From: Actinomycetota bacterium
GTDB taxonomy: Bacteria; Actinomycetota; UBA4738; HRBIN12
Length of the DNA: 64,000 bases
Direction of reading: 5' to 3'
Assembly (NCBI GenBank): GCA_035697485.1
Contig: DASSCU010000021.1
Span: forward strand, 1 to 64,000
Part shown: piece by piece, positions 1-64,000 of the stretch
Numbering within the stretch: the stretch's first letter is position 1
How the letters are laid out: every line of letters starts with the position of its first letter
Translations under genes and position numbers: made by a program
Notes under the pieces: model-generated
What the model saw: the letters and a program-made list of their open reading frames with translations, nothing else
Told to the model about the DNA's origin: nothing
The model's database searches: none

Positions 1-535
1 GTTCCCCGTGACGGTAGGGCTCGGACGGCACCTGCTCGGCCTGCGGCAGCAACGCCTCGACCTTGCCCAGGTCCAGCAACGTGTAGCGACGCTCCTGCTG
101 CTGCACGATGCCCGTCACGACGTCGCCCTCGCGACCGGCGAACTCCTCGTAGGTCATCTCGCGCTCGGCGTCGCGCAGCTTCTGGAAGATCACCTGCTTG
201 GCGGTCTGCGCGCCGATACGGCCTTTGAAGTCGTCGGTGACCTCCACCTCTGCTTCGCCGAGGACCTTCATCTCCAGGGTGGGCTCGCCACCCTCCTCGG
301 CGGCCGGCACCTCGATCTCCTCCAGCTCCTGCTTCCACATGCGCAGGTCACCGGTCTCGGGATCGAGCTCGGCGCGGAAGCCCACGAAGTCGTCGTCGGC
401 GTCGGGGTTCTCCTGTTTCCACCACGTCTTGTATGCGGAGGCCATCGCCTCGGCCAGACCCGTCAGGATCGTTTCGAAGGCGATGCCCTTCTCGCGCTCC
501 AGCTCTCGGAGCGCCGCGATCATCTCGGCGTTCAT
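1..535 (-). CDS. nusA: Transcription termination/antitermination factor NusA (N-terminal part, cut by window edge)
   Basis: NusA binds RNA polymerase and modulates pausing, termination and antitermination. Only the first 178 codons are inside the window; the rest of the S1 domain and the KH domains lie beyond base 1. The visible part is the polymerase-binding N-terminal domain followed by the beginning of the S1 domain, with the family-typical LDLGKVEALLP at residues 154-164 and a tail ending in PYRHGE. The ATG at 535 overlaps the stop codon of rimP (ATGA), so the two are translationally coupled, as in the usual rimP-nusA-infB unit. Identification is firm; the C-terminal architecture cannot be seen. 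Confidence 0.95.
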   Translation of the reverse strand, partial: MNAEMIAALRELEREKGIAFETILTGLAEAMASAYKTWWKQENPDADDDFVGFRAELDPETGDLRMWKQELEEIEVPAAEEGGEPTLEMKVLGEAEVEVTDDFKGRIGAQTAKQVIFQKLRDAEREMTYEEFAGREGDVVTGIVQQQERRYTLLDLGKVEALLPQAEQVPSEPYRHGE

Positions 536-999
536 GCGTTGCTCCTCTTCAGTTCGGCGCCCCAGTCGATGACCGTGCGCGCCGACGCGATGTCGGCGTG
601 CCGCACGCGGAGTTCCTCGTCGCCCACGACGAGCGTGATGCCGTCGTCGTCGGCGGCGGCCAGCGTGCCGGTATGGGTCCTCGAACCGGCCAGAGGCGCC
701 GTCGTCTTCACTCTCACCTGCTCGCCCACCGTCCGGCTGAAGTGCTCGGGTCGCTTCAGCGGCCGCTCGAGCCCCGGCGAGGAGACCTGCAGGTCGTACG
801 GACCCGTCTCGTACCCCTCGTCGTCGAGATGGCTCGAGACGCGCTCGGAGAGCCTGCCCAACGTGTCGATGTCGACCCCGTGGGGCCCGTCGACGATCAC
901 CCGGAGGACCTTCCGTCCCCCTTCGCGACCCCGGGTCACGTCGTACAGCTCGAAGCCCTCTGCCTCGATCACGGGCCTGAGCAGCGCTTCTACATCCAC
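532..999 (-). CDS. rimP: Ribosome maturation factor RimP
   Basis: RimP assists maturation of the 30S subunit. The 155-residue product has the family N-terminal alpha/beta domain (VEALLRPVIEAEGFELYDV near the start, then VLRVIVDGPHGVDIDTLG) and a C-terminal SH3-like domain. I chose the GTG at 999 because it is preceded by a GGGGAGGG Shine-Dalgarno and the protein then begins where the family begins. An upstream GTG at 1056 also has an AGGAG and would add 19 residues without family similarity. The stop codon overlaps the nusA start by 4 nt. Confidence 0.93.
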   Translation of the reverse strand: MDVEALLRPVIEAEGFELYDVTRGREGGRKVLRVIVDGPHGVDIDTLGRLSERVSSHLDDEGYETGPYDLQVSSPGLERPLKRPEHFSRTVGEQVRVKTTAPLAGSRTHTGTLAAADDDGITLVVGDEELRVRHADIASARTVIDWGAELKRSNA

Positions 1000-1128
1000 C
1001 GCTCGACCCTCCCCTACGAACGAGAAGGTGGGCGCGAGCCCACCTCCGGCAAACACGTCTGAAAGCTCCTGTACGCAGACGAGTATAGCCCACGACCTGC
1101 GGGAACGGCCCGGTGCGGTCGCCGCGGC

Positions 1129-2835
1129 CTACGGGGCGCTCGAGAGCAGGTCGACGGCCGCTTGCACGGCGCCCTCGACCCTTGCGCTGGAACGCTCCCC
1201 CGAGGCTCGCAGCTTCAGGTCGACGGATCCTTCAGCCAGCCCCCGCTTGCCCACGGTGACCTGCACCGGATACCCGATCAGGTCGGCGTCGGCGAACTTC
1301 ACGCCCGCGCGCTCGTCACGGTCGTCGAGCAGCGTCTCGACGCCTCGATCGCACAGGCCTTGGTAGATGCGCTCGGCGGTCTCGCGCACCCGCTCGTCGT
1401 CGGTGCCGGCCATGATCACGACGACCTGGAACGGGGCGAGGTGGGCCGGCCAGACGATGCCCTCATCGTCGTGGTGCTGCTCGACGATCGCCGCAAGGAT
1501 GCGGCTGATGCCGATGCCGTAGCACCCCATCTCGTAGGGCTTCTGGGTGCCGTCCTCGTCCTGGAACGTCGCTTCGAGGGGCGCGGAGTACCTCGTCCCG
1601 AGTTCGTAGATGTGCGCCACCACGATCGATCGCCCGAGCCGGAGCCGCCCACCGTCGATCGGACACGCATCGCCCTCCCGGAACTCGACCAGGTCCTCCC
1701 AACGGTCCACCCGGAAGTCCCGGTCGAGGTTCGCGCCGGTGACGTGGCGATCGACGGTGTTCGAGCCGGTGACCCAGTCGTTCCCGCCCCGAACGAGGTG
1801 GTCGGCGAACACCTCCACGTCGTCGCCGAAGCCCTGCGGTCCCACGTAACCCTTCACGAAGCCCCGCGCGGGGAAGTCGTCGTCGTCGAGCGGACGAACC
1901 TGCGCCGGGAAGACGAGCTTCTCGAGCTTGTTGACGTTCACGTCGCGGTCACCCGGAACCAGCACGGCCACCGTGCGCCCGCCGACGTCGAACAATACGC
2001 ACTTGAGGGTGCGCGATGCCTCGATGCCGAGGAAGGTCGCGAGCGACTCGATCGTCGGCGTCTCGGGGGTATCCACCTCGGTCAGCGGCTCCGACCCGGG
2101 CGGGGCGGGTTCGGGCGCCGTCGGACGCGCCGCCTCGGTGTCGGCGAGATAGTCGCCGTTCTCGCACTCCACGAACAGGTCCTCCCCGACGGCGGCGCGC
2201 GCCATGAACTCGTGGTTCACGCCGCCGCCGATCTGGCCGGGATCGGCCTCCACGATCGCGAGGTCGAGGCCGATCCGGTCGAAGATGCGCTCGTACGCCT
2301 CGTACATCACCCGGTAGCTCTCGCGAAGGCCGGCCTCGTCGCGGTCGAACGAGTAGGCGTCCTTCATCAGGAACTCGCGCACACGCAGCAGCCCGAACCG
2401 TGGCCGGTACTCGTCGCGGTACTTCCACTCGACCTGGTAGAGGTTGACGGGCAGGTCTCGATACGAGGGCAGGTCACCGGCCACGAGGGGGGTCACGACC
2501 TCCTCCTCGGTGGGCCCGAGCACGAGCTGCCGATCGTGGCGATCGGTGAACCTGAAGAGCGTGTCGCCGTAGAGGTCGTAGCGCCCCGTCGCCTGCCACG
2601 GCGCGGCGGGCAACACGATCGGCATGCGGATCTCGCATGCCCCCGAGGCGTCCATCTCCTCGCGCACGATCGCCTCGATCGTGCGCATCGTGCGAAGCGC
2701 GAGGGGCAGCGTCACGTACACGCCCGCCATCACCTGGCGTACGAACCCCGCCCGCAGAAGCAACCGGTGCGAGGCGATCTCGGCATCGGCTGGGTCGTCA
2801 CGCAGGGTCGGGACGAAGAGCTTCGACAGACGCAT
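1129..2835 (-). CDS. proS: Prolyl-tRNA synthetase, bacterial type with editing insertion
   Basis: A class II synthetase that charges tRNA-Pro. At 568 residues it matches the bacterial ProS with an inserted editing (INS) domain of roughly residues 230-400. Motif 2 is visible as LRVREFLMKDAYSFD and motif 3 as MGCYGIGISRILAAI, followed by the anticodon-binding domain at the C-terminus. The start is the ATG of MRLSKLFVPTLRDD; the open frame extends 45 codons further upstream but that stretch is non-conserved and overlaps the downstream hairpin of the neighbouring gene. It lies upstream of rimP with about 130 nt between them, the usual ispG-proS-rimP-nusA order once inserted genes are ignored. Confidence 0.96.
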   Translation of the reverse strand: MRLSKLFVPTLRDDPADAEIASHRLLLRAGFVRQVMAGVYVTLPLALRTMRTIEAIVREEMDASGACEIRMPIVLPAAPWQATGRYDLYGDTLFRFTDRHDRQLVLGPTEEEVVTPLVAGDLPSYRDLPVNLYQVEWKYRDEYRPRFGLLRVREFLMKDAYSFDRDEAGLRESYRVMYEAYERIFDRIGLDLAIVEADPGQIGGGVNHEFMARAAVGEDLFVECENGDYLADTEAARPTAPEPAPPGSEPLTEVDTPETPTIESLATFLGIEASRTLKCVLFDVGGRTVAVLVPGDRDVNVNKLEKLVFPAQVRPLDDDDFPARGFVKGYVGPQGFGDDVEVFADHLVRGGNDWVTGSNTVDRHVTGANLDRDFRVDRWEDLVEFREGDACPIDGGRLRLGRSIVVAHIYELGTRYSAPLEATFQDEDGTQKPYEMGCYGIGISRILAAIVEQHHDDEGIVWPAHLAPFQVVVIMAGTDDERVRETAERIYQGLCDRGVETLLDDRDERAGVKFADADLIGYPVQVTVGKRGLAEGSVDLKLRASGERSSARVEGAVQAAVDLLSSAP

Positions 2836-2863
2836 AGGCCGCACAGGATACCGGTGAACGCGA

Positions 2864-2892
2864 GAGGGCCCCGGGCTTCGCCCGGGGCCCTC
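2864..2892 (-). terminator. Hairpin terminator after the secreted protein gene
   Basis: A perfect 13-bp inverted repeat (GAGGGCCCCGGGC, loop TTC, then its complement) begins 17 nt beyond the stop codon of the minus-strand secreted protein gene and ends before the proS start. It has no T tract, which is common for intrinsic terminators of GC-rich actinobacteria. It separates the secreted protein gene from proS. Confidence 0.75.
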
Positions 2893-2909
2893 GACGCACC
2901 GCTCGACGC

Positions 2910-4691
2910 CTACGCGACGCAGGCGCTCGGGTCGATCTGGAACCGAACGATGCGCGTCGCCCACTTCCACTGACCGGTCTTCTTGTAGTACTGCTGCGTG
3001 TAGTAGAACGTGCAGCCGTCCTCGGCCACGGTCATGTCGGAGTAGTCACCCCACCTGCCGAACTGACCGTCCACGGATCCGAGACCCGTGAACACCTTCC
3101 GCTCGGCGAGGTCGAACGTGTCCGCCGGACCCCCCGCTGTGCGACCTGCGATCGCGATCGACGGATAGATCTTGCCGCTCGAGAGCGAATACCCGGTGGC
3201 GATGTTGCCGTCGGCGTCCATCGCAACGCTGCCCATCCAACGACTCTTCGTGTCGTCGGGCGAGTAGGTGCCCTGATTCACGATCGCCCAGCCGCTGCCG
3301 TCGTCCATCAGCTCGTACCAGCGCAGCCCGGCCCGCTTCGTGGCCGCACGGACGGTGTGCGTCACGACCATGCGCGCGTCGCCCGCCCCGAGGTGCCGAT
3401 ACTGCAGCCGGAACATCAGGCGATCGTTGAGCGCGTCGACCTTGGTCTTGGTGCCCTTCTGCGGCACGCAGAAGGTCTTCCCCACTCCGCAGATCCACGG
3501 GTTGAAGGGCTCCGTCGTCAGCAGCGTCGGTCCGATGAACGTGGCCGTGTCGGTGGCCCAATCGACCGTGAACTCGAAGAGCTCGAGCTGATCATGGGGA
3601 TAGCCCCACTCGTTCGCATCGAACTGCATGAACACGTTCGGCTGGTTCGCACCCGGCGTCAAGGCGCCGTCGGCGTCCGACGGCAGCTGGCCACCGAGGT
3701 TCGGGTCGGTGCCGTAGAGGTTCACGTAGATCTGCCCGGCAGGAAGGCCGGCGATCATCGCGTCGCGCTCATAGGCGATCGCCCCCGCACCCCGCCAGTC
3801 GAAATCACACACGTTCGAGCTGCAGCGGAACTGGTTGAAGGAGGCGAAGTACGCGGAGTTGTTGGCCGCCGGCCACACCCCGAGCTTCGGGTAGTCGTTC
3901 AACACGTTCTGGTTCGGGTAGTCGAACTGGTAGGCGACCCACGCACCCGTCGGATCGCTCGTGTCGGAGACCGCGATGCACTCCGCGAACCTCGGCGTGT
4001 TGAAGTTCAGGGCGAACTGCGAGATCAACCAGACGTCGGCGTACTCGTCGTACACGACGATCGGATCGCCGTCGTCGTGCCTCGCACAGAGCTTCTGCGT
4101 CGCGGGATCGAACAGCGACGACATGAAGGTCGGCCCCTCGATCTTGGCCCCCGTGTCGGCGTCGTAGATCGCGAACGCCACGTTGACCATCTGCAGGTAG
4201 AACCCACCGCCGACGTCACCGTTCGGGTCCGGCGGCACGAGCTTGAATGGGTTCGCCGCGGCGCCGAGCCCGCCGACCTCGAGGTCGGGTGCCGGGATCT
4301 GGATCGCCCCACGCTCGGTCTGCAGCGCACCGTCGGCCTCGTCGAGCGTCGACGACGAATCGAGAGCGGGCCGCTGCTCCCCGGCGTCCGCCTCCGCGCC
4401 CGCCTCGAGCCGCAGCTCCTTCTTCACCCACGGCACCCTCGTCGGCCGATGCTGGGGCAGGGCTGCCAACGACGCCGTGCGGTGCGGCTTCGCCACTTTG
4501 CCGGACACCGGCCTGGCCCGCGCGCCGCCCTCGCCCTCCGCGAGACCGACGGCGCCGTCGGCGTTGGCACCTAGCGCGCGCACCGGCCGTCTGGGCGCCG
4601 TGGTGGTGCCGGTCGCGGCCAAGGCGATGGCCCCGGCGACCAGGCCCAGCGCCGTCGCCGTCGCGACGGCGCGTATCCACATCCTCTTCAC
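2910..4691 (-). CDS. Secreted protein of an uncharacterised, beta-propeller-like family
   Basis: The predicted protein of 593 residues starts at a GTG (4691) with GGAGGGG 4-5 nt upstream. It opens with a basic stretch and a hydrophobic signal segment (roughly residues 7-27) ending near ALAATG, so it should be exported. After a low-complexity linker it carries motifs such as PPDPNGDVGGGFYLQMVN, GDPIVVYDEYADVWLISQF, NDYPKLGVW and GRWGDYSDM, which recur in large secreted proteins of unknown function in many bacteria. The repeated short strands suggest a beta-propeller, but that is inference. No catalytic residues are recognisable to me. Codon usage matches the neighbours. Confidence 0.85.
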   Translation of the reverse strand: MKRMWIRAVATATALGLVAGAIALAATGTTTAPRRPVRALGANADGAVGLAEGEGGARARPVSGKVAKPHRTASLAALPQHRPTRVPWVKKELRLEAGAEADAGEQRPALDSSSTLDEADGALQTERGAIQIPAPDLEVGGLGAAANPFKLVPPDPNGDVGGGFYLQMVNVAFAIYDADTGAKIEGPTFMSSLFDPATQKLCARHDDGDPIVVYDEYADVWLISQFALNFNTPRFAECIAVSDTSDPTGAWVAYQFDYPNQNVLNDYPKLGVWPAANNSAYFASFNQFRCSSNVCDFDWRGAGAIAYERDAMIAGLPAGQIYVNLYGTDPNLGGQLPSDADGALTPGANQPNVFMQFDANEWGYPHDQLELFEFTVDWATDTATFIGPTLLTTEPFNPWICGVGKTFCVPQKGTKTKVDALNDRLMFRLQYRHLGAGDARMVVTHTVRAATKRAGLRWYELMDDGSGWAIVNQGTYSPDDTKSRWMGSVAMDADGNIATGYSLSSGKIYPSIAIAGRTAGGPADTFDLAERKVFTGLGSVDGQFGRWGDYSDMTVAEDGCTFYYTQQYYKKTGQWKWATRIVRFQIDPSACVA

Positions 4692-4819
4692 TGAACCCCT
4701 CCAGCCTTCGCGGCCATCCAGGCGATGGCACCGCGGCGCGCACAGGATAGCCCCTCCGGTAACGCATGCTCGTCGGCCGGCCGGGTGATCCTCACGCGAC
4801 TCGTGCAGCCGGTGCGTCG

Positions 4820-4849
4820 TTGACGTCGTCGTGGCCCAGCGGTCACAAT
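4820..4849 (+). promoter_or_regulatory. Promoter of the trp leader transcript
   Basis: A -35 box TTGACG (4820-4825) and a -10 box CACAAT (4844-4849) are separated by 18 nt. Transcription would start about 7 nt after the -10 box, which falls on the A of the trpL ATG at 4856. The transcript is therefore predicted to be leaderless. Confidence 0.65.
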
Positions 4850-4855
4850 CGGAGG

Positions 4856-4921
4856 ATGTCGACGCGGGCGTTCCGCTGGTCCTGGCGCTGGGGCGACACC
4901 CCGGCGCTCGCGTTCGCCTGA
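4856..4921 (+). CDS. trpL: trp leader peptide (21 aa, three Trp codons)
   Basis: A short reading frame just upstream of trpE encodes MSTRAFRWSWRWGDTPALAF plus a final Ala, then TGA. The Trp codons are at 4877, 4883 and 4889, separated by single codons. Three Trp in 21 residues immediately before trpE is the hallmark of a tryptophan attenuator leader. A GGAGG directly abuts the ATG with no spacing, so it cannot work as a normal ribosome-binding site. Together with the promoter position this points to leaderless translation. When charged tRNA-Trp is scarce a ribosome would stall on these codons, melting the hairpin whose 5' arm contains the third Trp codon. Confidence 0.8.
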   Translation: MSTRAFRWSWRWGDTPALAFA

Positions 4922-4958
4922 CGATCACCGCTCCGCCTCGACGACCGCGAACCCCGGG
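4885..4958 (+). promoter_or_regulatory. trp attenuator: 1:2 hairpin and alternative 2:3 antiterminator
   Basis: The 1:2 hairpin pairs 4885-4893 with 4899-4907 (9 bp including one GU, loop CGACA), and its 5' arm contains the third Trp codon. If a stalled ribosome opens it, strand 2 can pair with strand 3 in two nested blocks: CCCGG 4900-4904 with CCGGG 4954-4958, and GTTCGC 4912-4917 with GCGAAC 4947-4952. That pairing consumes the 5' arm of the downstream terminator. The pairings are read by eye; their relative stabilities were not computed. Confidence 0.65.
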
Positions 4959-4971
4959 CGACCCCCGGGGT
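4951..4971 (+). terminator. trp attenuator terminator hairpin (3:4)
   Basis: ACCCCGGG (4951-4958) and CCCGGGGT (4964-4971) form a perfect 8-bp stem with a 5-nt loop, followed by the T-rich run TCGTTCGTTCTCTT, unusual for this GC-rich sequence. It lies between the trpL stop and the trpE ribosome-binding site, and so would terminate the leader transcript when tryptophan is plentiful. Confidence 0.7.
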
Positions 4972-5000
4972 CGTTCGTTCTCTTGAGGAGACGCCGCACC

Positions 5001-6497
5001 GTGGACATGCAGATCAGACCCGACCGCGAGACGTTCGATACCCTCGCGGCCGAGTGGCCGCTCGTCCCGGTCTGGGCTGAGCTGCTCTCCGACGTCTCCA
5101 CGCCCGTGGGACTGTTCCCCGCGCTCGCCGGCGACGGTCCGGGGCTGCTCCTGGAATCGGTGGAGCGCTCCGAGCGATGGGGCCGGTACTCGTTCGTGGC
5201 CGGCGACCCGGCCGCCACGATCGTGGCCGATCGCGACGGCCTGCGGATCGTCGACGTCGTCCGGGAGCTTCCGTTCATACCGGGGATCGGGGCCCCCCGA
5301 GAGGCCTTGATCGAGGTCGCTCGCTCGCTGCGAGCTCCGCGACAGCCCGACCTGCCGGCACTGACCGGCGGGTTGATGGGGTACGTGGCGTTCGAGGCGG
5401 CGACGCTGCTCGACGGCCACCCGGTTCCCGACCCCTCGTCTGCACCGGTGCCGCCGATCGCCCTGCTCGTGGTCGACCGGGCGGTCGTGTTCGACCACTG
5501 GAAGCAGCGCCTCCTGCTCGTCTCCCACGTGCCGGGGGGCCGCTACGACGACGGCGTCGACGCCGTGGAGGACCTGGCCGACCGAATCGAGCACGCGACG
5601 CCTCCCCCACTCGCCGCGATGCCGGCGGGAGCGTCCGACATCGTGGGCGAGCCCAACATGCCCGACGAGCGCTACCTCGAGATCGTCGATTCGTTCAAGG
5701 CGCACATCCGGGCCGGAGACATCTTCCAGGGGGTGCCGTCGCGACGGGTCACGTTCCCCGCGCCGGACGGTGGCTACGCGATCTACCGGCGCCTGCGGGT
5801 CGCGAACCCCGCGCCGTACATGTTCTTCGTGCGGATGATGGGCATCGAGCTCGCCGGCTCGTCACCGGAGCCGCTGGTCCGCGTCGAGCACGGCCGGGTG
5901 TCGACCCGCCCGATCGCGGGCACCCGCCCCCGAGGAGAGACCGAGGTCCGCGACCGTCTGCTCGAGCACGAGCTGCTCGCCGATCCGAAGGAGCAGGCTG
6001 AGCACGCGATGCTCGTCGACCTCGCCCGCAATGACCTCGGGCGCGTGTGCACCGCGGGAAGCGTCGCGCCGTCCCAGCTGATGGAGGTCGAGCGGTTCAC
6101 GAAGGTCATGCACATCGTCTCGACGGTGGAGGGCGACCTGCGCGACGACATGCACCCCTTCGATGCCCTCTCGGTGACGTTCCCGGCCGGCACCCTGAGC
6201 GGAGCCCCCAAGCGTCGAGCGATGGAGCTGATCGCGTCCCACGAGCCCGACGCCCGCGGGCCGTACGGTGGGGCGGTGGGCTACTGCACGTTCCAGGGCG
6301 ATCTGGACTTCTGCATCACGATCCGCACCGCGGTCGTCAAGGATGGGAGTGCCCACCTGCAGTCGGGCGCGGGCGTCGTAGCCGACTCCGACCCCCAGTC
6401 AGAGCTCGACGAGACGAAGGCCAAGGCCTCGGCCCTGCTGCCGGCGGTCGCGCCCGGCCGGGTCGACCACCCGGCTGCCGAGGAGGCGGTCCGATGA
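5001..6497 (+). CDS. trpE: Anthranilate synthase component I
   Basis: TrpE converts chorismate and ammonia (from TrpG) to anthranilate, the first step of tryptophan synthesis. The 498-residue protein has the feedback-inhibition motif LLLES at residues 49-53, then the catalytic chorismate-binding domain with EVERFTKVMHIVST, TLSGAPKRRAMELI and GPYGGAVGY. GTG at 5001 is preferred because GAGGAG lies about 10 nt upstream; an ATG at 5007 is also possible. It follows the trpL attenuator and overlaps trpG by 4 nt (ATGA). The LLES motif together with the Trp-rich leader argues for anthranilate rather than aminodeoxychorismate synthesis. No other trp genes are in the window. Confidence 0.95.
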   Translation: MDMQIRPDRETFDTLAAEWPLVPVWAELLSDVSTPVGLFPALAGDGPGLLLESVERSERWGRYSFVAGDPAATIVADRDGLRIVDVVRELPFIPGIGAPREALIEVARSLRAPRQPDLPALTGGLMGYVAFEAATLLDGHPVPDPSSAPVPPIALLVVDRAVVFDHWKQRLLLVSHVPGGRYDDGVDAVEDLADRIEHATPPPLAAMPAGASDIVGEPNMPDERYLEIVDSFKAHIRAGDIFQGVPSRRVTFPAPDGGYAIYRRLRVANPAPYMFFVRMMGIELAGSSPEPLVRVEHGRVSTRPIAGTRPRGETEVRDRLLEHELLADPKEQAEHAMLVDLARNDLGRVCTAGSVAPSQLMEVERFTKVMHIVSTVEGDLRDDMHPFDALSVTFPAGTLSGAPKRRAMELIASHEPDARGPYGGAVGYCTFQGDLDFCITIRTAVVKDGSAHLQSGAGVVADSDPQSELDETKAKASALLPAVAPGRVDHPAAEEAVR

Positions 6498-7060
6498 TCC
6501 TGGTCGTCGATCACTACGACTCGTTCACCTACAACCTCGTGCAGCTGGTCGAGTCGCTCGGACGCGAGACCGAGGTCGTGAAGAGCGACGCCGAGCCGGC
6601 CGAGGCGCTCGTCGCGCGCGTGCCCGCAGCGGTGATCCTCTCGCCGGGCCCGGGTCGCCCCGAATCCGCGGGGTGCTTCACCGAACTGCTCGAAGCCCTC
6701 CCCGCCGGCACGCCCGTGCTCGGGGTGTGCCTCGGGCACCAGGCCATCGGCATCGAGTACGGCGGTGCGGTCGACCGCACCGAACCCGTCCACGGCAAGG
6801 CCTCGTCGGTGCGTCACGACGGCAGCGGCATCTTCGAAGGGGTCCATGATCCGTTCGAGGCCGGCCGGTACCACTCGCTGATCGTGGAGCGAAACCGGCT
6901 GCCCGACGAGCTCGTGCTCACCGCCTGGACCGAGGACGGACTCGTGATGGGTACCCGGCATCGCGAGCTGCCCAGGTTCGGGGTGCAGTTCCACCCGGAG
7001 AGCATCCTCACCCCTGAGGGCCCGAAGATCGTGCGGAACTTCCTCGCGCTCGTCGGCTGA
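6494..7060 (+). CDS. trpG: Anthranilate synthase component II (glutamine amidotransferase)
   Basis: A class I glutamine amidotransferase of 188 residues that supplies ammonia to TrpE. The catalytic triad is visible: Cys79 in GVCLGHQAIG, and His167 and Glu169 in QFHPES. The ATG overlaps the trpE stop (ATGA), implying coupled translation and a stoichiometric complex. TrpG proteins of this type often also serve folate synthesis as PabA. That is possible here because no separate pabA is in view, but it cannot be decided from the sequence. Confidence 0.94.
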   Translation: MILVVDHYDSFTYNLVQLVESLGRETEVVKSDAEPAEALVARVPAAVILSPGPGRPESAGCFTELLEALPAGTPVLGVCLGHQAIGIEYGGAVDRTEPVHGKASSVRHDGSGIFEGVHDPFEAGRYHSLIVERNRLPDELVLTAWTEDGLVMGTRHRELPRFGVQFHPESILTPEGPKIVRNFLALVG

Positions 7061-7118
7061 GACCGCGATCGTCGGCGGCGCGGTGCTACCGTGCGCGCAC
7101 ACCGCACGGGAGGACGCG

Positions 7119-7697
7119 ATGCAGGACGTGGCAGCCCGCTACCTCCGGGCGCTCGACGAGGTGGACCGGCACGTGGCGACGATCACGTCGCAACGGTGGA
7201 CGGACCCGACCCCGTGCACGGAGTGGGACCTGCGCGCGCTCGTCGACCATCTCGTCTACGAGACCCTGTGGGTGCCCGACCTCGTCGCTGGCGCGACCCT
7301 CGCGCAGGTCGGCAGCCGGTACGAGGGAGACCGACTGGGCGACGATCCGATCGGTGCATGGCGTGCCGCGAAACGGGCGGCGGTCGAGGCCGTCCGAACG
7401 TCGGGCCTCGACGTGCCGGTGCACACGTCGGGCGGAGAGCTCACCCCGGACGAGTACCTCACGCAGATGCTGTTCGACGCGTCGATCCACGGGTGGGACG
7501 TCGCTCAGGCGATCGGCGTCGCGCACGTGATCCCCGACGAGGTCGCACGCGAACTGTACGTCTGGTTCGCGCCACAGGCTGCGGGGTGGGTCGAAGCAGG
7601 CATCCTCGCCCCGCCGGTCGAGGTATCCGAGGACGCCGACGCGTCGACCCGGCTGGTCGCGTTGTCGGGTCGCAGTCCGGCCGCACCGTTCGGCTGA
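7119..7697 (+). CDS. DinB-fold, maleylpyruvate isomerase-like protein (TIGR03086-type)
   Basis: The 192-residue protein has the actinobacterial pattern of the mycothiol-dependent maleylpyruvate isomerase superfamily: TPCTEWDLRALVDHLVYE near the N-terminus, then FDASIHGWDVAQAIG and a C-terminal segment ending in GRSPAAPFG. The His residues in DHLV and IHGWD are the usual metal ligands of the DinB-like helical bundle. The ATG at 7119 is preceded by GGGAGGA at good spacing. It ends 10 nt from the convergent secreted protein gene. The substrate is unknown; most members of this family are uncharacterised thiol- or metal-dependent enzymes. Confidence 0.85.
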   Translation: MQDVAARYLRALDEVDRHVATITSQRWTDPTPCTEWDLRALVDHLVYETLWVPDLVAGATLAQVGSRYEGDRLGDDPIGAWRAAKRAAVEAVRTSGLDVPVHTSGGELTPDEYLTQMLFDASIHGWDVAQAIGVAHVIPDEVARELYVWFAPQAAGWVEAGILAPPVEVSEDADASTRLVALSGRSPAAPFG

Positions 7698-7707
7698 CCG
7701 AACGAGG

Positions 7708-8679
7708 TCAATCCGGCGCCGGGCAGTCCGGTCCGTACGCGAACTCGGCGCTGTCCTTCGACACGCGGCATCCCCTGGCGTCGACCGCCACGAACGCGCC
7801 CGCGGGCACCTCCTTCAGCTGATCGAGCAGGCCGTTGGTCCACCCGTCGTCGACCGTGCCCTGGAAGTACCAGTCGCTCCCGTTGTCGGCGACGATCAAG
7901 CCGTAGCGCTGCATGGCGAGCAGCACGACCCGCGCATTCGGGCTGAACCCGGAGATGTCGAACCCCTGCCTCAGTCGGAACCGGGCTCCCATCGGCGGGC
8001 ACCGGCGGTCGCTCAACCCGGCCTGATGCCGGGCGGGCCACACGAAGCGTCGCATGGTGCAGGCGACCGTGAACCGGATCGCGTGGTCGATCTCACCGGC
8101 CTGCACCTCGTCCCATCGAACGAGGCCAGGGAAGATCGGCAGTCCGGCTGCATCGGCGCTCGTCCATCCCGCGGGGCGAAGGTCGTTCGAGCCGAGGTCG
8201 AAGATCGCGCCGCTACCGGCGGTCGGGTCGCCGCCGTTCCACCGTGCGTTGAAGAGCTCGTACAAGGTGCAGGCGTCCCGGTCGAGCATCAGCGCGTGAC
8301 GGTCGGAGCCGCCCTCGATCGCGACGTCCGGGCCGAACGGGTACGGGCCGTCGTCGCTCTCGCTTGCATACTGGAAGTCCACCGCCGCGTCGCCGTGCGA
8401 CGCGTCGACCACGCCGTACGGGATCCCGTACGCCGGCGGGCCGAAGTCGGGATGCAGATCGGTCGACCCCGCGTGGCTCGAACGCTTCCAGATCTGGCTC
8501 TTCGGATGCTTCGGCAGGGCCGAGACGTCCATCCGCCAGACGTTGTCGGCCGGGAAGACCTCGCACGTCGTGCCGGGCACGGGCCCGCGGCCGGCCGGTC
8601 CCGCCGTCGAGGGCATGACCATCGCGACGACGGCGACTGCGGCGACCGAGGCGGCGGCGGCGGCGCGAGCTCGACTCAT
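7708..8679 (-). CDS. Secreted protein of unknown function
   Basis: A 323-residue protein with an N-terminal basic and alanine-rich hydrophobic segment (about residues 3-27) that looks like a signal peptide. The mature part carries FPADNVWRMDVSALP, HPDFGPPAYGIPYGVVD, IEGGSDRHALMLDRD, GAIFDLGSNDLRP and a C-terminal VVLLAMQRYGLIVADNGSDW. These motifs belong to a conserved exported family of soil and actinobacterial genomes with no known activity. The start is the ATG at 8679. There is no Shine-Dalgarno, and a GATACA lies 7 nt upstream, so a leaderless start is possible. It converges with the DinB-like gene. Confidence 0.82.
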   Translation of the reverse strand: MSRARAAAAASVAAVAVVAMVMPSTAGPAGRGPVPGTTCEVFPADNVWRMDVSALPKHPKSQIWKRSSHAGSTDLHPDFGPPAYGIPYGVVDASHGDAAVDFQYASESDDGPYPFGPDVAIEGGSDRHALMLDRDACTLYELFNARWNGGDPTAGSGAIFDLGSNDLRPAGWTSADAAGLPIFPGLVRWDEVQAGEIDHAIRFTVACTMRRFVWPARHQAGLSDRRCPPMGARFRLRQGFDISGFSPNARVVLLAMQRYGLIVADNGSDWYFQGTVDDGWTNGLLDQLKEVPAGAFVAVDARGCRVSKDSAEFAYGPDCPAPD

Positions 8680-8743
8680 TGCGGCGTGTATCGGCCCGGA
8701 GTGGTCGGCGGATTGAGTCCGTTCCGCCGCTCGTCGGTTCGGA

Positions 8744-9841
8744 CTAGTCGGCACGCTCGCCGGCGGTGACCTTCTCGGCGGCGACGGCGCGTGCCTCGGC
8801 GAGCAGGGCGTCGACGAGCTCGCTCTCGGGCACCTTCGCCACCACCTCGCCCTGGCGGATGATGAACCCGAGGCCGTTGCCGCTGGCGATGCCGACGTCG
8901 GCCTCACGCGCCTCCCCCGGCCCGTTCACGACGCAGCCCATCACCGCGACCCGCATCGGCACGCTGAAGCGCTCCTTCTCGATCGCAGCGTTCACCTTCT
9001 GCGTGAGCTCGAACACGTTCACCTCGGCCCGGCCGCACGACGGGCACGCGACGAGATCGAGGCCGCGCTTGCGGAGCCCCAGGGATCGCAGGATCGTCGT
9101 GCCGACCTTGACCTCTTCGACCGGATCGTCGGTGAGGGAGACGCGGATCGTGTCGCCGATGCCCTCGGCGAGCAGCGTGCCGATGCCCACCGCGCTCTTC
9201 ACGCCGCCGAGCGGCATCGGACCCGCCTCGGTCACGCCGAGATGAAGTGGGTAGTCGCACGCCTCAGCGAGTTGCCGGTAGCTCTCGATCATCACGAGCG
9301 GGTTCGAGTGCTTCACGCTGATCTTGATGTCGAGGAAGTCCTCGTCCTCGAGGATGTGCGCCTCGTTCAGCGCACTCTCGACGAGGGCCTCGGCGGTCGG
9401 ATTCCCGTACTTCGCGAGCAGGTCTGGCTCGAGCGACCCGGCGTTGACTCCGATCCGGATCGGCACGCCGCGATCCTTCGCCTCTCGCGCGATCAGCCGC
9501 ACCTTGTCTTGGTACTTGATGTTGCCGGGGTTGATGCGAAGGCCCTGGATGCCGGCTTCCAACGCGGCCATCGCGTACTTCCACTGGAAGTGGATGTCGG
9601 CGACGACCGGCACGGTGGACTTCGCGGCGATCGCGACGAGGGCCTCGGCGTCCTCCCAATGCGGCACCGCGACGCGCACGATGTCGACGCCGGCCGCGAC
9701 GAGGGAGGCGATCTGCTGCAGGGTCGCGTTGATGTCGGCGGTCTTCGTCGTGGTCATCGACTGGATCGACACGGGAGCGTCGCCGCCGATCGCGACGCCG
9801 CCCAGATCGATCTGCCGGCTCTTCCTGCGCTCGATGCCCAC
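8744..9841 (-). CDS. ispG: 4-hydroxy-3-methylbut-2-enyl diphosphate synthase (flavodoxin)
   Basis: IspG catalyses the penultimate step of the MEP isoprenoid pathway using a [4Fe-4S] cluster. The 365-residue protein has the TIM-barrel N-terminal part ([35 protein letters not shown]) and the C-terminal cluster domain with Cys residues in ACPSCGR and [10 protein letters not shown]. The start is a GTG (9841) with GGGAG upstream; the open frame runs on upstream without family similarity. Together with dxr at 13650-14807 it gives two MEP-pathway genes in one region. In many relatives ispG directly follows rseP; here yjbQ and a two-component system are interposed. Confidence 0.95.
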
Positions 9842-9882
9842 GCCCGCCAGTCTCCCAGGCTCCTGCGTTCCGCCGGCCGCGG

Positions 9883-10332
9883 TCAGCCGCCGAACACCTG
9901 GAACGTGACCGTCCGATCCTTGGGCTCGTCCATCTCGAAGAGGATCAGCCGCTGCCACGTGCCGAAGGCGGGCTCGCCCGCGACCACCGGGATCGCGTGC
10001 GAGGTCGCGGAGAGCAGCATCGCCTTCACGTGCGCGTGGCCGTTCTCCCGCTCGTCGGGGTTCATGTTCTGCGTGCGGACCTCGAAGTCGTCGTGCTGGT
10101 AGTAGACGCCTTCGTGCGGCACGAGGTCGGTGAGGTGGCGTCGGAAGTCGGCCATCGCACCGTCCTCCCACTCGTTGATCAGCAGCGCGCACGTCGTGTG
10201 GGCGCAGAAGACGATCGCGGCGCCCTCGGTCACACCGGAATCCTTGACCGCCCGGCGAAGGTCGTCGGTGAGGTCGAGGAACGCGTATCGCTCCGGGGCC
10301 GAGGTCGTGACGGTGGTGGTGACTGACTTCAC
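9883..10332 (-). CDS. YjbQ family protein (UPF0047)
   Basis: The 149-residue product matches the YjbQ/UPF0047 family: [19 protein letters not shown], then [20 protein letters not shown] and [14 protein letters not shown]. The conserved His and Cys residues in CAHTTC and NGHAHVKA are present. Members have been reported to have weak thiamine-phosphate synthase activity, but the physiological role is unsettled. Its ATG overlaps the stop codon of the upstream histidine kinase by 4 nt, so it is the distal gene of the regulator-kinase transcript. Confidence 0.88.
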
Positions 10333-11696
10333 GGATCCCTCCTGTTCGTGGGGGCCGCCGGACGAGCGACCGGCAGATCGAAGGTGAAGGTGCTGCCCTG
10401 GCCGGGCTCGCTCTCCGCACGGATCGTGCCACCGTGTGCCTCCACGACGGACCGCGCGATCGCGAGACCGATCCCGGTTCCGCCGTCCTCGCGCGCTCGC
10501 GCGGGGTCGACGCGGTAGAAGCGCTCGAACAGGCGGGGAAGCGCCTCGGGCGGGATGCCGACCCCGGTGTCGGCGACGCTCACCTCGACCGAGCCGTTGT
10601 GACGGTGCGCCTCGATCCGCACCTCGCCTCCCTCGGGGGTGAACCGGACAGCGTTGTCGACGAGGTTGAAGATCACCTGGTGCACTCGCTCGGGGTCGGC
10701 CTCGATCGACGGCAGATCGTCGGGCACGTCGCTGCGCACGTCGACGTCGCGATCGGCGCTCGCCACCTCGATCTCCGACATCACCTGCGTCACCAGCGGG
10801 CCGAGCGAGACCTCCTCGCGGCGCAGCGGCATCTCACCCGACTCGAGCTTCGAGAGGTCGAGCAGCTGCTCCACGAGGCGGCCGAGTCGCTCGGACTGCG
10901 CCAGCATGACCTGTAGGACCTCGTGGTTCGGCTCCTCGACGCCGTCGAGCAGGTTCTCCAGGTGCGCCCGGATCGCGGTGATCGGCGTCTTGAGCTCGTG
11001 GGAGACGTTGGCGACCAGGTCACGCCTCGACGTCTCGAGGAGCTCGAGCTCCGCGCTCATGCGGTTGAAGGCGACCGCGAGCTGTCCGACCTCGTCGCGC
11101 GAGTTCGTGTGCACGCGGGTCGAATAGTCGCCGGTCTCCATGCGACGCGCGGCCTCGGCCATGTCCCGCAGCGGCTGCGTCATGCCGCGGGCGAGCCACC
11201 GAGAGATCGCGAGAGCGATCACGGCCGCGATCGCACCCGCGGCGAGGAACGGCCGCCATTCGCTCTGCAGGAACCCGAGCGTCGCCGACATGCGTCCCAA
11301 GAACCCGCGGGTCGGCGACGGGTAGAGGACGATGAGACTGCCGCCGTCGTCGGTGGGGATCGACGCCCACACGTGGTTGCCGATCACGCCCCACCGGGGC
11401 AGCCGCCCCGGGGTGTCGGGCGGCAGCACCCCGAGATTCACACCCTCGACGGTCACCTCACCGACGGCGGTGCGACGAACGACCATCGCGTCGGGCGGCG
11501 GATCGGCAAGGGAGCCGCTCGCGAGGCGCTTGGCGAGCGAGAGCGCGTCGATCGCTTCGGAGTCCTTGGGGGTTTCGCGAAGCGCGAAGCCGATGAGGAC
11601 GTACGAGATCAACAGCGTGATCGCGACGGCGAAGACGATCGTGCTGCCGAGCTTGCCGCGGATCGTGGGCAAGCGCTCGAGCGGCCGGGAGCTCAC
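10329..11696 (-). CDS. Two-component sensor histidine kinase (membrane, HAMP)
   Basis: A 455-residue membrane kinase: transmembrane segment 1 at about residues 18-38, an extracytoplasmic sensor of about 110 residues, transmembrane segment 2 at about 150-166, a HAMP domain to about 225, then HisKA with the phospho-acceptor His233 in [10 protein letters not shown]. The ATPase domain shows DNAVRF (N box), DTGVGIP (G1) and [10 protein letters not shown] (G2). The GTG start at 11696 overlaps the regulator stop (GTGA). The sensor part has no motif I recognise, so the stimulus is unknown. Confidence 0.93.
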
Positions 11697-12388
11697 GACC
11701 GTTCCTGGAACGCGTACCCCACGCCGTGCACGGTGCGGATGAACCTCGGCTCGTTGCCGTCCTCGCCGAGCTTGCGACGGATGCGCGCGACGTGGGAGTC
11801 GACCACCCGCCCGCCGGCGAAGTCGCGGTAGCCCCAGACGCGGTCCATCAGCTGATCGCGGGAGAGAACGACGCCGGGGTCACGGGCGAGGGTGAGCAGG
11901 ATCTCGAACTCGAGGGGGGTGAGCCCGACGTCCTCGCCGTCGACGGTGACCCGGCGTCGGTTGGGGTCCATCACGAGCCCGTGATGCTCGATCGGACCGG
12001 TGTCCTTCTGCTCGCCCATGCGCTCCATGCGTCGAAGGATCGCCTTCACCCGCGCGGCGAGCTCACGCAGGCTGAACGGCTTCGTGAGGTAGTCGTCGGC
12101 CCCGACGGCGAAACCGGCGACCTTGTCGGCCTCTTCGGTCTTGGCCGTGAGCATCAGCACCGGCGTCCAGCCGTCGCGTTGGATCTGCTTGCAAACCTCG
12201 AGGCCGTCCATGCCCGGGAGCATCAGGTCGAGCACGACGAGGTCGGGGTGATGCGCGGCATGCTGCTCGATCGCGTCGGGGCCGTCGAGCGCCACGAGCA
12301 CCCGATAGCCCTCGGACTCGAGCCGGGCCCTCACGGCTTCGGCGATGGATTCCTCGTCGTCGACGACGAGCACGGTCTGCTGATTCAC
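11693..12388 (-). CDS. OmpR/PhoB-family response regulator
   Basis: The 231-residue regulator has a receiver domain (acidic pair DD at 10-11, phospho-acceptor Asp54 in VVLDLMLPG, Lys in LTKPFS) and a C-terminal winged helix ending in RFIRTVHGVGYAF. It is cotranscribed with the histidine kinase it overlaps, so they form a cognate pair. The GTG start has no Shine-Dalgarno; a TACGAT box sits 6 nt upstream, which suggests a leaderless transcript beginning at this gene. Confidence 0.94.
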   Translation of the reverse strand: MNQQTVLVVDDEESIAEAVRARLESEGYRVLVALDGPDAIEQHAAHHPDLVVLDLMLPGMDGLEVCKQIQRDGWTPVLMLTAKTEEADKVAGFAVGADDYLTKPFSLRELAARVKAILRRMERMGEQKDTGPIEHHGLVMDPNRRRVTVDGEDVGLTPLEFEILLTLARDPGVVLSRDQLMDRVWGYRDFAGGRVVDSHVARIRRKLGEDGNEPRFIRTVHGVGYAFQERS

Positions 12389-12394
12389 GCGAGC

Positions 12395-12400
12395 ATCGTA
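12395..12400 (-). promoter_or_regulatory. -10 box of the response regulator gene (leaderless)
   Basis: TACGAT on the minus strand, 6 nt before the GTG at 12388. No Shine-Dalgarno is present, so transcription is predicted to start on the start codon. I see no clear -35 box. Confidence 0.5.
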
Positions 12401-12452
12401 TCCGGGGCATGTGTGCTGCGGTCCGAGGTCGTGTTGAGATATCGTGGCGGCG

Positions 12453-12488
12453 GTTCGGGTGCAACGGATCCGGTGAACGGACCCGAAC
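12453..12488 (-). terminator. Possible terminator after rseP
   Basis: GTTCGGGT (12453-12460) and ACCCGAAC (12481-12488) are perfectly complementary 8-nt arms around a 20-nt loop that itself contains CGGATCCG. The structure begins 4 nt beyond the rseP stop codon and precedes the separately promoted regulator gene. No T tract follows, so this is a moderate call. Confidence 0.45.
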
Positions 12489-12492
12489 GGGT

Positions 12493-13638
12493 CTACGGCA
12501 GCGTGATCGGCTTGGTCACGTCGAGCACGATCGTCGCCCCGACGAACATCACGAAGAACGCCATCACCGCGGCCGAGATCGGGATCAGGGTGCGCATGTC
12601 GACCGGCTTGCCGCGCACCTTCTCGATCGCGAGGGTGAGCAGGTGCCCGCCGTCGAACGGCGGTAACGGCACGAGGTTGATCAGGCCGACGAACACCGTC
12701 ACGAACCCGAAGAGGTAGAGGATCGTCGACCAGTCCCCTGCCGACGAGGTCGCACCGACCTGCTGGCTGATGCCCACGACGCTCGCCGCATCGTTGACGG
12801 TCCGTGGCTCGTCGTTGAAGAGCAGGCCGAACACACGCCCGACACCCTCGGGGCCGAACACCCTTCCGATCTGGGAGAACGACTCACGGACCGCGAACCC
12901 GACCTCCTTCACGCCGCCCACGAGCGCGGCCACGACACCGCTCGGCTCGGGGTCGGGCGGCGCCACGATCACGCCCATGCGACCGCGGGTCTCCCCCTCG
13001 ACCTCGGCGAGCTCGGGTACGACCGAGAGCGTGACGCGCTCCCCGCCCCGGTCCACCACGACCACGAGCGGCTGACCCGGCCGGTCCGCGACCTGGGATG
13101 TGACGATCTCGGTGAGCTGTTCGGAGGTCGGCTCGGGCGTTCCGCCGAGCCGCACGATGCGGTCCCCTGCCTCGATGCCGGCGGCCGCCGCGGGCGACTC
13201 GTCGCCGTTCATCGTGACCTCGACCTGGTCGATCACGAGGGGGGTGAGCGGTGCCGTTCGCGGATCGCCGAAGACCATCAGCCAGACCGCGAAGATCAGC
13301 GCCGCCACCACGAAGTGCGTGCCCGGCCCGGCGAAGATCGTGACCGCGCGCTGCCAGATCGGCTTCGACCCGTACAGGCGAGAGGTGTCCTCGGGCGGAT
13401 TCTCCTCGAACGGGTTCATGCCGGCGATCTTCACGTACCCGCCCACGAAGATCGGCTTCACGCCGTACTCCAACTCGCCCTTGCGCTTCGCCCAGACTTT
13501 CCAGGGTCCGAAGCCGATGAAGTACTCGGTGACCTTCATGCCGAAGCGGCGCGCGAAATGGAAGTGGCCCAGCTCGTGGATCGCGATGATCACCGTGAGG
13601 AAGGGCAGGAAGATGAGGGCGCCGATGAACAAGTTCAT
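12493..13638 (-). CDS. rseP: RseP/site-2-type membrane metalloprotease (M50) with PDZ domain
   Basis: A 381-residue intramembrane protease. The zinc-binding HELGH is at residues 21-25 inside the first transmembrane segment, and the second motif appears as LPPFDGGHLL near the C-terminus. A PDZ domain (AAAAGIEAGDRIVRLGG) lies between membrane segments. Homologues cleave anti-sigma factors and remnant signal peptides; the substrate here is unknown. It is 11 nt downstream of dxr and is the last gene of the rpsB-to-rseP unit. Confidence 0.93.
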   Translation of the reverse strand: MNLFIGALIFLPFLTVIIAIHELGHFHFARRFGMKVTEYFIGFGPWKVWAKRKGELEYGVKPIFVGGYVKIAGMNPFEENPPEDTSRLYGSKPIWQRAVTIFAGPGTHFVVAALIFAVWLMVFGDPRTAPLTPLVIDQVEVTMNGDESPAAAAGIEAGDRIVRLGGTPEPTSEQLTEIVTSQVADRPGQPLVVVVDRGGERVTLSVVPELAEVEGETRGRMGVIVAPPDPEPSGVVAALVGGVKEVGFAVRESFSQIGRVFGPEGVGRVFGLLFNDEPRTVNDAASVVGISQQVGATSSAGDWSTILYLFGFVTVFVGLINLVPLPPFDGGHLLTLAIEKVRGKPVDMRTLIPISAAVMAFFVMFVGATIVLDVTKPITLP

Positions 13639-13649
13639 GGGGGAAGGAC

Positions 13650-14807
13650 CTATCGCTCCTCGGCGAGCTCGGCGGTTCGCTGACGCGCCCAGCCGTCTGC
13701 GCGCTCGATGCTGACGATCGAGACGACCGAAGCGGGCTCATGCTCGTCGACCACGGTCTGCACCAGCTCGACGATGCGTGTGAGCGGGATCTTCCCCTCG
13801 AGGAACGCCATCACGGCGACCTCGTTCGCCGCGTTCATCACCGCCGGGAACGTGAGGCCGAGACCGCCGACACGGTACGCGAGGTCGACGGCGGGGAATG
13901 CCTCGCGGTCGACTGGCTCGAACGTGAGCGGGCGGTCGGTGAGCGGCACCGGTTCGACGCCGGAGGGCAGGCGCTCGGGCCAGGCGAGCGCGAGCTGGAT
14001 CGGCAGTCGCATGTCGGGGGTCGCCATCTCGGCGCGCAGGCTGCCGTCGCGGAACTCGGCCATCGCGTGCACCAAGCCCTCGGGGTGGATCAGCACGTGG
14101 ATCGAGGAGTACTCGAGGTCGAACAGGTAGTGCGCCTCGATCACCTCGAGTCCCTTGTTCATCAGCGTCGCCGAGTCGATCGTGATCTTCGGCCCCATCG
14201 TCCACACGGGGTGGGCGAGCGCTTCCTTGACGCTGGCCTTCGCGAGCTCGTTGCGGGTCCAGCCGCGGAACGGCCCACCCGAGCCGGTCAGCACGACGCG
14301 CTTCAGATCCTCGCGTCGTTCGCCCCGCGTCGCCATCGCGAGCGCGGCGTGTTCGGAGTCCACGGGCAACAGGCGCTCGGGCTCTCCCTTGATCAGATCG
14401 GTGACGAGCTCGCCGCCCACGACGAGGCTCTCCTTGTTGGCCAGAGCGAGCGTCTTCCCGGATTGCAGCGTGGCGAGGGTGGGTGCGAGTCCGGCGGAGC
14501 CGACCAGCGCGTTCAAGACCAGGTCGGCCTCGGTCTCGCCGGCCAGGCGCTCGGCGGCGTCAGGGCCCTCGACGACCTCGACACCCGGCACAGCGCCGAT
14601 CTTCGCCTTCACGTCGACGGCGGCATCCTCGTCGGCGATCGCGACGACGGGCGGGAGGAACTCCCGGATCTGCCCGGCGAGGAGTTCCAGGTTCGCCCCG
14701 GCCGCGGACAGCCCGACGACCTTGAACCGGTCGGGGTGATGGCGGACGACATCGAGCGCCTGCGTGCCGATCGACCCTGTGGAGCCGAGGATCGTCAACG
14801 ACTTCAT
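13650..14807 (-). CDS. dxr: 1-deoxy-D-xylulose-5-phosphate reductoisomerase
   Basis: Dxr forms 2-C-methyl-D-erythritol 4-phosphate, the committed step of the MEP isoprenoid pathway, using NADPH. The 385-residue protein begins with the nucleotide-binding signature LTILGSTGSIGTQALDVV and contains ANKESLVVGG, LTGSGGPFRG and TIDSATLMNKGLEVIEA, the catalytic and metal-binding segments. It lies between cdsA and rseP, the usual bacterial arrangement. Confidence 0.96.
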   Translation of the reverse strand: MKSLTILGSTGSIGTQALDVVRHHPDRFKVVGLSAAGANLELLAGQIREFLPPVVAIADEDAAVDVKAKIGAVPGVEVVEGPDAAERLAGETEADLVLNALVGSAGLAPTLATLQSGKTLALANKESLVVGGELVTDLIKGEPERLLPVDSEHAALAMATRGERREDLKRVVLTGSGGPFRGWTRNELAKASVKEALAHPVWTMGPKITIDSATLMNKGLEVIEAHYLFDLEYSSIHVLIHPEGLVHAMAEFRDGSLRAEMATPDMRLPIQLALAWPERLPSGVEPVPLTDRPLTFEPVDREAFPAVDLAYRVGGLGLTFPAVMNAANEVAVMAFLEGKIPLTRIVELVQTVVDEHEPASVVSIVSIERADGWARQRTAELAEER

Positions 14808-14852
14808 GCGCTCAAGGGTACCCCGAGCCAGGCAGAACGCTCGGAACGACGA

Positions 14853-16580
14853 TCAGGCGACGATGATGCGATACAGGAAGAACGCCGCAGGCGCGACGAA
14901 CAGCAGCGAGTCGATCCGGTCGAGCACACCGCCGTGTCCCGGCAGGATGCTGCCCATGTCCTTGATGCCCACGTCGCGCTTGACCAGCGACTCCGCCAGA
15001 TCGCCGAACGTCGCGGCGGCCGCGACGACGAGGCCGAGTAGCAGCGCCTCGATGCGAAGGTTCTCGAAGGGATCCACGAACGAGGTCACCAGCGTGACCG
15101 CGACCACGACCGTCACGAGGGAACCGATGATCACGCCCTCGATCGACTTCTTCGGGCTCACCGTCGGGGCGAGCGGGCGCTGGAAGAACTGACCGCCCCA
15201 CACCGAGCCAGACAGGAACGCCGCCGTGTCGTACACGAAGGTCAGGCCGATGACGCTGACGACGAGCGACGTGCCGCTCTCGCCCTGGAGCAGGACCAGC
15301 AGGTAGCTGCCGAGCAAGGGCACCCACGCCATGTTCAGGATCGTGAGCCCGACGTTGGCGGTGACGTCCTTGCGGGCGCTCGCGGGCCCGGACATGAACC
15401 ACAGGAACGTGGCCGCCACACCGAGCGTGAACATCGCGAGCACTGCGCTCTCACCCCGGAAGTACGCGGCGGCGAGCATCAGGGCGCCGGCGATCAGCCC
15501 GACGGCGGTGGCCGGCTGACGGCGGTGCTTCACCATCACGCCGAAGAGCTCTCCTTGCGCCAGCAGCACGATCGCAGCAGCGAGGAATCCGAACAACCAG
15601 TCACCGATCAGCAGCGCCGCGAGCGCCGCGATCGCCAGCACCGCACCGGTCAGGAACGCGGCCGGCACGTCTCGTTCGCCAGGGCCGGGACCCCTGCGCT
15701 CGACGTCGGCGCCGACCTCGACGGCGCCCGGTTCCTGCCAGCTCGGGCCGCCGAGCCCCTCGCCCGCGCCCACCATCACGGTCTCGGTTTCGGGTTCGGC
15801 CCCTGCCAGATCGGAGAGGATGTCCTGCTCGACCTCGTCGGGCCCGAGCTCGCCGATCAGGGTGCCGCCGACGTCGGGTGTCACGGCGGAACCGTCGTCC
15901 CACCCAACGCCCTCGGCACCGACCACGACCTGCTCGGGCTCCTCGGCGGCTTCGTCGCGGACCGACGGCGCGAAGTACTCGGCGGCTTGCTCGACGTCGC
16001 CCTCGCCGGGCGACTCCACGTCGCCCATCAGCTCGTCGATCGTGGCGATCGGGGCAGTCTCGGTATCGATGCCTTCGCCCGCTTCTTCGTCGTCGCCCAC
16101 CAGGGTCGCCTCGGCGTACTCGCCGACGACCGCCTCGTCGTCGGCCGAGACCTCCCATCCGCCGTCGCCTTCGTCCTCGGTCTCGTGGCCCTGGCCGAAC
16201 AGGCCCGCCTGACCGGGGACCGGCTCCACGTCCTCCCCGACGACCTCGGTGCCGATCTCCTCGTCGGCGACCTCGCCCACGGCGACGACCTCGACCTCGG
16301 GCTCGTCGTCGGCGCCGATGCCCTCGATCGTCTCCAGGACCGTGGTGTCGTACCAGTCCTCGTCCTCGGATTCCTCGGGCCGCTCGGATGCCTCTGGCTC
16401 GACGGGCGTCGCCGGGCCGGCGACCTCCTGCTCGTCGGCGCGAACCGACACGTGCTCTTCGCTCGGCGTCTCACGGGCCCCGGCCGACGCCGGTTCGTCC
16501 CAATCCACGTCCTTGATCGGCGCGAAGAACTTGTCGAGGTCCTCGAACAGATCGTCGCCGTTGCGTTTGTCGCCCGTCAC
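14853..16580 (-). CDS. cdsA: Phosphatidate cytidylyltransferase with long acidic N-terminal extension
   Basis: CdsA makes CDP-diacylglycerol for phospholipid synthesis. The membrane catalytic part occupies roughly residues 305-575, with several transmembrane helices and the family signature SLVKRDVGIKDMGSILPGHG followed by GVLDR. The first ~300 residues are a Glu/Asp-rich, apparently disordered region beginning with LFEDLDKFFAPIKDVDWDE. CdsA proteins are usually about 270 residues, so the gene is roughly twice normal length because of this extension. It overlaps frr by 4 nt and no undecaprenyl diphosphate synthase gene lies between them. Confidence 0.93.
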   Translation of the reverse strand: MTGDKRNGDDLFEDLDKFFAPIKDVDWDEPASAGARETPSEEHVSVRADEQEVAGPATPVEPEASERPEESEDEDWYDTTVLETIEGIGADDEPEVEVVAVGEVADEEIGTEVVGEDVEPVPGQAGLFGQGHETEDEGDGGWEVSADDEAVVGEYAEATLVGDDEEAGEGIDTETAPIATIDELMGDVESPGEGDVEQAAEYFAPSVRDEAAEEPEQVVVGAEGVGWDDGSAVTPDVGGTLIGELGPDEVEQDILSDLAGAEPETETVMVGAGEGLGGPSWQEPGAVEVGADVERRGPGPGERDVPAAFLTGAVLAIAALAALLIGDWLFGFLAAAIVLLAQGELFGVMVKHRRQPATAVGLIAGALMLAAAYFRGESAVLAMFTLGVAATFLWFMSGPASARKDVTANVGLTILNMAWVPLLGSYLLVLLQGESGTSLVVSVIGLTFVYDTAAFLSGSVWGGQFFQRPLAPTVSPKKSIEGVIIGSLVTVVVAVTLVTSFVDPFENLRIEALLLGLVVAAAATFGDLAESLVKRDVGIKDMGSILPGHGGVLDRIDSLLFVAPAAFFLYRIIVA

Positions 16581-17140
16581 GAGACCTCCATGAGCTCCTG
16601 CTCCTTGTGGTCCTGGATCTCGTCGATCTCAGCCACGTGTCGGTCGGTCAGCTTCTGGAGCTCCTTCTCCCCTCGCACGAGGTCATCTTCCGAGATGCCG
16701 CCCTCGCGCTCAAGCCTCTCCATCTCTTCCTTGGCGTGGCGCCGAACGTTGCGCACGGCGACGCGGCCCTCCTCGGCGCGAGCGTGGACCTGCTTGACGA
16801 GTTCCTTTCGCCGTTCCTCGGTGAGGGGCGGGAAGGCCAGCCTGATCACCAGACCGTCGTTCGACGGGGTGATGCCGAGATCGCTGGACTGGATCGCCTT
16901 CTCGATCGCCCCGATCGCGCCCTTGTCGAACGGTTGCACCGAGAGCAGCCGAGGTTCCGGCACGTTGATCGAGGCGAGCTGATTCAAGGGCACCGGCGTG
17001 CCGTAGTACTCGACGGTGACTCGGTTGAGCACCGCAGGGGTCGCGCGGCCGGTGCGGATCGCCGACAGCTCGTCCTTCAGGTGGGTGACCGCCTGCTCCA
17101 TCTTGTGAGAGGCATCCTTGAGGCTGGAATCGATCGTCAT
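16577..17140 (-). CDS. frr: Ribosome recycling factor
   Basis: RRF splits post-termination ribosomes together with EF-G. The 187-residue protein is normal length and carries LSAIRTGRATPAVLNRV, EPRLLSVQPFDKGA and the coiled-coil C-terminal part ELVKQVHARAEEGRVAVRN. It is 9 nt downstream of pyrH and overlaps cdsA by 4 nt. Confidence 0.97.
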   Translation of the reverse strand: MTIDSSLKDASHKMEQAVTHLKDELSAIRTGRATPAVLNRVTVEYYGTPVPLNQLASINVPEPRLLSVQPFDKGAIGAIEKAIQSSDLGITPSNDGLVIRLAFPPLTEERRKELVKQVHARAEEGRVAVRNVRRHAKEEMERLEREGGISEDDLVRGEKELQKLTDRHVAEIDEIQDHKEQELMEVS

Positions 17141-17149
17141 CGGACTCCT

Positions 17150-17878
17150 TCAGTGGACGAGCGTGCCGATCTGCTCGCCGTTGACCACGCGTCGGATGTT
17201 CCCTTCCTCGCGGAGGTTGAAGACGATGATCGGCAGCTTGTTCTCCATGCACAGCGAGATCGCGGTGGCGTCCATGACCTGGTAGCCCTCCTTCAGCACG
17301 TCCACGTACTCGATGTCGTCGAAGCGCTTGGCCGACGGGTCGAGGACGGGGTCGGCGGTGTACACCCCGTCGACCTTGGTGCCCTTGAGCAACGCGTCGG
17401 CCCCGATCTCCAGGGCTCGCTGGGCGGCGCAGGTATCGGTCGAGAAGAAGGGCACGCCGAGGCCTGCGGCGAAGATCACCACGCGCCCCTTCTCGAGGTG
17501 GCGACGGGCGCGCAGCGGCATGAACGGCTCGGCGAGCTGGGTCATCGAGATCGCCGTCTGAACCCGCGTCGTGACGTGGATCTTCTCGAGCGCGTCCTGC
17601 AGGGCCAGTGAGTTCATCACCGTGGCCAGCATGCCCATGTAGTCGGCACGGTTGCGATCGATGCCGGGGGCCTGCCGGCCACGCCAGATGTTGCCGCCGC
17701 CGACGACGACGGCCGTCTGCACCCCGAAGTCGACGACCTCGGCCAGCTGGCGGGCGATCAGCGCCGTGGCGTCGGTGTTGATGCCGTACTCGGCGTCGGC
17801 CGGAGCGAAGGCCTCGCCGGAGAGCTTGAGCAGCACGCGCCCGTACTGGGCTCGCGGAGTGCCTCCGTCGTCGGCCAT
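17150..17878 (-). CDS. pyrH: Uridylate kinase
   Basis: PyrH phosphorylates UMP to UDP and belongs to the amino-acid kinase fold. The 242-residue product shows [39 protein letters not shown] and [12 protein letters not shown], all diagnostic. It sits in the canonical tsf-pyrH-frr order. The 47-nt gap to tsf contains no obvious terminator. Confidence 0.97.
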
Positions 17879-17925
17879 GCGCTCCCCTCCCCCGTCGGGC
17901 CTACCGCTCGTGGTCGACCCAGACC

Positions 17926-18563
<638 letters not shown>

Positions 18564-18567
<4 letters not shown>

Positions 18568-19556
18568 GCCGTCTCCTCTGGCGTATCGGTGACGGCCGAG
18601 GCCACGGCCTCGACCGGATCGGTCACGACGGCGTCCTCGGAGGCGTCCTCGCCGTGCTCGGCCGCATCGCCGGGCATCGGCTCGGCGGGCGCTTCCGCTG
18701 CCGGAGCCTCGGGCGAGTCGGGCTCGAAGACCGTGCTCGCAGCGATCGCGGCGGCGTCCTCCGCCGACGGGGTCTCGTGCTCCTCGACCCTCGCGGGTGC
18801 GGCCGTCGAGCGCGGTCCGGCGGGCGCGGGCACGGCCGCGCGTGCGGTGACGCGCTCGACGTCCTCGTCCTTGGCCATGCCGTAGCCCTCCGCGAGCGCG
18901 TCGGCCACCACGCGGGTCACGAGGCTGACGGCGCGGATCGCGTCGTCGTTGCCGGGGATCGCGTAGTCGACCTCGTCGGGGTCGCAGTTCGTGTCGATGA
19001 TCGCGATCACGGGGATGCCCAGCTTCCGGGCCTCGTTGACCGCGATGTGCTCCTTCTTCGTGTCGATCACGAAGACGGCGTCGGGCAGACGCTCGAGGTC
19101 CTGGATGCCGCCGAGGTTGCGCGTGAGCTTGTCGCGCTCGTGCCGGAGCCTGATCGCCTCCTTCTTCGGGAGGTAGTCGAGGGCGCCGGTGCGATCCATC
19201 TCGTGCAGCTCGCGCAGGCGCAGCAGTCGCTTCGAGATCGTGGTGAAGTTCGTGAGCATGCCGCCGAGCCAGCGGTGGTTCACATACGGCATACCGATGC
19301 GGGTGGCGTGCTCCTGCACGACTTCCTGAGCCTGCTTCTTCGTGCCGATGAACAGCACGATGCCGCGCCGACGGCCGAGGCCCTGCACGAACTCGTGGGC
19401 TTCCTCGAGCCCGGCGAGGGACTTCTCGAGGTCGATGATGTAGATGCCGGAGCGCTCCCCGTAGAGGAATCGCTGCATCTTCGGGTTCCACCGACGGGTC
19501 TGGTGGCCGAAGTGCACGCCCGCTTCGAGGAGCTCCCGCCTGGTCACGACAGGCAC
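18564..19556 (-). CDS. rpsB: Ribosomal protein uS2 with Ala/Glu-rich C-terminal tail
   Basis: The 30S protein S2. Residues 1-230 are the conserved body ([67 protein letters not shown]). About 100 residues of Ala-, Glu- and Pro-rich tail follow, making it 330 residues against about 240 in most bacteria. The start is a GTG with a GGAGG upstream. It is the first gene of the rpsB-tsf-pyrH-frr-cdsA-dxr-rseP unit. Confidence 0.96.
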
Positions 19557-19731
19557 GGATGCCTCCTTCTCGGTTTTTTCGTCCTCCGCCCGGATCCTCC
19601 CGTCACCGGCCCGCCTTCGTGAGGCGCGGGACCCCGGCGATGCGGTCCCCGAACGTGTGAGCTCGGCGCGGATGCGCCGGCGCGGCGAGTCTAACAGTGC
19701 GATTCCGCCATCGACCGTGGCGGAGGGTCGG
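19557..19731 (-). promoter_or_regulatory. rpsB promoter and 5' leader region
   Basis: This gene-free stretch precedes rpsB on the minus strand. It contains a TAGACT box near 19690 that could be a -10 element, and two hairpins in the presumed leader: CGCCT/AGGCG at 19612-19626 and GGGACC/GGTCCC at 19628-19649. S2 leaders in other bacteria can bind S2 or sense ribosomal protein levels. I do not recognise a known motif here, so a regulatory role is only a possibility. Confidence 0.35.
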
Positions 19732-20700
19732 TCAACCGCGGGATCGCCCGCGAGGCGCCACCTGCCGCCTCGGGGCGCCTTCCGGCACCTCGTCGGCCAC
19801 CGAGAGGTAGCGGAACGCGACCGTCGCCTGCATCACCACGTGGAGGAGGTTGGCCACGAGCACCATCGCCCACGCCGCAACGGTCGGGTTCACCCCGAGG
19901 TCCGATCCCGGTTTGCCCGGCACGACCAGGAGCGCGATCGAGGCCACGACGTAGATCGCCGCGAGCGTGAGGTTGCCGGCACCCGGCATGCGGGCGGCCC
20001 TGACGGACCGGCTCATCGCGTCGGACAGACGGCGGCCCTCGTCGGCCGCGATCACCGGGGCGAAGCTCAGCACGTAGACGCCGCCGACCAGCGCGGCCAT
20101 CTGGATCAGGAGCCCGAACGCCGGGCCGAGCAACGGGCCGAGGAGGCTCGCGAGGGTCAGCAACCCGATGCCGGCGATGTTGACGGCCAGCGACACCGGC
20201 AGGGTCCGGATCGCCCGTATCAGGGTCCATCGGCCGAGGGGCGACGAGCGGAGGATCTCCACGACCGCCGCCACGAGGAGCGCCTGCACCACCGCGCGGA
20301 ACGCCACGAACCCGAGGATCGCGAAGAACCCGCCCTGCAAGCCGAACAGGGCCGTGGACAGCGTGGCGTCGAAGCTCGTGCCGATCGGCGCCAACCCGAG
20401 GACGTTGACGAACAGCGCGAACGGCCCTTCGTACCCGAGCGCCAGCGCAGCGAGCCACTCGAGGACGACGAGCACGACTGAGCCCATCGCGATCACCGGC
20501 GTGCCCGCGACGACGGTGACGCCTCGCGCAGCCGAGGCACGGATGCTCGGCATCGATGTCGAGCCGGTCACCCGTGGGGTGAAGATCGAGTCGAGCAACC
20601 CACGCCGTGGGGCCGCCTGCGTTCCGTCGGTCGCCCGTGGGGAGGATCGTTGACCGTCGGCGCGGTCGCGGGGCTTCGAGCGCTTGTGCTTGTTCGTCAC
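19732..20700 (-). CDS. Integral membrane protein of unknown function
   Basis: A 322-residue protein with a basic, disordered N-terminus (residues 1-55) and about six hydrophobic segments between residues 65 and 300, including a Gly/Leu-rich run around [16 protein letters not shown]. It has no catalytic motif I know. Its start overlaps the stop of the PQQ-like repeat protein gene by 4 nt, so the two are coupled and may act together at the membrane. The layout recalls multi-helix envelope proteins of actinobacteria; no function can be assigned. Confidence 0.75.
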
Positions 20701-22235
20701 GACGTCGGGTCCTCGGCGTCCGTCTCCCAGGGGTCGACGACCGGCTCGTCCTCAGTGCCCGGCGCCTCGTCTCCCGGGAAGGCCGGGCCCATGCGGGCGG
20801 CGAGCATCCGTCCCAGTAGGAGCACGAGGACGAGCAACGGGATCGCCGCGATCGCGATCGCGCCGACCATGCGACCCACCGCCAACGTCGTGGGCGAGGC
20901 CTCTCGGACGAGCACGGCGTCGGGATCGTGCTCGAGGGCGTCGACGCCCGATCGAACCCCGCCACGCGTCGCCACGAGCACTTCGCCCGCCGGGGCGAGG
21001 GAGCGGAGCGGGGCACCGTCCGCAGGCAACCGCCAGACGAGCTCGCCCGTCTCGGCGTCGATCGCGCCGAGCTCCCCCTCGAGGGTCGGCACGAGCAGGT
21101 GGGCGCCGACGAGCACAGGCACGCTGCGGAACACCGGTGCGTTCTGCGCGAAGTCCCAGCGCTGCTCGCCCGAGGTCGCGTCGAACGCACGCGTGTGACC
21201 GATGAGGTCGGTCACGAAGACCGACTCCGCCCCGACGACGGGAGGCGCGATCACGTCGAACGTGGAGTTCACGCGGCGGCTCCAGCGCTCGGCGCCGTCG
21301 GCCAGGTCCAGGGCCACGACCGACGTCTCGGACAGGCCCGCGAAGATGGCGAACGCAGTGCCCCTGTCGGCGGAGACGGCGGAGACCACGGACGATCGCG
21401 CCGAGGGCTCGTGCCGCCACCGCTCCTCGCCGGTGCCGGCGTCGAGCGCGACGATCACGGGCTGCGTGTCGGTGTCGCCCTGCAGGCCCACCAGCACCGT
21501 GGCATCGGTCACGGCGAGCGGGGTGACGAGCATCGCATCGAGCTCCCGGCGCCAGTCGACGCGGCCGTCGGCGAGGTCGACCGAGATCACCGTGCCGCCG
21601 TTCACGCCGACGAACGCCGACCCACCGTCGACGGTGACTCCCGTGCGGCTCACGCCGTCGAGCGGCACAGGTGGCCACAGCGATTCCTGGCTCTCCAGAT
21701 CGAAGGCGGCCAGGCGTGACTCCGCGACGACCTCGTCGGAGCCGACCGCGGCCGGTGGACTCGCCGACGGGCTCGGAGCCTCCTCGGCGCCGGGTTCGGG
21801 CGGCGGGCCCTCACCCCACCCCTCCGTGTACACGATCGCCGTCCGGTCGCCGAGCGAGGCCGAGGCCGCGGGCGCCGAGGGACCTGCAGCGCGATCGACC
21901 GCGAACGTCTGCTCGCCCGACCCGACGTCGAGGCCGATCACCGCATCGGCTCCGACCGCGACCGCGACGTCGCCGGCGATCACCGGGGCCGACAGACCGA
22001 ACCGGTTCCCGGGACCGCTCGGCTCCACCGCGGTGCTCCACGCTCGGCGGTATCCGGGATCGGGGCCCTCGGCCGCGACGCCGGTCTTCGCCGGTCCCCC
22101 CTGGAACTCGGTCCAAGAGCCCGCGACCTGGGCGGCGGCGAGGCCGGTCGCCAGCGTCACGGGCACGCACGCAGCAGCGACCACCGTGCCGAGGGCACGG
22201 CGGGACGACGCGAGACGCACCAGGGAGGTCAGCAC
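20697..22235 (-). CDS. Membrane-anchored PQQ-like beta-propeller repeat protein
   Basis: The 512-residue protein has an N-terminal hydrophobic export segment (about residues 15-35), then repeated blades of the pyrrolo-quinoline-quinone/BamB-like type: AVIGLDVGSGEQTF, VVALDLADGAERW, GAIDAETGELVWRL and others. A transmembrane helix near residues 455-480 is followed by a short acidic tail. No cofactor site is evident; such proteins often act as extracytoplasmic scaffolds. The GTG start has a TAGGAT box 9 nt upstream and no Shine-Dalgarno. It is coupled to the downstream membrane protein gene. Confidence 0.83.
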   Translation of the reverse strand: MLTSLVRLASSRRALGTVVAAACVPVTLATGLAAAQVAGSWTEFQGGPAKTGVAAEGPDPGYRRAWSTAVEPSGPGNRFGLSAPVIAGDVAVAVGADAVIGLDVGSGEQTFAVDRAAGPSAPAASASLGDRTAIVYTEGWGEGPPPEPGAEEAPSPSASPPAAVGSDEVVAESRLAAFDLESQESLWPPVPLDGVSRTGVTVDGGSAFVGVNGGTVISVDLADGRVDWRRELDAMLVTPLAVTDATVLVGLQGDTDTQPVIVALDAGTGEERWRHEPSARSSVVSAVSADRGTAFAIFAGLSETSVVALDLADGAERWSRRVNSTFDVIAPPVVGAESVFVTDLIGHTRAFDATSGEQRWDFAQNAPVFRSVPVLVGAHLLVPTLEGELGAIDAETGELVWRLPADGAPLRSLAPAGEVLVATRGGVRSGVDALEHDPDAVLVREASPTTLAVGRMVGAIAIAAIPLLVLVLLLGRMLAARMGPAFPGDEAPGTEDEPVVDPWETDAEDPTS

Positions 22236-22244
22236 GGCCGCGCC

Positions 22245-22250
22245 ATCCTA
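22245..22250 (-). promoter_or_regulatory. -10 box of the PQQ-like protein gene (near-leaderless)
   Basis: TAGGAT on the minus strand, 9 nt before the GTG at 22235, with no Shine-Dalgarno. The predicted transcript would have a 0-3 nt leader. Confidence 0.4.
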
Positions 22251-22281
22251 AACGCCGGCGCTCGGCGCAGGTCGACGATGA

Positions 22282-22797
22282 TCAAGCGACGAGCGGCGCG
22301 AGCCTGATGAATGCGCTGACATCGATCGGCGCCAGGTAGGCGAGCGGATCGACGTAGGCGTCGTCGAGCCTCACCCCGAAGTGCAGGTTGGGGATGAGAT
22401 CTCCGGTGTGGCCGCCGCCCGTGCGAGCCACCGGCTGCCCCTGCCGCACCACGTCGCCGCGGCGGACCTCGAGCAGTGCGACCCACGAGAACGTCGACTC
22501 GACCCCGCCGCCGTGGTCGATCGTGAGGAAGAGGCGCCCCCCGACGGGACCGGCGAACGCCACCGTGCCGTCGGCTGGGGCGACCGCGACGCTTCCGGCG
22601 GGGGCCGCGATGTCGATGCCCCGGTGACCCGACCCGTACGGCGAGTCCGGCGGGTCGAATCCGCGGATCACGGGACCCTCGACCGGCCAGCTCCACGTTG
22701 CGGACGCGGCTGTCGACGCGGCAGCGGGTCCGAGCGCCACCATGGCGAGGGCCGCCCAGCACGTGAGGATCGCTCGCGGGATCTGCATGACGCACAC
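22282..22797 (-). CDS. Secreted M23-family (LytM-type) peptidase domain protein
   Basis: A 171-residue exported protein: a signal segment at about residues 8-30, then a compact LytM domain. The zinc-ligand motif HRGIDIAAP (HxxxD) and the downstream LHFGVRLDD (HxG) are intact. The first catalytic His of the HxH motif would lie in the NLHFG segment, so the active site looks plausible for a peptidoglycan endopeptidase, though an activator-type role is also possible. GTG at 22797 is chosen because GAGGGAG lies 5 nt upstream; an ATG at 22788 would also fit. A palindrome lies just upstream. Confidence 0.85.
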   Translation of the reverse strand: MCVMQIPRAILTCWAALAMVALGPAAASTAASATWSWPVEGPVIRGFDPPDSPYGSGHRGIDIAAPAGSVAVAPADGTVAFAGPVGGRLFLTIDHGGGVESTFSWVALLEVRRGDVVRQGQPVARTGGGHTGDLIPNLHFGVRLDDAYVDPLAYLAPIDVSAFIRLAPLVA

Positions 22798-22822
22798 GCT
22801 AGCTCCCTCACGCCGCCGGGAC

Positions 22823-22838
22823 CGTGACCTCGGTCACG
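22823..22838. promoter_or_regulatory. CRP-like palindrome upstream of the M23 peptidase gene
   Basis: CGTGACC-TC-GGTCACG, a perfect 7-bp inverted repeat with a 2-nt centre, contains the CRP/GlxR-type core GTGA-N6-TCAC. It lies about 26 nt before the GTG start of the M23 peptidase gene, where it could act as an operator. No CRP gene is in the window. Confidence 0.45.
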
Positions 22839-22861
22839 TCAGGCGAGGAAGGAGGCGTGGG

Positions 22862-23737
22862 CTACTCGACCTCGGTGAGCTGGCCGCGGAGACCGCCGAC
22901 CGCCTTCGTGTGGATCTGGCAGACCCGGGACTCGGTGACCCCCAGGATCTGCCCGATCTCGGCGAGCGTGAGCCCCTCGAAGTAGTAGAGGGTGACGACG
23001 ATCTTCTCGCGCTCGGAGAGCTCGTTGATCGCGGCCGCCAGGAGCCCACGGGTCTCCTGCGACTCGACGCCCGATGTCGGGTCGATGCCGCGGTCGGCGA
23101 GGGTGTCGATCAGCGAGACCTGCTCGCCGCGGTCGGCGCCCACCGAGACGAGCTCGTCGAGGGCGAGCACAGAAACGAAGGAGATCTGCGAGACGACGTC
23201 GTGCAGCTCCCGACGCGTGATGCCCAGCCGCTCGGCCATTTCCTGCTCGGTGGGTTGACGCTTGAGCATCGACTCGAGGTCGGTGTGGGCCTTCTCGATC
23301 TCCCGCGCCTTGAACCGGATCGACCGCGGCACCCAGTCCATCGCGCGGAGCTCGTCGATGATCGCGCCCTTGATGCGCGGGATCGCGTACGTTTCGAACT
23401 TGTTGCCCCGGCCGGGTTCGAACTTGGTGAGCGCGTCGATCAACCCGAACATGCCGTAGCTGACGAGGTCGGCCTGTTCGACGCTGGCGGGAAGCCCGGT
23501 CGCGACCCGGCTCGCGACGTACTTCACCAGCGGCGCGTAGTGCAAGATGAGCTTCTCGCGGGCGTCGTCCTCGCCGGTGCTCTTGAACCGATGCCAGTGC
23601 TGTCCGAGCTCGTCGTCGACGTGCGGTGGGATCGTCACGGTCGGGTCGAAGGCCACGGCCTTGGCCCGCGTCTTCGCGCCGCCCTTCGCGGCCGGCTTCG
23701 CCGGCGCCTTCGTGGCCGTCTTTTTCGCTGGGGTCAC
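22862..23737 (-). CDS. whiG: RNA polymerase sigma factor, FliA/WhiG type
   Basis: A sigma-28-class factor of 291 residues. After a Lys/Ala-rich N-terminal tail come region 2 (LILHYAPLVKYVASRVATGL, DLVSYGMFGLIDALTKFEPG), region 3 (TEQEMAERLGITRREL) and region 4 (REKIVVTLYYFEGLTLAEIG, VTESRVCQIHTKA). In actinobacteria this locus beside xerC and dprA is that of WhiG, which controls sporulation genes in Streptomyces. In motile bacteria the same family drives flagellar genes. No flagellar or sporulation gene is in the window, so the target regulon is unknown. It starts 3 nt after xerC ends. Confidence 0.92.
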   Translation of the reverse strand: MTPAKKTATKAPAKPAAKGGAKTRAKAVAFDPTVTIPPHVDDELGQHWHRFKSTGEDDAREKLILHYAPLVKYVASRVATGLPASVEQADLVSYGMFGLIDALTKFEPGRGNKFETYAIPRIKGAIIDELRAMDWVPRSIRFKAREIEKAHTDLESMLKRQPTEQEMAERLGITRRELHDVVSQISFVSVLALDELVSVGADRGEQVSLIDTLADRGIDPTSGVESQETRGLLAAAINELSEREKIVVTLYYFEGLTLAEIGQILGVTESRVCQIHTKAVGGLRGQLTEVE

Positions 23738-23740
23738 GGC

Positions 23741-24685
23741 TCAGGCCCTCGGATGGCTCTGTTCGTAGGCCTGGAACAGCCGAGCGCGCGACACGTGCGT
23801 GTAGCGCTGCGTGGTCGCAACGCTCGCGTGCCCCAGCAGTTCCTGCACGGCTCGGATGTCGGCTCCTCCTTCGAGAAGGTGCGTGGCGAACGAGTGTCGC
23901 AGGGTGTGCGGCGTGACTCGCCGGCCCGGCAGCACTGTACCGCCATATCGTTCCACCATCGTACGGATATCCCTGGAGCTGAAGGGCCTCCTTCGCCGGT
24001 TGAGGAACAGTTCACGAGCACCCTGCGGAGCGAGCACCGGTCGTCCGTCGCGCAGGTACGCCTCGAGAGCCTCGGCCGCGTAGTCGGAGATCGGTACCTC
24101 GCGCTCCTTGGCTCCCTTGCCCATGACCATAACCCGTCGCCGATCGAGGTCGATGCGGTCGATCGTGAGACCGGCGACCTCGCCGACGCGTAGGCCCGAG
24201 CCGTACATCAGTTCGAGCGTCGCGACGTCGCGCAGCGCGACCGCACGGTCGATCGGCCTCACCTCGGCCCCATCGTCGGGGACCGACACCGGCGCCTCCG
24301 CGAGGGCGGCGGCCTCGCCCGCCCGCAGCACGGTCGGCAGCCGGTTCACGACCTTGGGTCGTCCGAGGAGCAGCGACGGATCGTCGCCGACGCGGCCCGC
24401 GGCGAGCGCCCACCGGTAGAACGTGTGGATCGAGCCCACCTTGCGGGCCACGGAGGCGCGCGCGTATCCGAGCGTGTGCTGCTGGGCGAGGTACCGGCGC
24501 AACTGCGGGTAGCTGGCCGTGGCCAGCGACCCTCGGCCACGGTGCAGGAACACCGCGAGTTGGGACAGGTCGCGCCGGTAGGCGGTGACGGTATTGGCCG
24601 AGAGATGGCGCTCGAGCGCGAGGTGCGAGGCGAACGCGTCGATCAGCTTGAACTCTGACGGGGGAAGCTCGTCGTCGGGGCGCAC
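23741..24685 (-). CDS. xerC: Tyrosine recombinase XerC/XerD-type
   Basis: A site-specific recombinase that resolves chromosome dimers. The 314-residue protein has an N-terminal SAM-like core-binding domain (HLALERHLSANTVTAYRRDL) and the catalytic domain with Arg in YGSGLRVGEVAGL, His and Arg in HTLRHSFATHLLEGG, and the Tyr nucleophile in TTQRYTHVS. The GTG at 24685 has AAAGGA upstream and gives family length; a longer frame to 24769 has no similarity. Location next to dprA and whiG is standard for the chromosomal Xer of actinobacteria, not an integrase. Confidence 0.92.
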   Translation of the reverse strand: MRPDDELPPSEFKLIDAFASHLALERHLSANTVTAYRRDLSQLAVFLHRGRGSLATASYPQLRRYLAQQHTLGYARASVARKVGSIHTFYRWALAAGRVGDDPSLLLGRPKVVNRLPTVLRAGEAAALAEAPVSVPDDGAEVRPIDRAVALRDVATLELMYGSGLRVGEVAGLTIDRIDLDRRRVMVMGKGAKEREVPISDYAAEALEAYLRDGRPVLAPQGARELFLNRRRRPFSSRDIRTMVERYGGTVLPGRRVTPHTLRHSFATHLLEGGADIRAVQELLGHASVATTQRYTHVSRARLFQAYEQSHPRA

Positions 24686-24797
24686 ATCGTCCTTTCGGCT
24701 CCAGGGGACCGGGCGACTCAGGCCGGCCGCAGGCCGCCCTTGTCTACCAACGGCAAGGGCTCGCTGCAAGCTTCCCAGGGCGAACGCGCGCGCCGCT

Positions 24798-25964
24798 TCA
24801 GGACACCGTGCTCGGAGCGCCCGCCACCGTCCGTTCGTAGCGGCCGCCGACGGTGCGGACGAGCCCCTTGAGCTCGAGCGACAGCAGAATGGTGGTCACG
24901 GCGGCGAGCGACAGACCGGTCTGGGACGCGATCGCGTCGGCGAGCCCCGAGCCTCCGAGGGCATCGTAGACCGCCCGCTCGTCGCGGATGAGGGTCGGCG
25001 GCGGCTCGACCGAGAGTCGGGCAGAGTACCCGAGGTCGTCGAGCAGGTCGTCGGCGCCCCGGACCATGGTGGCCCCCTCGCGGATCAGGGAGAGCGGCAC
25101 CTCGGCCAGGGGGCTCGTCACTGGCCCTGGCACCGCGAAGACGTCGCGGCCGAGGTCGAGCGCGTGATCGACGCTGATCATCGATCCGCTGCCGCGCGCT
25201 CCTTCCACGACCACGAGAGCGCGGCCGAGGGCCGCCACGAGTCGGTTGCGCGCGGGAAACCGGAACGGCTCGGCCACCACGCCGGGCGCATACTCGCTCA
25301 CCACGGCCCCGGACGCGGCAACGCGCGCCATCAACTCAGCGCTGCCCTTCGGATACGGCAGGTCGTGCCCGGAACCGAGCACGGCGATGCTGGTACCGGC
25401 AGCGTTGAGGGCGCCGCGGTGGGCGGCCGCGTCGATACCTCGGGCCGCCCCACTCACGACGCACGCACCCACCCCCCCGAGCGCGGCCCCGATGCGCATG
25501 GCAACCTCGTTGCCCGAAGGCGAGCAGTTGCGCGCCCCCACGATCGCGACCCGGTCGGGCAACTCGCAGAGCGAGCGTCCGGTCACGAAGATCGCCACGG
25601 GCGGGTCGTACAGCAGCTCGAGGAACTGCGGCACGTACTCCTCGTCGAGAGGCGTGACGAATCTCGCGCCGAGGCACCTGGCCTCGTGCTCGATCGCGGT
25701 CGGGACGAGCGCCCGCGCCCACTCCTGATCTGCCTCGCTGCCGGCCGCACCCGCCCGGATCGCCGCCAGACTGGCCTCGGCCGTGCCCTCGGCCCATGCC
25801 AGCTCGTGCAGCTGGTACGGCTTGATGCCCCGGAGCGCGGAGAGCACCAACAGCGCGTCTCGGGCCCCAGCGCCTTCCGCGTAGCCGTCGGGGAACCCCG
25901 GCGGCACGTCGAGCGCTCGCCTGGGCACGTCGCTGCGCCGCTGCCGAGGCCCCTCAGCCCGCAC
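24798..25964 (-). CDS. dprA: DNA-processing protein DprA
   Basis: DprA binds incoming single-stranded DNA and loads RecA during transformation. The 388-residue protein has a Rossmann-like core with VAIVGARNCSPSG, SGAARGIDAAAHRGAL, FPARNRLVAALGRALVVVE and ALDLGRDVFAVPG, and a C-terminal winged helix. The GTG at 25964 lies 11 nt inside the comM gene and has GGAGGGG at 7-8 nt spacing, so translation is coupled. dprA and comM are widely conserved outside competent species, so this does not itself prove natural competence. Confidence 0.94.
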   Translation of the reverse strand: MRAEGPRQRRSDVPRRALDVPPGFPDGYAEGAGARDALLVLSALRGIKPYQLHELAWAEGTAEASLAAIRAGAAGSEADQEWARALVPTAIEHEARCLGARFVTPLDEEYVPQFLELLYDPPVAIFVTGRSLCELPDRVAIVGARNCSPSGNEVAMRIGAALGGVGACVVSGAARGIDAAAHRGALNAAGTSIAVLGSGHDLPYPKGSAELMARVAASGAVVSEYAPGVVAEPFRFPARNRLVAALGRALVVVEGARGSGSMISVDHALDLGRDVFAVPGPVTSPLAEVPLSLIREGATMVRGADDLLDDLGYSARLSVEPPPTLIRDERAVYDALGGSGLADAIASQTGLSLAAVTTILLSLELKGLVRTVGGRYERTVAGAPSTVS

Positions 25965-27489
25965 GCGCCAGCCCCTCCTGGACGATCCCGTCGCGATAGG
26001 AGAGAGCCTCGGCGACGTGCTCGGTTCGAACGACGTCGGCGGCGTCGAGGTCGGCGATCGTGCGCGCGACCTTGATCGCGCGGTCGAACCCGCGCCCCGT
26101 GAGGCAGAGCTGGTCGACGGCTGCACCGAGGGTGGCCTCGGCGTCCGCGGTCAGCCTCACTCGGCGACGGGCGACGGGACCGGGCAGGTGCGCGTTGCAC
26201 GCCACGCCGAGGTCGGACCACCTCGCGCGCTGACGGTCACGGGCCGCCTGGACCCGCTCGCGGATCGAGACGGAACCCTCCCCCGTTTCGCCACCCATGA
26301 GCTCGTGCTTCGTGAGCCGTGGCACGCGCAGCCGGAGGTCGATCCGGTCGAGCAACGGGCCGGAGAGCTTCTGCCGGTACTGATCGACCCGATCCTGCCG
26401 GCACCGGCAGTGACGTCGCGGATCCCCCTCGAACCCGCAGGGGCACGGGTTCGCGGCGGCGACCATCGTGAACCTCGCGGGGAACTCGACCGACCCGACG
26501 GCCCGGGTGACGACGACGCGGCCGTCCTCGAGTGGCTGACGCAGGCCCTCGATCGCATCGCGCCGGAACTCCGTGAGCTCGTCGAGGAAGAGCACGCCGT
26601 GGTGAGCGAGCGAGGCCTCCCCCGGTCGCAGGTACGTCGTGCCCCCTCCGAGCAAGCCGGTCATCGAGATCGAGTGGTGCGGCGCCCTGAACGGACGCGA
26701 CCGCAACACCCCGCGCCCGGCGAGTAGTCCGGCGACCGAGTGCAGCTGCGTCGCCTCGAGCGATTCGTCGCGCGCGAGTCTCGGCAGGATCGTGGTCATG
26801 CGGCGTGCCAGCATCGTCTTGCCTGCCCCCGGTGAGCCGACCAACAGCACGTTGTGACCGCCGGCCGCTGCGACCTCGAGGGCCCGCCGGGCCTGGATCT
26901 GCCCGCGGACATCGCTGAAGTCGACCTCGACGGGCCCGTCGCTTTCGAGCGCCTCCTCGTCGATCGCTGGCGGCTGCCACGTTCCCCTGAGGAAGCCCGC
27001 GACCTCGCTGAGCGTGACCGCCGACACGACCCGGAGCCGATCGACCTGCGTGGCCTCGAGCGCGTTCGCGCGCGGCACGATCACGCCCTCGAGGCCCGCT
27101 CGCGCCGCCGCGATGGCGACCGACAGCACACCGGGGGTCGGCATCAGCTCGCCCTTCAGCGACAGCTCACCCGCGAGCGCGTATCGCCCGAGCGCGGTGG
27201 CCGGGATCTGAGCCGTGGCGGCCAAGACACCGGCCGCGACGGGGAGATCGAGGCCCGGCCCTTCCTTGCGAACGGTCCCCGGCGCGAGGTTGACCACCAC
27301 GCGTCGCAGCGGCCACTCGAGTCCCTGGCTCTCGACCGCCGGGCGGATGCGTTCGCACGCGTCGCGCACGGCGGCGCCGGGCAGCCCGGTGAGCGTGAGG
27401 GACGGCAGGCCGCGTCCGACATGGGCTTCGACCGTCACGAGGTGCCCTCCGACCCCGAGCACGGTCACCCCGAGCACCCGTCCGTACAT
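25954..27489 (-). CDS. comM: YifB/ComM-family Mg-chelatase-like AAA+ ATPase
   Basis: A hexameric-helicase-type AAA+ protein that promotes branch migration during DNA uptake in competent bacteria. The 511-residue protein has an S16-like N-terminal domain (SLTLTGLPGAAVRDACERIR), the Walker A motif GSPGAGKTMLARRM, the Walker B segment GVLFLDELTEF and a four-Cys zinc-finger-like segment NPCPCGFEGDPRRHCRC. The ATG at 27489 fits the family start; an in-frame ATG at 27513 has a GGAGG directly abutting it. It overlaps dprA by 11 nt. Confidence 0.93.
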   Translation of the reverse strand: MYGRVLGVTVLGVGGHLVTVEAHVGRGLPSLTLTGLPGAAVRDACERIRPAVESQGLEWPLRRVVVNLAPGTVRKEGPGLDLPVAAGVLAATAQIPATALGRYALAGELSLKGELMPTPGVLSVAIAAARAGLEGVIVPRANALEATQVDRLRVVSAVTLSEVAGFLRGTWQPPAIDEEALESDGPVEVDFSDVRGQIQARRALEVAAAGGHNVLLVGSPGAGKTMLARRMTTILPRLARDESLEATQLHSVAGLLAGRGVLRSRPFRAPHHSISMTGLLGGGTTYLRPGEASLAHHGVLFLDELTEFRRDAIEGLRQPLEDGRVVVTRAVGSVEFPARFTMVAAANPCPCGFEGDPRRHCRCRQDRVDQYRQKLSGPLLDRIDLRLRVPRLTKHELMGGETGEGSVSIRERVQAARDRQRARWSDLGVACNAHLPGPVARRRVRLTADAEATLGAAVDQLCLTGRGFDRAIKVARTIADLDAADVVRTEHVAEALSYRDGIVQEGLARAG

Positions 27490-27523
27490 GCGACGGCACG
27501 CTACGGCGAGCATCCTCCGGTGT

Positions 27524-27541
27524 CGGTGACGTTCGTCACCG
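27524..27541. promoter_or_regulatory. CRP-like palindrome between comM and the decarboxylase
   Basis: CGGTGACG-TT-CGTCACCG, a perfect 8-bp inverted repeat with a 2-nt centre, contains the core GTGA-N6-TCAC. It lies in the 92-bp divergent intergenic region, 35 nt from the comM ATG and 40 nt from the decarboxylase GTG. It could control either gene. Confidence 0.5.
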
Positions 27542-27568
27542 CCGTGCCCAGGTCCCGGGGTCCCCTGC

Positions 27569-27574
27569 TAGCCT
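27569..27574 (+). promoter_or_regulatory. -10 box of the PLP decarboxylase gene (leaderless)
   Basis: TAGCCT, 7 nt before the GTG at 27582. No Shine-Dalgarno is present. The same hexamer and spacing recur upstream of ftsY. Confidence 0.45.
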
Positions 27575-27581
27575 CGCCGCC

Positions 27582-29117
27582 GTGTCCGACCGCTTCGACT
27601 GGAGCCCGGAGCCCGAGCTGATCGGCTTCGCCGACGAGCCTCGGGCACGCGCGGCGCTGGAGGCCCTCGGGGCGCAGACGTGGCGCGAGGCCCTCGATTG
27701 GCTCTACGGCGAGGCGCTGCGCCGCCCGATGCACGCGCGCACGTATCCCGAAGCGCGGCGCGACTTCTTCGGGCCGACGAACCGTGCCGCGCCGGCACCG
27801 ATGTCACCCAGTCCCTGGGTCGACGTGCTCGCCGAGTTCCGTGCGCGCGTCGCACCTGCCACCTACAACGCCCAGCACCCGGGCTCGTTCAGCTACTTCA
27901 CGCCGCCGCCGCTGCCGAGCTCGATCGCCGGCGAGATGCTTTCGCAGTGGATCCATCAGGGCGTCGACGTCTGGCACGCCGGCCCGATCGGCACGTTCGT
28001 CGAGGAGGAGGTCACCACCTGGCTCCGCGACCTGATCGGTTTCGGCGCCGACGGATGGGGGGTGCTCACGAGCGGCGGCGTGATGGCCAACGTCATGGCC
28101 ATGACGGTCGCCCGTGACGTCTGGCTTACCAAGCTCCGTGGCTCCGCCGGAGCCCCGCGGGGCGGCGACCTCGAAGGCGTGCGGGTGTACGCGAGTGATC
28201 AGACGCACTTCTCGATCGCCCGGGCGCTCGGCGTGCTCGGCTTCCCCGACGAGACGCTCGTGATCGTCGAGAGCGATGACCGCTTTCGGATGTTGGCGGA
28301 ACCGGTTGCCGCCGCGATCGAGCGAGACCGAGGCGCCGGCCTGACGCCGCTCGCGATCGCGGCCGTCGCCGGCTCGACGAACACCGGATCGGTGGACGAC
28401 GTGCCGGCGCTCGCCGACGTCGCCGAGCGAGAGGGCGTCTGGCTGCACGTCGACGCCGCCTACGGCGGGGCCGCGCGGCTCTCACGGCGAGATGCACATC
28501 GGGTGCCCGGGCTCGAGCGAGCCGACACCGTCACGGTCGACCCGCACAAGTGGTTCTTCCAGGCCTACGACATCGGAGCGCTCGTGGTGCGCCGGCGTGA
28601 GGACCTGCTGCGCACGTTCCACCAGGCGCCCGAGTACTACGCGTCGAGCCGTCCAGAGGACGAGCCGCTGAACTGGTACCAGTACTCGCTCGAGGGCACG
28701 CGCCGATTCCGCGGGCTGAAGCTCTGGATGAGCTGGAAGCAGCTCGGCACGGACGGGCTGGGCTCCCTGATCCAGCAGAACGACGACCTCGCCGCCTACC
28801 TGGCGGCCCGATGCCGCCAGGAGCCCGACCTCGAGGCCGTGCCGGCCCAGCCGGAGCTGAGCGTCGTCTGCTTCCGGCACCTGCCGCCCGGACACGACGA
28901 CCGGCCGCCCGAGGTGCTCGACGCCTACCAGGCGGGCCTGCAGCGAGCGCTCGAGGTCAGCGGCGACGCGTGGGTGAGCGTGACGACGCTGCGGGGACGC
29001 ACGTTCCTTCGTGCCGGCATCGTGAACTATCTGTCGACCGAGGCCGACGTCGATCGCATGCTCGACGCGCTGCGTCGGCTATCACCCGACGTGCGTCGAG
29101 CGATGGATCTCGAGTAG
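27582..29117 (+). CDS. Group II PLP-dependent amino-acid decarboxylase
   Basis: A 511-residue enzyme of the aromatic-L-amino-acid/glutamate decarboxylase fold. It has the substrate-side NAQHPGSFSYFTPPPLPSSI, the cofactor region GVLTSGGVMANVMAM, the Asp-containing WLHVDAAYGGAARLS and the PLP-binding Lys323 in VDPHKWFFQAYD. Decarboxylases of this group act on Tyr, Trp, Phe, DOPA or Glu; the sequence does not decide which. It is a plus-strand gene inserted between yraN and comM, which are neighbours in many actinobacteria. The GTG start appears leaderless. Confidence 0.9.
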   Translation: MSDRFDWSPEPELIGFADEPRARAALEALGAQTWREALDWLYGEALRRPMHARTYPEARRDFFGPTNRAAPAPMSPSPWVDVLAEFRARVAPATYNAQHPGSFSYFTPPPLPSSIAGEMLSQWIHQGVDVWHAGPIGTFVEEEVTTWLRDLIGFGADGWGVLTSGGVMANVMAMTVARDVWLTKLRGSAGAPRGGDLEGVRVYASDQTHFSIARALGVLGFPDETLVIVESDDRFRMLAEPVAAAIERDRGAGLTPLAIAAVAGSTNTGSVDDVPALADVAEREGVWLHVDAAYGGAARLSRRDAHRVPGLERADTVTVDPHKWFFQAYDIGALVVRRREDLLRTFHQAPEYYASSRPEDEPLNWYQYSLEGTRRFRGLKLWMSWKQLGTDGLGSLIQQNDDLAAYLAARCRQEPDLEAVPAQPELSVVCFRHLPPGHDDRPPEVLDAYQAGLQRALEVSGDAWVSVTTLRGRTFLRAGIVNYLSTEADVDRMLDALRRLSPDVRRAMDLE

Positions 29118-29472
29118 CCGCGCCTGCCGGAGGGTCGTTCAGCGCGACGGGCGCAGCCACCGCCGTGCCGGCTCCGGGGCGCGGGCCACGATCGACGATT
29201 GGAGCGCGAGCCCGTCGACACCCTCGATCGGCCGGCCCTCCATACCGTGGCGCAGGCCGGTGTTGTCCCACGGCCGCCGTCGCGGCCTGGCCTCGTCGGA
29301 CTGGTGCGGCCCGGTCGTCATGATGCCGCCGATGGTAGGGCGAGCCACGCCGGGCACGCCACCGCCGAACGGCACCGTCGACGGAGACGGCGGCTTGTAC
29401 CTTCGGCCTAGTGCGAGGGAAGCCGAGCGCACGCCTCGGCAGGCATGCCGAGCGTGCTCCGAGACACCGCGC
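29118..29472. other. Intergenic stretch with one weak small frame
   Basis: Between the decarboxylase and yraN, 355 bp hold no recognisable gene. The only frame with protein-like composition is on the minus strand from an ATG at 29321 to a stop at 29139 (60 residues, beginning MTTGPHQSDEARPRRRPWDN). It lacks a Shine-Dalgarno and has a possible TACCAT box 10 nt upstream. I could not link it to any family, so I do not call it a gene. No hairpin of note follows the decarboxylase stop. Confidence 0.4.
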
Positions 29473-29841
29473 TCAGAACGCGTCCTCGAAGAGCTCGACG
29501 TGCATCGGGTGGCCGGGCGTTCCCGGGCCGGCCGCCACGCTCGCCACGTCGAACCGTACCGAGACCGGCCCCAGGCCGTGGGTCAGCAGGAAGACCTCGG
29601 CGAGGGCCCGCACCTTGCGCTGCTTCCGCTGGTCGACCGCCTCGAACCCCGCCCCGCGCCGGGATCCGCGGCGCGTCTTCACCTCGCAGAACACGAGCAG
29701 GTCGCCGCGCCTGAGCACGAGGTCGATCTCGCCGAGGCTGCATCGCCAGTTCGCGGCGACGAGCGTGAACCCGCGCTGCCGGTAGAGATCGAGCGTGAAC
29801 CGCTCGCCGCGGGCGCCGAGGCTCGAGCGCGCGTCGAACAT
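29473..29841 (-). CDS. YraN family (UPF0102) endonuclease-like protein
   Basis: A 122-residue protein of the restriction-endonuclease-like fold: LGARGERFTLDLYRQRGF, then NWRCSLGEIDLVLRRGDLLVFCEVKTRR with the conserved E-D-ExK residues. The biochemical role is uncertain across the family. The ATG at 29841 matches the usual N-terminus. There is no Shine-Dalgarno, but TAACGT lies 7 nt upstream. It sits downstream of the DUF2469 gene in the rnhB-DUF2469-yraN order of actinobacteria. Confidence 0.9.
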   Translation of the reverse strand: MFDARSSLGARGERFTLDLYRQRGFTLVAANWRCSLGEIDLVLRRGDLLVFCEVKTRRGSRRGAGFEAVDQRKQRKVRALAEVFLLTHGLGPVSVRFDVASVAAGPGTPGHPMHVELFEDAF

Positions 29842-29848
29842 GCCAAGG

Positions 29849-29854
29849 ACGTTA
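29849..29854 (-). promoter_or_regulatory. -10 box of yraN (leaderless)
   Basis: TAACGT on the minus strand, 7 nt before the yraN ATG, with no Shine-Dalgarno between them. Confidence 0.35.
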
Positions 29855-29907
29855 CGCTGGGGGTGTGACACGGCGAGCGTGCGGGGCCCTTAGCCGCGGT
29901 CGCCGGT

Positions 29908-30228
29908 CTACGGAGCGGTTGGGGTGTCGGGGATCGTCGTGGGTTCGTCGCGCTTGGCGAGCTCCTCGACGTTCACGTCGCGCCGGGTCATGACCCGCAC
30001 GCTGGCGACGAAGCGGGCCGGGCGGAACATGTCCCATACCCAAGCGTCGGTCAGGTCGATCTGCACCCACCCTTCGTCGAGGGGCGTCAGATGCACCTGG
30101 TTCGCGAGGTAGAAGCGACGCTCCGTCTCGATCACGTAGGTGAACATCGGGAGGACGTCGCGGTACTCGCGATAGAGCTCGAGCTCGCGCTCCTCTTCGA
30201 ACCGCTCGATGTCGTCGTCGCTCATCAT
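29908..30228 (-). CDS. DUF2469 family protein
   Basis: A 106-residue protein with the family core ELELYREYRDVLPMFTYVIE and ETERRFYLANQVHL, and an acidic N-terminus beginning MSDDDIERFEEE. The family is essentially restricted to actinobacteria, always near rnhB, and has no known function. It lies 12 nt downstream of rnhB and is probably cotranscribed. A second in-frame ATG lies one codon downstream of the first; either could serve. Confidence 0.9.
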   Translation of the reverse strand: MMSDDDIERFEEERELELYREYRDVLPMFTYVIETERRFYLANQVHLTPLDEGWVQIDLTDAWVWDMFRPARFVASVRVMTRRDVNVEELAKRDEPTTIPDTPTAP

Positions 30229-30240
30229 GGGTTCAGCTTC

Positions 30241-30897
30241 TCACGCCCGGGCATGAGCCTCATCCCGTCCCTCGGCGGGCTCGGCGGCCGGATCGGGCGC
30301 GAACAAGGACGGCTGGGAGCATGGCGCGAACGACAGTCGGTGCACCGGGGTCGGCCCGTGGCGCTCGAGCGCCCCGAGGTGATCAGGTGTGCCGTAGCCC
30401 TTGTTGTGGTCGAACCCGAAGTCGGGGAAGCGCCGGTGCAGCCGACGCATGATGCGATCCCTCGTCACCTTGGCGACGATCGATGCCGCCGCGACGCTCG
30501 CGCTCACGGCGTCGCCCTTCTTGACCCCGATCGAGGGGCACGGGATGCGGGGCACCGGGAACCCGTCGGTGAGCACGTAGTCGGGCTCAAGCGCCTTCGC
30601 GGCGCGGCGCAGCAGGAAGATGTTTGTCCGGTGTAGCCCGCGCGCGTCGATCGCCGCCGGTTCGGCCTTGCAAGCGATCCAGGCGGCGGAGGCGACGATG
30701 CGCTCGTACGCCGCCTCGCGCTGCGGCTCGCTCAACAGCTTCGAGTCGTTGATGCCGTCGATGTCGAAGCCGTCGGGCAGGATCACGGCGGCGGCCACGA
30801 GGGGCCCCGCGAGGGCCCCCCGGCCTGCCTCGTCGGCGCCCGCGACCCGCGTGAACCCCTGCGCCGCGAGCAGCCGCTCGTACCGATCCATCGTCAC
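30241..30897 (-). CDS. rnhB: Ribonuclease HII
   Basis: RNase HII removes ribonucleotides from DNA. The 218-residue protein has the catalytic acid motif AGADEAGRGALAGP, INDSKLLSE, and the distal DAVSASVAAASIVAKVTRDR and FDHNKGYGTPDH. GTG at 30897 overlaps the lepB stop (GTGA), a coupling pattern seen elsewhere in this window; an ATG two codons later is an alternative. The lepB-rnhB-DUF2469 order is standard. Confidence 0.95.
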   Translation of the reverse strand: MTMDRYERLLAAQGFTRVAGADEAGRGALAGPLVAAAVILPDGFDIDGINDSKLLSEPQREAAYERIVASAAWIACKAEPAAIDARGLHRTNIFLLRRAAKALEPDYVLTDGFPVPRIPCPSIGVKKGDAVSASVAAASIVAKVTRDRIMRRLHRRFPDFGFDHNKGYGTPDHLGALERHGPTPVHRLSFAPCSQPSLFAPDPAAEPAEGRDEAHARA

Positions 30898-31550
30898 CGC
30901 ACGACTCCGATCCTGGCCGGGGGCCAGACCCGCAGGAACGCCACCCCGATCACCCGGTCCTCCGGCACGAGGCCGGTGCATCCAGGCGGGTCGCATCGCG
31001 AGTCACCCGAATTGCCCCGATTGTCGCCGAGGACGAATAGCATGCCATCGGGCACCGTCGTGGGTGGGAAATCCTGCCTGGGAACCGGTCGGTTCAGATA
31101 CGGCTCCTCCACCGGCCGACCGTTCACGTAGAGGGCGCCGGAGCGGTCGATCTCGACCGTGTCGCCGGGAAGACCCGCCACCCGCTTCACGAAATCCTCG
31201 TGCGGGGGGTTCGCCACGCCGAGGGTCTCGCCGAGCCAGTGCAGGGCTCCGCCGACGAGCCCGCGATCGGGGGTCGCTGCGTCGGGACCCTCGAAGACGA
31301 TCACGTCGCCGCGATCGACGTCGTCGAAACGCAGACAGATGCGGCAGACCAGGATCCGATCTCCTCCGATCAGCGTCGGCACCATCGACGCCGACGGGAT
31401 CGAGAACGCCTGCACGACGATGAGCTTGATCGCGATCGCGAGCAGCACCGCGGCGCCCACGAGCACGGGAAGCTCACGCCAGCGGCTGCGTCGCTGCGCT
31501 TCGGATGGTGAGGCGGTGGGCTCGGCGACGCCGGTGGGCCCATCGGCCAC
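30894..31550 (-). CDS. lepB: Signal peptidase I
   Basis: The type I leader peptidase that releases secreted proteins from the membrane. The 218-residue protein has a single N-terminal transmembrane segment at about residues 28-48, the catalytic Ser55 in SIPSASMVPTL and the general base Lys122 in FVKRVAGLPGD. The box-E-like VLGDNRGNSGDSR is intact. It is 3 nt downstream of rplS and overlaps rnhB. Confidence 0.95.
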   Translation of the reverse strand: MADGPTGVAEPTASPSEAQRRSRWRELPVLVGAAVLLAIAIKLIVVQAFSIPSASMVPTLIGGDRILVCRICLRFDDVDRGDVIVFEGPDAATPDRGLVGGALHWLGETLGVANPPHEDFVKRVAGLPGDTVEIDRSGALYVNGRPVEEPYLNRPVPRQDFPPTTVPDGMLFVLGDNRGNSGDSRCDPPGCTGLVPEDRVIGVAFLRVWPPARIGVVR

Positions 31551-31553
31551 GGA

Positions 31554-32147
31554 TCAGGCCTCGGCCTTCTCCTCGTCGACGAGCTCCGCCTCGTCGAGGC
31601 TCGCCCCGGGCTCGGCGGCTTCGGGCTCGGCGGACGCTTCGGGCTCCTCGCCCTCGTCCGCCACCTCGACCCCGTCGACCTCGGACGCCTCGACGCGAGC
31701 CTCGATCGCCTCGCCCGAGGTTTCCTCGACCTCGTCGGCCGTCACGTCCGCCTCCTCGGCCGCCGTGAGGGCTGCAGCCTCGATCGCCGCGAGCTTCGCA
31801 TCGTCGATCCGCCGCTCTTTGATGCGGGCCTTCTTGCCCCGCAGCTCACGCAGATAGTAGAGCTTCGCCCTCCGCACATGGCCGCGGCTCACGATCTCGA
31901 GCTTCGCGATCGACGGCGAGTGCACGGGGAACGTGCGCTCCACGCCGACGCCGAAGGATATCTTCCGCACGGTGAAGGTCTCGCGCAGCCCGCCGTTCTG
32001 GCGCCCGATCACCACGCCCTGGAAGACCTGCACGCGCTCTCGACTGCCCTCGACCACCCGAACGTGCACCTTCACGGTGTCGCCGGGGCGGAACTCCGGG
32101 ATGTCGCTGCGCAGGTAGGACTGCTCGATGAGATCGGTCTTGTTCAT
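31554..32147 (-). CDS. rplS: Ribosomal protein bL19 with acidic C-terminal tail
   Basis: The 50S protein L19. Residues 1-113 are the conserved body ([54 protein letters not shown]). About 84 Glu/Ala-rich residues follow, so the 197-residue product is far longer than the usual ~115. It follows trmD with an 82-nt gap that holds a TACACT box 14 nt before the ATG, probably its own promoter. Confidence 0.96.
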
Positions 32148-32229
32148 GGCAACGGCCGACGAGTGTACCAGCGGGCCTCCGCCCGACCGCCGTGCCCGAT
32201 GTGACGTTCCGGCGACGGAGCGGGGTCGA

Positions 32230-32913
32230 TCAGGAACCGCGACCGCCGGCCAGGTCGGGCCGGTTCCGACGGGTCTTGGCCTCGGCCGCCTCTCGCCGCC
32301 ACCGCTCGATCTCGCCGTGGTCCCCCCCGACCAGGACATCGGGCACCGACATGCCGCGGAATTCCCTGGGGCGGGTGTAGTGCGGGTGATCGAGCCTGCC
32401 CGGATCCGCGAACGAGTCCTGCTCGTACGACTCCCGCCGGCCGATCACCCCGGGCACGAGTCGCGTGACCGCCTCGATCACGACGAGCGCCGGCAGCTCG
32501 CCGCCCGAGAGCACGTAGTCCCCGATCGAGACCTCTTCCGCCGGCAGGCCCTCGACGACACGCTCGTCCACTCCCTCGTACCGTCCGCACAGCAACGTGA
32601 GGTGCGACTCGGCCGCCAGCTCCCTCACGAAGCCCTGCTCGAGCCGGCGTCCGGCGGGCGAGAGCAGCAGCGCGCGGCCGCGGTCGGGATCGAGCGCCTC
32701 GACGGCTCGGAACCAGACGTCCGGCTTCATCACCATGCCGGGCCCGCCGCCGAACGGCGCGTCGTCGACGGTGTGATGCGGGTCGTCGGTCCAGTCGCGC
32801 AGGTCGTGCACGAACACGTCGAGCACCCCCGCCTCGATCGCCTTGCCGAGCAAGCTCTGGCCGAGGGGGGCGCGCACCAGCTCGGGGAAGATCGTGATGA
32901 CGTCGATCCGCAC
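32230..32913 (-). CDS. trmD: tRNA (guanine-N1)-methyltransferase
   Basis: TrmD methylates G37 next to the anticodon, preventing frameshifting. The 227-residue knotted methyltransferase has [41 protein letters not shown] and [13 protein letters not shown]. It lies between rimM and rplS in the standard rpsP-rimM-trmD-rplS order. Confidence 0.97.
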
Positions 32914-32947
32914 GGCCGGAGGCTACCGCGCCTCCGCCGATCGGGGC

Positions 32948-33460
32948 TCACTCTTCGGGAGCGGTGAGGCCAGGCACGTCACGCACCACGATGCGTCTCG
33001 TGGTGACGTCGACCGATACGATCACGTCGCGGATCGCCGGCACCAAGGTCTCCTGCCCGTCCGCGCCGATCGCGACCCAGAGGTCGTTCGCGGGGTTGGG
33101 GATCACGCCAGACACCGAGCCGAGCTCGCGCCCAGACTCGGTCACGACGAGGCATCCCTCGAGCTGGAACGGCCAGTACTCCCCCTCGGGCAGTTCCGGG
33201 AGCCACGACTCCGGCACCACGAGCACGTGACCGCGCAGCGATTCCCCGGCGGAACGGTCGTCGATGCCCGAGAACTTCACGAGCATCCGTGCGCCGTGCG
33301 GCTGCGCACGCTCGATCGTCAGCGAGCGACCGTCCTCGGTGAACAGCGTCGCACCGTCGACGAACCGCTCGGGGTTGTCAGAGCGCACCTCGACCGCCAC
33401 CTCGCCCCGGATGCCGTGGGCCTTCGTGACGTGACCGACGGCGACGGTCGGCTCGTGCAC
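32948..33460 (-). CDS. rimM: 16S rRNA processing protein RimM
   Basis: RimM binds S19 and assists 30S head maturation. The 170-residue protein has the N-terminal VGHVTKAHGIRGEVAVEV and the C-terminal PRC-barrel with PEGEYWPFQLEGCLVV and PNPANDLWV. It is 1 nt downstream of the khpA stop region and 34 nt upstream of trmD. Confidence 0.96.
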   Translation of the reverse strand: MHEPTVAVGHVTKAHGIRGEVAVEVRSDNPERFVDGATLFTEDGRSLTIERAQPHGARMLVKFSGIDDRSAGESLRGHVLVVPESWLPELPEGEYWPFQLEGCLVVTESGRELGSVSGVIPNPANDLWVAIGADGQETLVPAIRDVIVSVDVTTRRIVVRDVPGLTAPEE

Positions 33461-33461
33461 C

Positions 33462-33692
33462 TCAGTCGGCGATATCGACGTAGGCGCTCGTGCCCTGACG
33501 CGTCGCGGCCGCGCGGACGACCGCGCGGATCGCCTTCGCGGTGCGACCGCCTTTGCCGATGACCTTGCCCATGTCGTCGGGCGCCACGCGCACCGTGTAA
33601 CGCGGGCCGCGTTCGTCCTCGGACTCGGTCACCTCGACGGCATCGGGGTCATCGACGAGTTCCCGCACCAGGAAGTCGACGAGGTCCCGCAC
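33462..33692 (-). CDS. khpA: KH-domain RNA-binding protein KhpA
   Basis: A 76-residue single KH domain with the GxxG loop as VIGKGGRTAKAIRAVV. KhpA-type proteins bind RNA broadly and, with KhpB, influence cell elongation in Gram-positive bacteria. Its place between rpsP and rimM is the usual one. The GTG start at 33692 begins VRDLVDFLV. Confidence 0.93.
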   Translation of the reverse strand: MRDLVDFLVRELVDDPDAVEVTESEDERGPRYTVRVAPDDMGKVIGKGGRTAKAIRAVVRAAATRQGTSAYVDIAD

Positions 33693-33701
33693 GGCCGGGC
33701 G

Positions 33702-34184
33702 TCACTCCTCTGCGGAAGCTTCGGCCTCGGTGGACACGTCCCCGGCCTCGGCCTCGGCGGCCGCCTCTGCCGGCGCCTCGACCTCGGCGGGCGTTGCCTC
33801 GACTGCCGAAGGCGGGACCGCTGCCTCCTCTGCCGCGGCGGCGGCCTTGGCCGCCGCCTTCTTCGAGAGCCTGGGCTCGTCGGGCTTCGACTCGCGCACC
33901 TTGACCTGGCCGGCCGCGCTCGGACGCTCGGCGACGAACGTGTCCCAGATGCCCACCTTCACCATGAGGTTGCGGACCTGGTCGCTCGGCTGGGCGCCGA
34001 CCCGCAGCCAGTGCAGGGCGCGGTCGGCGTCGATCTCGATCAGGCTCGGGTCCTCGAGCGGATGGTACTTGCCGATGTTCTCGATGAAGCGGCCGTCGCG
34101 CGGGGAGCGCTGATCGGCCACCACGACGCGGTAGAACGGGCGCTTGTTCGCCCCCATGCGCCGCAGTCGGATGCGTGTCGCCAT
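33702..34184 (-). CDS. rpsP: Ribosomal protein bS16 with Ala/Glu-rich tail
   Basis: The 30S protein S16. Residues 1-85 are the conserved body ([47 protein letters not shown]). A tail of about 75 residues follows, dominated by Ala, Glu and Lys, giving 160 residues in total. The ATG at 34184 is preferred to an upstream in-frame ATG at 34208. It lies 24 nt downstream of ffh. Confidence 0.95.
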
Positions 34185-34208
34185 GTCTCGTTCCCAGTCC
34201 TCGTTCAC

Positions 34209-35558
34209 CTATCGCTTCGGCAGCTTCGCCGAAGGCATCTTCATCATGCCGGGGATGCGCTTGCCGCCCATCATCGTGCGCATCATCTTCCTCGCGCTCT
34301 CGAAATCCTTGAGCAGCGAGTTGACGTCGGCGGTCGTGACCCCGGATCCGTTCGCGATCCGCAGGCGGCGCGACCCGGAGATGATACCGGGTTCGCGGCG
34401 CTCGGCCGGCGTCATCGACAGGATCATCGCCTCGGCGCGATTCAGCTCGCCCTCGTCGATCGCGCTGGCCATCTCCTTCATCGCGTTCTTGCCGCCCGGC
34501 ACCCCCGGCAGCATCTTCAGCAGGTCGCCCATCGAGCCGAGCTTCTGCACCTGCCGCAGCTGGTCGAGGAAGTCCTCGAACGTGAACTGTCCCTTCAACA
34601 TGTTCTCGGCCGCCTTCTGCGCCTCGGCCGTGTCGAGCTTCTCCTGCGCCTTGTCGATCAGGGTCAGCACGTCACCCATGCCGAGGATGCGGCCCGCCAT
34701 GCGGTCGGGGTAGAAGGCCTCCAGGTCGTCGGGTTTCTCACCCGTGCCGACGAAGTACACGGGGCGGCCGGTGACGGCGGTGATCGACAGCGCGGCGCCG
34801 CCGCGCGCGTCGCCGTCGAGCTTCGTGAGCACGAAGCCGGTGGTGTCGACCTCCCGCATGAACTCCCGCGCTTGCACGACGGCGTCCTGGCCGGTCATCG
34901 CGTCGGCAGCCATCAGCACGTGCTGCGGCTTCGTGACGTCCTTGATCCTGCGTGCCTGTCGCATCATCTCGGGGTCGACGTGCAGCCGGCCCGCGGTGTC
35001 GATGATCACGACGTCGGCGTCCTGGCGATCGGCCTCCTTCAGACCCTGCTTCGCCACCTTCACGGGATCCTTGCCCTCGGACCAGACCGGCACACCGATC
35101 TCGCGCCCGAGCAGACGCAGCTGCTCGACGGCCGCGGGCCGTTCGAGGTCGGCCGCGATCAGCAAGGGGCGCTTGCCCTTGCCTTTGAGGTGCCTCGCGA
35201 GCTTCGCGCAGCCGGTCGTCTTCCCGGAGCCCTGCACGCCGGCCATCATGATCACGGCCGGCCGGGCACCGCCGAGCTCGAACGGGCGGTGCTCACCGCC
35301 GAGGGTGACGGTGAGCTCCTCGTTCACCACCTTCACCACCTGCTGACCCGGCGTGAGGCTCTTCATCACCTCTTCGGAGAGCGCGCGCGCTCGCACCCGC
35401 TCGAGGAAGTCGTCGGCCACCTCGACGGCGACGTCTGCCTCGAGCAGGGCCGTGCGCATGTCGGCCAGAGCGTTATCGACCTGCTTCGGGTGGAGCTTGC
35501 CTCGCGACCGTAGCTTCTTGAACGTGCCGTCGAGCCGTTCGGTCAGCGTGTCGAACAT
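34209..35558 (-). CDS. ffh: Signal recognition particle protein Ffh
   Basis: Ffh is the SRP54 GTPase that targets nascent membrane proteins to FtsY. The 449-residue protein has the N domain, the G domain with P-loop GVQGSGKTTGCAKLA, DTAGRLHVD and TKLDGDARGGAAL, and a Met-rich M domain (KMMRTMMGGKRIPGMMKM) that binds 4.5S RNA and signal peptides. Its partner ftsY lies 1.2 kb upstream on the same strand. Confidence 0.97.
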   Translation of the reverse strand: MFDTLTERLDGTFKKLRSRGKLHPKQVDNALADMRTALLEADVAVEVADDFLERVRARALSEEVMKSLTPGQQVVKVVNEELTVTLGGEHRPFELGGARPAVIMMAGVQGSGKTTGCAKLARHLKGKGKRPLLIAADLERPAAVEQLRLLGREIGVPVWSEGKDPVKVAKQGLKEADRQDADVVIIDTAGRLHVDPEMMRQARRIKDVTKPQHVLMAADAMTGQDAVVQAREFMREVDTTGFVLTKLDGDARGGAALSITAVTGRPVYFVGTGEKPDDLEAFYPDRMAGRILGMGDVLTLIDKAQEKLDTAEAQKAAENMLKGQFTFEDFLDQLRQVQKLGSMGDLLKMLPGVPGGKNAMKEMASAIDEGELNRAEAMILSMTPAERREPGIISGSRRLRIANGSGVTTADVNSLLKDFESARKMMRTMMGGKRIPGMMKMPSAKLPKR

Positions 35559-35641
35559 CGGACCTCGTCGTGTCGTCTGCGGGATCGTGGCGCGGCCTGC
35601 CCGGAGGCGGGGAGGCGACTAGGATTCTACTGGGGGGTTGC

Positions 35642-36340
35642 ATGCCGGAGTCCGATCTGCGTGACGTGAGTCTGGTCGCGGTGACCAGCCACGAGATGCG
35701 AAGTCCGCTCGCCGCGATCCGCGGGTTCGTGGACATGCTGCAACGCAGACGTGACGAGCTGACCGAGGATGAGATCGATGAGTTCCTGCAGGTGATCGCC
35801 GCCCAGACCGACCGGCTGATCCGCCTGGCCGACGACCTCGTCACGATGGAGAGCCTCGTCGACGCGTCGCTCGCCGTGCACCCAGAGCCGATCGTGCTCG
35901 TGCCCGCCCTCGAGCAGCTCGTCAGGGAGATCCCAGGCGGCGAACGCGTCGAGCTGCGCGTCTCCACCGAGACGCCGCCGACGATCGAGACCGACGCCTT
36001 GCGGCTCGGGCAGGTGCTCACGAACCTGCTCACCAACGCCCTGAAGTACTCCGAAGAGGCCTCGCTGGTCGCCGTGGAGGTCGATCCCGTCGCGGGCGAT
36101 GAGATCGGCATCGCCGTGATCGATCACGGCATCGGCATCGAGGCCCTCGAGCGCGAGCGTGTGTTCGAGCCTTTCTACCGCACGGCCGAAGGCGCTCGTT
36201 CCGCGGAGGGTTCAGGCCTCGGACTCGCGATCGCGAGACGCCTCGTCGATGCCCTCGACGGCGAGGTCGCCGCCGAGCCGACGCCCGGCGGGGGTACTAC
36301 GTTCCGGGTCACGCTTCCGGTGCGTGCGGCGGGGCGCTGA
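35642..36340 (+). CDS. Soluble histidine kinase without sensor domain
   Basis: A 232-residue kinase with no transmembrane or sensory segment. HisKA starts almost at the N-terminus with His17 in VTSHEMRSPLAAI; the ATPase domain has NLLTNALKYS, DHGIGIE and GSGLGLAIARRL. The ATG at 35642 has GGGGGG upstream, with a TAGGAT box about 16 nt before the start. Its last 32 bp overlap the 3' end of the receiver gene on the opposite strand. Pairing with that receiver is likely but inferred from proximity only. Confidence 0.9.
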   Translation: MPESDLRDVSLVAVTSHEMRSPLAAIRGFVDMLQRRRDELTEDEIDEFLQVIAAQTDRLIRLADDLVTMESLVDASLAVHPEPIVLVPALEQLVREIPGGERVELRVSTETPPTIETDALRLGQVLTNLLTNALKYSEEASLVAVEVDPVAGDEIGIAVIDHGIGIEALERERVFEPFYRTAEGARSAEGSGLGLAIARRLVDALDGEVAAEPTPGGGTTFRVTLPVRAAGR

Positions 36341-36698
36341 GCACTCGTTCGACCGTCCGCAGCAAGGTGATGGGGCTGAACGGCTTCGTGAAGTACTCGT
36401 CGGCGCCCAGCGCCATCGCGCGTTCGCGCCCCTCCTCGCCGTCGGCCGTCACGATGATCACGCGCACCCCCGCGGTGACCGGATCGGCACGGACCGCGGA
36501 CAGGACCTCGGCACCGCTCGACCCCGGGATGTTCATGTCCAGGAACATCAGATCGGGCGGGTCGGCGCGCACCATCTCGAGCGCGCGCTGACCGTCGGCC
36601 GCCTCCTCGATCGAGAAACCCTCGCCCTCGAGCACGAGGCGCATCGCCTCACGCATCGTGGGGTGGTCCTCCACGATGAGGATGCGGACATCGGTCAA
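36309..36698 (-). CDS. Single-domain response regulator (receiver only)
   Basis: A 129-residue CheY-like receiver with no output domain: acidic pair ED at 10-11, phospho-acceptor Asp54 in MFLDMNIPG, and Lys105 in YFTKPFSP. It lies 29 nt downstream of ftsY on the minus strand and converges on the histidine kinase with a 32-bp tail-to-tail overlap. Without an output domain it must act by protein contact or as a phosphate relay. Confidence 0.9.
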   Translation of the reverse strand: MTDVRILIVEDHPTMREAMRLVLEGEGFSIEEAADGQRALEMVRADPPDLMFLDMNIPGSSGAEVLSAVRADPVTAGVRVIIVTADGEEGRERAMALGADEYFTKPFSPITLLRTVERVLSAPPHAPEA

Positions 36699-36727
36699 CG
36701 CGATCCCCTCCGCTCTCCTGTGTGAGG

Positions 36728-37789
36728 TCAGCCGGACAGCAGACGCTCGGCGAAGGCGTTCGCGTCGAACGGACGCAGGTCGTCGGCTCCCTCGCCGACG
36801 CCGACGAAGCGGACCGGCAGGCCGAGTTCCTCACGAACGGCCAGCACGATGCCGCCCTTCGCCGAGCCGTCGGTCTTCGTGAGCACCACCCCGGTCACCT
36901 CGACGGCGTCGGTGAACGCCCGGGCCTGCGCGATGCCGTTCTGCCCCGTCTGGGCGTCGAGCACGAGCAGGGTCTCGTCGACCTGCGCCCCGGCCTTCTC
37001 GATCACGCGCTTGACCTTGCCGAGCTCGTCCATCAGCGGGGTCTTCGTGTGAAGCCTGCCGGCGGTGTCGACGATCAGCACGTCGGCACCGCGGGCGATC
37101 GCCGAACTCACGGCGTCGAACGCCACCGCCCCGGGATCGGCGCCGCGCTCCTGGCTCACGAGCTGGGCACCGGCCCGCGTCGCCCAGACTTCGAGCTGCT
37201 CCCCCGCCGCCGCGCGGTACGTGTCGGCGGCTGCGAGGCTCACCTGCTTGCCTTCGCCGGCGAGCCGCTTCGCGAGCTTGCCGATCGTGGTCGTCTTGCC
37301 GGCGCCGTTCACGCCGACCACCATCACGACGCCCGGCCGGCCTTGGGGCAGGCGCAAGGAACCGTCGGGCCCGAGCACGTCGACGATCTCCTGCCGCAGC
37401 AAGGCAACCGGATCGGCGCCGCCTGCGAAGTCGGCTCTGACGCGCCCGACCAGGTCGGCCGAACCCCGCGGCCCGACGTCCGCCTTGATCAGGAGATCCT
37501 CGAGCTGGCCCCAGGCATCGTCGCCCGCGCCGCCTTTGAAGAGCGCCTTGACCTTGGCGCCGAGCCCCTCCCGGTGGAAGACGCCGCCCGACGCCCCGGC
37601 CTCGTGGCGCACGGGTTCGTGTCGCTGCTTCGCCGGATGCATGCGGGTGGGCTCGCGGACGTGGCCCTTCCCCGTGTGCGTGTCGCGCTCCAGCCGGCGC
37701 AGGCGTGCGCTCCTGGAGGAACGGATCGTGAAGAAGGCGACGACCGCGACGATCGCGAGCACCCCGAAGACGAGGATGTAGAACTCCAC
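36728..37789 (-). CDS. ftsY: SRP receptor FtsY with N-terminal membrane segment
   Basis: FtsY is the SRP receptor GTPase. The 353-residue protein starts with a hydrophobic helix (residues 3-21) and a basic linker, then the N domain and the G domain with VGVNGAGKTTTIGKLA, DTYRAAAGEQL, DTAGRLHTK and TKTDGSAKGG. The GTG start has no Shine-Dalgarno; a TAGCCT box lies 7 nt upstream and includes the stop codon of smc. So ftsY may be transcribed separately from smc. Confidence 0.96.
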   Translation of the reverse strand: MEFYILVFGVLAIVAVVAFFTIRSSRSARLRRLERDTHTGKGHVREPTRMHPAKQRHEPVRHEAGASGGVFHREGLGAKVKALFKGGAGDDAWGQLEDLLIKADVGPRGSADLVGRVRADFAGGADPVALLRQEIVDVLGPDGSLRLPQGRPGVVMVVGVNGAGKTTTIGKLAKRLAGEGKQVSLAAADTYRAAAGEQLEVWATRAGAQLVSQERGADPGAVAFDAVSSAIARGADVLIVDTAGRLHTKTPLMDELGKVKRVIEKAGAQVDETLLVLDAQTGQNGIAQARAFTDAVEVTGVVLTKTDGSAKGGIVLAVREELGLPVRFVGVGEGADDLRPFDANAFAERLLSG

Positions 37790-37796
37790 TGTCGCG

Positions 37797-37802
37797 AGGC
37801 TA
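37797..37802 (-). promoter_or_regulatory. -10 box of ftsY overlapping the smc stop codon
   Basis: TAGCCT on the minus strand, 7 nt before the ftsY GTG. Its first three bases are the TAG stop codon of smc. No Shine-Dalgarno precedes ftsY. Confidence 0.4.
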
Positions 37803-40800
37803 GCCGACCGGCTCGCCCTCTGGCACCTCGATCACCGGCTCGTCGTCGGCGGAGGTCTGGGGGGCAAACGCGACGGCCGCGGCTTCCCGTTCACCCTCGA
37901 GCCGGGCGTCGGTCTCGAGCGGCGTCGGGTGGTCGAGCTGCTGGGCGACCACCTTCGTGGTGCCGTCCTTGTTGAGCGAGATGCCGTACATCATCGCGGC
38001 GATCTCCATCGTGCGCTTCTGGTGCGTGACGATCAGCACCTGCGACTCCCTGGCGAAGCCCTCGACGAGCCGCAGGAACCGGTGAAGGTTCACATCGTCG
38101 AGCGCGGGCTCGACCTCGTCCATCAGGTAGAACGGCGAGGGGCGCGCGGTGAAGATCGCGAAGAGGAACGCCATGGCCGTGAGCGAGCGCTCCCCGCCCG
38201 ACAGCAGCGAGATGCGCTTGACCCGCTTGCGGCCGGGGCTCGCCTCGATCTCGATACCGCTCGTGAGCGGCTCTGCGGGATCGGTGAGCACCAGGCGGCC
38301 CTCGCCGCCCGGGAAGAGATCCTTGATCAGGCGCTCGAACTGCGTCGCGACGTCCTGGTAGGCCACGGCGAAGGTCTCGGTGATCTCGCGATCGACCTGG
38401 GCGATCACCTCGAGCAGGTCGCGGCGCGCCTTCCTCACGTCGTCGAGCTCGCGACCCATGAAGTCGTACCGCTCCTGCAGCGCCTCGAACTCGCCGGTCG
38501 CGAGCAGGTTCACGCGGCCCAGCAGGGCGAGCCGGCGCTGCACGAGCTCGGATCGCTTCTCGAGCGCCTCGATCGAATCGTCGTCGCCCAGCTCGGTGAG
38601 GAGCGCCTCGGGATCGGCCTGGTGTCCCTCACGGATCAGACGCTCCGCCTCGCGGATGCGTCGCTCGATGTCGCCCCGCGTGCGGTCGTCGCCCTCGTAG
38701 GCCCCGCGCAGGCGCTCGAGCTCGTTCGACGCGTCGCGCCACGCCTTGTTGACGGTGGCCTCACGCTCGGCGAACTCGCGCTCGGCGGCCGCGGCAGTGT
38801 CGCGCGCGCCTGCGGCCCCGAGCGCGGCGGCCTCGGCGCGAGCCACCTCTGCTTCCGCGGTCTGACGAGCGGCCTCGGCGGCCTCGAGCGCGGCCCTCAT
38901 CGCTACCGGGTCGTCGGCGGCGAGCTCGTTGCGCTCGGTCCGCAGCGCCGCCAGCCGCACGTCGTGGGCCGAGCGGTCGCGGCGCAGCGTCTCCACCGCC
39001 ACCCGGGCGGAGACCGGCGGCTGCGGCATCGGCGGCAACTCGGGCACGGGCTCGGCGGCCGCCGGCCCGAGCGACATCAGGCGCTCACGGGCCACCGCGA
39101 CGGTCTCGTCGAGCGCCGTCAGGCGCTGGTCGAGCAGCTCCTCCTCCTTGCGCATGCCGCTGAGGTCACGCTCGAGGCCGGCGAGACGCTCGGCGACCGC
39201 GGTGATCTCCGCGTCGGCGGCCTCGATCTGCTGCCGCAGGAAGTCGACCTCACCGCCGATCTCGTCGAGTCGTTGACGCTTCGGCCCGAGCGCGTTCGTG
39301 GTGGCCGACAGGTCGTGCACGACGACCTGGAGCTCGGCCCTGATCTCGCGGGCGCGGCCGTCGGCCTCCTTGGCCGTGTGGATCACAGCGGGACCGACGA
39401 GGACGCCTTCGGGGGTCACGAACGACGCGGAGGCGTGGCGGCCCTGCTTCTCCGACGCCTCGTGGACCGTCTCGGCGAGGTAGACGTCGCGGAGCACCGT
39501 GCTGACGATGCCCCGGGCAGCCGGCTCGGCCACGACCGCGGCGAGCAGCTTGCGCTCGCCGGCCAGGCCCATCGGCACGGGCCCGCCCGACGCGATCGCG
39601 AGGATCGCGCCGTCGCCCTCGGGAGCGTCGGCAAGCGCACGCTCGCCGTCGTCGTACACGACGGCATCGGCGAGCGGCCCGAGCGCTGCGACCAGCGCAC
39701 GCTCGAGCCCCGACTCGACCCTGACCAGGTCCTTCAGCAACCCGATCGCGCGGCCCTTGTGCCCCTTCAGGAAGCGGGACCCCGCCGTTTCCTCGATGTC
39801 CTGACGTCGGGCCTCGAGCAGATCGCGGCGCGCCTCGTGCCGGCGCCGCACGTCGTCGAGCTCCTCGATCTTGTCGATCAGGCCTCGGCGCTCGGCCTCC
39901 AGAGCCGCGCGCTTCTCGCTCATGGGCGCGGACTGGTCGTCGAACGACTCGATCTCGGCCTCGAGCCCAGCGCGTTCGGCATCGACCTCGGCGATACGGT
40001 CGCGCACCGACGTCAGCGACTCGGCCAGCCGCTCGCGTTCGCGTTCGCTCGACGCGAGCGAGCGCTCGAGCGCCTCAACCTCGGCGCGACGACCGGCCGC
40101 CTCCTCACCGACCCGGCGCCGGAGCTCCTCGATGCGGTGGCGTTCCTGTTCGGCCGCCCGGAACGCGTGCTCGGCGGCCTCGAGATCGCGCTCGCGGTCC
40201 TCGAGCTCGGCGACGACCCTGGTCAGCTCGGCCTCGATGCGGGCGATCTCGGTGTCGGCGGCGTCGATCCTCGCGGCGCGCGAGGCGTGCGACGCGAGCT
40301 GCTCGTGGGCGGCGCCCTCCCGCGCCACTGCCTCGCGGAAGGCCTGCTCCGCGCGGCGCCGGTCCTCGGCGGTGCTGCGGAAGCCGACCTCGGCCTCGGC
40401 GAGCGCGACCGACGCGGCGGCACGGGCGTCGGCGGCTGCGAGCACCTCGCCGTCGAGAGCGTCGAGCCGCTCGCGCGCGGCAGTGCGCTCGTCGAGACCT
40501 CGCTGCCACCCCTCGGCGCGGCGTTCCTTCTCCCGCAGCAGGGCGCGGAGGCGCGCAACCGCGAGGGTGCGCGAGAGCCGCTCGGCCTCGGCGGTGAGGC
40601 TCTCGTGCCTCTTCGCCATCTCGGCCTGCTGCTGCAGCGGCTTCAGCTGCCGGCGCAGCTCGGAGAATACGTCGGCGAGGCGCAACAGGTCCTGGTCGAG
40701 GTTCGCAAGTTTTCGCTCGGCGCGCTCCTTGCGGCGGCGGTGCTTCGCGACGCCCGCGGCTTCCTCGATGTACTTGCGGCGGTCCTCGGGCTTGGCGAGG

Positions 40801-41249
40801 AGCACCTCCTCGAGCTGGCCCTGCCCGACGACGGTGTGCAACGCCCGCCCGATACCGGTCTCGGCGAGCAACTCTTGCACATCGAGCAGTCGCACGACCT
40901 GACCGTTGATGCGGTACTCCGACTCCCCCGACCGGAAGATCGTGCGCGCCACCTCGATCTCGCTCATCGGCACCGGGATCTTGCCCGCCTCGTTGTCGAT
41001 CACGAGCTTGACCTCTGCCATGCCGAGCGCGGGGCGCGAGGGCGTACCCGCGAAGATCACGTCGGCCATGTGCCCGCCTCGTAGCGACCGGGCTCCCTGC
41101 TCACCGAGCACCCAGCTGATCGCGTCGACCAGGTTGGACTTGCCCGAGCCGTTGGGCCCGACGATGACCGACACGCCCGGGATGAACTCGAGCACCGTCT
41201 TGTCCGCGAACGACTTGAACCCGCGGATCGAGATCGACCGGAGGAACAT
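37800..41249 (-). CDS. smc: Chromosome segregation protein SMC
   Basis: SMC is the condensin ATPase. The 1149-residue protein has Walker A GPNGSGKSN at residues 31-39, a long coiled coil, a hinge region near residues 500-650 (RFLKGHKGRAIGLL to FVTPEGVLVGP), a second coiled coil, and the C-terminal signature LLSGGERSLTAMAFLFAI with Walker B YLMDEVEPALDD. The ATG lacks a Shine-Dalgarno and has TAGCAT 8 nt upstream. It follows acyP and precedes ftsY, as in many actinobacteria. Confidence 0.97.
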   Translation of the reverse strand: MFLRSISIRGFKSFADKTVLEFIPGVSVIVGPNGSGKSNLVDAISWVLGEQGARSLRGGHMADVIFAGTPSRPALGMAEVKLVIDNEAGKIPVPMSEIEVARTIFRSGESEYRINGQVVRLLDVQELLAETGIGRALHTVVGQGQLEEVLLAKPEDRRKYIEEAAGVAKHRRRKERAERKLANLDQDLLRLADVFSELRRQLKPLQQQAEMAKRHESLTAEAERLSRTLAVARLRALLREKERRAEGWQRGLDERTAARERLDALDGEVLAAADARAAASVALAEAEVGFRSTAEDRRRAEQAFREAVAREGAAHEQLASHASRAARIDAADTEIARIEAELTRVVAELEDRERDLEAAEHAFRAAEQERHRIEELRRRVGEEAAGRRAEVEALERSLASSERERERLAESLTSVRDRIAEVDAERAGLEAEIESFDDQSAPMSEKRAALEAERRGLIDKIEELDDVRRRHEARRDLLEARRQDIEETAGSRFLKGHKGRAIGLLKDLVRVESGLERALVAALGPLADAVVYDDGERALADAPEGDGAILAIASGGPVPMGLAGERKLLAAVVAEPAARGIVSTVLRDVYLAETVHEASEKQGRHASASFVTPEGVLVGPAVIHTAKEADGRAREIRAELQVVVHDLSATTNALGPKRQRLDEIGGEVDFLRQQIEAADAEITAVAERLAGLERDLSGMRKEEELLDQRLTALDETVAVARERLMSLGPAAAEPVPELPPMPQPPVSARVAVETLRRDRSAHDVRLAALRTERNELAADDPVAMRAALEAAEAARQTAEAEVARAEAAALGAAGARDTAAAAEREFAEREATVNKAWRDASNELERLRGAYEGDDRTRGDIERRIREAERLIREGHQADPEALLTELGDDDSIEALEKRSELVQRRLALLGRVNLLATGEFEALQERYDFMGRELDDVRKARRDLLEVIAQVDREITETFAVAYQDVATQFERLIKDLFPGGEGRLVLTDPAEPLTSGIEIEASPGRKRVKRISLLSGGERSLTAMAFLFAIFTARPSPFYLMDEVEPALDDVNLHRFLRLVEGFARESQVLIVTHQKRTMEIAAMMYGISLNKDGTTKVVAQQLDHPTPLETDARLEGEREAAAVAFAPQTSADDEPVIEVPEGEPVG

Positions 41250-41257
41250 GTGGGCGG

Positions 41258-41263
41258 ATGCTA
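41258..41263 (-). promoter_or_regulatory. -10 box of smc (leaderless)
   Basis: TAGCAT on the minus strand, 8 nt before the smc ATG, inside the short gap after acyP. Confidence 0.45.
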
Positions 41264-41291
41264 ACAGGGATGTGATTCTGACCGGCGCAAG

Positions 41292-41561
41292 CTACCGGAC
41301 CACCCGGAAATCCCGCTCGCCGGTCGGCCGCTCCTGCCGGACATCGACCCCGTCGACGTGGGCGAACGGCGGGCCTTCCGAGCACCAGGCGACGATCGCG
41401 TCGACCGCATCGGGCTCGCCCTCGAACTCCGCCTCGACCCGGCCGTCGAGGGTGTTGCGGACCCACCCGCCGATGCCGAGCGCCCGTGCCCGCTCGACGC
41501 ACGTCGACCGGAAGAAGACGCCTTGAACCCTTCCCCGAACCTCGACGTGAACCCTTCGCAC
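41292..41561 (-). CDS. acyP: Acylphosphatase
   Basis: An 89-residue acylphosphatase. The phosphate-binding loop is RGRVQGVFFRS, with the catalytic Arg in it, and the second catalytic residue is the Asn of VRNTLDGRVEAEFEG. The frame is open far upstream, but the GTG at 41561 gives family length and start. The gene lies just upstream of smc, a common actinobacterial position. The family hydrolyses acyl phosphates such as carbamoyl phosphate; its cellular role is not settled. Confidence 0.9.
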   Translation of the reverse strand: MRRVHVEVRGRVQGVFFRSTCVERARALGIGGWVRNTLDGRVEAEFEGEPDAVDAIVAWCSEGPPFAHVDGVDVRQERPTGERDFRVVR

Positions 41562-41610
41562 ACCGCCATCGTGCCATCGGCGACAGCCGATTGACCGTCC
41601 GCGCGTTCGG

Positions 41611-41616
41611 TACATT
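41611..41616 (+). promoter_or_regulatory. -10 box of pncA (leaderless)
   Basis: TACATT, 8 nt before the ATG at 41625. A TTGACC lies upstream at 41591-41596 but with only 14 nt spacing. No Shine-Dalgarno is present. Confidence 0.45.
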
Positions 41617-41624
41617 GAGCGCCC

Positions 41625-42212
41625 ATGGCAACCTACGACGCCCACACCGCCCTGCTCGTCGTCGACGTCCAGAACGACTTCGCCGACCCGTCCGGCAGTC
41701 TGTACGTCGCCGACGGGGAGCAGATCGTACCGACCGTGAACGCCGAGGTCGAACGCGCACGAGCGGCGGGGGCCCTCGTCGTCTACACGCAGGACTGGCA
41801 TCCCGAGCACACGCCGCACTTCCAACGCGACGGGGGGATCTGGCCGGTGCACTGCGTGGAGGACACGCCCGGTGCCGCGTTCCATCCGGACCTGCTGGTC
41901 GCGGACCACGAGGTCGTGCGCAAGGGCCACGACGGCCGCGACGGCTACTCCGGCTTCAGCGTGCGAGACCCCCTCTCAGGCGAGCGAGGGGACACGCTGC
42001 TGCACGAGATGCTCGTGGCCAACGGCATCGAGCGACTCGTGATCTGTGGGCTCGCCACCGACTACTGCGTGGTCGAGACCGTGCTCGACGCCAGGATGCT
42101 CGGCTATCCGGTCGAGGTGCTGACCGACGCCGTGCGCCCCGTCGAGCTCCGGCCCGGCGACGGAGCCACGGCCCTGGCGCGCATGCGCGAGTCGGGCGCC
42201 GAGCTCGTGTGA
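41625..42212 (+). CDS. pncA: Nicotinamidase
   Basis: PncA hydrolyses nicotinamide to nicotinate in NAD salvage. The 195-residue protein has the catalytic triad Asp14 (VVDVQNDF), Lys100 (VVRKGHDG) and Cys148 (GLATDYCVVET), and the metal-binding DWHPEH at residues 57-62. It is the only plus-strand gene between recG and the histidine kinase. Pyrazinamidase activity is expected of the family. Confidence 0.95.
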   Translation: MATYDAHTALLVVDVQNDFADPSGSLYVADGEQIVPTVNAEVERARAAGALVVYTQDWHPEHTPHFQRDGGIWPVHCVEDTPGAAFHPDLLVADHEVVRKGHDGRDGYSGFSVRDPLSGERGDTLLHEMLVANGIERLVICGLATDYCVVETVLDARMLGYPVEVLTDAVRPVELRPGDGATALARMRESGAELV

Positions 42213-42222
42213 AGGTCGCCGT

Positions 42223-43065
42223 TCAGCTCTGGCACTGAGGGCAGTAGAACGAGCTCCGCTGCGAGATCTTCACGCTCTCGATCGGCGTGCGGCACCGGCG
42301 ACACGGAAGCCCGAGCCGCCCGTACACCTTGAGCTCGGGCCCGTACTCGCCCGGGTTCCCGAAGAGGTCGACGTACGCCTCGTCGTCCAGGGTCGTGCCC
42401 CGGAGCTTGATCGCCTCCTGCAACACCTCCTGGATCGCGCGGTAGAGCCGCCGCACCTCCTGCGAGGACAACGCGTCGCTCATACGGTCGTAGCGGATGC
42501 CCGCGTGGAACAGCACCTCGTCGGAGTAGATGTTGCCGAGGCCCGAGATGAACTTCTGGTCCATCAGGAGCTGCTTCATCTTCGAGGCGCGATCGGCGAG
42601 CAGGAACTGGAACGTCGGCCAGGTGAACACCTGGTCGAGGGGGTCGATCGCGAGGTGCTGCAGCTCCTTGACCTTGCCGAGGTCGTCGGCACCCGTCACG
42701 AACATCTCACCGAACGTGCGCGGGTCGACGTAGCGCAGGTCGCCGCGCTGCTGGAACGTCAGCACGACGTGCGTGTGGGGAGGCATCGCGACGCGCCCCG
42801 TGCCCCGGTGGAACTGCCCGCTCATGCCGAAGTGCACGACCAACACGTCACCCGAGTCGAGGGTCATCAGGATGTACTTGCCCCGCCGCTCGACCTTCGT
42901 GATCCTGCGGCCGACCAGGCGCGAGGTGAAGTCCTTCCGCGTCTTGTGACGTCGGATCACGCGCATCGCGTTCTTCGAGCCCTTGACCTCGACCTCCTTG
43001 ATGCGCAGCCCCACGACGTCCTTCTCGAGGTCGCGGCGCATCACTTCGACTTCAGGCAGCTCCAC
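42223..43065 (-). CDS. Fpg/MutM-family DNA glycosylase lacking the N-terminal proline
   Basis: The 280-residue protein lies in the usual mutM place after rnc and has most family features: the helix-two-turn-helix segment FISGLGNIYSDEVLF, the Lys in RRGKYILMTL, and the four-Cys zinc finger CRRC...CPQC with KISQRSSFYCPQC. It begins Met-Glu-Leu-Pro-Glu-Val-Glu instead of Met-Pro-Glu-Leu-Pro. The Pro2 nucleophile of Fpg is therefore missing. The GTG at 43065 is the only possible start, because the frame is closed by TGA five codons upstream. It overlaps rnc by 14 nt. Whether it still excises bases is unknown. Confidence 0.88.
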   Translation of the reverse strand: MELPEVEVMRRDLEKDVVGLRIKEVEVKGSKNAMRVIRRHKTRKDFTSRLVGRRITKVERRGKYILMTLDSGDVLVVHFGMSGQFHRGTGRVAMPPHTHVVLTFQQRGDLRYVDPRTFGEMFVTGADDLGKVKELQHLAIDPLDQVFTWPTFQFLLADRASKMKQLLMDQKFISGLGNIYSDEVLFHAGIRYDRMSDALSSQEVRRLYRAIQEVLQEAIKLRGTTLDDEAYVDLFGNPGEYGPELKVYGRLGLPCRRCRTPIESVKISQRSSFYCPQCQS

Positions 43066-43828
43066 CCTGGTCCCCCCTCACGAGGCCGCCCGAGTCCGGC
43101 GCCAGGCGCTCGGCGATGCGTGCGTACGCCTGGGCGGCCGCTCGCTGTTCGGCCTCCTTCTTGGACCGGCCGATGCCGGTTCCCATCGGCTCGCCGCCCA
43201 GGTGCACGGTGGCCGTGAACTCCTTCTCATGGTCCGGTCCGCGCTCCTCGAGCCGGTACTCGGGCATCGAGCGAAGCGCCTGCGAGGCGAGCTCCTGCAG
43301 GATCGTCTTGTAGTCGCGATCGCCCTCGCCTCGCACGTAGGCCTGCATGCGTGGTCGGAACAGACGCTCGATCAGCTCGGTGGCGACGGCGAGCCCACGG
43401 TCGAGGTACACGGCGCCGAAGACCGCCTCGAGGGCGTCGGCCAAGATCGAGGACTTGTCGCGACCCCCGCTCTGTTCCTCGCCCTTGCCGAGCAGCACCA
43501 CGTCGCCGAGGCCCAGGGAACGCGCCACGTCGGCGAGCGCGGACATGTTCACGATCGCCGCGCGGAGCTTCGCGAGGGCGCCCTCTGGCATGTCGGGGTA
43601 CGCGGCGTAGGCCATGTCGGTGACCACGAGGCCGAGCACCGAGTCCCCCAGGAACTCCAGCCGCTCGTTGGTCACCGTCAGCCCGCGCTCGAACGCGAAC
43701 GAGCGGTGCGTCAGCGCTGCCTCACGCAGCGCGAGGTCGGAGAACCTCACGCCCAGCGCGGCATCGAGCGATTCCAGCGGCGACGTCGCCCCGGCCCCGG
43801 CCCGGGCGTCGGCCTGCGATCCGGCCAC
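43052..43828 (-). CDS. rnc: Ribonuclease III
   Basis: RNase III cleaves double-stranded RNA in rRNA processing. The 258-residue protein has the catalytic signature NERLEFLGDSVLGLV, the second acidic site DKSSILADALEAVFGAVYLD, and a C-terminal double-stranded-RNA-binding domain (GRSKKEAEQRAAAQAYARI). It overlaps the MutM-like gene and is close behind rpmF. Confidence 0.96.
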   Translation of the reverse strand: MAGSQADARAGAGATSPLESLDAALGVRFSDLALREAALTHRSFAFERGLTVTNERLEFLGDSVLGLVVTDMAYAAYPDMPEGALAKLRAAIVNMSALADVARSLGLGDVVLLGKGEEQSGGRDKSSILADALEAVFGAVYLDRGLAVATELIERLFRPRMQAYVRGEGDRDYKTILQELASQALRSMPEYRLEERGPDHEKEFTATVHLGGEPMGTGIGRSKKEAEQRAAAQAYARIAERLAPDSGGLVRGDQGGAA

Positions 43829-43834
43829 GACGGG

Positions 43835-44011
43835 TTACTCGACCTCGATCGCCTGCCGACCGGCGTAGTAGCCGCAGTTCGCGCAGACCCGATGTGAGAG
43901 CTTGGGCTGCTTGCATCGTGGACACTCGGCGTAGGCGGGTGCCGACGCCTTCCAGTTGGCGGCGCGCTTGTCGCCGCGGGACTTGCTCTGCTTCTTCTTG
44001 GGAACCGCCAT
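43835..44011 (-). CDS. rpmF: Ribosomal protein bL32
   Basis: A 58-residue gene beginning MAVPKKKQSKSRGDKRAANW. The zinc-ribbon cysteines are CPRC and CANC, so this is the zinc-binding form. It lies between the DUF177 gene and rnc, and the yceD-rpmF pairing is universal. The stop is TAA at 43835. Confidence 0.96.
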   Translation of the reverse strand: MAVPKKKQSKSRGDKRAANWKASAPAYAECPRCKQPKLSHRVCANCGYYAGRQAIEVE

Positions 44012-44041
44012 CGGTCGCTCCTTCGATCGTTCGGTCAGGTC

Positions 44042-44554
44042 TCAGTTCTCGTCGAGCAGGGGGGCGAGCTGGTCGAGGGCCGACCATCGCGGGTCGACCT
44101 CCGCGTGGCCGGGGCACTCGGCCAGGTTGCGGTCGCCCCCGCACACCGGGCACAGGCCCTGGCACTCGGGGCGGCACAGCGGGGAGAAGGGCAACTCGAC
44201 GCCGATCACGTCGCGGAGCATCTGGTCGAGCTCGAGCGAACCCTCGGGGTCGAGCGGGTAGTCGTCGGTGTCGGGCTCGGGATCGACGACGAACATCTCA
44301 TGCACCTCGACGGCGAAGGGTCGCTCGAACTCCTTGAGGCAGCGAGCGCAGCGCAACGCGAGCGTTCCCCGCATCGTGCCCGAGACGAGGATGCCCTCCA
44401 CCAGCGCCTCGAGCAGCAGGTCGCCGCGGACCGGCACGTCCTCGCGGACGCGGGCGAGCTCGGTGCCGAGGCCGACGAGGGGGTCACCCACGGCATGGTG
44501 CCTCGAGGACCCAGGCTGCCCGATCAGGTCGCGGACGTCGACCGCGGCGATCAT
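44042..44554 (-). CDS. YceD/DUF177 family protein
   Basis: A 170-residue protein with the family Cys motifs CARCLKEF, CRPECQGLCPVCG and a DPRWSALDQL C-terminus. DUF177 proteins are linked to 23S rRNA accumulation, usually encoded immediately before rpmF, as here. Its ATG overlaps the stop of the upstream coiled-coil gene by 4 nt. Confidence 0.92.
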   Translation of the reverse strand: MIAAVDVRDLIGQPGSSRHHAVGDPLVGLGTELARVREDVPVRGDLLLEALVEGILVSGTMRGTLALRCARCLKEFERPFAVEVHEMFVVDPEPDTDDYPLDPEGSLELDQMLRDVIGVELPFSPLCRPECQGLCPVCGGDRNLAECPGHAEVDPRWSALDQLAPLLDEN

Positions 44555-45135
44555 CGTTCCTCCTCGTCGTACAGCGGGGTCTCGGCACGAGAGGAACGGG
44601 CATCGCGGTCGTCGTCCTCAGGCCCTCCGAGCGCCTGCTCGGCCACGGTGCCCGGCGTCCGCAGCTTCTCGCGACCGACCTCCACCTGGTCCAGGGTCTT
44701 CGCGAGCGCGCGCGAGGACGACTGAGACTCCTCCAGGATGCGGCGCAGCGCGATCTCGAACTGCGCCAGCTTGGCGTCGACGTACTCCTCTGCCTCGCGG
44801 CGCATCGAGCGCGCCTGCTCGTTCGCCTCGGCCAACGCGTGCTCAGCCTCCTCGGCTGCCCGGGCGACCACGGCTTCCTGACGAGCCATCTTCAACTGCT
44901 CGTCACGGGCCTGCTCCACGATGACCTCGGCATCGGCCTTGGCCTTGGCCAGCAGGTCCTCACGGTCCTTCACGATCCAGCGCGCCTGCTTGATCTCGTC
45001 GGGCAGGGCCTCCTGCATCTCCGCGATCAGGTCGAGCACCTCGTCGCGGTTCACGAGCACCGACGACGACAACGGCATCGCCTTTGCCTCACGGACCATC
45101 TCGTCGAGATGCGTCAGCCGGGCGGTGATGTCCAT
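44551..45135 (-). CDS. Coiled-coil protein of unknown function between coaD and DUF177
   Basis: A 194-residue protein dominated by heptads (LAKAKADAEVIVEQARDEQL, EQARSMRREAEEYVDAKL), resembling an ATP synthase b-subunit or DivIVA-like rod but without a membrane segment. The N-terminus reads MDITARLTHLDEMVREAK, the C-terminus is acidic. It shares one base with the coaD stop (TGATG) and overlaps the DUF177 gene by 4 nt, so all three are coupled. The family is common in actinobacteria and unassigned. Confidence 0.85.
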   Translation of the reverse strand: MDITARLTHLDEMVREAKAMPLSSSVLVNRDEVLDLIAEMQEALPDEIKQARWIVKDREDLLAKAKADAEVIVEQARDEQLKMARQEAVVARAAEEAEHALAEANEQARSMRREAEEYVDAKLAQFEIALRRILEESQSSSRALAKTLDQVEVGREKLRTPGTVAEQALGGPEDDDRDARSSRAETPLYDEEER

Positions 45136-45629
45136 CAGGCACCGCCCCGCTCGCTCTCGAGGCGTTCCCGCAGCAGCGTGCGGACCTCGTCGGGCACCAG
45201 ACCCTCGATGTCGCCGCCGAACCGAGCGACCTCCTTCACGAGCGAGGACGACAGGAACGACCACGAGGGGTTCGTCGGCATCAAGAGGGTCTCGACCCGG
45301 CCGAGGCGATGGTTCATCTGCGCCATCTGGATCTCGAACTCGTAGTCCGAGACCGCCCGCAGGCCCTTCACGATCACGGCGTCGCCGCGCGAGCGGGCGA
45401 AGTCTACGAGCAGACCGTCGAACGCCTCGACCTCGACGCCGGCCATGCCGGCGCACGCCTTCTCGAGCATCGCGACGCGCTCGTCGATGCGGAACATCGG
45501 TCGTTTGGCGGGGTTCTCGAGCACCGCCACCACGACGGTCGCGAACGTCTGGCTCGCACGCTCGATGATGTCGAGATGGCCATTGGTGACGGGATCGAAT
45601 GTCCCCGGACACAGGGCGGTCAGGCCCAA
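45135..45629 (-). CDS. coaD: Phosphopantetheine adenylyltransferase
   Basis: CoaD makes dephospho-CoA. The 164-residue nucleotidyltransferase has CPGTFDPVTNGHLDIIERA, KGLRAVSDYEFEIQMAQMN and the C-terminal SSSLVKEVARFGGDI. It lies downstream of rsmD in the standard rsmD-coaD order; the 57-nt gap between them is unremarkable. Confidence 0.97.
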   Translation of the reverse strand: MGLTALCPGTFDPVTNGHLDIIERASQTFATVVVAVLENPAKRPMFRIDERVAMLEKACAGMAGVEVEAFDGLLVDFARSRGDAVIVKGLRAVSDYEFEIQMAQMNHRLGRVETLLMPTNPSWSFLSSSLVKEVARFGGDIEGLVPDEVRTLLRERLESERGGA

Positions 45630-45686
45630 TGGAACCTCCCGGTCGTCGTTTGGCCGGTCGTCTCGGCCGGTCGCTTCGGCCAGCGC

Positions 45687-46253
45687 TCAGGCAGATCCCC
45701 CCGGCCGGAACAGGATCACGAGGCTGTCGCCGTACCGCAGCTGCCTCGCGACGGCCCAGTGTAGCGGAATGACAGGCGTGGAACTCTTGTGACCCCGGGT
45801 CAACACGACCGTCCAGGTCTCATCTCGCAGCCATCCATCAGCGAGTTCGCGCAGGACATCGTCCACCTCCGGGCTGCCCAGGTCGTACGGGGGATCGCAG
45901 AACACGAGGTCGTACGGGGCCCCCGGCACGTCGTCCCTGCCGACGAACCGGGCGACGCTCGACGGCACGACCTCGCCCCGATCCGAGAGCTTGGTGGCAG
46001 CCAGGTTCCGCTTGATCGCGCTCACCGCCGCGGGCGCCCGGTCGACGAACAGGGCCCGCTCGGACCCCCGGGAGAGCGCCTCGATGCCGGCGGCGCCGGT
46101 GCCCGCGTAGAGGTCGAGGACGACGGCACCCTCGAGCGCCTCCGGCCCGAGGCTCGAGAAGAGCCCCTCACGAGCACGGTCGGAGATGGGGCGCACGGAC
46201 GGCGGGACCGGCCCCAGCCTGACCCCCTTCGCGGAGCCGGCGACGATACGCAT
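45687..46253 (-). CDS. rsmD: 16S rRNA (guanine-N2)-methyltransferase RsmD
   Basis: RsmD methylates G966 of 16S rRNA. The 188-residue protein has MRIVAGSAKGVRLG at the start, the SAM site VLDLYAGTGAAGIEALSRG, and the catalytic DPPYDLG. The ATG has no Shine-Dalgarno; a TACCCT box is 6 nt upstream, pointing to its own leaderless promoter behind recG. Confidence 0.95.
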   Translation of the reverse strand: MRIVAGSAKGVRLGPVPPSVRPISDRAREGLFSSLGPEALEGAVVLDLYAGTGAAGIEALSRGSERALFVDRAPAAVSAIKRNLAATKLSDRGEVVPSSVARFVGRDDVPGAPYDLVFCDPPYDLGSPEVDDVLRELADGWLRDETWTVVLTRGHKSSTPVIPLHWAVARQLRYGDSLVILFRPGGSA

Positions 46254-46259
46254 CGGCTC

Positions 46260-46265
46260 AGGGTA
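46260..46265 (-). promoter_or_regulatory. -10 box of rsmD (leaderless)
   Basis: TACCCT on the minus strand, 6 nt before the rsmD ATG. A short GC hairpin downstream of recG (46270-46282) abuts it. Confidence 0.45.
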
Positions 46266-46269
46266 TCGG

Positions 46270-46282
46270 GCCGGGTTCCGGC
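46270..46282 (-). terminator. Possible weak terminator after recG
   Basis: GCCGG and CCGGC form a 5-bp stem with a 3-nt loop, 10 nt beyond the recG stop. It is short and lacks a T tract, so this is only a candidate. Confidence 0.3.
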
Positions 46283-46292
46283 GGCTCCGGGC

Positions 46293-48536
46293 TCAGGAGC
46301 GGAACAGCCACTCGACCGAGCGCTCGAACCGGTGGCGGAGCTCGTCGAGCAGCTCGGGGTGGCGTGCGAGCTGCGGGTCATCGTCGATCACCGCGAACGC
46401 GCGCGCCCTCGCGCGGGCGACGAGGGCCATGTCCTCGGCGAGCCGGGCGAGCCGCAGGTCGGGCATGCCCGACTGCTTCGCGTCGAACAGCGTGCCTTCG
46501 CCGCGCAGCCGCAGGTCCTCGTCGGCGAGCTCGAAGCCGTCGGTCGTGCGCACCATCGCGTCGATGCGAGCCCGGGCCTCGACGTTGTCCTCGTCGGACT
46601 CGTCGAAGAGCACGCACGTGGCCGGGTGCTCGCCGCGCCCGATACGCCCACGGAGCTGATGGAGCTGGGCAAGACCGAACCGCTCGGCGTTCTCGACCAG
46701 CATCACGGTCGCGTTCGGCACGTCGACACCAACCTCGATCACCGTCGTCGAGATCAGCAGATGCGCTTCGCCGGCGCGGAACCGCTCCATGATCGCGTCC
46801 TTGTCCTTCGGACGCATGCGTCCGTGCAAGAGCTCGATGTGCAGGTCGGGGAAGACCTCGGTCGCGAGACGTTCCGCCTCGGCCTCGGCGGCCTTCACCT
46901 GCGTCCGGTTGCCCTCGTCGATCGCGGCGCACACGACGAACCCCTGGCGACCCGCGGCGACCTCCTCGCGGACGAGCTCGTACGCCGCCGACCGCTGCGC
47001 GGAGGTGCGGGCGGCCTGCGTCGCGATCGGGAGCCGCCCCTTCGGAAGTTCATCGAGCAGCACGACGTCGAGGTCACCGTAGTAGGTCAGCGCGAGCGTC
47101 CTCGGGATGGGGGTCGCCGTCATGATCAGCACGTCGGCCTCGCCACCCTTACGTTTCAGGGCGGTGCGCTGGTGAAGGCCGAAACGATGCTGCTCGTCGA
47201 CCACGGCGAGGCTGAGATCGGCGAACGCCACGCTCTCCTGCACCAGGGCATGGGTGCCCACGACGAGATCGACGCTGCCCTCGCCCACGGCGTCGACCGT
47301 GCGCTGGCGGTCCTTCCCCGTGACGGCGCCGGTCAGGAGCGCGTAGGTCACGGTGGGCTCGTCCGGTGACGACGGCCCGTCGAGCGCGTCGAGCAGCGAG
47401 GCCTGCCCGTCAGCCGCCCCGGCCGCCCGGATCGATGCGAATTCGAGGTACGACACGCCGCCCATGCGACCGAGCAGATCCTGCACCGAGCGGAAGTGCT
47501 GCCCCGCCAGCACCTCGGTCGGGGCCATGATCGCCGCCTGGTGGCCGGAGTCGATCGCCACGAGCGCCGCGTGCAGGGCGACGAGCGTCTTGCCGGCGCC
47601 GACGTCGCCTTGCAGCAGCACGTTCATCGGGTGGGGCCTCGCCATCGCCGCGCCGATCTCGCCCATCGCCCGGCGCTGGGCCTCGGTCGGCTCGAAGGGG
47701 ATCGTCCGGAGCAGGCGATCGGCGAGCGGGCCCCCGAGGTCGTGGAGAACTCCGGCGCTCTCGGCTTCCACACGGTGCTTGCGGAAGGCTACCCCCAGCT
47801 CGAGCGTGAACAACTCGTCGAACTTCAGGCGCTCGCGGGCCGCCGCGAGCGCCCGTTCGTCGGCGGGGAAGTGGATGTCGTGCAATGCGCGGTCGTACGA
47901 GCCGAGGCCCTCGGCGTCGACGATCTCGGCCGGCATCGGATCGGCGATCGGGCCGAGTCGCTCGAGCGCGCGATGGAGTAACTCGCGGATCGTGCGGGTG
48001 GTCACGCCCTCGGCGGCCGGATGCACGGGGGTGATGCGCGCCGTGTGAACGAGATCGGCGTCGTCGCCCCGCAGGAACTCGACCTCCTGGTTGGAGAGCT
48101 GCAGCCGTCCCTTGTACAGCGTGGCGACCCCCGAGACCGCAAGCTCGGCGCCCTCGCGGTAGAGGGTCGCGGCCCAGGGCTGGTTGAAGAACGTCAAGTC
48201 AAGGTATCCCGTGCCGTCCCCGAGGGTCACGGTGACCATCGTCTGGCGCCTGCGGGTGAGGCGCTTCGCGACCTTGCGCACGCGCGCGATCACCGTGACG
48301 TACGCGCCGAGCTTCATGTGCGCGATCGTCTCAACGCGGGATCGGTCGATGTAACGCCGCGGGTAGTGGTGCAGCAGGTCGCCGACGGTGCGGATCTCGA
48401 ACGCGCTCCCGGCGAGCACCTCGTACGCGGGGTCACCCTTCGTGCGGAACCCGGCCCGGCGCTTGGCGATCGCGGGGTCGATCTCGAGGATCGCAGACGC
48501 GAGTGTCAGTGGGGGGCCTGCTCGGTGCGCGCTCAC
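46293..48536 (-). CDS. recG: ATP-dependent DNA helicase RecG
   Basis: RecG remodels stalled replication forks and branched DNA. The 747-residue protein has an N-terminal wedge/OB domain (TRRRQTMVTVTLGDGTGYLD), Walker A GDVGAGKTLVALHAA, the DEQH box VVDEQHRFG, and helicase motifs ATPIPRTLAL and QLRGRIGRGEHPATC. The GTG at 48536 is preferred over a longer frame to 48587 that overlaps the divergent region. It has no Shine-Dalgarno and a TACAAC box 7 nt upstream. Confidence 0.96.
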   Translation of the reverse strand: MSAHRAGPPLTLASAILEIDPAIAKRRAGFRTKGDPAYEVLAGSAFEIRTVGDLLHHYPRRYIDRSRVETIAHMKLGAYVTVIARVRKVAKRLTRRRQTMVTVTLGDGTGYLDLTFFNQPWAATLYREGAELAVSGVATLYKGRLQLSNQEVEFLRGDDADLVHTARITPVHPAAEGVTTRTIRELLHRALERLGPIADPMPAEIVDAEGLGSYDRALHDIHFPADERALAAARERLKFDELFTLELGVAFRKHRVEAESAGVLHDLGGPLADRLLRTIPFEPTEAQRRAMGEIGAAMARPHPMNVLLQGDVGAGKTLVALHAALVAIDSGHQAAIMAPTEVLAGQHFRSVQDLLGRMGGVSYLEFASIRAAGAADGQASLLDALDGPSSPDEPTVTYALLTGAVTGKDRQRTVDAVGEGSVDLVVGTHALVQESVAFADLSLAVVDEQHRFGLHQRTALKRKGGEADVLIMTATPIPRTLALTYYGDLDVVLLDELPKGRLPIATQAARTSAQRSAAYELVREEVAAGRQGFVVCAAIDEGNRTQVKAAEAEAERLATEVFPDLHIELLHGRMRPKDKDAIMERFRAGEAHLLISTTVIEVGVDVPNATVMLVENAERFGLAQLHQLRGRIGRGEHPATCVLFDESDEDNVEARARIDAMVRTTDGFELADEDLRLRGEGTLFDAKQSGMPDLRLARLAEDMALVARARARAFAVIDDDPQLARHPELLDELRHRFERSVEWLFRS

Positions 48537-48543
48537 GCAGCCG

Positions 48544-48549
48544 GTTGTA
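48544..48549 (-). promoter_or_regulatory. -10 box of recG (leaderless)
   Basis: TACAAC on the minus strand, 7 nt before the recG GTG. A palindrome CCCGCGC-CGA-GCGCGGG at 48567-48583 lies just upstream, between recG and the divergent TlpA-like gene. Confidence 0.4.
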
Positions 48550-48617
48550 TCACGCGCCCCCGACCACCCGCGCCGAGCGCGGGTCACATGAGCACCTCGG
48601 GTCAGCTGCGCGACACC

Positions 48618-48623
48618 TACGAT
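48618..48623 (+). promoter_or_regulatory. -10 box of the TlpA-like gene (leaderless)
   Basis: TACGAT, 6 nt before the ATG at 48630, with no Shine-Dalgarno. The same hexamer and spacing occur upstream of the 12388 regulator and the 60176 phosphoesterase. Confidence 0.5.
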
Positions 48624-48629
48624 GGGCTC

Positions 48630-49136
48630 ATGCCTCGTCCGGTCGTCCCGCTCCTCATCGTCGCGGCGCTCTCGATCTCCTCCTGTGATCGGCCGTCCTC
48701 CGACGGCATTGCCTCACCCTCGTTGGCCATGCCCTCGACCGCAGACGAGCTGCCCACCGCCGACGCCGACGGGTTCCGCGCGCTGCTCGACGATCTGCGG
48801 GGGACGCCGGTGGTCGTGAACCTGTGGGCCTCGTGGTGCGAGCCCTGCAAGCGAGAGATGCCGATGCTCTCCGAGGCGACCGCTGCCCATCCCGACGTCC
48901 AGTTCCTCGGGGTCGACACGTTGGATTCGCGAGAGGGCGCCGAGGCGTTCATCGCCGAGTACTCGGTGCCGTTCCCCTCGTTGTTCGATCCCGACGGCGC
49001 GATCCGCACCGAGCTCGGCAGCTTCGGCCTGCCGGTGACGGTCTTCTTCGACGCCGAGGGCGACGAGGCCGCCAAGGTCGACGGCGAGCTCAGCCAGAGC
49101 GCCCTCGACGAGCATCTCGCCGCGATCACGGGCTGA
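48630..49136 (+). CDS. TlpA/ResA-like thioredoxin lipoprotein
   Basis: A 168-residue exported thioredoxin-fold protein. Residues 1-19 form a lipoprotein signal ending at the lipobox Cys of ALSISSC. The redox site is the CEPC of NLWASWCEPCKREMPML, and the cis-Pro is in GLPVTVFFD. Such proteins reduce apocytochromes or extracytoplasmic disulfides; no cytochrome c maturation gene is in the window. An in-frame ATG at 48588 would add 14 residues in front of the signal sequence, which makes the 48630 start more likely. Confidence 0.9.
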   Translation: MPRPVVPLLIVAALSISSCDRPSSDGIASPSLAMPSTADELPTADADGFRALLDDLRGTPVVVNLWASWCEPCKREMPMLSEATAAHPDVQFLGVDTLDSREGAEAFIAEYSVPFPSLFDPDGAIRTELGSFGLPVTVFFDAEGDEAAKVDGELSQSALDEHLAAITG

Positions 49137-49149
49137 ACGACGCGTCTGG

Positions 49150-49155
49150 TAGCCT
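49150..49155 (+). promoter_or_regulatory. -10 box of rpmB
   Basis: TAGCCT, 9 nt before the rpmB ATG. No Shine-Dalgarno is present, so the leader is at most a few nucleotides. Confidence 0.4.
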
Positions 49156-49164
49156 CGTCGGGCT

Positions 49165-49365
49165 ATGGCCGCTGTCTGTGACATCTGTGGGAAGAAGCCG
49201 TTCTTCGGCAAGGCCGTGACCTTCTCGCACAAGCGGAACAACCGCCGCTGGGACCCGAACGTGCAGAAGGTGCGTGCCCTCGTCGACGGCACTCCCCGCC
49301 GCGTCAATGCATGTACCTCATGCATCAAGGCGGGCAAGGTCACGCGCATCCCCCGCTCCGCCTAG
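49165..49365 (+). CDS. rpmB: Ribosomal protein bL28 (zinc-binding form)
   Basis: The 50S protein L28, 66 residues. It starts MAAVCDICGKKPFFGKAVTF and has the paired cysteines CDIC and CTSC, so it is the zinc-binding C+ form. The body (SHKRNNRRWDPNVQKVRALV) is typical. The recG-rpmB neighbourhood, with rpmB divergent from recG, is common. Confidence 0.96.
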   Translation: MAAVCDICGKKPFFGKAVTFSHKRNNRRWDPNVQKVRALVDGTPRRVNACTSCIKAGKVTRIPRSA

Positions 49366-49587
49366 CGGCCAAGTCCTCCTTCGGTCTCCGGCGGCATCCG
49401 GTCACGGCCTGTCGTCCCGGGCGCCGTCCTCTGCGCGTCGACTTGTCCTTTCCGTATAGTCGGACCGGTCCAGGTCGCCCCCGTGGAGCGTCGGGGCGCC
49501 CCAAGCCCGTTCGATAGACTGACTGCATGCGCCGATGTGTCCTCACGCGGCGTGCGCTCCACCCGACCCCTCGCGAGGAGGCCCACC
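49366..49587 (+). promoter_or_regulatory. Regulatory region upstream of pckA
   Basis: This 222-bp stretch lies between rpmB and pckA. A TATAGT box (49455-49460) is followed at once by the palindrome GGACCGGTCC (49462-49471), which could be an operator. A second box TAGACT (49515-49520) lies 6 nt before an ATG at 49527 that opens a 30-codon frame running into pckA. No clear -35 boxes are visible. The two boxes suggest two alternative transcripts. Confidence 0.4.
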
Positions 49588-49619
49588 GTGGCAGAGGTTC
49601 TCGTCAACCCCACCCCTGA
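49527..49619 (+). CDS. Possible leaderless upstream small ORF overlapping pckA
   Basis: A 30-codon frame begins at an ATG 6 nt after TAGACT and ends at a TGA inside pckA, overlapping its start in another frame by 32 nt. The peptide is Arg- and Pro-rich (MRRCVLTRRALHPTPREEAH, then 10 more residues) and matches nothing I know. It may be chance; its promoter geometry is the only support. Confidence 0.3.
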   Translation: MRRCVLTRRALHPTPREEAHRGRGSRQPHP

Positions 49620-51087
49620 GGAACTCAGGACGTTCGCCGAGGAGATGCCCGAGACACGCATCTCCGAGTACGGCAACACGAACACGCAGACGAACGTGCT
49701 CTCGCGCAGCGCCGCCAGCACGTACGTGGTCGACCGGGAATCGAGCGGCAAGACGATGACGCGCGAGGACTACGACGCGATCGCGAAGGCGCAGGACGCG
49801 TACATCGCCGAGCACGACATGGTCCAGATCGACGGCTACATCGGCAACGACCCCGACATGCGCACGGCCGCCCGCCTGCTGATGGAGAAGCGCTACGCGA
49901 ACATCGCCGGCATGCAGCAGAAGCTCTATTTCAAGCGCGATGACGGCGCCGAGCCCGTGGTCCAGGTGATCTACACGCCCGGTCTGGAGGCGCCCGGATA
50001 CCCCGACGATCGCGTGATCGCGGTCGATCTCGACAACTACGTGACGCGGGTCCTGAACTCGGACTACTTCGGTGAGTCCAAGAAGGGCGGCCTGCGCATG
50101 TGGAACGACATCGTCTACAACAAGGGCGGCCTCGCGCTGCATGCCGGGCTCAAGGTGATCCCGACCGCGCACGGCGACAAGGTCTTCATGATCATCGGCC
50201 TGTCCGGAACCGGGAAGACGACGACGACGTTCACCACGCAGAACGGCTCGCTGCCTATCCAAGACGACTTCGTGGGCCTGATGCCGGGTGGACACGCATA
50301 CGGCACGGAGAACGGCTGCTTCGCGAAGACGTTCGGGCTCGACCCCGACTTCGAGCCGTCGATCCACGGGGCGGTGGTGAAGCCCACCGCCTACCTCGAG
50401 AACGTGTACATGGATGGTGACGGCTCGGTCGACTTCTTTAACGAGAACTACACGAAGAACGGCCGCGCGGTCTTCGAGATGAGGGATCTGATGGCCTACG
50501 GTGACGCCCGCGATGTCGGACCCGTCGACTACCTGCTCATCCTGAACCGCAACGAGAACATCATTCCGGCCGTGTCGAAGCTGGACCAGGAGCAGGCGGC
50601 CGCGTTCTTCATGCTCGGCGAGACCACCGGTACCGCTGCCGGCGGCGCCGCTGAGGAGGGCAAGTTCCTGCGGGTGCCCGGCACGAACCCGTTCTTCCCG
50701 CTCCCCCACGGCCTGCAGGGCAACCGTCTGCTCGAGTTGCTGGCGACCCACCCGATCGAGACGTACCTGCTGAACACCGGGCGGGTCGGCGGCAAGGACG
50801 ACGACGACCGCTCGAAGAAGCTGCGCATCCCCGACACCTCGGCGTGCGTGAAGGGCATCGCCGAGCAGACGATCGCGTTCGAGGAGGACCCCGACTTCGG
50901 CTACCTGGTCGCGACGTCTGTCGCCGACCTCGAGGACGAGGAGAAGCTCCAGCCGCGGAAGCTCTACGCGCGCCAGGGTCGCGGCGACGAGTACGCACAG
51001 ATGGTCGAGGCGCTGAAGAGTGACCGTGTCGCCCATCTGCAGCAGTTCACGCAGCTCAGCGAGGAGATCATCAAGGCCGTGGGCTGA
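49588..51087 (+). CDS. pckA: Phosphoenolpyruvate carboxykinase (ATP-type, divergent)
   Basis: PckA converts oxaloacetate to PEP in gluconeogenesis. The 499-residue protein has the kinase-1a loop IIGLSGTGKTTTTF and the metal-binding segment PIQDDFVGLMPGG typical of the ATP-dependent class, rather than the GTP-type motifs usual in mycobacteria and Streptomyces. The N-terminal part (NTNTQTNVLSRSAASTYVV) differs from E. coli PckA, so it is a divergent branch. GTG at 49588 has GAGGAGG upstream. The nucleotide specificity is inferred from motifs only. Confidence 0.87.
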   Translation: MAEVLVNPTPEELRTFAEEMPETRISEYGNTNTQTNVLSRSAASTYVVDRESSGKTMTREDYDAIAKAQDAYIAEHDMVQIDGYIGNDPDMRTAARLLMEKRYANIAGMQQKLYFKRDDGAEPVVQVIYTPGLEAPGYPDDRVIAVDLDNYVTRVLNSDYFGESKKGGLRMWNDIVYNKGGLALHAGLKVIPTAHGDKVFMIIGLSGTGKTTTTFTTQNGSLPIQDDFVGLMPGGHAYGTENGCFAKTFGLDPDFEPSIHGAVVKPTAYLENVYMDGDGSVDFFNENYTKNGRAVFEMRDLMAYGDARDVGPVDYLLILNRNENIIPAVSKLDQEQAAAFFMLGETTGTAAGGAAEEGKFLRVPGTNPFFPLPHGLQGNRLLELLATHPIETYLLNTGRVGGKDDDDRSKKLRIPDTSACVKGIAEQTIAFEEDPDFGYLVATSVADLEDEEKLQPRKLYARQGRGDEYAQMVEALKSDRVAHLQQFTQLSEEIIKAVG

Positions 51088-51161
51088 GCCCATCGCCGCC
51101 GGCGCACCGGTGGACATACCCGCCCGGGCTCAGTGCGTCGCGAGTCCCTGAACACCACCGT

Positions 51162-51190
51162 TTGACAGATACCCCCCCTGGGTATATATC
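51162..51190 (+). promoter_or_regulatory. Promoter of the copper ATPase with CsoR-like operator
   Basis: TTGACA (51162-51167), 17 nt spacer and TATATC (51185-51190) form the strongest promoter in the window. The spacer carries ATACCC-CCCCT-GGGTAT (51169-51185), an inverted repeat with the TACCC...GGGTA form of CsoR operators. Copper-sensing repressors of that family release such sites when Cu(I) binds. No csoR gene is in the window. Confidence 0.7.
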
Positions 51191-51227
51191 CTCTCGCAAG
51201 GACGGCACGGCTCGGGAGGAGGAAACG

Positions 51228-53330
51228 GTGGAGACGCACCACGACCGTCACGGCGCCGAGGACCGCTCTGCGCACTCGGGCCACGAGGGACACGGTGCTC
51301 ACGTCGGGCATGACGCCCACCCGGGACGCGGAGGGCACGACGCTCACGAGGGCCACAGCGTCGCGATGTTCCGCGACCGCTTCTGGCTGAGCCTGCTGCT
51401 GAGCGTTCCCGTACTGCTCTGGTCTCAGATGCTCCAAGAGCTCCTCGGCTACTCGGCGCCGAGCGTGCCGGCCGATCGGTGGATCCCGCTGGTCTTCGGA
51501 ACCGCGGTCTTCGTCTACGGAGGCTCCCCCTTCCTCAGGGGCGGCTGGAACGAGCTTCGCGATCGGGCCCCCGGGATGATGCTGTTGATCTCCCTCGCGA
51601 TCGCCGTGGCGTTCGCCTCGAGCCTCGCGAGCGAGGCCGGCCTGCTCGACCTCGACTTCTGGTGGGAGCTCGTGTTGCTGATCGACGTGATGCTGCTCGG
51701 TCACTGGCAAGAGATGAAGGCGATCGGGCAGGCGTCGAGCGCCCTCGACGCGCTGGCCGCACTCTTGCCCGACGTGGCCGAGCGCGTCGCGGGCGCGAGC
51801 ACCGAGGAGGTGGCCATCGCCGACCTGCGGCCGGGCGACCTCGTGCTCGTGCGCCCCGGAGGACGGGTGCCGGCCGATGGCACGATCGAGACCGGGGCGG
51901 CGGCGTTCGACGAGTCGATGATCACCGGCGAATCGCGGGCTGTCCTGCGTGGCGTCGGTGACCGCGTCGTCGCCGGCACGGTCGCCACCGATTCCTCGGT
52001 GCGCGTGAGGGTCGAGGCGGTCGGCGACGACACAGCGCTCGCGGGCATCCGACGGCTGGTCGCCGATGCGCAGGCGTCGAGGTCGCGGGCCCAGGCCCTC
52101 GCCGATCGCGCCGCCGCCATGCTCTTCTACGCGGCGCTCGGCGCCGGCATCGTCACGTTCATCGCCTGGCTCGCCGTCGGCGATCCCGACCAGGCGCTCG
52201 AGAGCACCGTCACCGTGCTCGTGATCGCGTGCCCCCACGCGCTCGGCCTCGCGATCCCGCTCGTGATCGCCCTGTCGACGGCGATGTCCGCGCGCGCGGG
52301 CATCCTCGTCAAGGATCGCCTCGCCTTGGAGCGCATGCGGACCGTGGATGCGGTGCTGTTCGACAAGACCGGCACCCTCACCGAGGGTCGGCCAACGGTG
52401 CACGACGTGGCCTCGGTCGATGGCGACGACGACGCCGTGCTGCGCCTGGCAGCCGCGGTGGAGGCAGACAGCGAGCATCCGCTCGCCCGCACGATCGTCG
52501 CCGCGGGCCGTTCGGTCGGCGAGGTGCCCGAGGCGTCGGACTTCCGGTCGATCGCCGGACGGGGCGTGGAGGCCGCGGTGAACGGCTCCCGCGCCGCCGT
52601 CGGCGGACCGGCGCTGCTCGAGGAGCGTGGCCTCTCGTTCCCGTCGGCGCTCGAACCGCAGGTGGCGTCGTGGCACGGTCGGGGCGCCACGGTCCTCGCC
52701 GTCGTCGACGACGGGCAAGTGGTCGGAGCCCTCGCACTCGAGGACGCCGTGCGTCCCCGGTCCCGTGCCGCGGTCGACGCCCTGCACGCAGAGGGGATCC
52801 GGGTCGTGATGATCACCGGCGACGCTCGCCAGGTGGCCGAGGCCGTGGCCGACGAGCTCGGCGTCGACGACGTGATGGCCGAGGTGCTGCCCGAGCAGAA
52901 GGACGGCAAGGTGGCCGAACTGCAGGCGCGCGGGCTGAGGGTGGCGATGGTCGGCGACGGGGTCAACGACGCCCCGGCCCTCGCCCGCGCCGACGTCGGC
53001 ATCGCGATCGGCGCCGGCACCGACGTCGCGATCGAGTCGGCCGGCGTCGTGCTTGCGAGCGACGACCCGCGCGGCGTGCTCTCGGTCCGGCGGCTCTCGG
53101 CGGCCAGCTACCGGAAGATGCTCCAGAACCTCGCGTGGGCAACCGGCTACAACGTCGTGGCCATCCCGCTCGCGGCCGGGGCCCTCGCGTGGGCCGGCAT
53201 CCTGATGCCGCCGGCGCTCGCCGCCGCGCTGATGAGCCTGTCCACGATCGTGGTCGCCTTGAACGCGCAACTGCTGCGCCGGGTCGACCTGCGCCCCGAC
53301 ATCCTTGCCCCATCTCCCGTCACCGGGTGA
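51228..53330 (+). CDS. copB: CopB-type copper-transporting P-type ATPase
   Basis: A 700-residue heavy-metal ATPase that exports copper. The N-terminus is His-rich (HHDRHGAEDRSAHSGHEGHG and beyond) instead of a CXXC domain. The transmembrane metal site is ACPHALG, the CPH signature of the CopB class. The ATPase core has ITGES, DKTGTLTEG and VGDGVNDAPAL. The GTG at 51228 has GGAGGAGG upstream; an ATG at 51162 lies inside the promoter. It ends 12 nt from a convergent small membrane gene. Confidence 0.93.
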   Translation: METHHDRHGAEDRSAHSGHEGHGAHVGHDAHPGRGGHDAHEGHSVAMFRDRFWLSLLLSVPVLLWSQMLQELLGYSAPSVPADRWIPLVFGTAVFVYGGSPFLRGGWNELRDRAPGMMLLISLAIAVAFASSLASEAGLLDLDFWWELVLLIDVMLLGHWQEMKAIGQASSALDALAALLPDVAERVAGASTEEVAIADLRPGDLVLVRPGGRVPADGTIETGAAAFDESMITGESRAVLRGVGDRVVAGTVATDSSVRVRVEAVGDDTALAGIRRLVADAQASRSRAQALADRAAAMLFYAALGAGIVTFIAWLAVGDPDQALESTVTVLVIACPHALGLAIPLVIALSTAMSARAGILVKDRLALERMRTVDAVLFDKTGTLTEGRPTVHDVASVDGDDDAVLRLAAAVEADSEHPLARTIVAAGRSVGEVPEASDFRSIAGRGVEAAVNGSRAAVGGPALLEERGLSFPSALEPQVASWHGRGATVLAVVDDGQVVGALALEDAVRPRSRAAVDALHAEGIRVVMITGDARQVAEAVADELGVDDVMAEVLPEQKDGKVAELQARGLRVAMVGDGVNDAPALARADVGIAIGAGTDVAIESAGVVLASDDPRGVLSVRRLSAASYRKMLQNLAWATGYNVVAIPLAAGALAWAGILMPPALAAALMSLSTIVVALNAQLLRRVDLRPDILAPSPVTG

Positions 53331-53342
53331 TCGTTCCCTTCC

Positions 53343-53660
53343 TCAGCGGCCCTTGGCGCGCTGCCCCAGGAAGTACGCGGCCACGAACTGCACCGCTCCG
53401 AGCGCGAGGAAGACCAGGTACAGCCACTGGTACTCGCGGGCGTCGTCGACGAACGCGCGGCCGCGAGTGTCGGTGAGCGCGTAGAGCGCGAACGCCACCG
53501 CGAGCACGAACCACATGCCGACTCGCCCCGTCACGAAGAGCGCGTAGAGGGCCAGGTCCGAGGCCTTCGTGCTCTCATACGGCGTGCGCACCCAGTGCAC
53601 CAACGAGCGCACGCCGAGCCCCGCGAAGACGAGCGCGGCCACGATCTCGATCGCTTCCAC
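53343..53660 (-). CDS. Small integral membrane protein
   Basis: A 105-residue protein with three hydrophobic segments (about residues 5-22, 45-62 and 78-96) and a short basic end. It has no motif I recognise. It is convergent with copB, from which it is separated by 12 nt with no terminator. The GTG start begins VEAIEIVAALVFAGLG. Function unknown. Confidence 0.7.
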   Translation of the reverse strand: MEAIEIVAALVFAGLGVRSLVHWVRTPYESTKASDLALYALFVTGRVGMWFVLAVAFALYALTDTRGRAFVDDAREYQWLYLVFLALGAVQFVAAYFLGQRAKGR

Positions 53661-53734
53661 CCCGCCAGGATGCGCGTTGCGCCGGGCGCGCGTCCACGGC
53701 TAGCATCAGCCTCCCAACGAGCGGAGGGGGCACC

Positions 53735-53968
53735 GTGGTTCACGCGTACATCCTGATCCAGACCGAGGTGGGCAAGGCCGCAGCGGTCGCCGACGCCGTG
53801 CGCTCGATCACCGGGGTCGCCGAGGCCGAGGACGTCACCGGCCCCTACGACGTGATCGTGCGCGCCGAGGCGAAGACCGTCGACGAGCTGGGGAAGCTGG
53901 TCGTCGCCCGCATCCAAGCGGTCGAGGGCATCACGCGCACCCTGACCTGCCCGGTCGTGCACCTCTAG
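53735..53968 (+). CDS. Stand-alone Lrp/AsnC ligand-binding (RAM) domain protein
   Basis: A 77-residue protein consisting only of the C-terminal effector-binding domain of Lrp/AsnC regulators: MVHAYILIQTEVGKAAAVAD, then GPYDVIVRAEAKTVDELG and a C-terminal ITRTLTCPVVHL. There is no DNA-binding helix-turn-helix. Such proteins form oligomeric amino-acid sensors in archaea and actinobacteria. The GTG has GGAGGGGG upstream. It converges on ddl with a shared terminator. Confidence 0.85.
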   Translation: MVHAYILIQTEVGKAAAVADAVRSITGVAEAEDVTGPYDVIVRAEAKTVDELGKLVVARIQAVEGITRTLTCPVVHL

Positions 53969-53985
53969 CCGCCCTGCCGGGCGGC
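53968..53985. terminator. Bidirectional terminator between the RAM-domain gene and ddl
   Basis: GCCGCCC-TGCC-GGGCGGC, a perfect 7-bp stem with a 4-nt loop. It begins at the last base of the RAM-domain stop codon and ends 2 nt from the ddl stop, so it can serve both convergent genes. Confidence 0.7.
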
Positions 53986-53987
53986 GG

Positions 53988-55118
53988 TCAGTCAGGCGGC
54001 GCCTCGAGCTCGGGCGCCGTCGTCCGCTTCTGCCGCTCCGCGAGGTGGCGTTCGATCGCGAGATCGATCAGCCGCTCGATCAGGCCGCCGTAGCCGAGGC
54101 CGCTCGCCTCCCAGAGCTTCGGGTACATGCTGATCTCGGTGAATCCCGGGATCGTGTTGATCTCGTTGATGATGAGCTCCTCCCCCCGCAGGAAGAAGTC
54201 GACTCGCGCCATGCCCCAGCACTCGATCGCTCGGAACGCGGTCACCGCCATGCGTTGCACGCGCGCCTGCACCGCGGGATCGACGTCGGCAGGGATGTCG
54301 AGACGCGCGCCCCTGGCGTCGAGGTACTTCGAGGCGTAGTCGTAGAACTCGTGACCGGTGGGAACGATCTCGCCGCAGACCGACGCGACAGGGTCATCGT
54401 TGCCGAGCACCGCGCACTCGATCTCTCGCGCTGCCTCGAAACCGTGCTCCACGACGGCCTTGCGGGCGAACCGGAAGGCCTCGGCCATCGAGGCATCGAG
54501 CTCCCCGGGATCGTGCGCCTTCGTGATGCCCACCGACGAGCCGAGCGTCGCCGGCTTGACGAAGATCGGGTAGCCGAGCGCCGCGACCCGGGCAGCGACC
54601 CCCTCCGGATCCTCCAGCCACTCGGGCTCGCGCACCGCGTCCCACGGGCCGACGGGGAGTCCGGCGGCGGTGAACAGCACCTTCTGGATCGCCTTGTCCA
54701 TGCCGATCGCCGACCCGAGCACGCCGGCCCCCACGTAGGGCACGTCGGCGAGCTCGAACATGCCCTGCACCGCGCCGTCCTCGCCCATCGGGCCGTGCAG
54801 GACGGGCAGCACCACGTCGATCGGGGCGCGGCTGCCGTCGGCGGCGACGAGCTCGCGGGCGGCACCCTCGCCCGCCAGCGACACCCCGGTTCCCGCGCCG
54901 GCCCCCGCCGTCACCTCGGGCATCCGCCCCGTCTCCGACGGCAGGGCCGGCGGCCCCGCCATCAGGTGCCACGTCCCCTGCTTCGAGATGCCGACGGGCA
55001 CGACGTCGAACCGCGCAGGATCGAGGGCGTCCATCACCGAGCGAGCGGAGATGCAGCTGATCTCGTGCTCGGCCGAGCGACCCCCGAACAGCACCACGAT
55101 GCGGCGCCGCTCGCTCAC
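53988..55118 (-). CDS. ddl: D-alanine--D-alanine ligase
   Basis: Ddl makes the D-Ala-D-Ala terminus of peptidoglycan precursors. The 376-residue ATP-grasp enzyme has VVLFGGRSAEHEISCISA, VLHGPMGEDGAVQGMFEL, PIFVKPATLGSSVGITKA and ELIINEINTIPGFTEISMYP. The GTG overlaps the upstream PLP enzyme stop (GTGA). The Tyr-to-Lys/Phe changes that signal D-lactate ligases were not examined in detail. Confidence 0.95.
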   Translation of the reverse strand: MSERRRIVVLFGGRSAEHEISCISARSVMDALDPARFDVVPVGISKQGTWHLMAGPPALPSETGRMPEVTAGAGAGTGVSLAGEGAARELVAADGSRAPIDVVLPVLHGPMGEDGAVQGMFELADVPYVGAGVLGSAIGMDKAIQKVLFTAAGLPVGPWDAVREPEWLEDPEGVAARVAALGYPIFVKPATLGSSVGITKAHDPGELDASMAEAFRFARKAVVEHGFEAAREIECAVLGNDDPVASVCGEIVPTGHEFYDYASKYLDARGARLDIPADVDPAVQARVQRMAVTAFRAIECWGMARVDFFLRGEELIINEINTIPGFTEISMYPKLWEASGLGYGGLIERLIDLAIERHLAERQKRTTAPELEAPPD

Positions 55119-56293
55119 ACCTTCTCCAGTGCCCGCTCGACGTCGTCGAGGATGTCCTCGACGTCCTCGATACCGATGCTCACCCGCACGAGCCCATCGG
55201 CGATGCCCGCGGCGCGGCGCGCCGCCGGGTCCATCTGGCGGTGCGTCGTCGAGGCAGCATGACCCACGAGGGTGTGCGTGCCGCCGAGGCTGGTCGCGAC
55301 CCACGCGAGCTCGAGCGCGTCGCAGAACCGCTTCCCCCCGCCGACACCGCCGGCGACCTCGATCGCCATCATGCCGCCGAACCCGTGGGCGAACTGTCGC
55401 GCCGCCACCTCATGCTGCGGGTGCGAGACGAGGCCCGGGTAGCGCACGCGCTCCACCTTCGGATGTCCTTCCAGCGCCGTCGCGAGCGTCATCGCGTTGG
55501 CCGAGTGACGGTCGAGCCGCACAGCGAGCGTCATCAGTCCACGCAGGCAGAGCCATGCCTCGAACGGGGCCATCGTGCCCCCGGTGTCGATCGCCACGTC
55601 GCGCAGCCGCTCGCGTCCCTCCTCGCTCGCGCACACCACACCCGCGATCAGGTCGTGGTGACCGCCGACGTACTTCGTGGCCGAGTGGCAGACGTAATCG
55701 AAGCCGTACGTGGCGGGCGTGCAAAGGTAGGGGGAGGCGAACGTGTTGTCGACCGACGCCGGCACGCCGGCGTCGCGACACGCCTCGCCGAGGCCCTCGA
55801 GGTCGGCGACGGTGACGTTCGGATTGGCGATCGTCTCCACGTGGAACAGCGACGCGCCCGGCAAGGCCGCCCGCACGGCATCGAGGTCGTGCGGGTCGAC
55901 GAGGGTGACCTCGACGCCGTTCCGAGGAAGCACGCGGGTCGCGAGCGCGTACGTGCCCCCGTACAGCTCGGCGCTCATGACGACGCGGTCGCCCGCCCCC
56001 GCATGCGCGGCGAACACCGAGTGGATGCCCGCCATACCGGACGCGAACCCGAACGCAGCCCCCGTGCCTTCGAGCGCGGCCATCTGCTGCTCGAACGCGG
56101 CGACCGTCGGGTTCCCGTATCCGCGGGTGTAGGTGTAGCCCGGGGCGCGGAACGCGATCGTCTCGGCGTAGGCCTCGGAGTCGGGGAAGCGGAACGTCGA
56201 GGTCTGATACAAGGGCACGCTCGGCGTCTCCTGGTCGACCCGCGGGGTCGCGCCGTGCACGGCCCTCGTCGAGAAGCCCCGATCGTCGGTCAT
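55115..56293 (-). CDS. Cys/Met metabolism PLP enzyme (cystathionine gamma-synthase/lyase or methionine gamma-lyase type)
   Basis: The 392-residue protein is a trans-sulfuration-family enzyme: PLYQTSTFRFPDSEAY, YTRGYGNPTVAAFEQQMAAL, SVDNTFASPYLCTP and the PLP-Lys in HSATKYVGGHHD. The active-site pattern cannot distinguish synthase, lyase or methionine gamma-lyase by eye. It overlaps ddl by 4 nt, an unusual partner, and sits 9 nt downstream of plsC. Confidence 0.9.
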   Translation of the reverse strand: MTDDRGFSTRAVHGATPRVDQETPSVPLYQTSTFRFPDSEAYAETIAFRAPGYTYTRGYGNPTVAAFEQQMAALEGTGAAFGFASGMAGIHSVFAAHAGAGDRVVMSAELYGGTYALATRVLPRNGVEVTLVDPHDLDAVRAALPGASLFHVETIANPNVTVADLEGLGEACRDAGVPASVDNTFASPYLCTPATYGFDYVCHSATKYVGGHHDLIAGVVCASEEGRERLRDVAIDTGGTMAPFEAWLCLRGLMTLAVRLDRHSANAMTLATALEGHPKVERVRYPGLVSHPQHEVAARQFAHGFGGMMAIEVAGGVGGGKRFCDALELAWVATSLGGTHTLVGHAASTTHRQMDPAARRAAGIADGLVRVSIGIEDVEDILDDVERALEKV

Positions 56294-56302
56294 GCTCGGA
56301 GC

Positions 56303-56983
56303 CTACCCGTCGTCGGACCAGCGCCTCGGGTAGCGGGCCCGCAGGTCCTCGACCATCGTCGTCAGCACCGACATGAGGTCGGCGGTCATCTCGCGCAGCA
56401 CCTCGACGTCGTCGACCTCGTCGCTGCGGCCCGAGAGGTCGATCGGCGGCCCGACCTGCAGCCACACCGGACGCCCGAGCTTCATGCTGCCCCTGCCGGA
56501 CTTCTGCCACACCGCCTGCGAACCCCAGCTCGCGAGCGGCGTGATCGGCACCCCGGTGGCGAGCGAGAGCCGGATCGCGCCCGTCTTCCCCCGCATCGGC
56601 AGGTGGTCCTCACGCGAGGTCACGGTGCCCTCGGGGTAGATCACCACGACCTCCCCCTCCGCGATCGAGCCCGCCGCCGCGTCGAGGGCGGCGACCGCGT
56701 TCCCGCGGCCGCGGACGACCGGGATCTGCTTGGCACCCTTGAACGCCAGGCCGACCACCGGGATGTGGAACAGCTCGTCCTTCGCGAGGAACCGCGGGCG
56801 TCGCCCAGCCTTCATCACCGCGGAAGCGTTCGTGAGCGGGTCGAGGTAGGAGATGTGGTTGCAGGCCACGATCGCCGGACCGGTGCGTGGGATGTGGTGG
56901 AGCCCCTCGTACCGCAGCCGGAACCACCCTCGGATCGGTGGGATGGCGACCGTCTTCGCAATGTGGTACCAGGGTTCGGCCAG
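56303..56983 (-). CDS. plsC: 1-acyl-sn-glycerol-3-phosphate acyltransferase (PlsC family), CTG start
   Basis: A lysophosphatidate acyltransferase-type protein with the catalytic NHISYLD, the FKGAKQIPVVRGRG motif and the YPEGTVTSRED motif. The conserved N-terminal part AEPWYHIAKTVAIPPIRGWF and then YEGLHHIPRTGPAIVACNH lies upstream of the first ATG/GTG/TTG-type start (GTG at 56869), which would begin inside the conserved core. The frame is open from a TAG near 57030 with no ATG, GTG or TTG. A CTG at 56983 has AGGGGG 8 nt upstream and fits the family start. So I call 226 residues from a CTG. Confidence 0.83.
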   Translation of the reverse strand: MAEPWYHIAKTVAIPPIRGWFRLRYEGLHHIPRTGPAIVACNHISYLDPLTNASAVMKAGRRPRFLAKDELFHIPVVGLAFKGAKQIPVVRGRGNAVAALDAAAGSIAEGEVVVIYPEGTVTSREDHLPMRGKTGAIRLSLATGVPITPLASWGSQAVWQKSGRGSMKLGRPVWLQVGPPIDLSGRSDEVDDVEVLREMTADLMSVLTTMVEDLRARYPRRWSDDG

Positions 56984-57070
56984 GGCTCGGTCCCCCTCGT
57001 CGGGCCGCGGCGGCGCGGCTGCGAGAGCCTACCGCGCCCTCGCCGCTCGGCCGCGCCTCGGGGCAGCGGC

Positions 57071-57076
57071 TAGGCT
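57071..57076 (+). promoter_or_regulatory. -10 box of cofC
   Basis: TAGGCT, 9 nt before the GTG at 57086. No Shine-Dalgarno is visible; the leader would be 0-3 nt. Confidence 0.4.
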
Positions 57077-57085
57077 GGCGCGGTC

Positions 57086-57730
57086 GTGCGTGTGATCGCG
57101 CTGCCCGTCAAGTCGCTGTCCGAGGCCAAGGGGCGCCTCGATCCGGTGCTGTCGCCGCTGGAGCGCGGGGCCCTCACGCTGGCCATGCTCGAGGACGTGC
57201 TCGACGTCACCCTCGGACTGACCGGATGGGAGACGTGGGTGGTCTCCCCCGACGAAGCCGTGCTCGAGATCGCGATGTCGCGCGGGGCCCACGCCGTCGA
57301 CGAAGAACGTCCGCCGCTCGCCAACGCGATCCGCCAGGTCGAGGAGGAGGCCGAGGGGCGACTCGTCGACACGTTGGCGGTGCTGCTTCCCGACACGCCG
57401 CTCGTCACCCACGGGTCGCTCACCAGGGCGCTGCGGACGCTCGGCGCGGTCGTCGTCGTGCCGTCGGCCGACGAGACGGGCACGAACCTGCTGGTCCGGC
57501 GACCACCCGCGGCGATCGAACCGCACTTCGGACCCGATTCCTACCGCCGACACCTGCAGGCTGCGGCCGAGGCCGACGTGCCGACCTCCGTCGTCGACGT
57601 GCCGGAGCTCGGGTTCGACCTCGACCTGCCCAGCGATATCCTCACCGTGCTGGAGTCGCGCCACGAGGGACGGACGCTGCAGGTCTGCCGCGACCTGGAC
57701 CTCGGGGCGCGGGTCGCGACCAGGACCTAG
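57086..57730 (+). CDS. cofC: CofC/FbiD-type guanylyltransferase of F420 biosynthesis
   Basis: The 214-residue protein matches CofC/FbiD, which activates 2-phospholactate or phosphoenolpyruvate with GTP to start the F420 side chain. It has VIALPVKSLSEAKGRLDPVL, the VLLPDTPLV metal segment, VVVVPSADETGTNLLVRRPP and FGPDSYRRHLQAA. In actinobacteria the substrate is thought to be phosphoenolpyruvate. It diverges from plsC and is followed by the cold-shock-like gene. Other F420 genes are not in the window. Confidence 0.9.
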   Translation: MRVIALPVKSLSEAKGRLDPVLSPLERGALTLAMLEDVLDVTLGLTGWETWVVSPDEAVLEIAMSRGAHAVDEERPPLANAIRQVEEEAEGRLVDTLAVLLPDTPLVTHGSLTRALRTLGAVVVVPSADETGTNLLVRRPPAAIEPHFGPDSYRRHLQAAAEADVPTSVVDVPELGFDLDLPSDILTVLESRHEGRTLQVCRDLDLGARVATRT

Positions 57731-57746
57731 AGGGGACCAACGAGCG

Positions 57747-57956
57747 ATGGCGCAGGGCACGATCAAGGACTTCGATCTCGAGGGCGTCACCGGCTCGCTG
57801 TTGATGGACGACGGCACCGAGGTGACGATCGATGCCACGTCGCTCGAGCGTTCCGGCATCCTCACGTTGCGATTGGGTCAACGCGTCGCGTTCGACCTCG
57901 ACGAGGCCGACGGGAAGCCGGTGGCACGCGGGCTTCGCCTCGTCACGTTCGAATGA
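57747..57956 (+). CDS. Degenerate cold-shock-domain-like small protein
   Basis: A 69-residue protein beginning MAQGTIKDFDLEGVTGSLLM, with the strand pattern of a cold-shock OB fold (GQRVAFDLDEADGKPVARGL at the end). The RNP1 and RNP2 aromatic residues that bind nucleic acid in CspA are absent. It follows cofC by 16 nt that contain an AGGGGA ribosome-binding site, so the two are probably cotranscribed. Function is unknown; nucleic-acid binding is doubtful. Confidence 0.75.
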   Translation: MAQGTIKDFDLEGVTGSLLMDDGTEVTIDATSLERSGILTLRLGQRVAFDLDEADGKPVARGLRLVTFE

Positions 57957-57995
57957 GCCACCGCCCCGACCCTGCCACGGTCCGGTTCGAGGGTC

Positions 57996-58283
57996 TCAGT
58001 CCGACGTCGTCACGACCTGCTCACGGAACTCCTTGCCCGGCGTGAACGCCGGGAGGTCGCGCGCCGGCACCACGATCGGGATCTGAGGTCGGCGCGGGTT
58101 CCGCGCGATGCGCTCGTTGCGATGCTTGCGCTCGAAGGTGCCGAAGTCGGCGAGGGTGACGCGCTCGCCTCGGACGACGGAGTCTCGGATCGAATCGATC
58201 ACCGCATCGATCGCCCGGCCCGCGTCGGCCTTCGACAGGCCGGTGCGTCTGGAGACCTCTGCGACCAAGCCACCCTTGTTCAT
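57996..58283 (-). CDS. hup: HU-family DNA-binding protein
   Basis: A 95-residue histone-like protein: MNKGGLVAEVSRRTGLSKAD, VTLADFGTFERKHRNERIAR, then the beta-arm RNPRRPQIPIVVPARDLPAF and FTPGKEFREQV. It has normal HU length, without the long Lys/Ala-rich tail of mycobacterial HupB. The ATG has GGAGGGAGC upstream. It converges with the cold-shock-like gene. Confidence 0.96.
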   Translation of the reverse strand: MNKGGLVAEVSRRTGLSKADAGRAIDAVIDSIRDSVVRGERVTLADFGTFERKHRNERIARNPRRPQIPIVVPARDLPAFTPGKEFREQVVTTSD

Positions 58284-58452
58284 GGCTGCTCCCTCCGGTC
58301 GTGCAAGGGTTCCGAGCTGTCACCGTAGTCCTCGGAGCACACAGGGGTCAAACCTCGGGGTCGCGAACGCGGTTGCGGCGCAGGCTGGGTCGGGCTCGTG
58401 CCGGGAATCCTGGCCGAGGCGGGACGGCGTTGTTAGCATGCCCGGGCCACGT

Positions 58453-58523
58453 TGGGGCGTGGTGTAACGGCAGCACGACAGGTTCTGGCCCTGTTAGTCG
58501 AGGTTCGAATCCTTGCGCCCCAG
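58453..58523 (+). tRNA. tRNA-Gln (anticodon CTG)
   Basis: TGGGGCG pairs with CGCCCCA for the acceptor stem. ACAGG and CCTGT form the anticodon stem around loop TTCTGGC, with anticodon CTG reading CAG. The T arm is CGAGG-TTCGAAT-CCTTG. The discriminator base is G at 58523 and CCA is not encoded. A TAGCAT box at 58435-58440 fits a promoter just upstream. Confidence 0.95.
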
Positions 58524-58538
58524 CTCGCGCGGCCCCGC

Positions 58539-60176
58539 TCAGCCGATGCCCGGATACGGATCGAGCACGAGCGGCGGCAGCGGTTCCTGCGAGAAGTCGA
58601 AGCTCCGGGCGAGGTCGCCGAGCGCCTCGACCTCCTCGCGGACGGTCGGGCGGGCGTCGGGCCACCCGTCGGACTCGGGGTCCAGGCGCTGTCCGCCCAG
58701 GAAGCGGTCCTCGATCAGCTTCAGGTAGGCGTCGTAGCTGAGCGTCTGGGAGTCGATGAAGCCGGGTTTCGCCCACGGGCTGATCACCATCGAGGGCACA
58801 CGCAGCCCCCATCCGTTCTCGTCGACGACCGGTGGCAGCACGTGGTCGTAGAACCCGCCCCAGTCGTCCCAGGTGAGGAAGATCGCCGTACGCATCCATT
58901 GCTCCTGGGGGCCCTGCATGACCGCGTTCACGATCTCGGTCACCCAGGCCTGCCCCTCGGCGACCGAGTCGGGCGGGTGCTCGGCCCGGCCCTCGGTCGG
59001 CATCACCCACGAGACGCTCGGCAACGTCCCCTCGCGTGCCGCCTCGATGAAGTCGGTATTCGGCAGCACGTTGTCGAGCTGGCCGGTCACGTCGACCGTG
59101 CGGAAGCCGGGGAGCGGATTCTGTACGGCGCGCGTCTCGGTCGCCTCGAAGTCCTGACACGGCGCGACGACGCAGCTGCCCGGCCCGACGAAGTAGCCCC
59201 ACGTGACGCCCGCCTTGTAGAGCAGCCAGGTGATGTCGGCCCAGATGTAGGGAAGGGGCTCGCCCGCGTCGGGCGTCCAGTTCTTCGACCCGAGCCCGGG
59301 ACGCTTCCCGGGGTTCCGCTGGTCGGAGACGCACGCCATCGGATCGTCGGGCACCGGGCACCTCGCCGACCACCCCGAGATCAGGAACAGATGGGCAGGC
59401 AACGTCCACGAGTCGGTCGGGGCGAACATGCGGTCGTGCAACGTGTACGTCTCGGCGTACGCCCAGTAGTTCGGGATCTCTCGCGCCGTGTGGTAGCCCA
59501 TCAGGTCCGGCGTTCGCGCACCGTCGGGCCCCGAGCTCGTCTTCGGGCACGGGGGCACGGTCGGGTCCTTCTCACAGCCGTTGCCCTTGATGCGGAACGC
59601 GCGGACGAACCCGTTCATGCGACCGCCGGCGATCGAGATCTCGGAGGCGTACTCGCCGTGGGGCCCCCCGGAGTCGAACAGGTTGCGATCGTGGTAAGGA
59701 CGATGACAGATGTCGCGGGTCGGGTCGGGCAGGCAGACGCTGGGATCCCCGTCCTCGTCCGTCGGGATGCCGTCGGCGCCCGGGAACGTGCCGAAGTAGT
59801 GGTCGAACGACCGGTTCTCCTGCACGACGAACACGAGGTGATCCAGGTTCATGATGCCCGCCGCCGGATCGAACGGGCGGAACGGGTCGGCAACCGGCAA
59901 GAGCTTCGGTGGGTCTCGCAACGGGCGTCGGTCGACGCCGATCGGAGCGCGCTCGGGCGCGATCGGGAAGCGGTCGGGCACGAGGAACGGGAGGGGGACC
60001 TCGCCCGTCGGTTGCGGCCGAGCGCGAGCGGGATCGGGCGACGGCGAGATCGGGCCGCTCGAGGCACCGCCCGGCGGGTCGGCTCCGGCGCTCACGCACG
60101 CGACCGCCACCGCGCCGACCAGGATCAGGCCGGCGGCGGGTCTCCAGCGCGCGAGGGAACCGCTCGATCGAGCCAT
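58539..60176 (-). CDS. Phosphoesterase (phospholipase C-like) lipoprotein, copy A
   Basis: A 545-residue exported phosphoesterase of the family that includes bacterial non-specific phospholipase C. A lipoprotein signal ends at the Cys of GAVAVAC near residue 27. The catalytic-site segment [19 protein letters not shown] and the C-terminal [20 protein letters not shown] are diagnostic. It has a TACGAT box 6 nt before the ATG and no Shine-Dalgarno. A 230-bp block near the 3' end is almost identical to the neighbouring paralogue. It ends 15 nt from tRNA-Gln, convergent. Confidence 0.9.
58699..58928 (-). repeat. Near-identical 230-bp block, copy A (gene-conversion tract)
   Basis: This block matches 60403-60632 at 229 of 230 positions (single difference A58800 versus G60504). 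The flanks diverge abruptly to ordinary paralogue similarity. It encodes the segment from [17 protein letters not shown] to KLIEDRFL in both proteins. Confidence 0.92.
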
Positions 60177-60182
60177 CGCGCG

Positions 60183-60188
60183 ATCGTA
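60183..60188 (-). promoter_or_regulatory. -10 box of phosphoesterase A (leaderless)
   Basis: TACGAT on the minus strand, 6 nt before the ATG at 60176, with no Shine-Dalgarno. Confidence 0.5.
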
Positions 60189-60242
60189 GCCTGCCCGGGG
60201 TCCTCGGCCGAACACCGCAGCGCGATCGCCTCGCGAGCCGGC

Positions 60243-61892
60243 TCAGTCGCGGAACGGCCAGGGATCGAGCACGAGCGGGGGCAGGGGCTCCTGGGTGAAG
60301 TCGAAGTCCAGAGCCAGGTCGCCGAGGAGCTTCACCTCTTCGCGCACCGTGGGGCGCGAGTCCGGCCACCCATCGGTCTCGGGGTCGAGCCGCTCACCGT
60401 CGAGGAAGCGGTCCTCGATCAGCTTCAGGTAGGCGTCGTAGCTGAGCGTCTGGGAGTCGATGAAGCCGGGTTTCGCCCACGGGCTGATCACCATCGAGGG
60501 CACGCGCAGCCCCCATCCGTTCTCGTCGACGACCGGTGGCAGCACGTGGTCGTAGAACCCGCCCCAGTCGTCCCAGGTGAGGAAGATCGCCGTACGCATC
60601 CATTGCTCCTGGGGGCCCTGCATGACCGCGTTGATCGCCTTGGCCACGTAGGCCTGCCCGACCTCGATCGAGTCGGGCGGGTGCTCGCCCTTGTCCTGCT
60701 CGGGCATGAACCACGAGACGCTCGGCAGGTCGCCGTTGCGCGCGTCGCGGATGAACTCCGTGTTCGGCCTGATGTTGTCGAGCTGGCCGGTCGCGGCCGT
60801 CGCGGTGAACCCGGGCAGCGGATTCTGCACCGGCGCCGTGAGGATGCCTTCGAGGTGCTCGCACGGCGGGGCGACGCACGTGCCTTCGCCGACGTAGTAG
60901 CCCCAGCTCACGCCGGCCCTGTAGAGGAGCCAGGTGATCGGAGCCCAGACGTAGGGCCGGGGTTCGCCCATCTTCGGCGCCCAGATCTTCGAGGGCTCGT
61001 CGGCGTAGATGCCGCCGGGGAACTTCCGGTCCGACGAGCACGACATCGGGTCGTCGAGGTCGCTGCAGGTGGCCGACCAGGCCGAGATCAGGAACAGATG
61101 CGCCGGCAGGGTCCACGAATCGGTCGGCGCGAACATACGGTCGTGCAGCGTGAACGTCTTCGCGTACTCCCAATAGATCGGCAGCTCCTTGGCCGTGTGG
61201 TACCCCATCACGTCGGGTTGGCCCTGAGGGCCGTCGACGGCCTGGGGGCACGGCTTCTCGTCAGGGTGCTTGTCGCATCCGTTCCCGATCACGCGTCGGG
61301 CCTCGACGAAGCCGTCCATCGCCCCGCCGTTGATCGAGATCTCGCTGCCGACCTCGCCGTGGGGGCCGCCCTGGTCGATGAAGTTGGTGTCGTGGTACGG
61401 ACGGTGGCACCCGCCCTCCTCGGGGTCGGGCAGGCAGACCTTCGGCCGGCCGTTCGCGCCCATCGGGATGCCGTCGGCGCCGGGGAACGTGCCGAAGTAG
61501 TGATCGAACGACCGGTTCTCGAGCACGATGAAGACCAGGTGGTCGAGGTTCATGATGCCGGCCGCGGGATCGAACGGACGCGAGCGGTCGGCAGCCGGTT
61601 GCAGCTCGGGCGGCGATCGCAGCGGCCGCGTGTCGACTCCCTTCGGCGCCAGGGCTGCGTCGGGCTCGCTCGCGAGGTTCGGTGCACCCAACACGTCGGT
61701 CGGCTCGATCCAGTTCGAGTCCGATGCTGCCGCGGCGGCCGTGGCGGACGGTTCCGGCTCATCCGAGCGAGCACCCGACGTCGCCGGCGGGGTCGGCGCA
61801 GCGTCGGACGTGCACGCCATCGCGACGAGCCCGGCGACCGTGAGCAGCGCGGCTGCGGCGAGGGTGCGACGGGAACGCATGTGGCGAGCCAT
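60243..61892 (-). CDS. Phosphoesterase (phospholipase C-like) lipoprotein, copy B
   Basis: The 549-residue paralogue of the preceding gene. A lipoprotein signal ends at the Cys of AGLVAMAC near residue 27, followed by a Ser/Ala/Pro linker. The active-site segment [20 protein letters not shown] and the C-terminal core are shared with copy A. The ATG lacks a Shine-Dalgarno and has TAGCAT 8 nt upstream. The gene diverges from icd. The tandem pair with a 66-bp gap looks like a local duplication; the substrates (phospholipids or other phosphodiesters) are unknown. Confidence 0.9.
60403..60632 (-). repeat. Near-identical 230-bp block, copy B (gene-conversion tract)
   Basis: The partner of 58699-58928, in the same orientation at an offset of 1704 bp. 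The single difference is synonymous or nearly so: both proteins keep [19 protein letters not shown]. Confidence 0.92.
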
Positions 61893-61900
61893 GGTCCGCG

Positions 61901-61906
61901 ATGCTA
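61901..61906 (-). promoter_or_regulatory. -10 box of phosphoesterase B (leaderless)
   Basis: TAGCAT on the minus strand, 8 nt before the ATG at 61892. Confidence 0.4.
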
Positions 61907-61980
61907 CCCCACGCTCCGTCGCCCACCGTGACCACCGCTACGATGACCGCCAACCGACATCGATCCGCGAGGAGGCCCGC

Positions 61981-63441
61981 GTGAGCGACACCGACGTACC
62001 CGTCCGCATCCCCGTCACCTTGATCCCCGGCGACGGCATCGGCCCCGAGGTGGTCGCCGCCGCCCGCGCGATCGTCGAGGCCACCGGTGCCCCGATCGAC
62101 TGGGAAGAGGCCGAGGCCGGCGCGGAGGTCTTCAAGAAGGGGGTCGCCTCGGGCGTGCCCCAAGAGACGATGGACTCGATCGCTCGGACCCGCGTCTCCC
62201 TGAAGGGTCCCCTCGAGACCCCGGTCGGCTTCGGGGAGAAGAGCGCGAACGTCACCCTGCGCAAGCTCTACGAGACCTACGCGAACGTGCGCCCCGTGCG
62301 GGAGATGCCGGGCGTCACCACCCCGTACTCGGGCCGCGGCATCGACGTGGTGATGGTCCGCGAGAACGTCGAGGACCTTTACGCCGGCATCGAGTACATG
62401 CAGACCCCCGGCGTCGCCCAGGCCCTGAAGCTGATCAGCGTGAAGGGTTCCGAGAAGATCGCGCGGTTCGCTTTCGAGTACGCACGCAGCGAGGGACGCC
62501 CGACCGTCGCGTGTGCGACGAAAGCGAACATCATGAAGTTCACCGAGGGAACCCTGAAGCGAGTCTTCGAGCAGGTTGCTCCCGACTACCCCGACATCGA
62601 GTCGTGGCACGTGATCGTCGACAACGCGGCGCACCAGCTCGTGAAGCGGCCCGAGCAGTACGACGTGATCGTGACGACGAACATGAACGGCGACATCCTC
62701 TCCGACCTCTCCTCGGCGCTGATCGGCGGCCTGGGATTCGCGCCGAGCGCGAACATCGGCAACGACGTCGCGATCTTCGAGGCGGTGCATGGGTCGGCGC
62801 CGAAGTACGCGGGCAAGGACGTCATCAACCCGACGGCGATGATCCTCTCCTCGGTGCTGATGCTGCGCTACCTCGGCCTGTTCGAGCAGGCGACGGCGAT
62901 CGAGCACGCGGTCTTCGTGACGCTCGAGTCGGGAGTCCTCACCGGCGACGTCGTCGGCTACGACCGGGGCACCCCCACCACGGCCTACACCGAGGCGATC
63001 ATCGGCAACCTCGGGAAGAAGACCGAGAACTGGACGGTGCGGGAGGTGAAGCCGCTCGAGCTCCCGGTTCTGTCGGCCGACCCCGACTACGTGCGATCCC
63101 ACGACCGCAACGTGGTCGGCCTCGACGTCTTCGTGGAGTCACCGCTCTCCGCCGACGACCTCGGCGCCTCGCTCACCGAGCTCGCTGAGGGCACGCGGCT
63201 CGAGCTGAAGATGATCTCGAGCCGCGGCACGAAGGTGTACCCGCCGACCGGCGCGATCACCGACACCCTCGATCATTGGCGCTGCCGGTTCATCATCCGG
63301 GAGAACCCGGGCGACCTCTGGGACGAGGACGTGCACCAGCTGCTTGCCCGCATCTCGCGTCGTCACATCTGGATGCACATCGAGAAGCTGATGGAGTTCG
63401 ATGGCGAGCTCGGCTTCACGAGGGATCAGGGCGAGAACTGA
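61981..63441 (+). CDS. icd: Isocitrate dehydrogenase, NADP-type with C-terminal extension
   Basis: Icd oxidises isocitrate to 2-oxoglutarate in the TCA cycle. The 486-residue protein has IPVTLIPGDGIGPEVVAAAR, VMVRENVEDLYAGIEY, the cofactor and metal region MNGDILSDLSSALIGGLGFA, and EAVHGSAPKYAGKDVINPTA. About 140 residues follow the catalytic core, the architecture of the Thermus/Rickettsia-type enzyme rather than the monomeric type common in Streptomyces and Corynebacterium. GTG at 61981 has GAGGAGG upstream. Confidence 0.93.
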   Translation: MSDTDVPVRIPVTLIPGDGIGPEVVAAARAIVEATGAPIDWEEAEAGAEVFKKGVASGVPQETMDSIARTRVSLKGPLETPVGFGEKSANVTLRKLYETYANVRPVREMPGVTTPYSGRGIDVVMVRENVEDLYAGIEYMQTPGVAQALKLISVKGSEKIARFAFEYARSEGRPTVACATKANIMKFTEGTLKRVFEQVAPDYPDIESWHVIVDNAAHQLVKRPEQYDVIVTTNMNGDILSDLSSALIGGLGFAPSANIGNDVAIFEAVHGSAPKYAGKDVINPTAMILSSVLMLRYLGLFEQATAIEHAVFVTLESGVLTGDVVGYDRGTPTTAYTEAIIGNLGKKTENWTVREVKPLELPVLSADPDYVRSHDRNVVGLDVFVESPLSADDLGASLTELAEGTRLELKMISSRGTKVYPPTGAITDTLDHWRCRFIIRENPGDLWDEDVHQLLARISRRHIWMHIEKLMEFDGELGFTRDQGEN

Positions 63442-63459
63442 GACGAGGAACGGCTCGAG

Positions 63460-63490
63460 CCGGGGCGTCGTGGTGAGCGACGTGCCCCGG
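63460..63490 (+). terminator. Hairpin terminator after icd
   Basis: CCGGGGC (63460-63466) pairs with GCCCCGG (63484-63490); GTCG and CGAC extend the stem across a 2-nt bulge, with a 7-nt loop. It lies 18 nt after the icd stop. No T tract follows. Confidence 0.6.
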
Positions 63491-63594
63491 CCCGACCGTC
63501 CGCGCTGCCGACGCGTCGCCGGCAGATGCCGGAGGCCCGATCCCCGTGAGAGAGGTGCGCTCGCGCGCGAGGGGAACCGGACCTTCCGGACGTC

Positions 63595-63741
63595 TCACCG
63601 CACGGGACGCGGCCGGCGCTCGGGCGAGACGCCCTCGCGCCCGCGGCGAACGCGACGCCGGCCGCTGCGGAGGCGCTCGCTGGCGTCCCGCAGCTCCCGC
63701 TCCCGGTGACGGAACACATCGTCGGTCCAACCGAAGATCAT
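63595..63741 (-). CDS. Small Arg-rich protein with strong ribosome-binding site
   Basis: A 48-residue frame starts at an ATG (63741) preceded by AGGAGGTG at 5-nt spacing, the best Shine-Dalgarno in the window. The product begins MIFGWTDDVFRHRERELRDA and ends in an Arg-rich segment. It matches no family I know. It diverges from the ArsR-type regulator across an AT-rich intergenic region, which suggests the regulator could control it. The signal for translation is good; the function is unknown. Confidence 0.55.
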   Translation of the reverse strand: MIFGWTDDVFRHRERELRDASERLRSGRRRVRRGREGVSPERRPRPVR

Positions 63742-63850
63742 CGCTGCACCTCCTCATGCTCGGGTCTCTGTAGCGATTCCTACAACGTTTCAAGGCGTAG
63801 GATAAGGGCTTGCCTTCCCACACGGAAGCATTTAAGCTAACCCGAAAGCG
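63742..63850. promoter_or_regulatory. AT-rich divergent promoter region with inverted repeat
   Basis: This region is clearly richer in A and T than the rest of the window. For the plus strand TTGCCT (63810-63815) and TAAGCT (63833-63838) with 17-nt spacing form a promoter for the regulator. On the minus strand TTGAAA lies near 63788-63793. TCCTAC (63778-63783) and GTAGGA (63797-63802) are inverted repeats 13 nt apart, and GTAG at 63770 adds a third half-site; this may be an operator. Stretch 63491-63594 holds nothing I recognise. Confidence 0.5.
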
Positions 63851-64000
63851 ATGTCGATCAGCATCCACCTCTCGAGCGACGACCTGGCCGAGACCAGGTT
63901 CGCCTTCTCCCCGATCTGGGAGCTCGGCATGAGCCTGTACAAGCCCATGCGCGACCCCGCGAAGCACGCGCTCCACCTCCCGTGGGTGCAGGAGGCGAAG
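63851..64000 (+). CDS. ArsR/DUF5937-type winged-helix regulator (N-terminal part, cut by window edge)
   Basis: The first 50 codons of a gene that runs off the right edge: MSISIHLSSDDLAETRFAFS, then PIWELGMSLYKPMRDPAKHA and LHLPWV. This is the N-terminal pattern of the DUF5937 domain found in front of an ArsR-type winged helix in actinobacteria. The helix-turn-helix itself is outside the window. A plausible promoter lies just upstream and no strong Shine-Dalgarno is seen. Confidence 0.75.
   Translation, partial: MSISIHLSSDDLAETRFAFSPIWELGMSLYKPMRDPAKHALHLPWVQEAK

Follow-up and report, generated by a model that had tools for sequence, protein, structure and literature searches.

The window that we analysed, a stretch of 64,000 nt belonging to a 3.4-Mb assembly of 64 contigs, carries a trpEG pair on its forward strand, on which the parts of the leader described below also lie. 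The first gene, trpE (5001-6497, GTG start), encodes component I of anthranilate synthase. It matches TIGR00564 with an E value of 1.8e-142, which is below the curated cut-off of that model, and shares 67-83% identity with its relatives in the order. The second gene, trpG (6494-7060), encodes the glutamine amidotransferase subunit (188.9 bits with TIGR00566, whose cut-off is 121) and its ATG overlaps the trpE stop codon. A ribosome-binding site for trpE, GAGGAG (4985-4990), is found 10 nt before the GTG at 5001.

Upstream of trpE, a promoter scan of the 901 nt from 4500 to 5400 yielded one sigma-70-like promoter, compared to a mean of 0.0 in shuffled sequences. It consists of a -35 hexamer TTGACG (4820-4825) and a -10 hexamer CACAAT (4844-4849) separated by an 18-nt spacer. 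The ATG at 4856-4858, 6 nt past the -10 hexamer, is positioned at the expected +1, as had been proposed in an earlier note made from the sequence. It opens a trpL open reading frame (ORF) (4856-4921), MSTRAFRWSWRWGDTPALAFA, composed of 21 codons and a TGA stop codon (4919-4921), in which codons 8, 10, and 12 (4877-4879, 4883-4885, and 4889-4891) specify Trp. An ORF with three Trp codons preceding trpEG is what is expected of a leader-peptide attenuator of trp genes. The GGAGG (4851-4855) that adjoins the leader ATG is best read as a chance occurrence, since it would lie upstream of the expected transcript and is not conserved in relatives.

As also expected of an attenuator, an intrinsic terminator sits between the leader ORF and trpE. 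Its hairpin (4951-4971), which was called by a terminator scan (mean of 0.1 in shuffled sequences), is formed by pairing of ACCCCGGG with CCCGGGGT (4951-4958/4964-4971), strands 3 and 4, with an energy of -22.4 kcal/mol when flanks are included and a z score of -2.6. The tail that follows (4972-4984, CGUUCGUUCUCUU) is an imperfect U-rich one. The earlier note had described it as a T-rich run; CGTTCGTTCTCTT is indeed rich in T, but it is interrupted by C and G. T-rich tails follow the hairpin in most relatives as well.

The leader can form two further pairings. Strand 1 (4884-4893), which lies within the ORF where it overlaps codons 10-13 (the same codons in most relatives), pairs with strand 2 (4899-4908) through GCGCTGGGG/CCCCGGCGC (4885-4893/4899-4907) and one extra pair, 4884/4908. 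Alternatively, strand 2 can pair with strand 3 (4947-4958), which is thus shared between antiterminator and terminator. This 2:3 pairing is made of CCCGG (4900-4904) with CCGGG, plus the second half of strand 2, GTTCGC (4912-4917), with GCGAAC (4947-4952). All coordinates stated in the earlier note proved correct when compared with the sequence. As modeled, the 1:2, 2:3, and 3:4 pairings appear mutually exclusive, and a ribosome stalled at Trp would free strand 2, which is the arrangement expected of an attenuator.

We folded the leader, as the earlier note had suggested. The free RNA folds into the 1:2 hairpin (4884-4893/4899-4908) and the 3:4 terminator, while the duplex between strands 2 and 3 has an energy of -22.5 kcal/mol, better than 97.8% of the duplexes obtained with shuffled strand 2 sequences. 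Among 12 relatives that possess the element (see below), this duplex exceeds shuffled strand 2 at p<0.05 in six. At equilibrium, however, the terminator outcompetes the 2:3 pairing in the 4900-4985 segment even when strand 1 is covered, and antitermination must therefore be kinetic, as in the standard model. When a ribosome is placed on Trp8 or Trp10 before strand 4 has been synthesized, the prediction is that strand 3 is largely base-paired to the leader in 10 of the 12 (mean 0.55-0.91), the two exceptions being the leaders of a genus in which the leader is short.

Could a Trp-rich frame and GC-rich hairpins have arisen by chance in GC-rich DNA? The fold energy of the 145-nt leader as a whole, which is ordinary for its composition (z score of -0.4), would be compatible with this. 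We therefore base our case chiefly on conservation, together with the terminator and the alternative pairing. We collected the trpE loci across the order, which include 17 intact trpE genes, and found the leader element upstream of 12 of them. Loss of the Trp-rich frame and hairpins from close relatives would have spoken against the original proposal, but both are present at these 12 loci. Since in-frame Trp codons, promoter, and hairpin recur upstream of trpE in 12 genomes whose TrpE proteins are 67-83% identical to that of the window, a chance origin is already refuted, and we regard it as vanishingly improbable. In the three nearest metagenome-assembled genomes, TrpE is 72-83% identical.

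All parts of the element recur in these relatives. A TTGAC -35 and a xA(C/G)xAT -10 are found in 12/12, with a spacer of 17-18 nt, and the start codon follows 6-10 nt past the -10 (9-10 nt in 8/12). While codons 2-7 of the leader ORF are variable, Trp10 and Gly13 are present in 12/12, Trp8 in 11/12, and Trp12 in 3/12, all in frame. In the 5' arm of the terminator, which belongs to strand 3, CCCCGGG is invariant in 12/12, with outer pairs that are A-T, G-T, G-C, or C-G. An arm-swap test for co-evolution of the paired strands was not significant (p=0.15 for 2:3, p=0.12 for 3:4, and p=0.07 for 1:2) because the pairing cores are nearly invariant. We therefore claim no covariation, and it is conservation that carries the case for the attenuator.

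The pattern TTGACNN{15,18}NANNATN{20,34}TGGNNNTGG has a single match in the 3.4-Mb genome, which is exactly the trpE leader, and no match elsewhere in that genome, the other trp genes and trpS included. Our reading also covered the sequence that precedes trpS and the surroundings of trpC-trpB. Across 27 genomes of the order, the same pattern has 14 matches, 11 of which are directly upstream of trpE. The assembly contains no DAHP synthase II.

The element is lacking from 5 of the 17 trpE genes, and several loci depart from the common arrangement. In two genomes of one genus (L010, approximately -96 to -30, and L011, approximately -103 to -30 relative to trpE), the promoter is retained while the leader ORF is gone, and a terminator-like CCCCGGACC/GGTCCGGGG hairpin directly follows the promoter, at what would be the extreme 5' terminus of the transcript. 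This looks as if the leader had been deleted, and is possibly a decayed attenuator. In a sister genome (G001; L004, minus strand 2956-3116), promoter, 6-nt gap, and terminator are retained, and Trp8 is replaced by a Cys codon (TGT), which leaves one Trp codon. In another genus (L015 and L016), a TAG within the usual 1:2 hairpin cuts the leader to 14 codons and the predicted 2:3 pairing is weak. On this modeling, these two leaders may work differently.

Where does translation of the leader begin? The trp leader lacks a usable Shine-Dalgarno (SD) sequence. We surveyed TANNNT motifs upstream of 292 called genes in approximately 450 kb of the genome (the window plus 20 further stretches, L124-L143). 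The motif occurs 6, 7, 8, and 9 nt before candidate starts in 24, 19, 11, and 11 cases, respectively, a total of 65, against a background outside 6-11 nt of mostly 0-5 counts per position (roughly 2). This sharp peak makes leaderless transcripts look common in this genome, and the 6-nt gap of the trp leader coincides with its mode. For comparison, the mean distance from the -10 to the start site is 6.3 nt in Streptomyces lividans (PMC8079986). Leaderless initiation at trpL can therefore be inferred with good support from sequence, and in this genome the transcript most likely starts exactly with the AUG.

The leader might instead be translated from a normal or very short 5' untranslated region (UTR), that is, from a 5' end of 2-4 nt rather than a true 5' AUG. 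Such a start would fit the 9-10 nt that separate the -10 from the start codon in 8 of 12 relatives, five of which (L005, L012, L014, L017, and L018) have ACG directly before the ATG, and there is a precedent in the Corynebacterium glutamicum ilvBNC transcript, which starts one nucleotide from the leader start codon (PMC11857589). Since the 6-nt gap seen here coincides with the mode of the genome-wide peak, we consider a short UTR unlikely in this organism, and either way there is no space for a working SD. For the family as a whole, the longer gap in most relatives makes it safer to speak of a 5' end of 0-4 nt.

A blind scan for a leaderless promoter plus start codon also brought up a second locus in the same genome, approximately 0.5 kb upstream of ilvB (L128:7721-7880, G000:C17). 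There, a TTGACA..TAAACT promoter precedes a candidate leaderless ORF, M-T-MFSEDSITRRTTLVLIS (TTLVLIS), which is followed by a GC hairpin of the C5GC..GCG5-T5 type and a CCCCCGCAGCCGCGGGGGTTTTTC terminator, with a small ORF between this leader and ilvB. Judging from these features, the locus looks like a second leaderless attenuator.

Taken with the pairings, the terminator scan, and the conservation in 12 of the 17 trpE genes, these findings uphold the initial view that a complete trp attenuator precedes trpEG. The element is very probably a ribosome-mediated, leader-peptide transcription attenuator of trpEG, read from a leaderless leader ORF. The sequence, the pairings, their conservation, and the position before trpE are observed, and from them we infer the start site, the leaderless loading of 70S ribosomes, the response to Trp, and termination. 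Transcription would start on A4856 or within one or two bases of it, and a ribosome would engage the 5'-terminal AUG without an SD sequence. A shortage of charged tRNA-Trp would make this ribosome stall at Trp8, Trp10, or Trp12 and cover strand 1, so that strand 2 (4899-4917) could pair with strand 3 (4947-4958) while the latter is being synthesized by RNA polymerase. With the 2:3 pairing formed, there would be no terminator and trpEG would be transcribed. When Trp is plentiful, the ribosome would reach the stop codon at 4919 and cover strand 2, and the 3:4 hairpin (4951-4971) would end transcription. If there is no initiation, the 1:2 hairpin would form and termination would also be expected.

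Control might be exerted on translation instead, with the leader and hairpins governing trpE initiation via reinitiation or occlusion of its SD. The trpE ribosome-binding site at 4985-4990 is near the 3:4 hairpin, and for Actinobacteria it has been proposed that ribosomes reinitiate after translating a leader peptide. However, 79 nt separate the leader stop and the start of trpE, the SD lies beyond the end of the hairpin, which has a T-rich run after it, and the terminator hairpin is conserved among relatives while its distance to trpE varies, which makes translational control very unlikely in our opinion. The terminator could also serve a different Trp sensor (a T-box, a TRAP-like protein, or a riboswitch), the ORF being incidental, since all such systems place a terminator in front of a biosynthetic gene. 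This is hardly credible because only approximately 95 nt of transcript precede the terminator and it is the Trp codons that are conserved. A search of the window against Rfam returned no T-box or other cis-regulator at gathering score, and there was no credible match at E<=10 in 4800-5010.

The closest counterpart of this transcription attenuator is trpL1 of S. lividans TK24 (MFAHSTRNWWWTAHPAAH), which lies upstream of trpE, is leaderless by RNA-seq, and is followed by two hairpins and a U-rich stretch (PMC8079986). As here, a Trp-rich leader of approximately 20 codons precedes trpE and Rho-independent attenuation is predicted. However, trpL1 has a WWW run rather than W-x-W, trpE is monocistronic there rather than part of trpEG, and beyond the Trp codons no sequence similarity is recognizable. 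Classical trp attenuators with double or triple UGG repeats have been predicted in Corynebacterium and Streptomyces by Seliverstov et al. in 2005 (PMC1262725), which also cites experimental work on the trp attenuators of C. glutamicum and S. venezuelae. They share with the present leader a leader peptide, an alternative antiterminator, and a GC-rich terminator before trp genes, but have consecutive UGG codons and another gene order. The leaders of Corynebacterium ilvB attenuators are leaderless or one base from the transcript end (PMC5784534; PMC11857589). Leaderless poly-Cys upstream ORFs, as cited in PMC9031893, act as attenuators of mycobacterial cysteine operons, although PMC1262725 found no terminator hairpin for the cysteine leaders of mycobacteria. 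In both of these systems, as would be the case here, a leaderless ORF is used and translation speed gates downstream expression, but other amino acids are involved.

In the rest of the phylum, clear WW/WWW leaders were found in 4 of 60 regions upstream of trpE (L099, L106, L113, and L114), which represent two families. Like the leader described here, they have a start codon 6-10 nt past the -10, are located before trpE, and possess hairpins with T tails; unlike it, they have consecutive Trp codons and an unrelated leader sequence. These four leaders are unannotated, with near-zero 5' UTRs, and come from two distant Actinomycetota families.

The trp leader of Escherichia coli is SD-led and has a long 5' UTR, consecutive WW, and a stop codon between strands 1 and 2. 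Its four-strand logic (strands 1-4) and the position of its Trp codons, at approximately codon 10, are shared with the present leader. The corresponding Rfam covariance model, RF00513 (Trp_leader), finds no match here at gathering or permissive thresholds; the leader would work like RF00513 but is not a member of it. One could imagine that the fixed W-x-W spacing, with Trp at codons 8 and 10 of a transcript whose first codon is the start codon, is an adaptation and that individual loadings of 70S ribosomes on nascent RNA determine attenuation, in place of the queues and SD-driven initiation of E. coli. A stalled ribosome would then occupy the 5' end completely, leaving no room for a second one to load. 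We consider this idea quite improbable.

A leaderless trp leader is not novel, as it has already been described in S. lividans, and leaderless leaders also exist in Corynebacterium and Mycobacterium. The earlier note had singled out the leaderless start as the distinctive part, a view that the reported trpL1-trpE (PMC8079986) does not allow us to keep. Its other emphasis, W-x-W in place of WW/WWW, concerns a feature that is real and order-wide, but small. What is new is the lineage together with the fixed W-x-W spacing, a minor variant of a device already mapped in Streptomyces, and the known mechanism of attenuation is left unchanged. An uncultured actinobacterial order is thereby added to the lineages in which tryptophan synthesis is controlled by a leader peptide, here with a leaderless leader. 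Together with the leaders in two other families, the element in this order suggests, from sequence comparison, that leaderless trp attenuation may be common across Actinomycetota and may have been lost repeatedly. Moreover, since the start codon and the codons for stalling stand at set distances from the 5' end of the RNA, the trp leader is a clean natural substrate for measuring how fast ribosomes load on leaderless nascent RNA.
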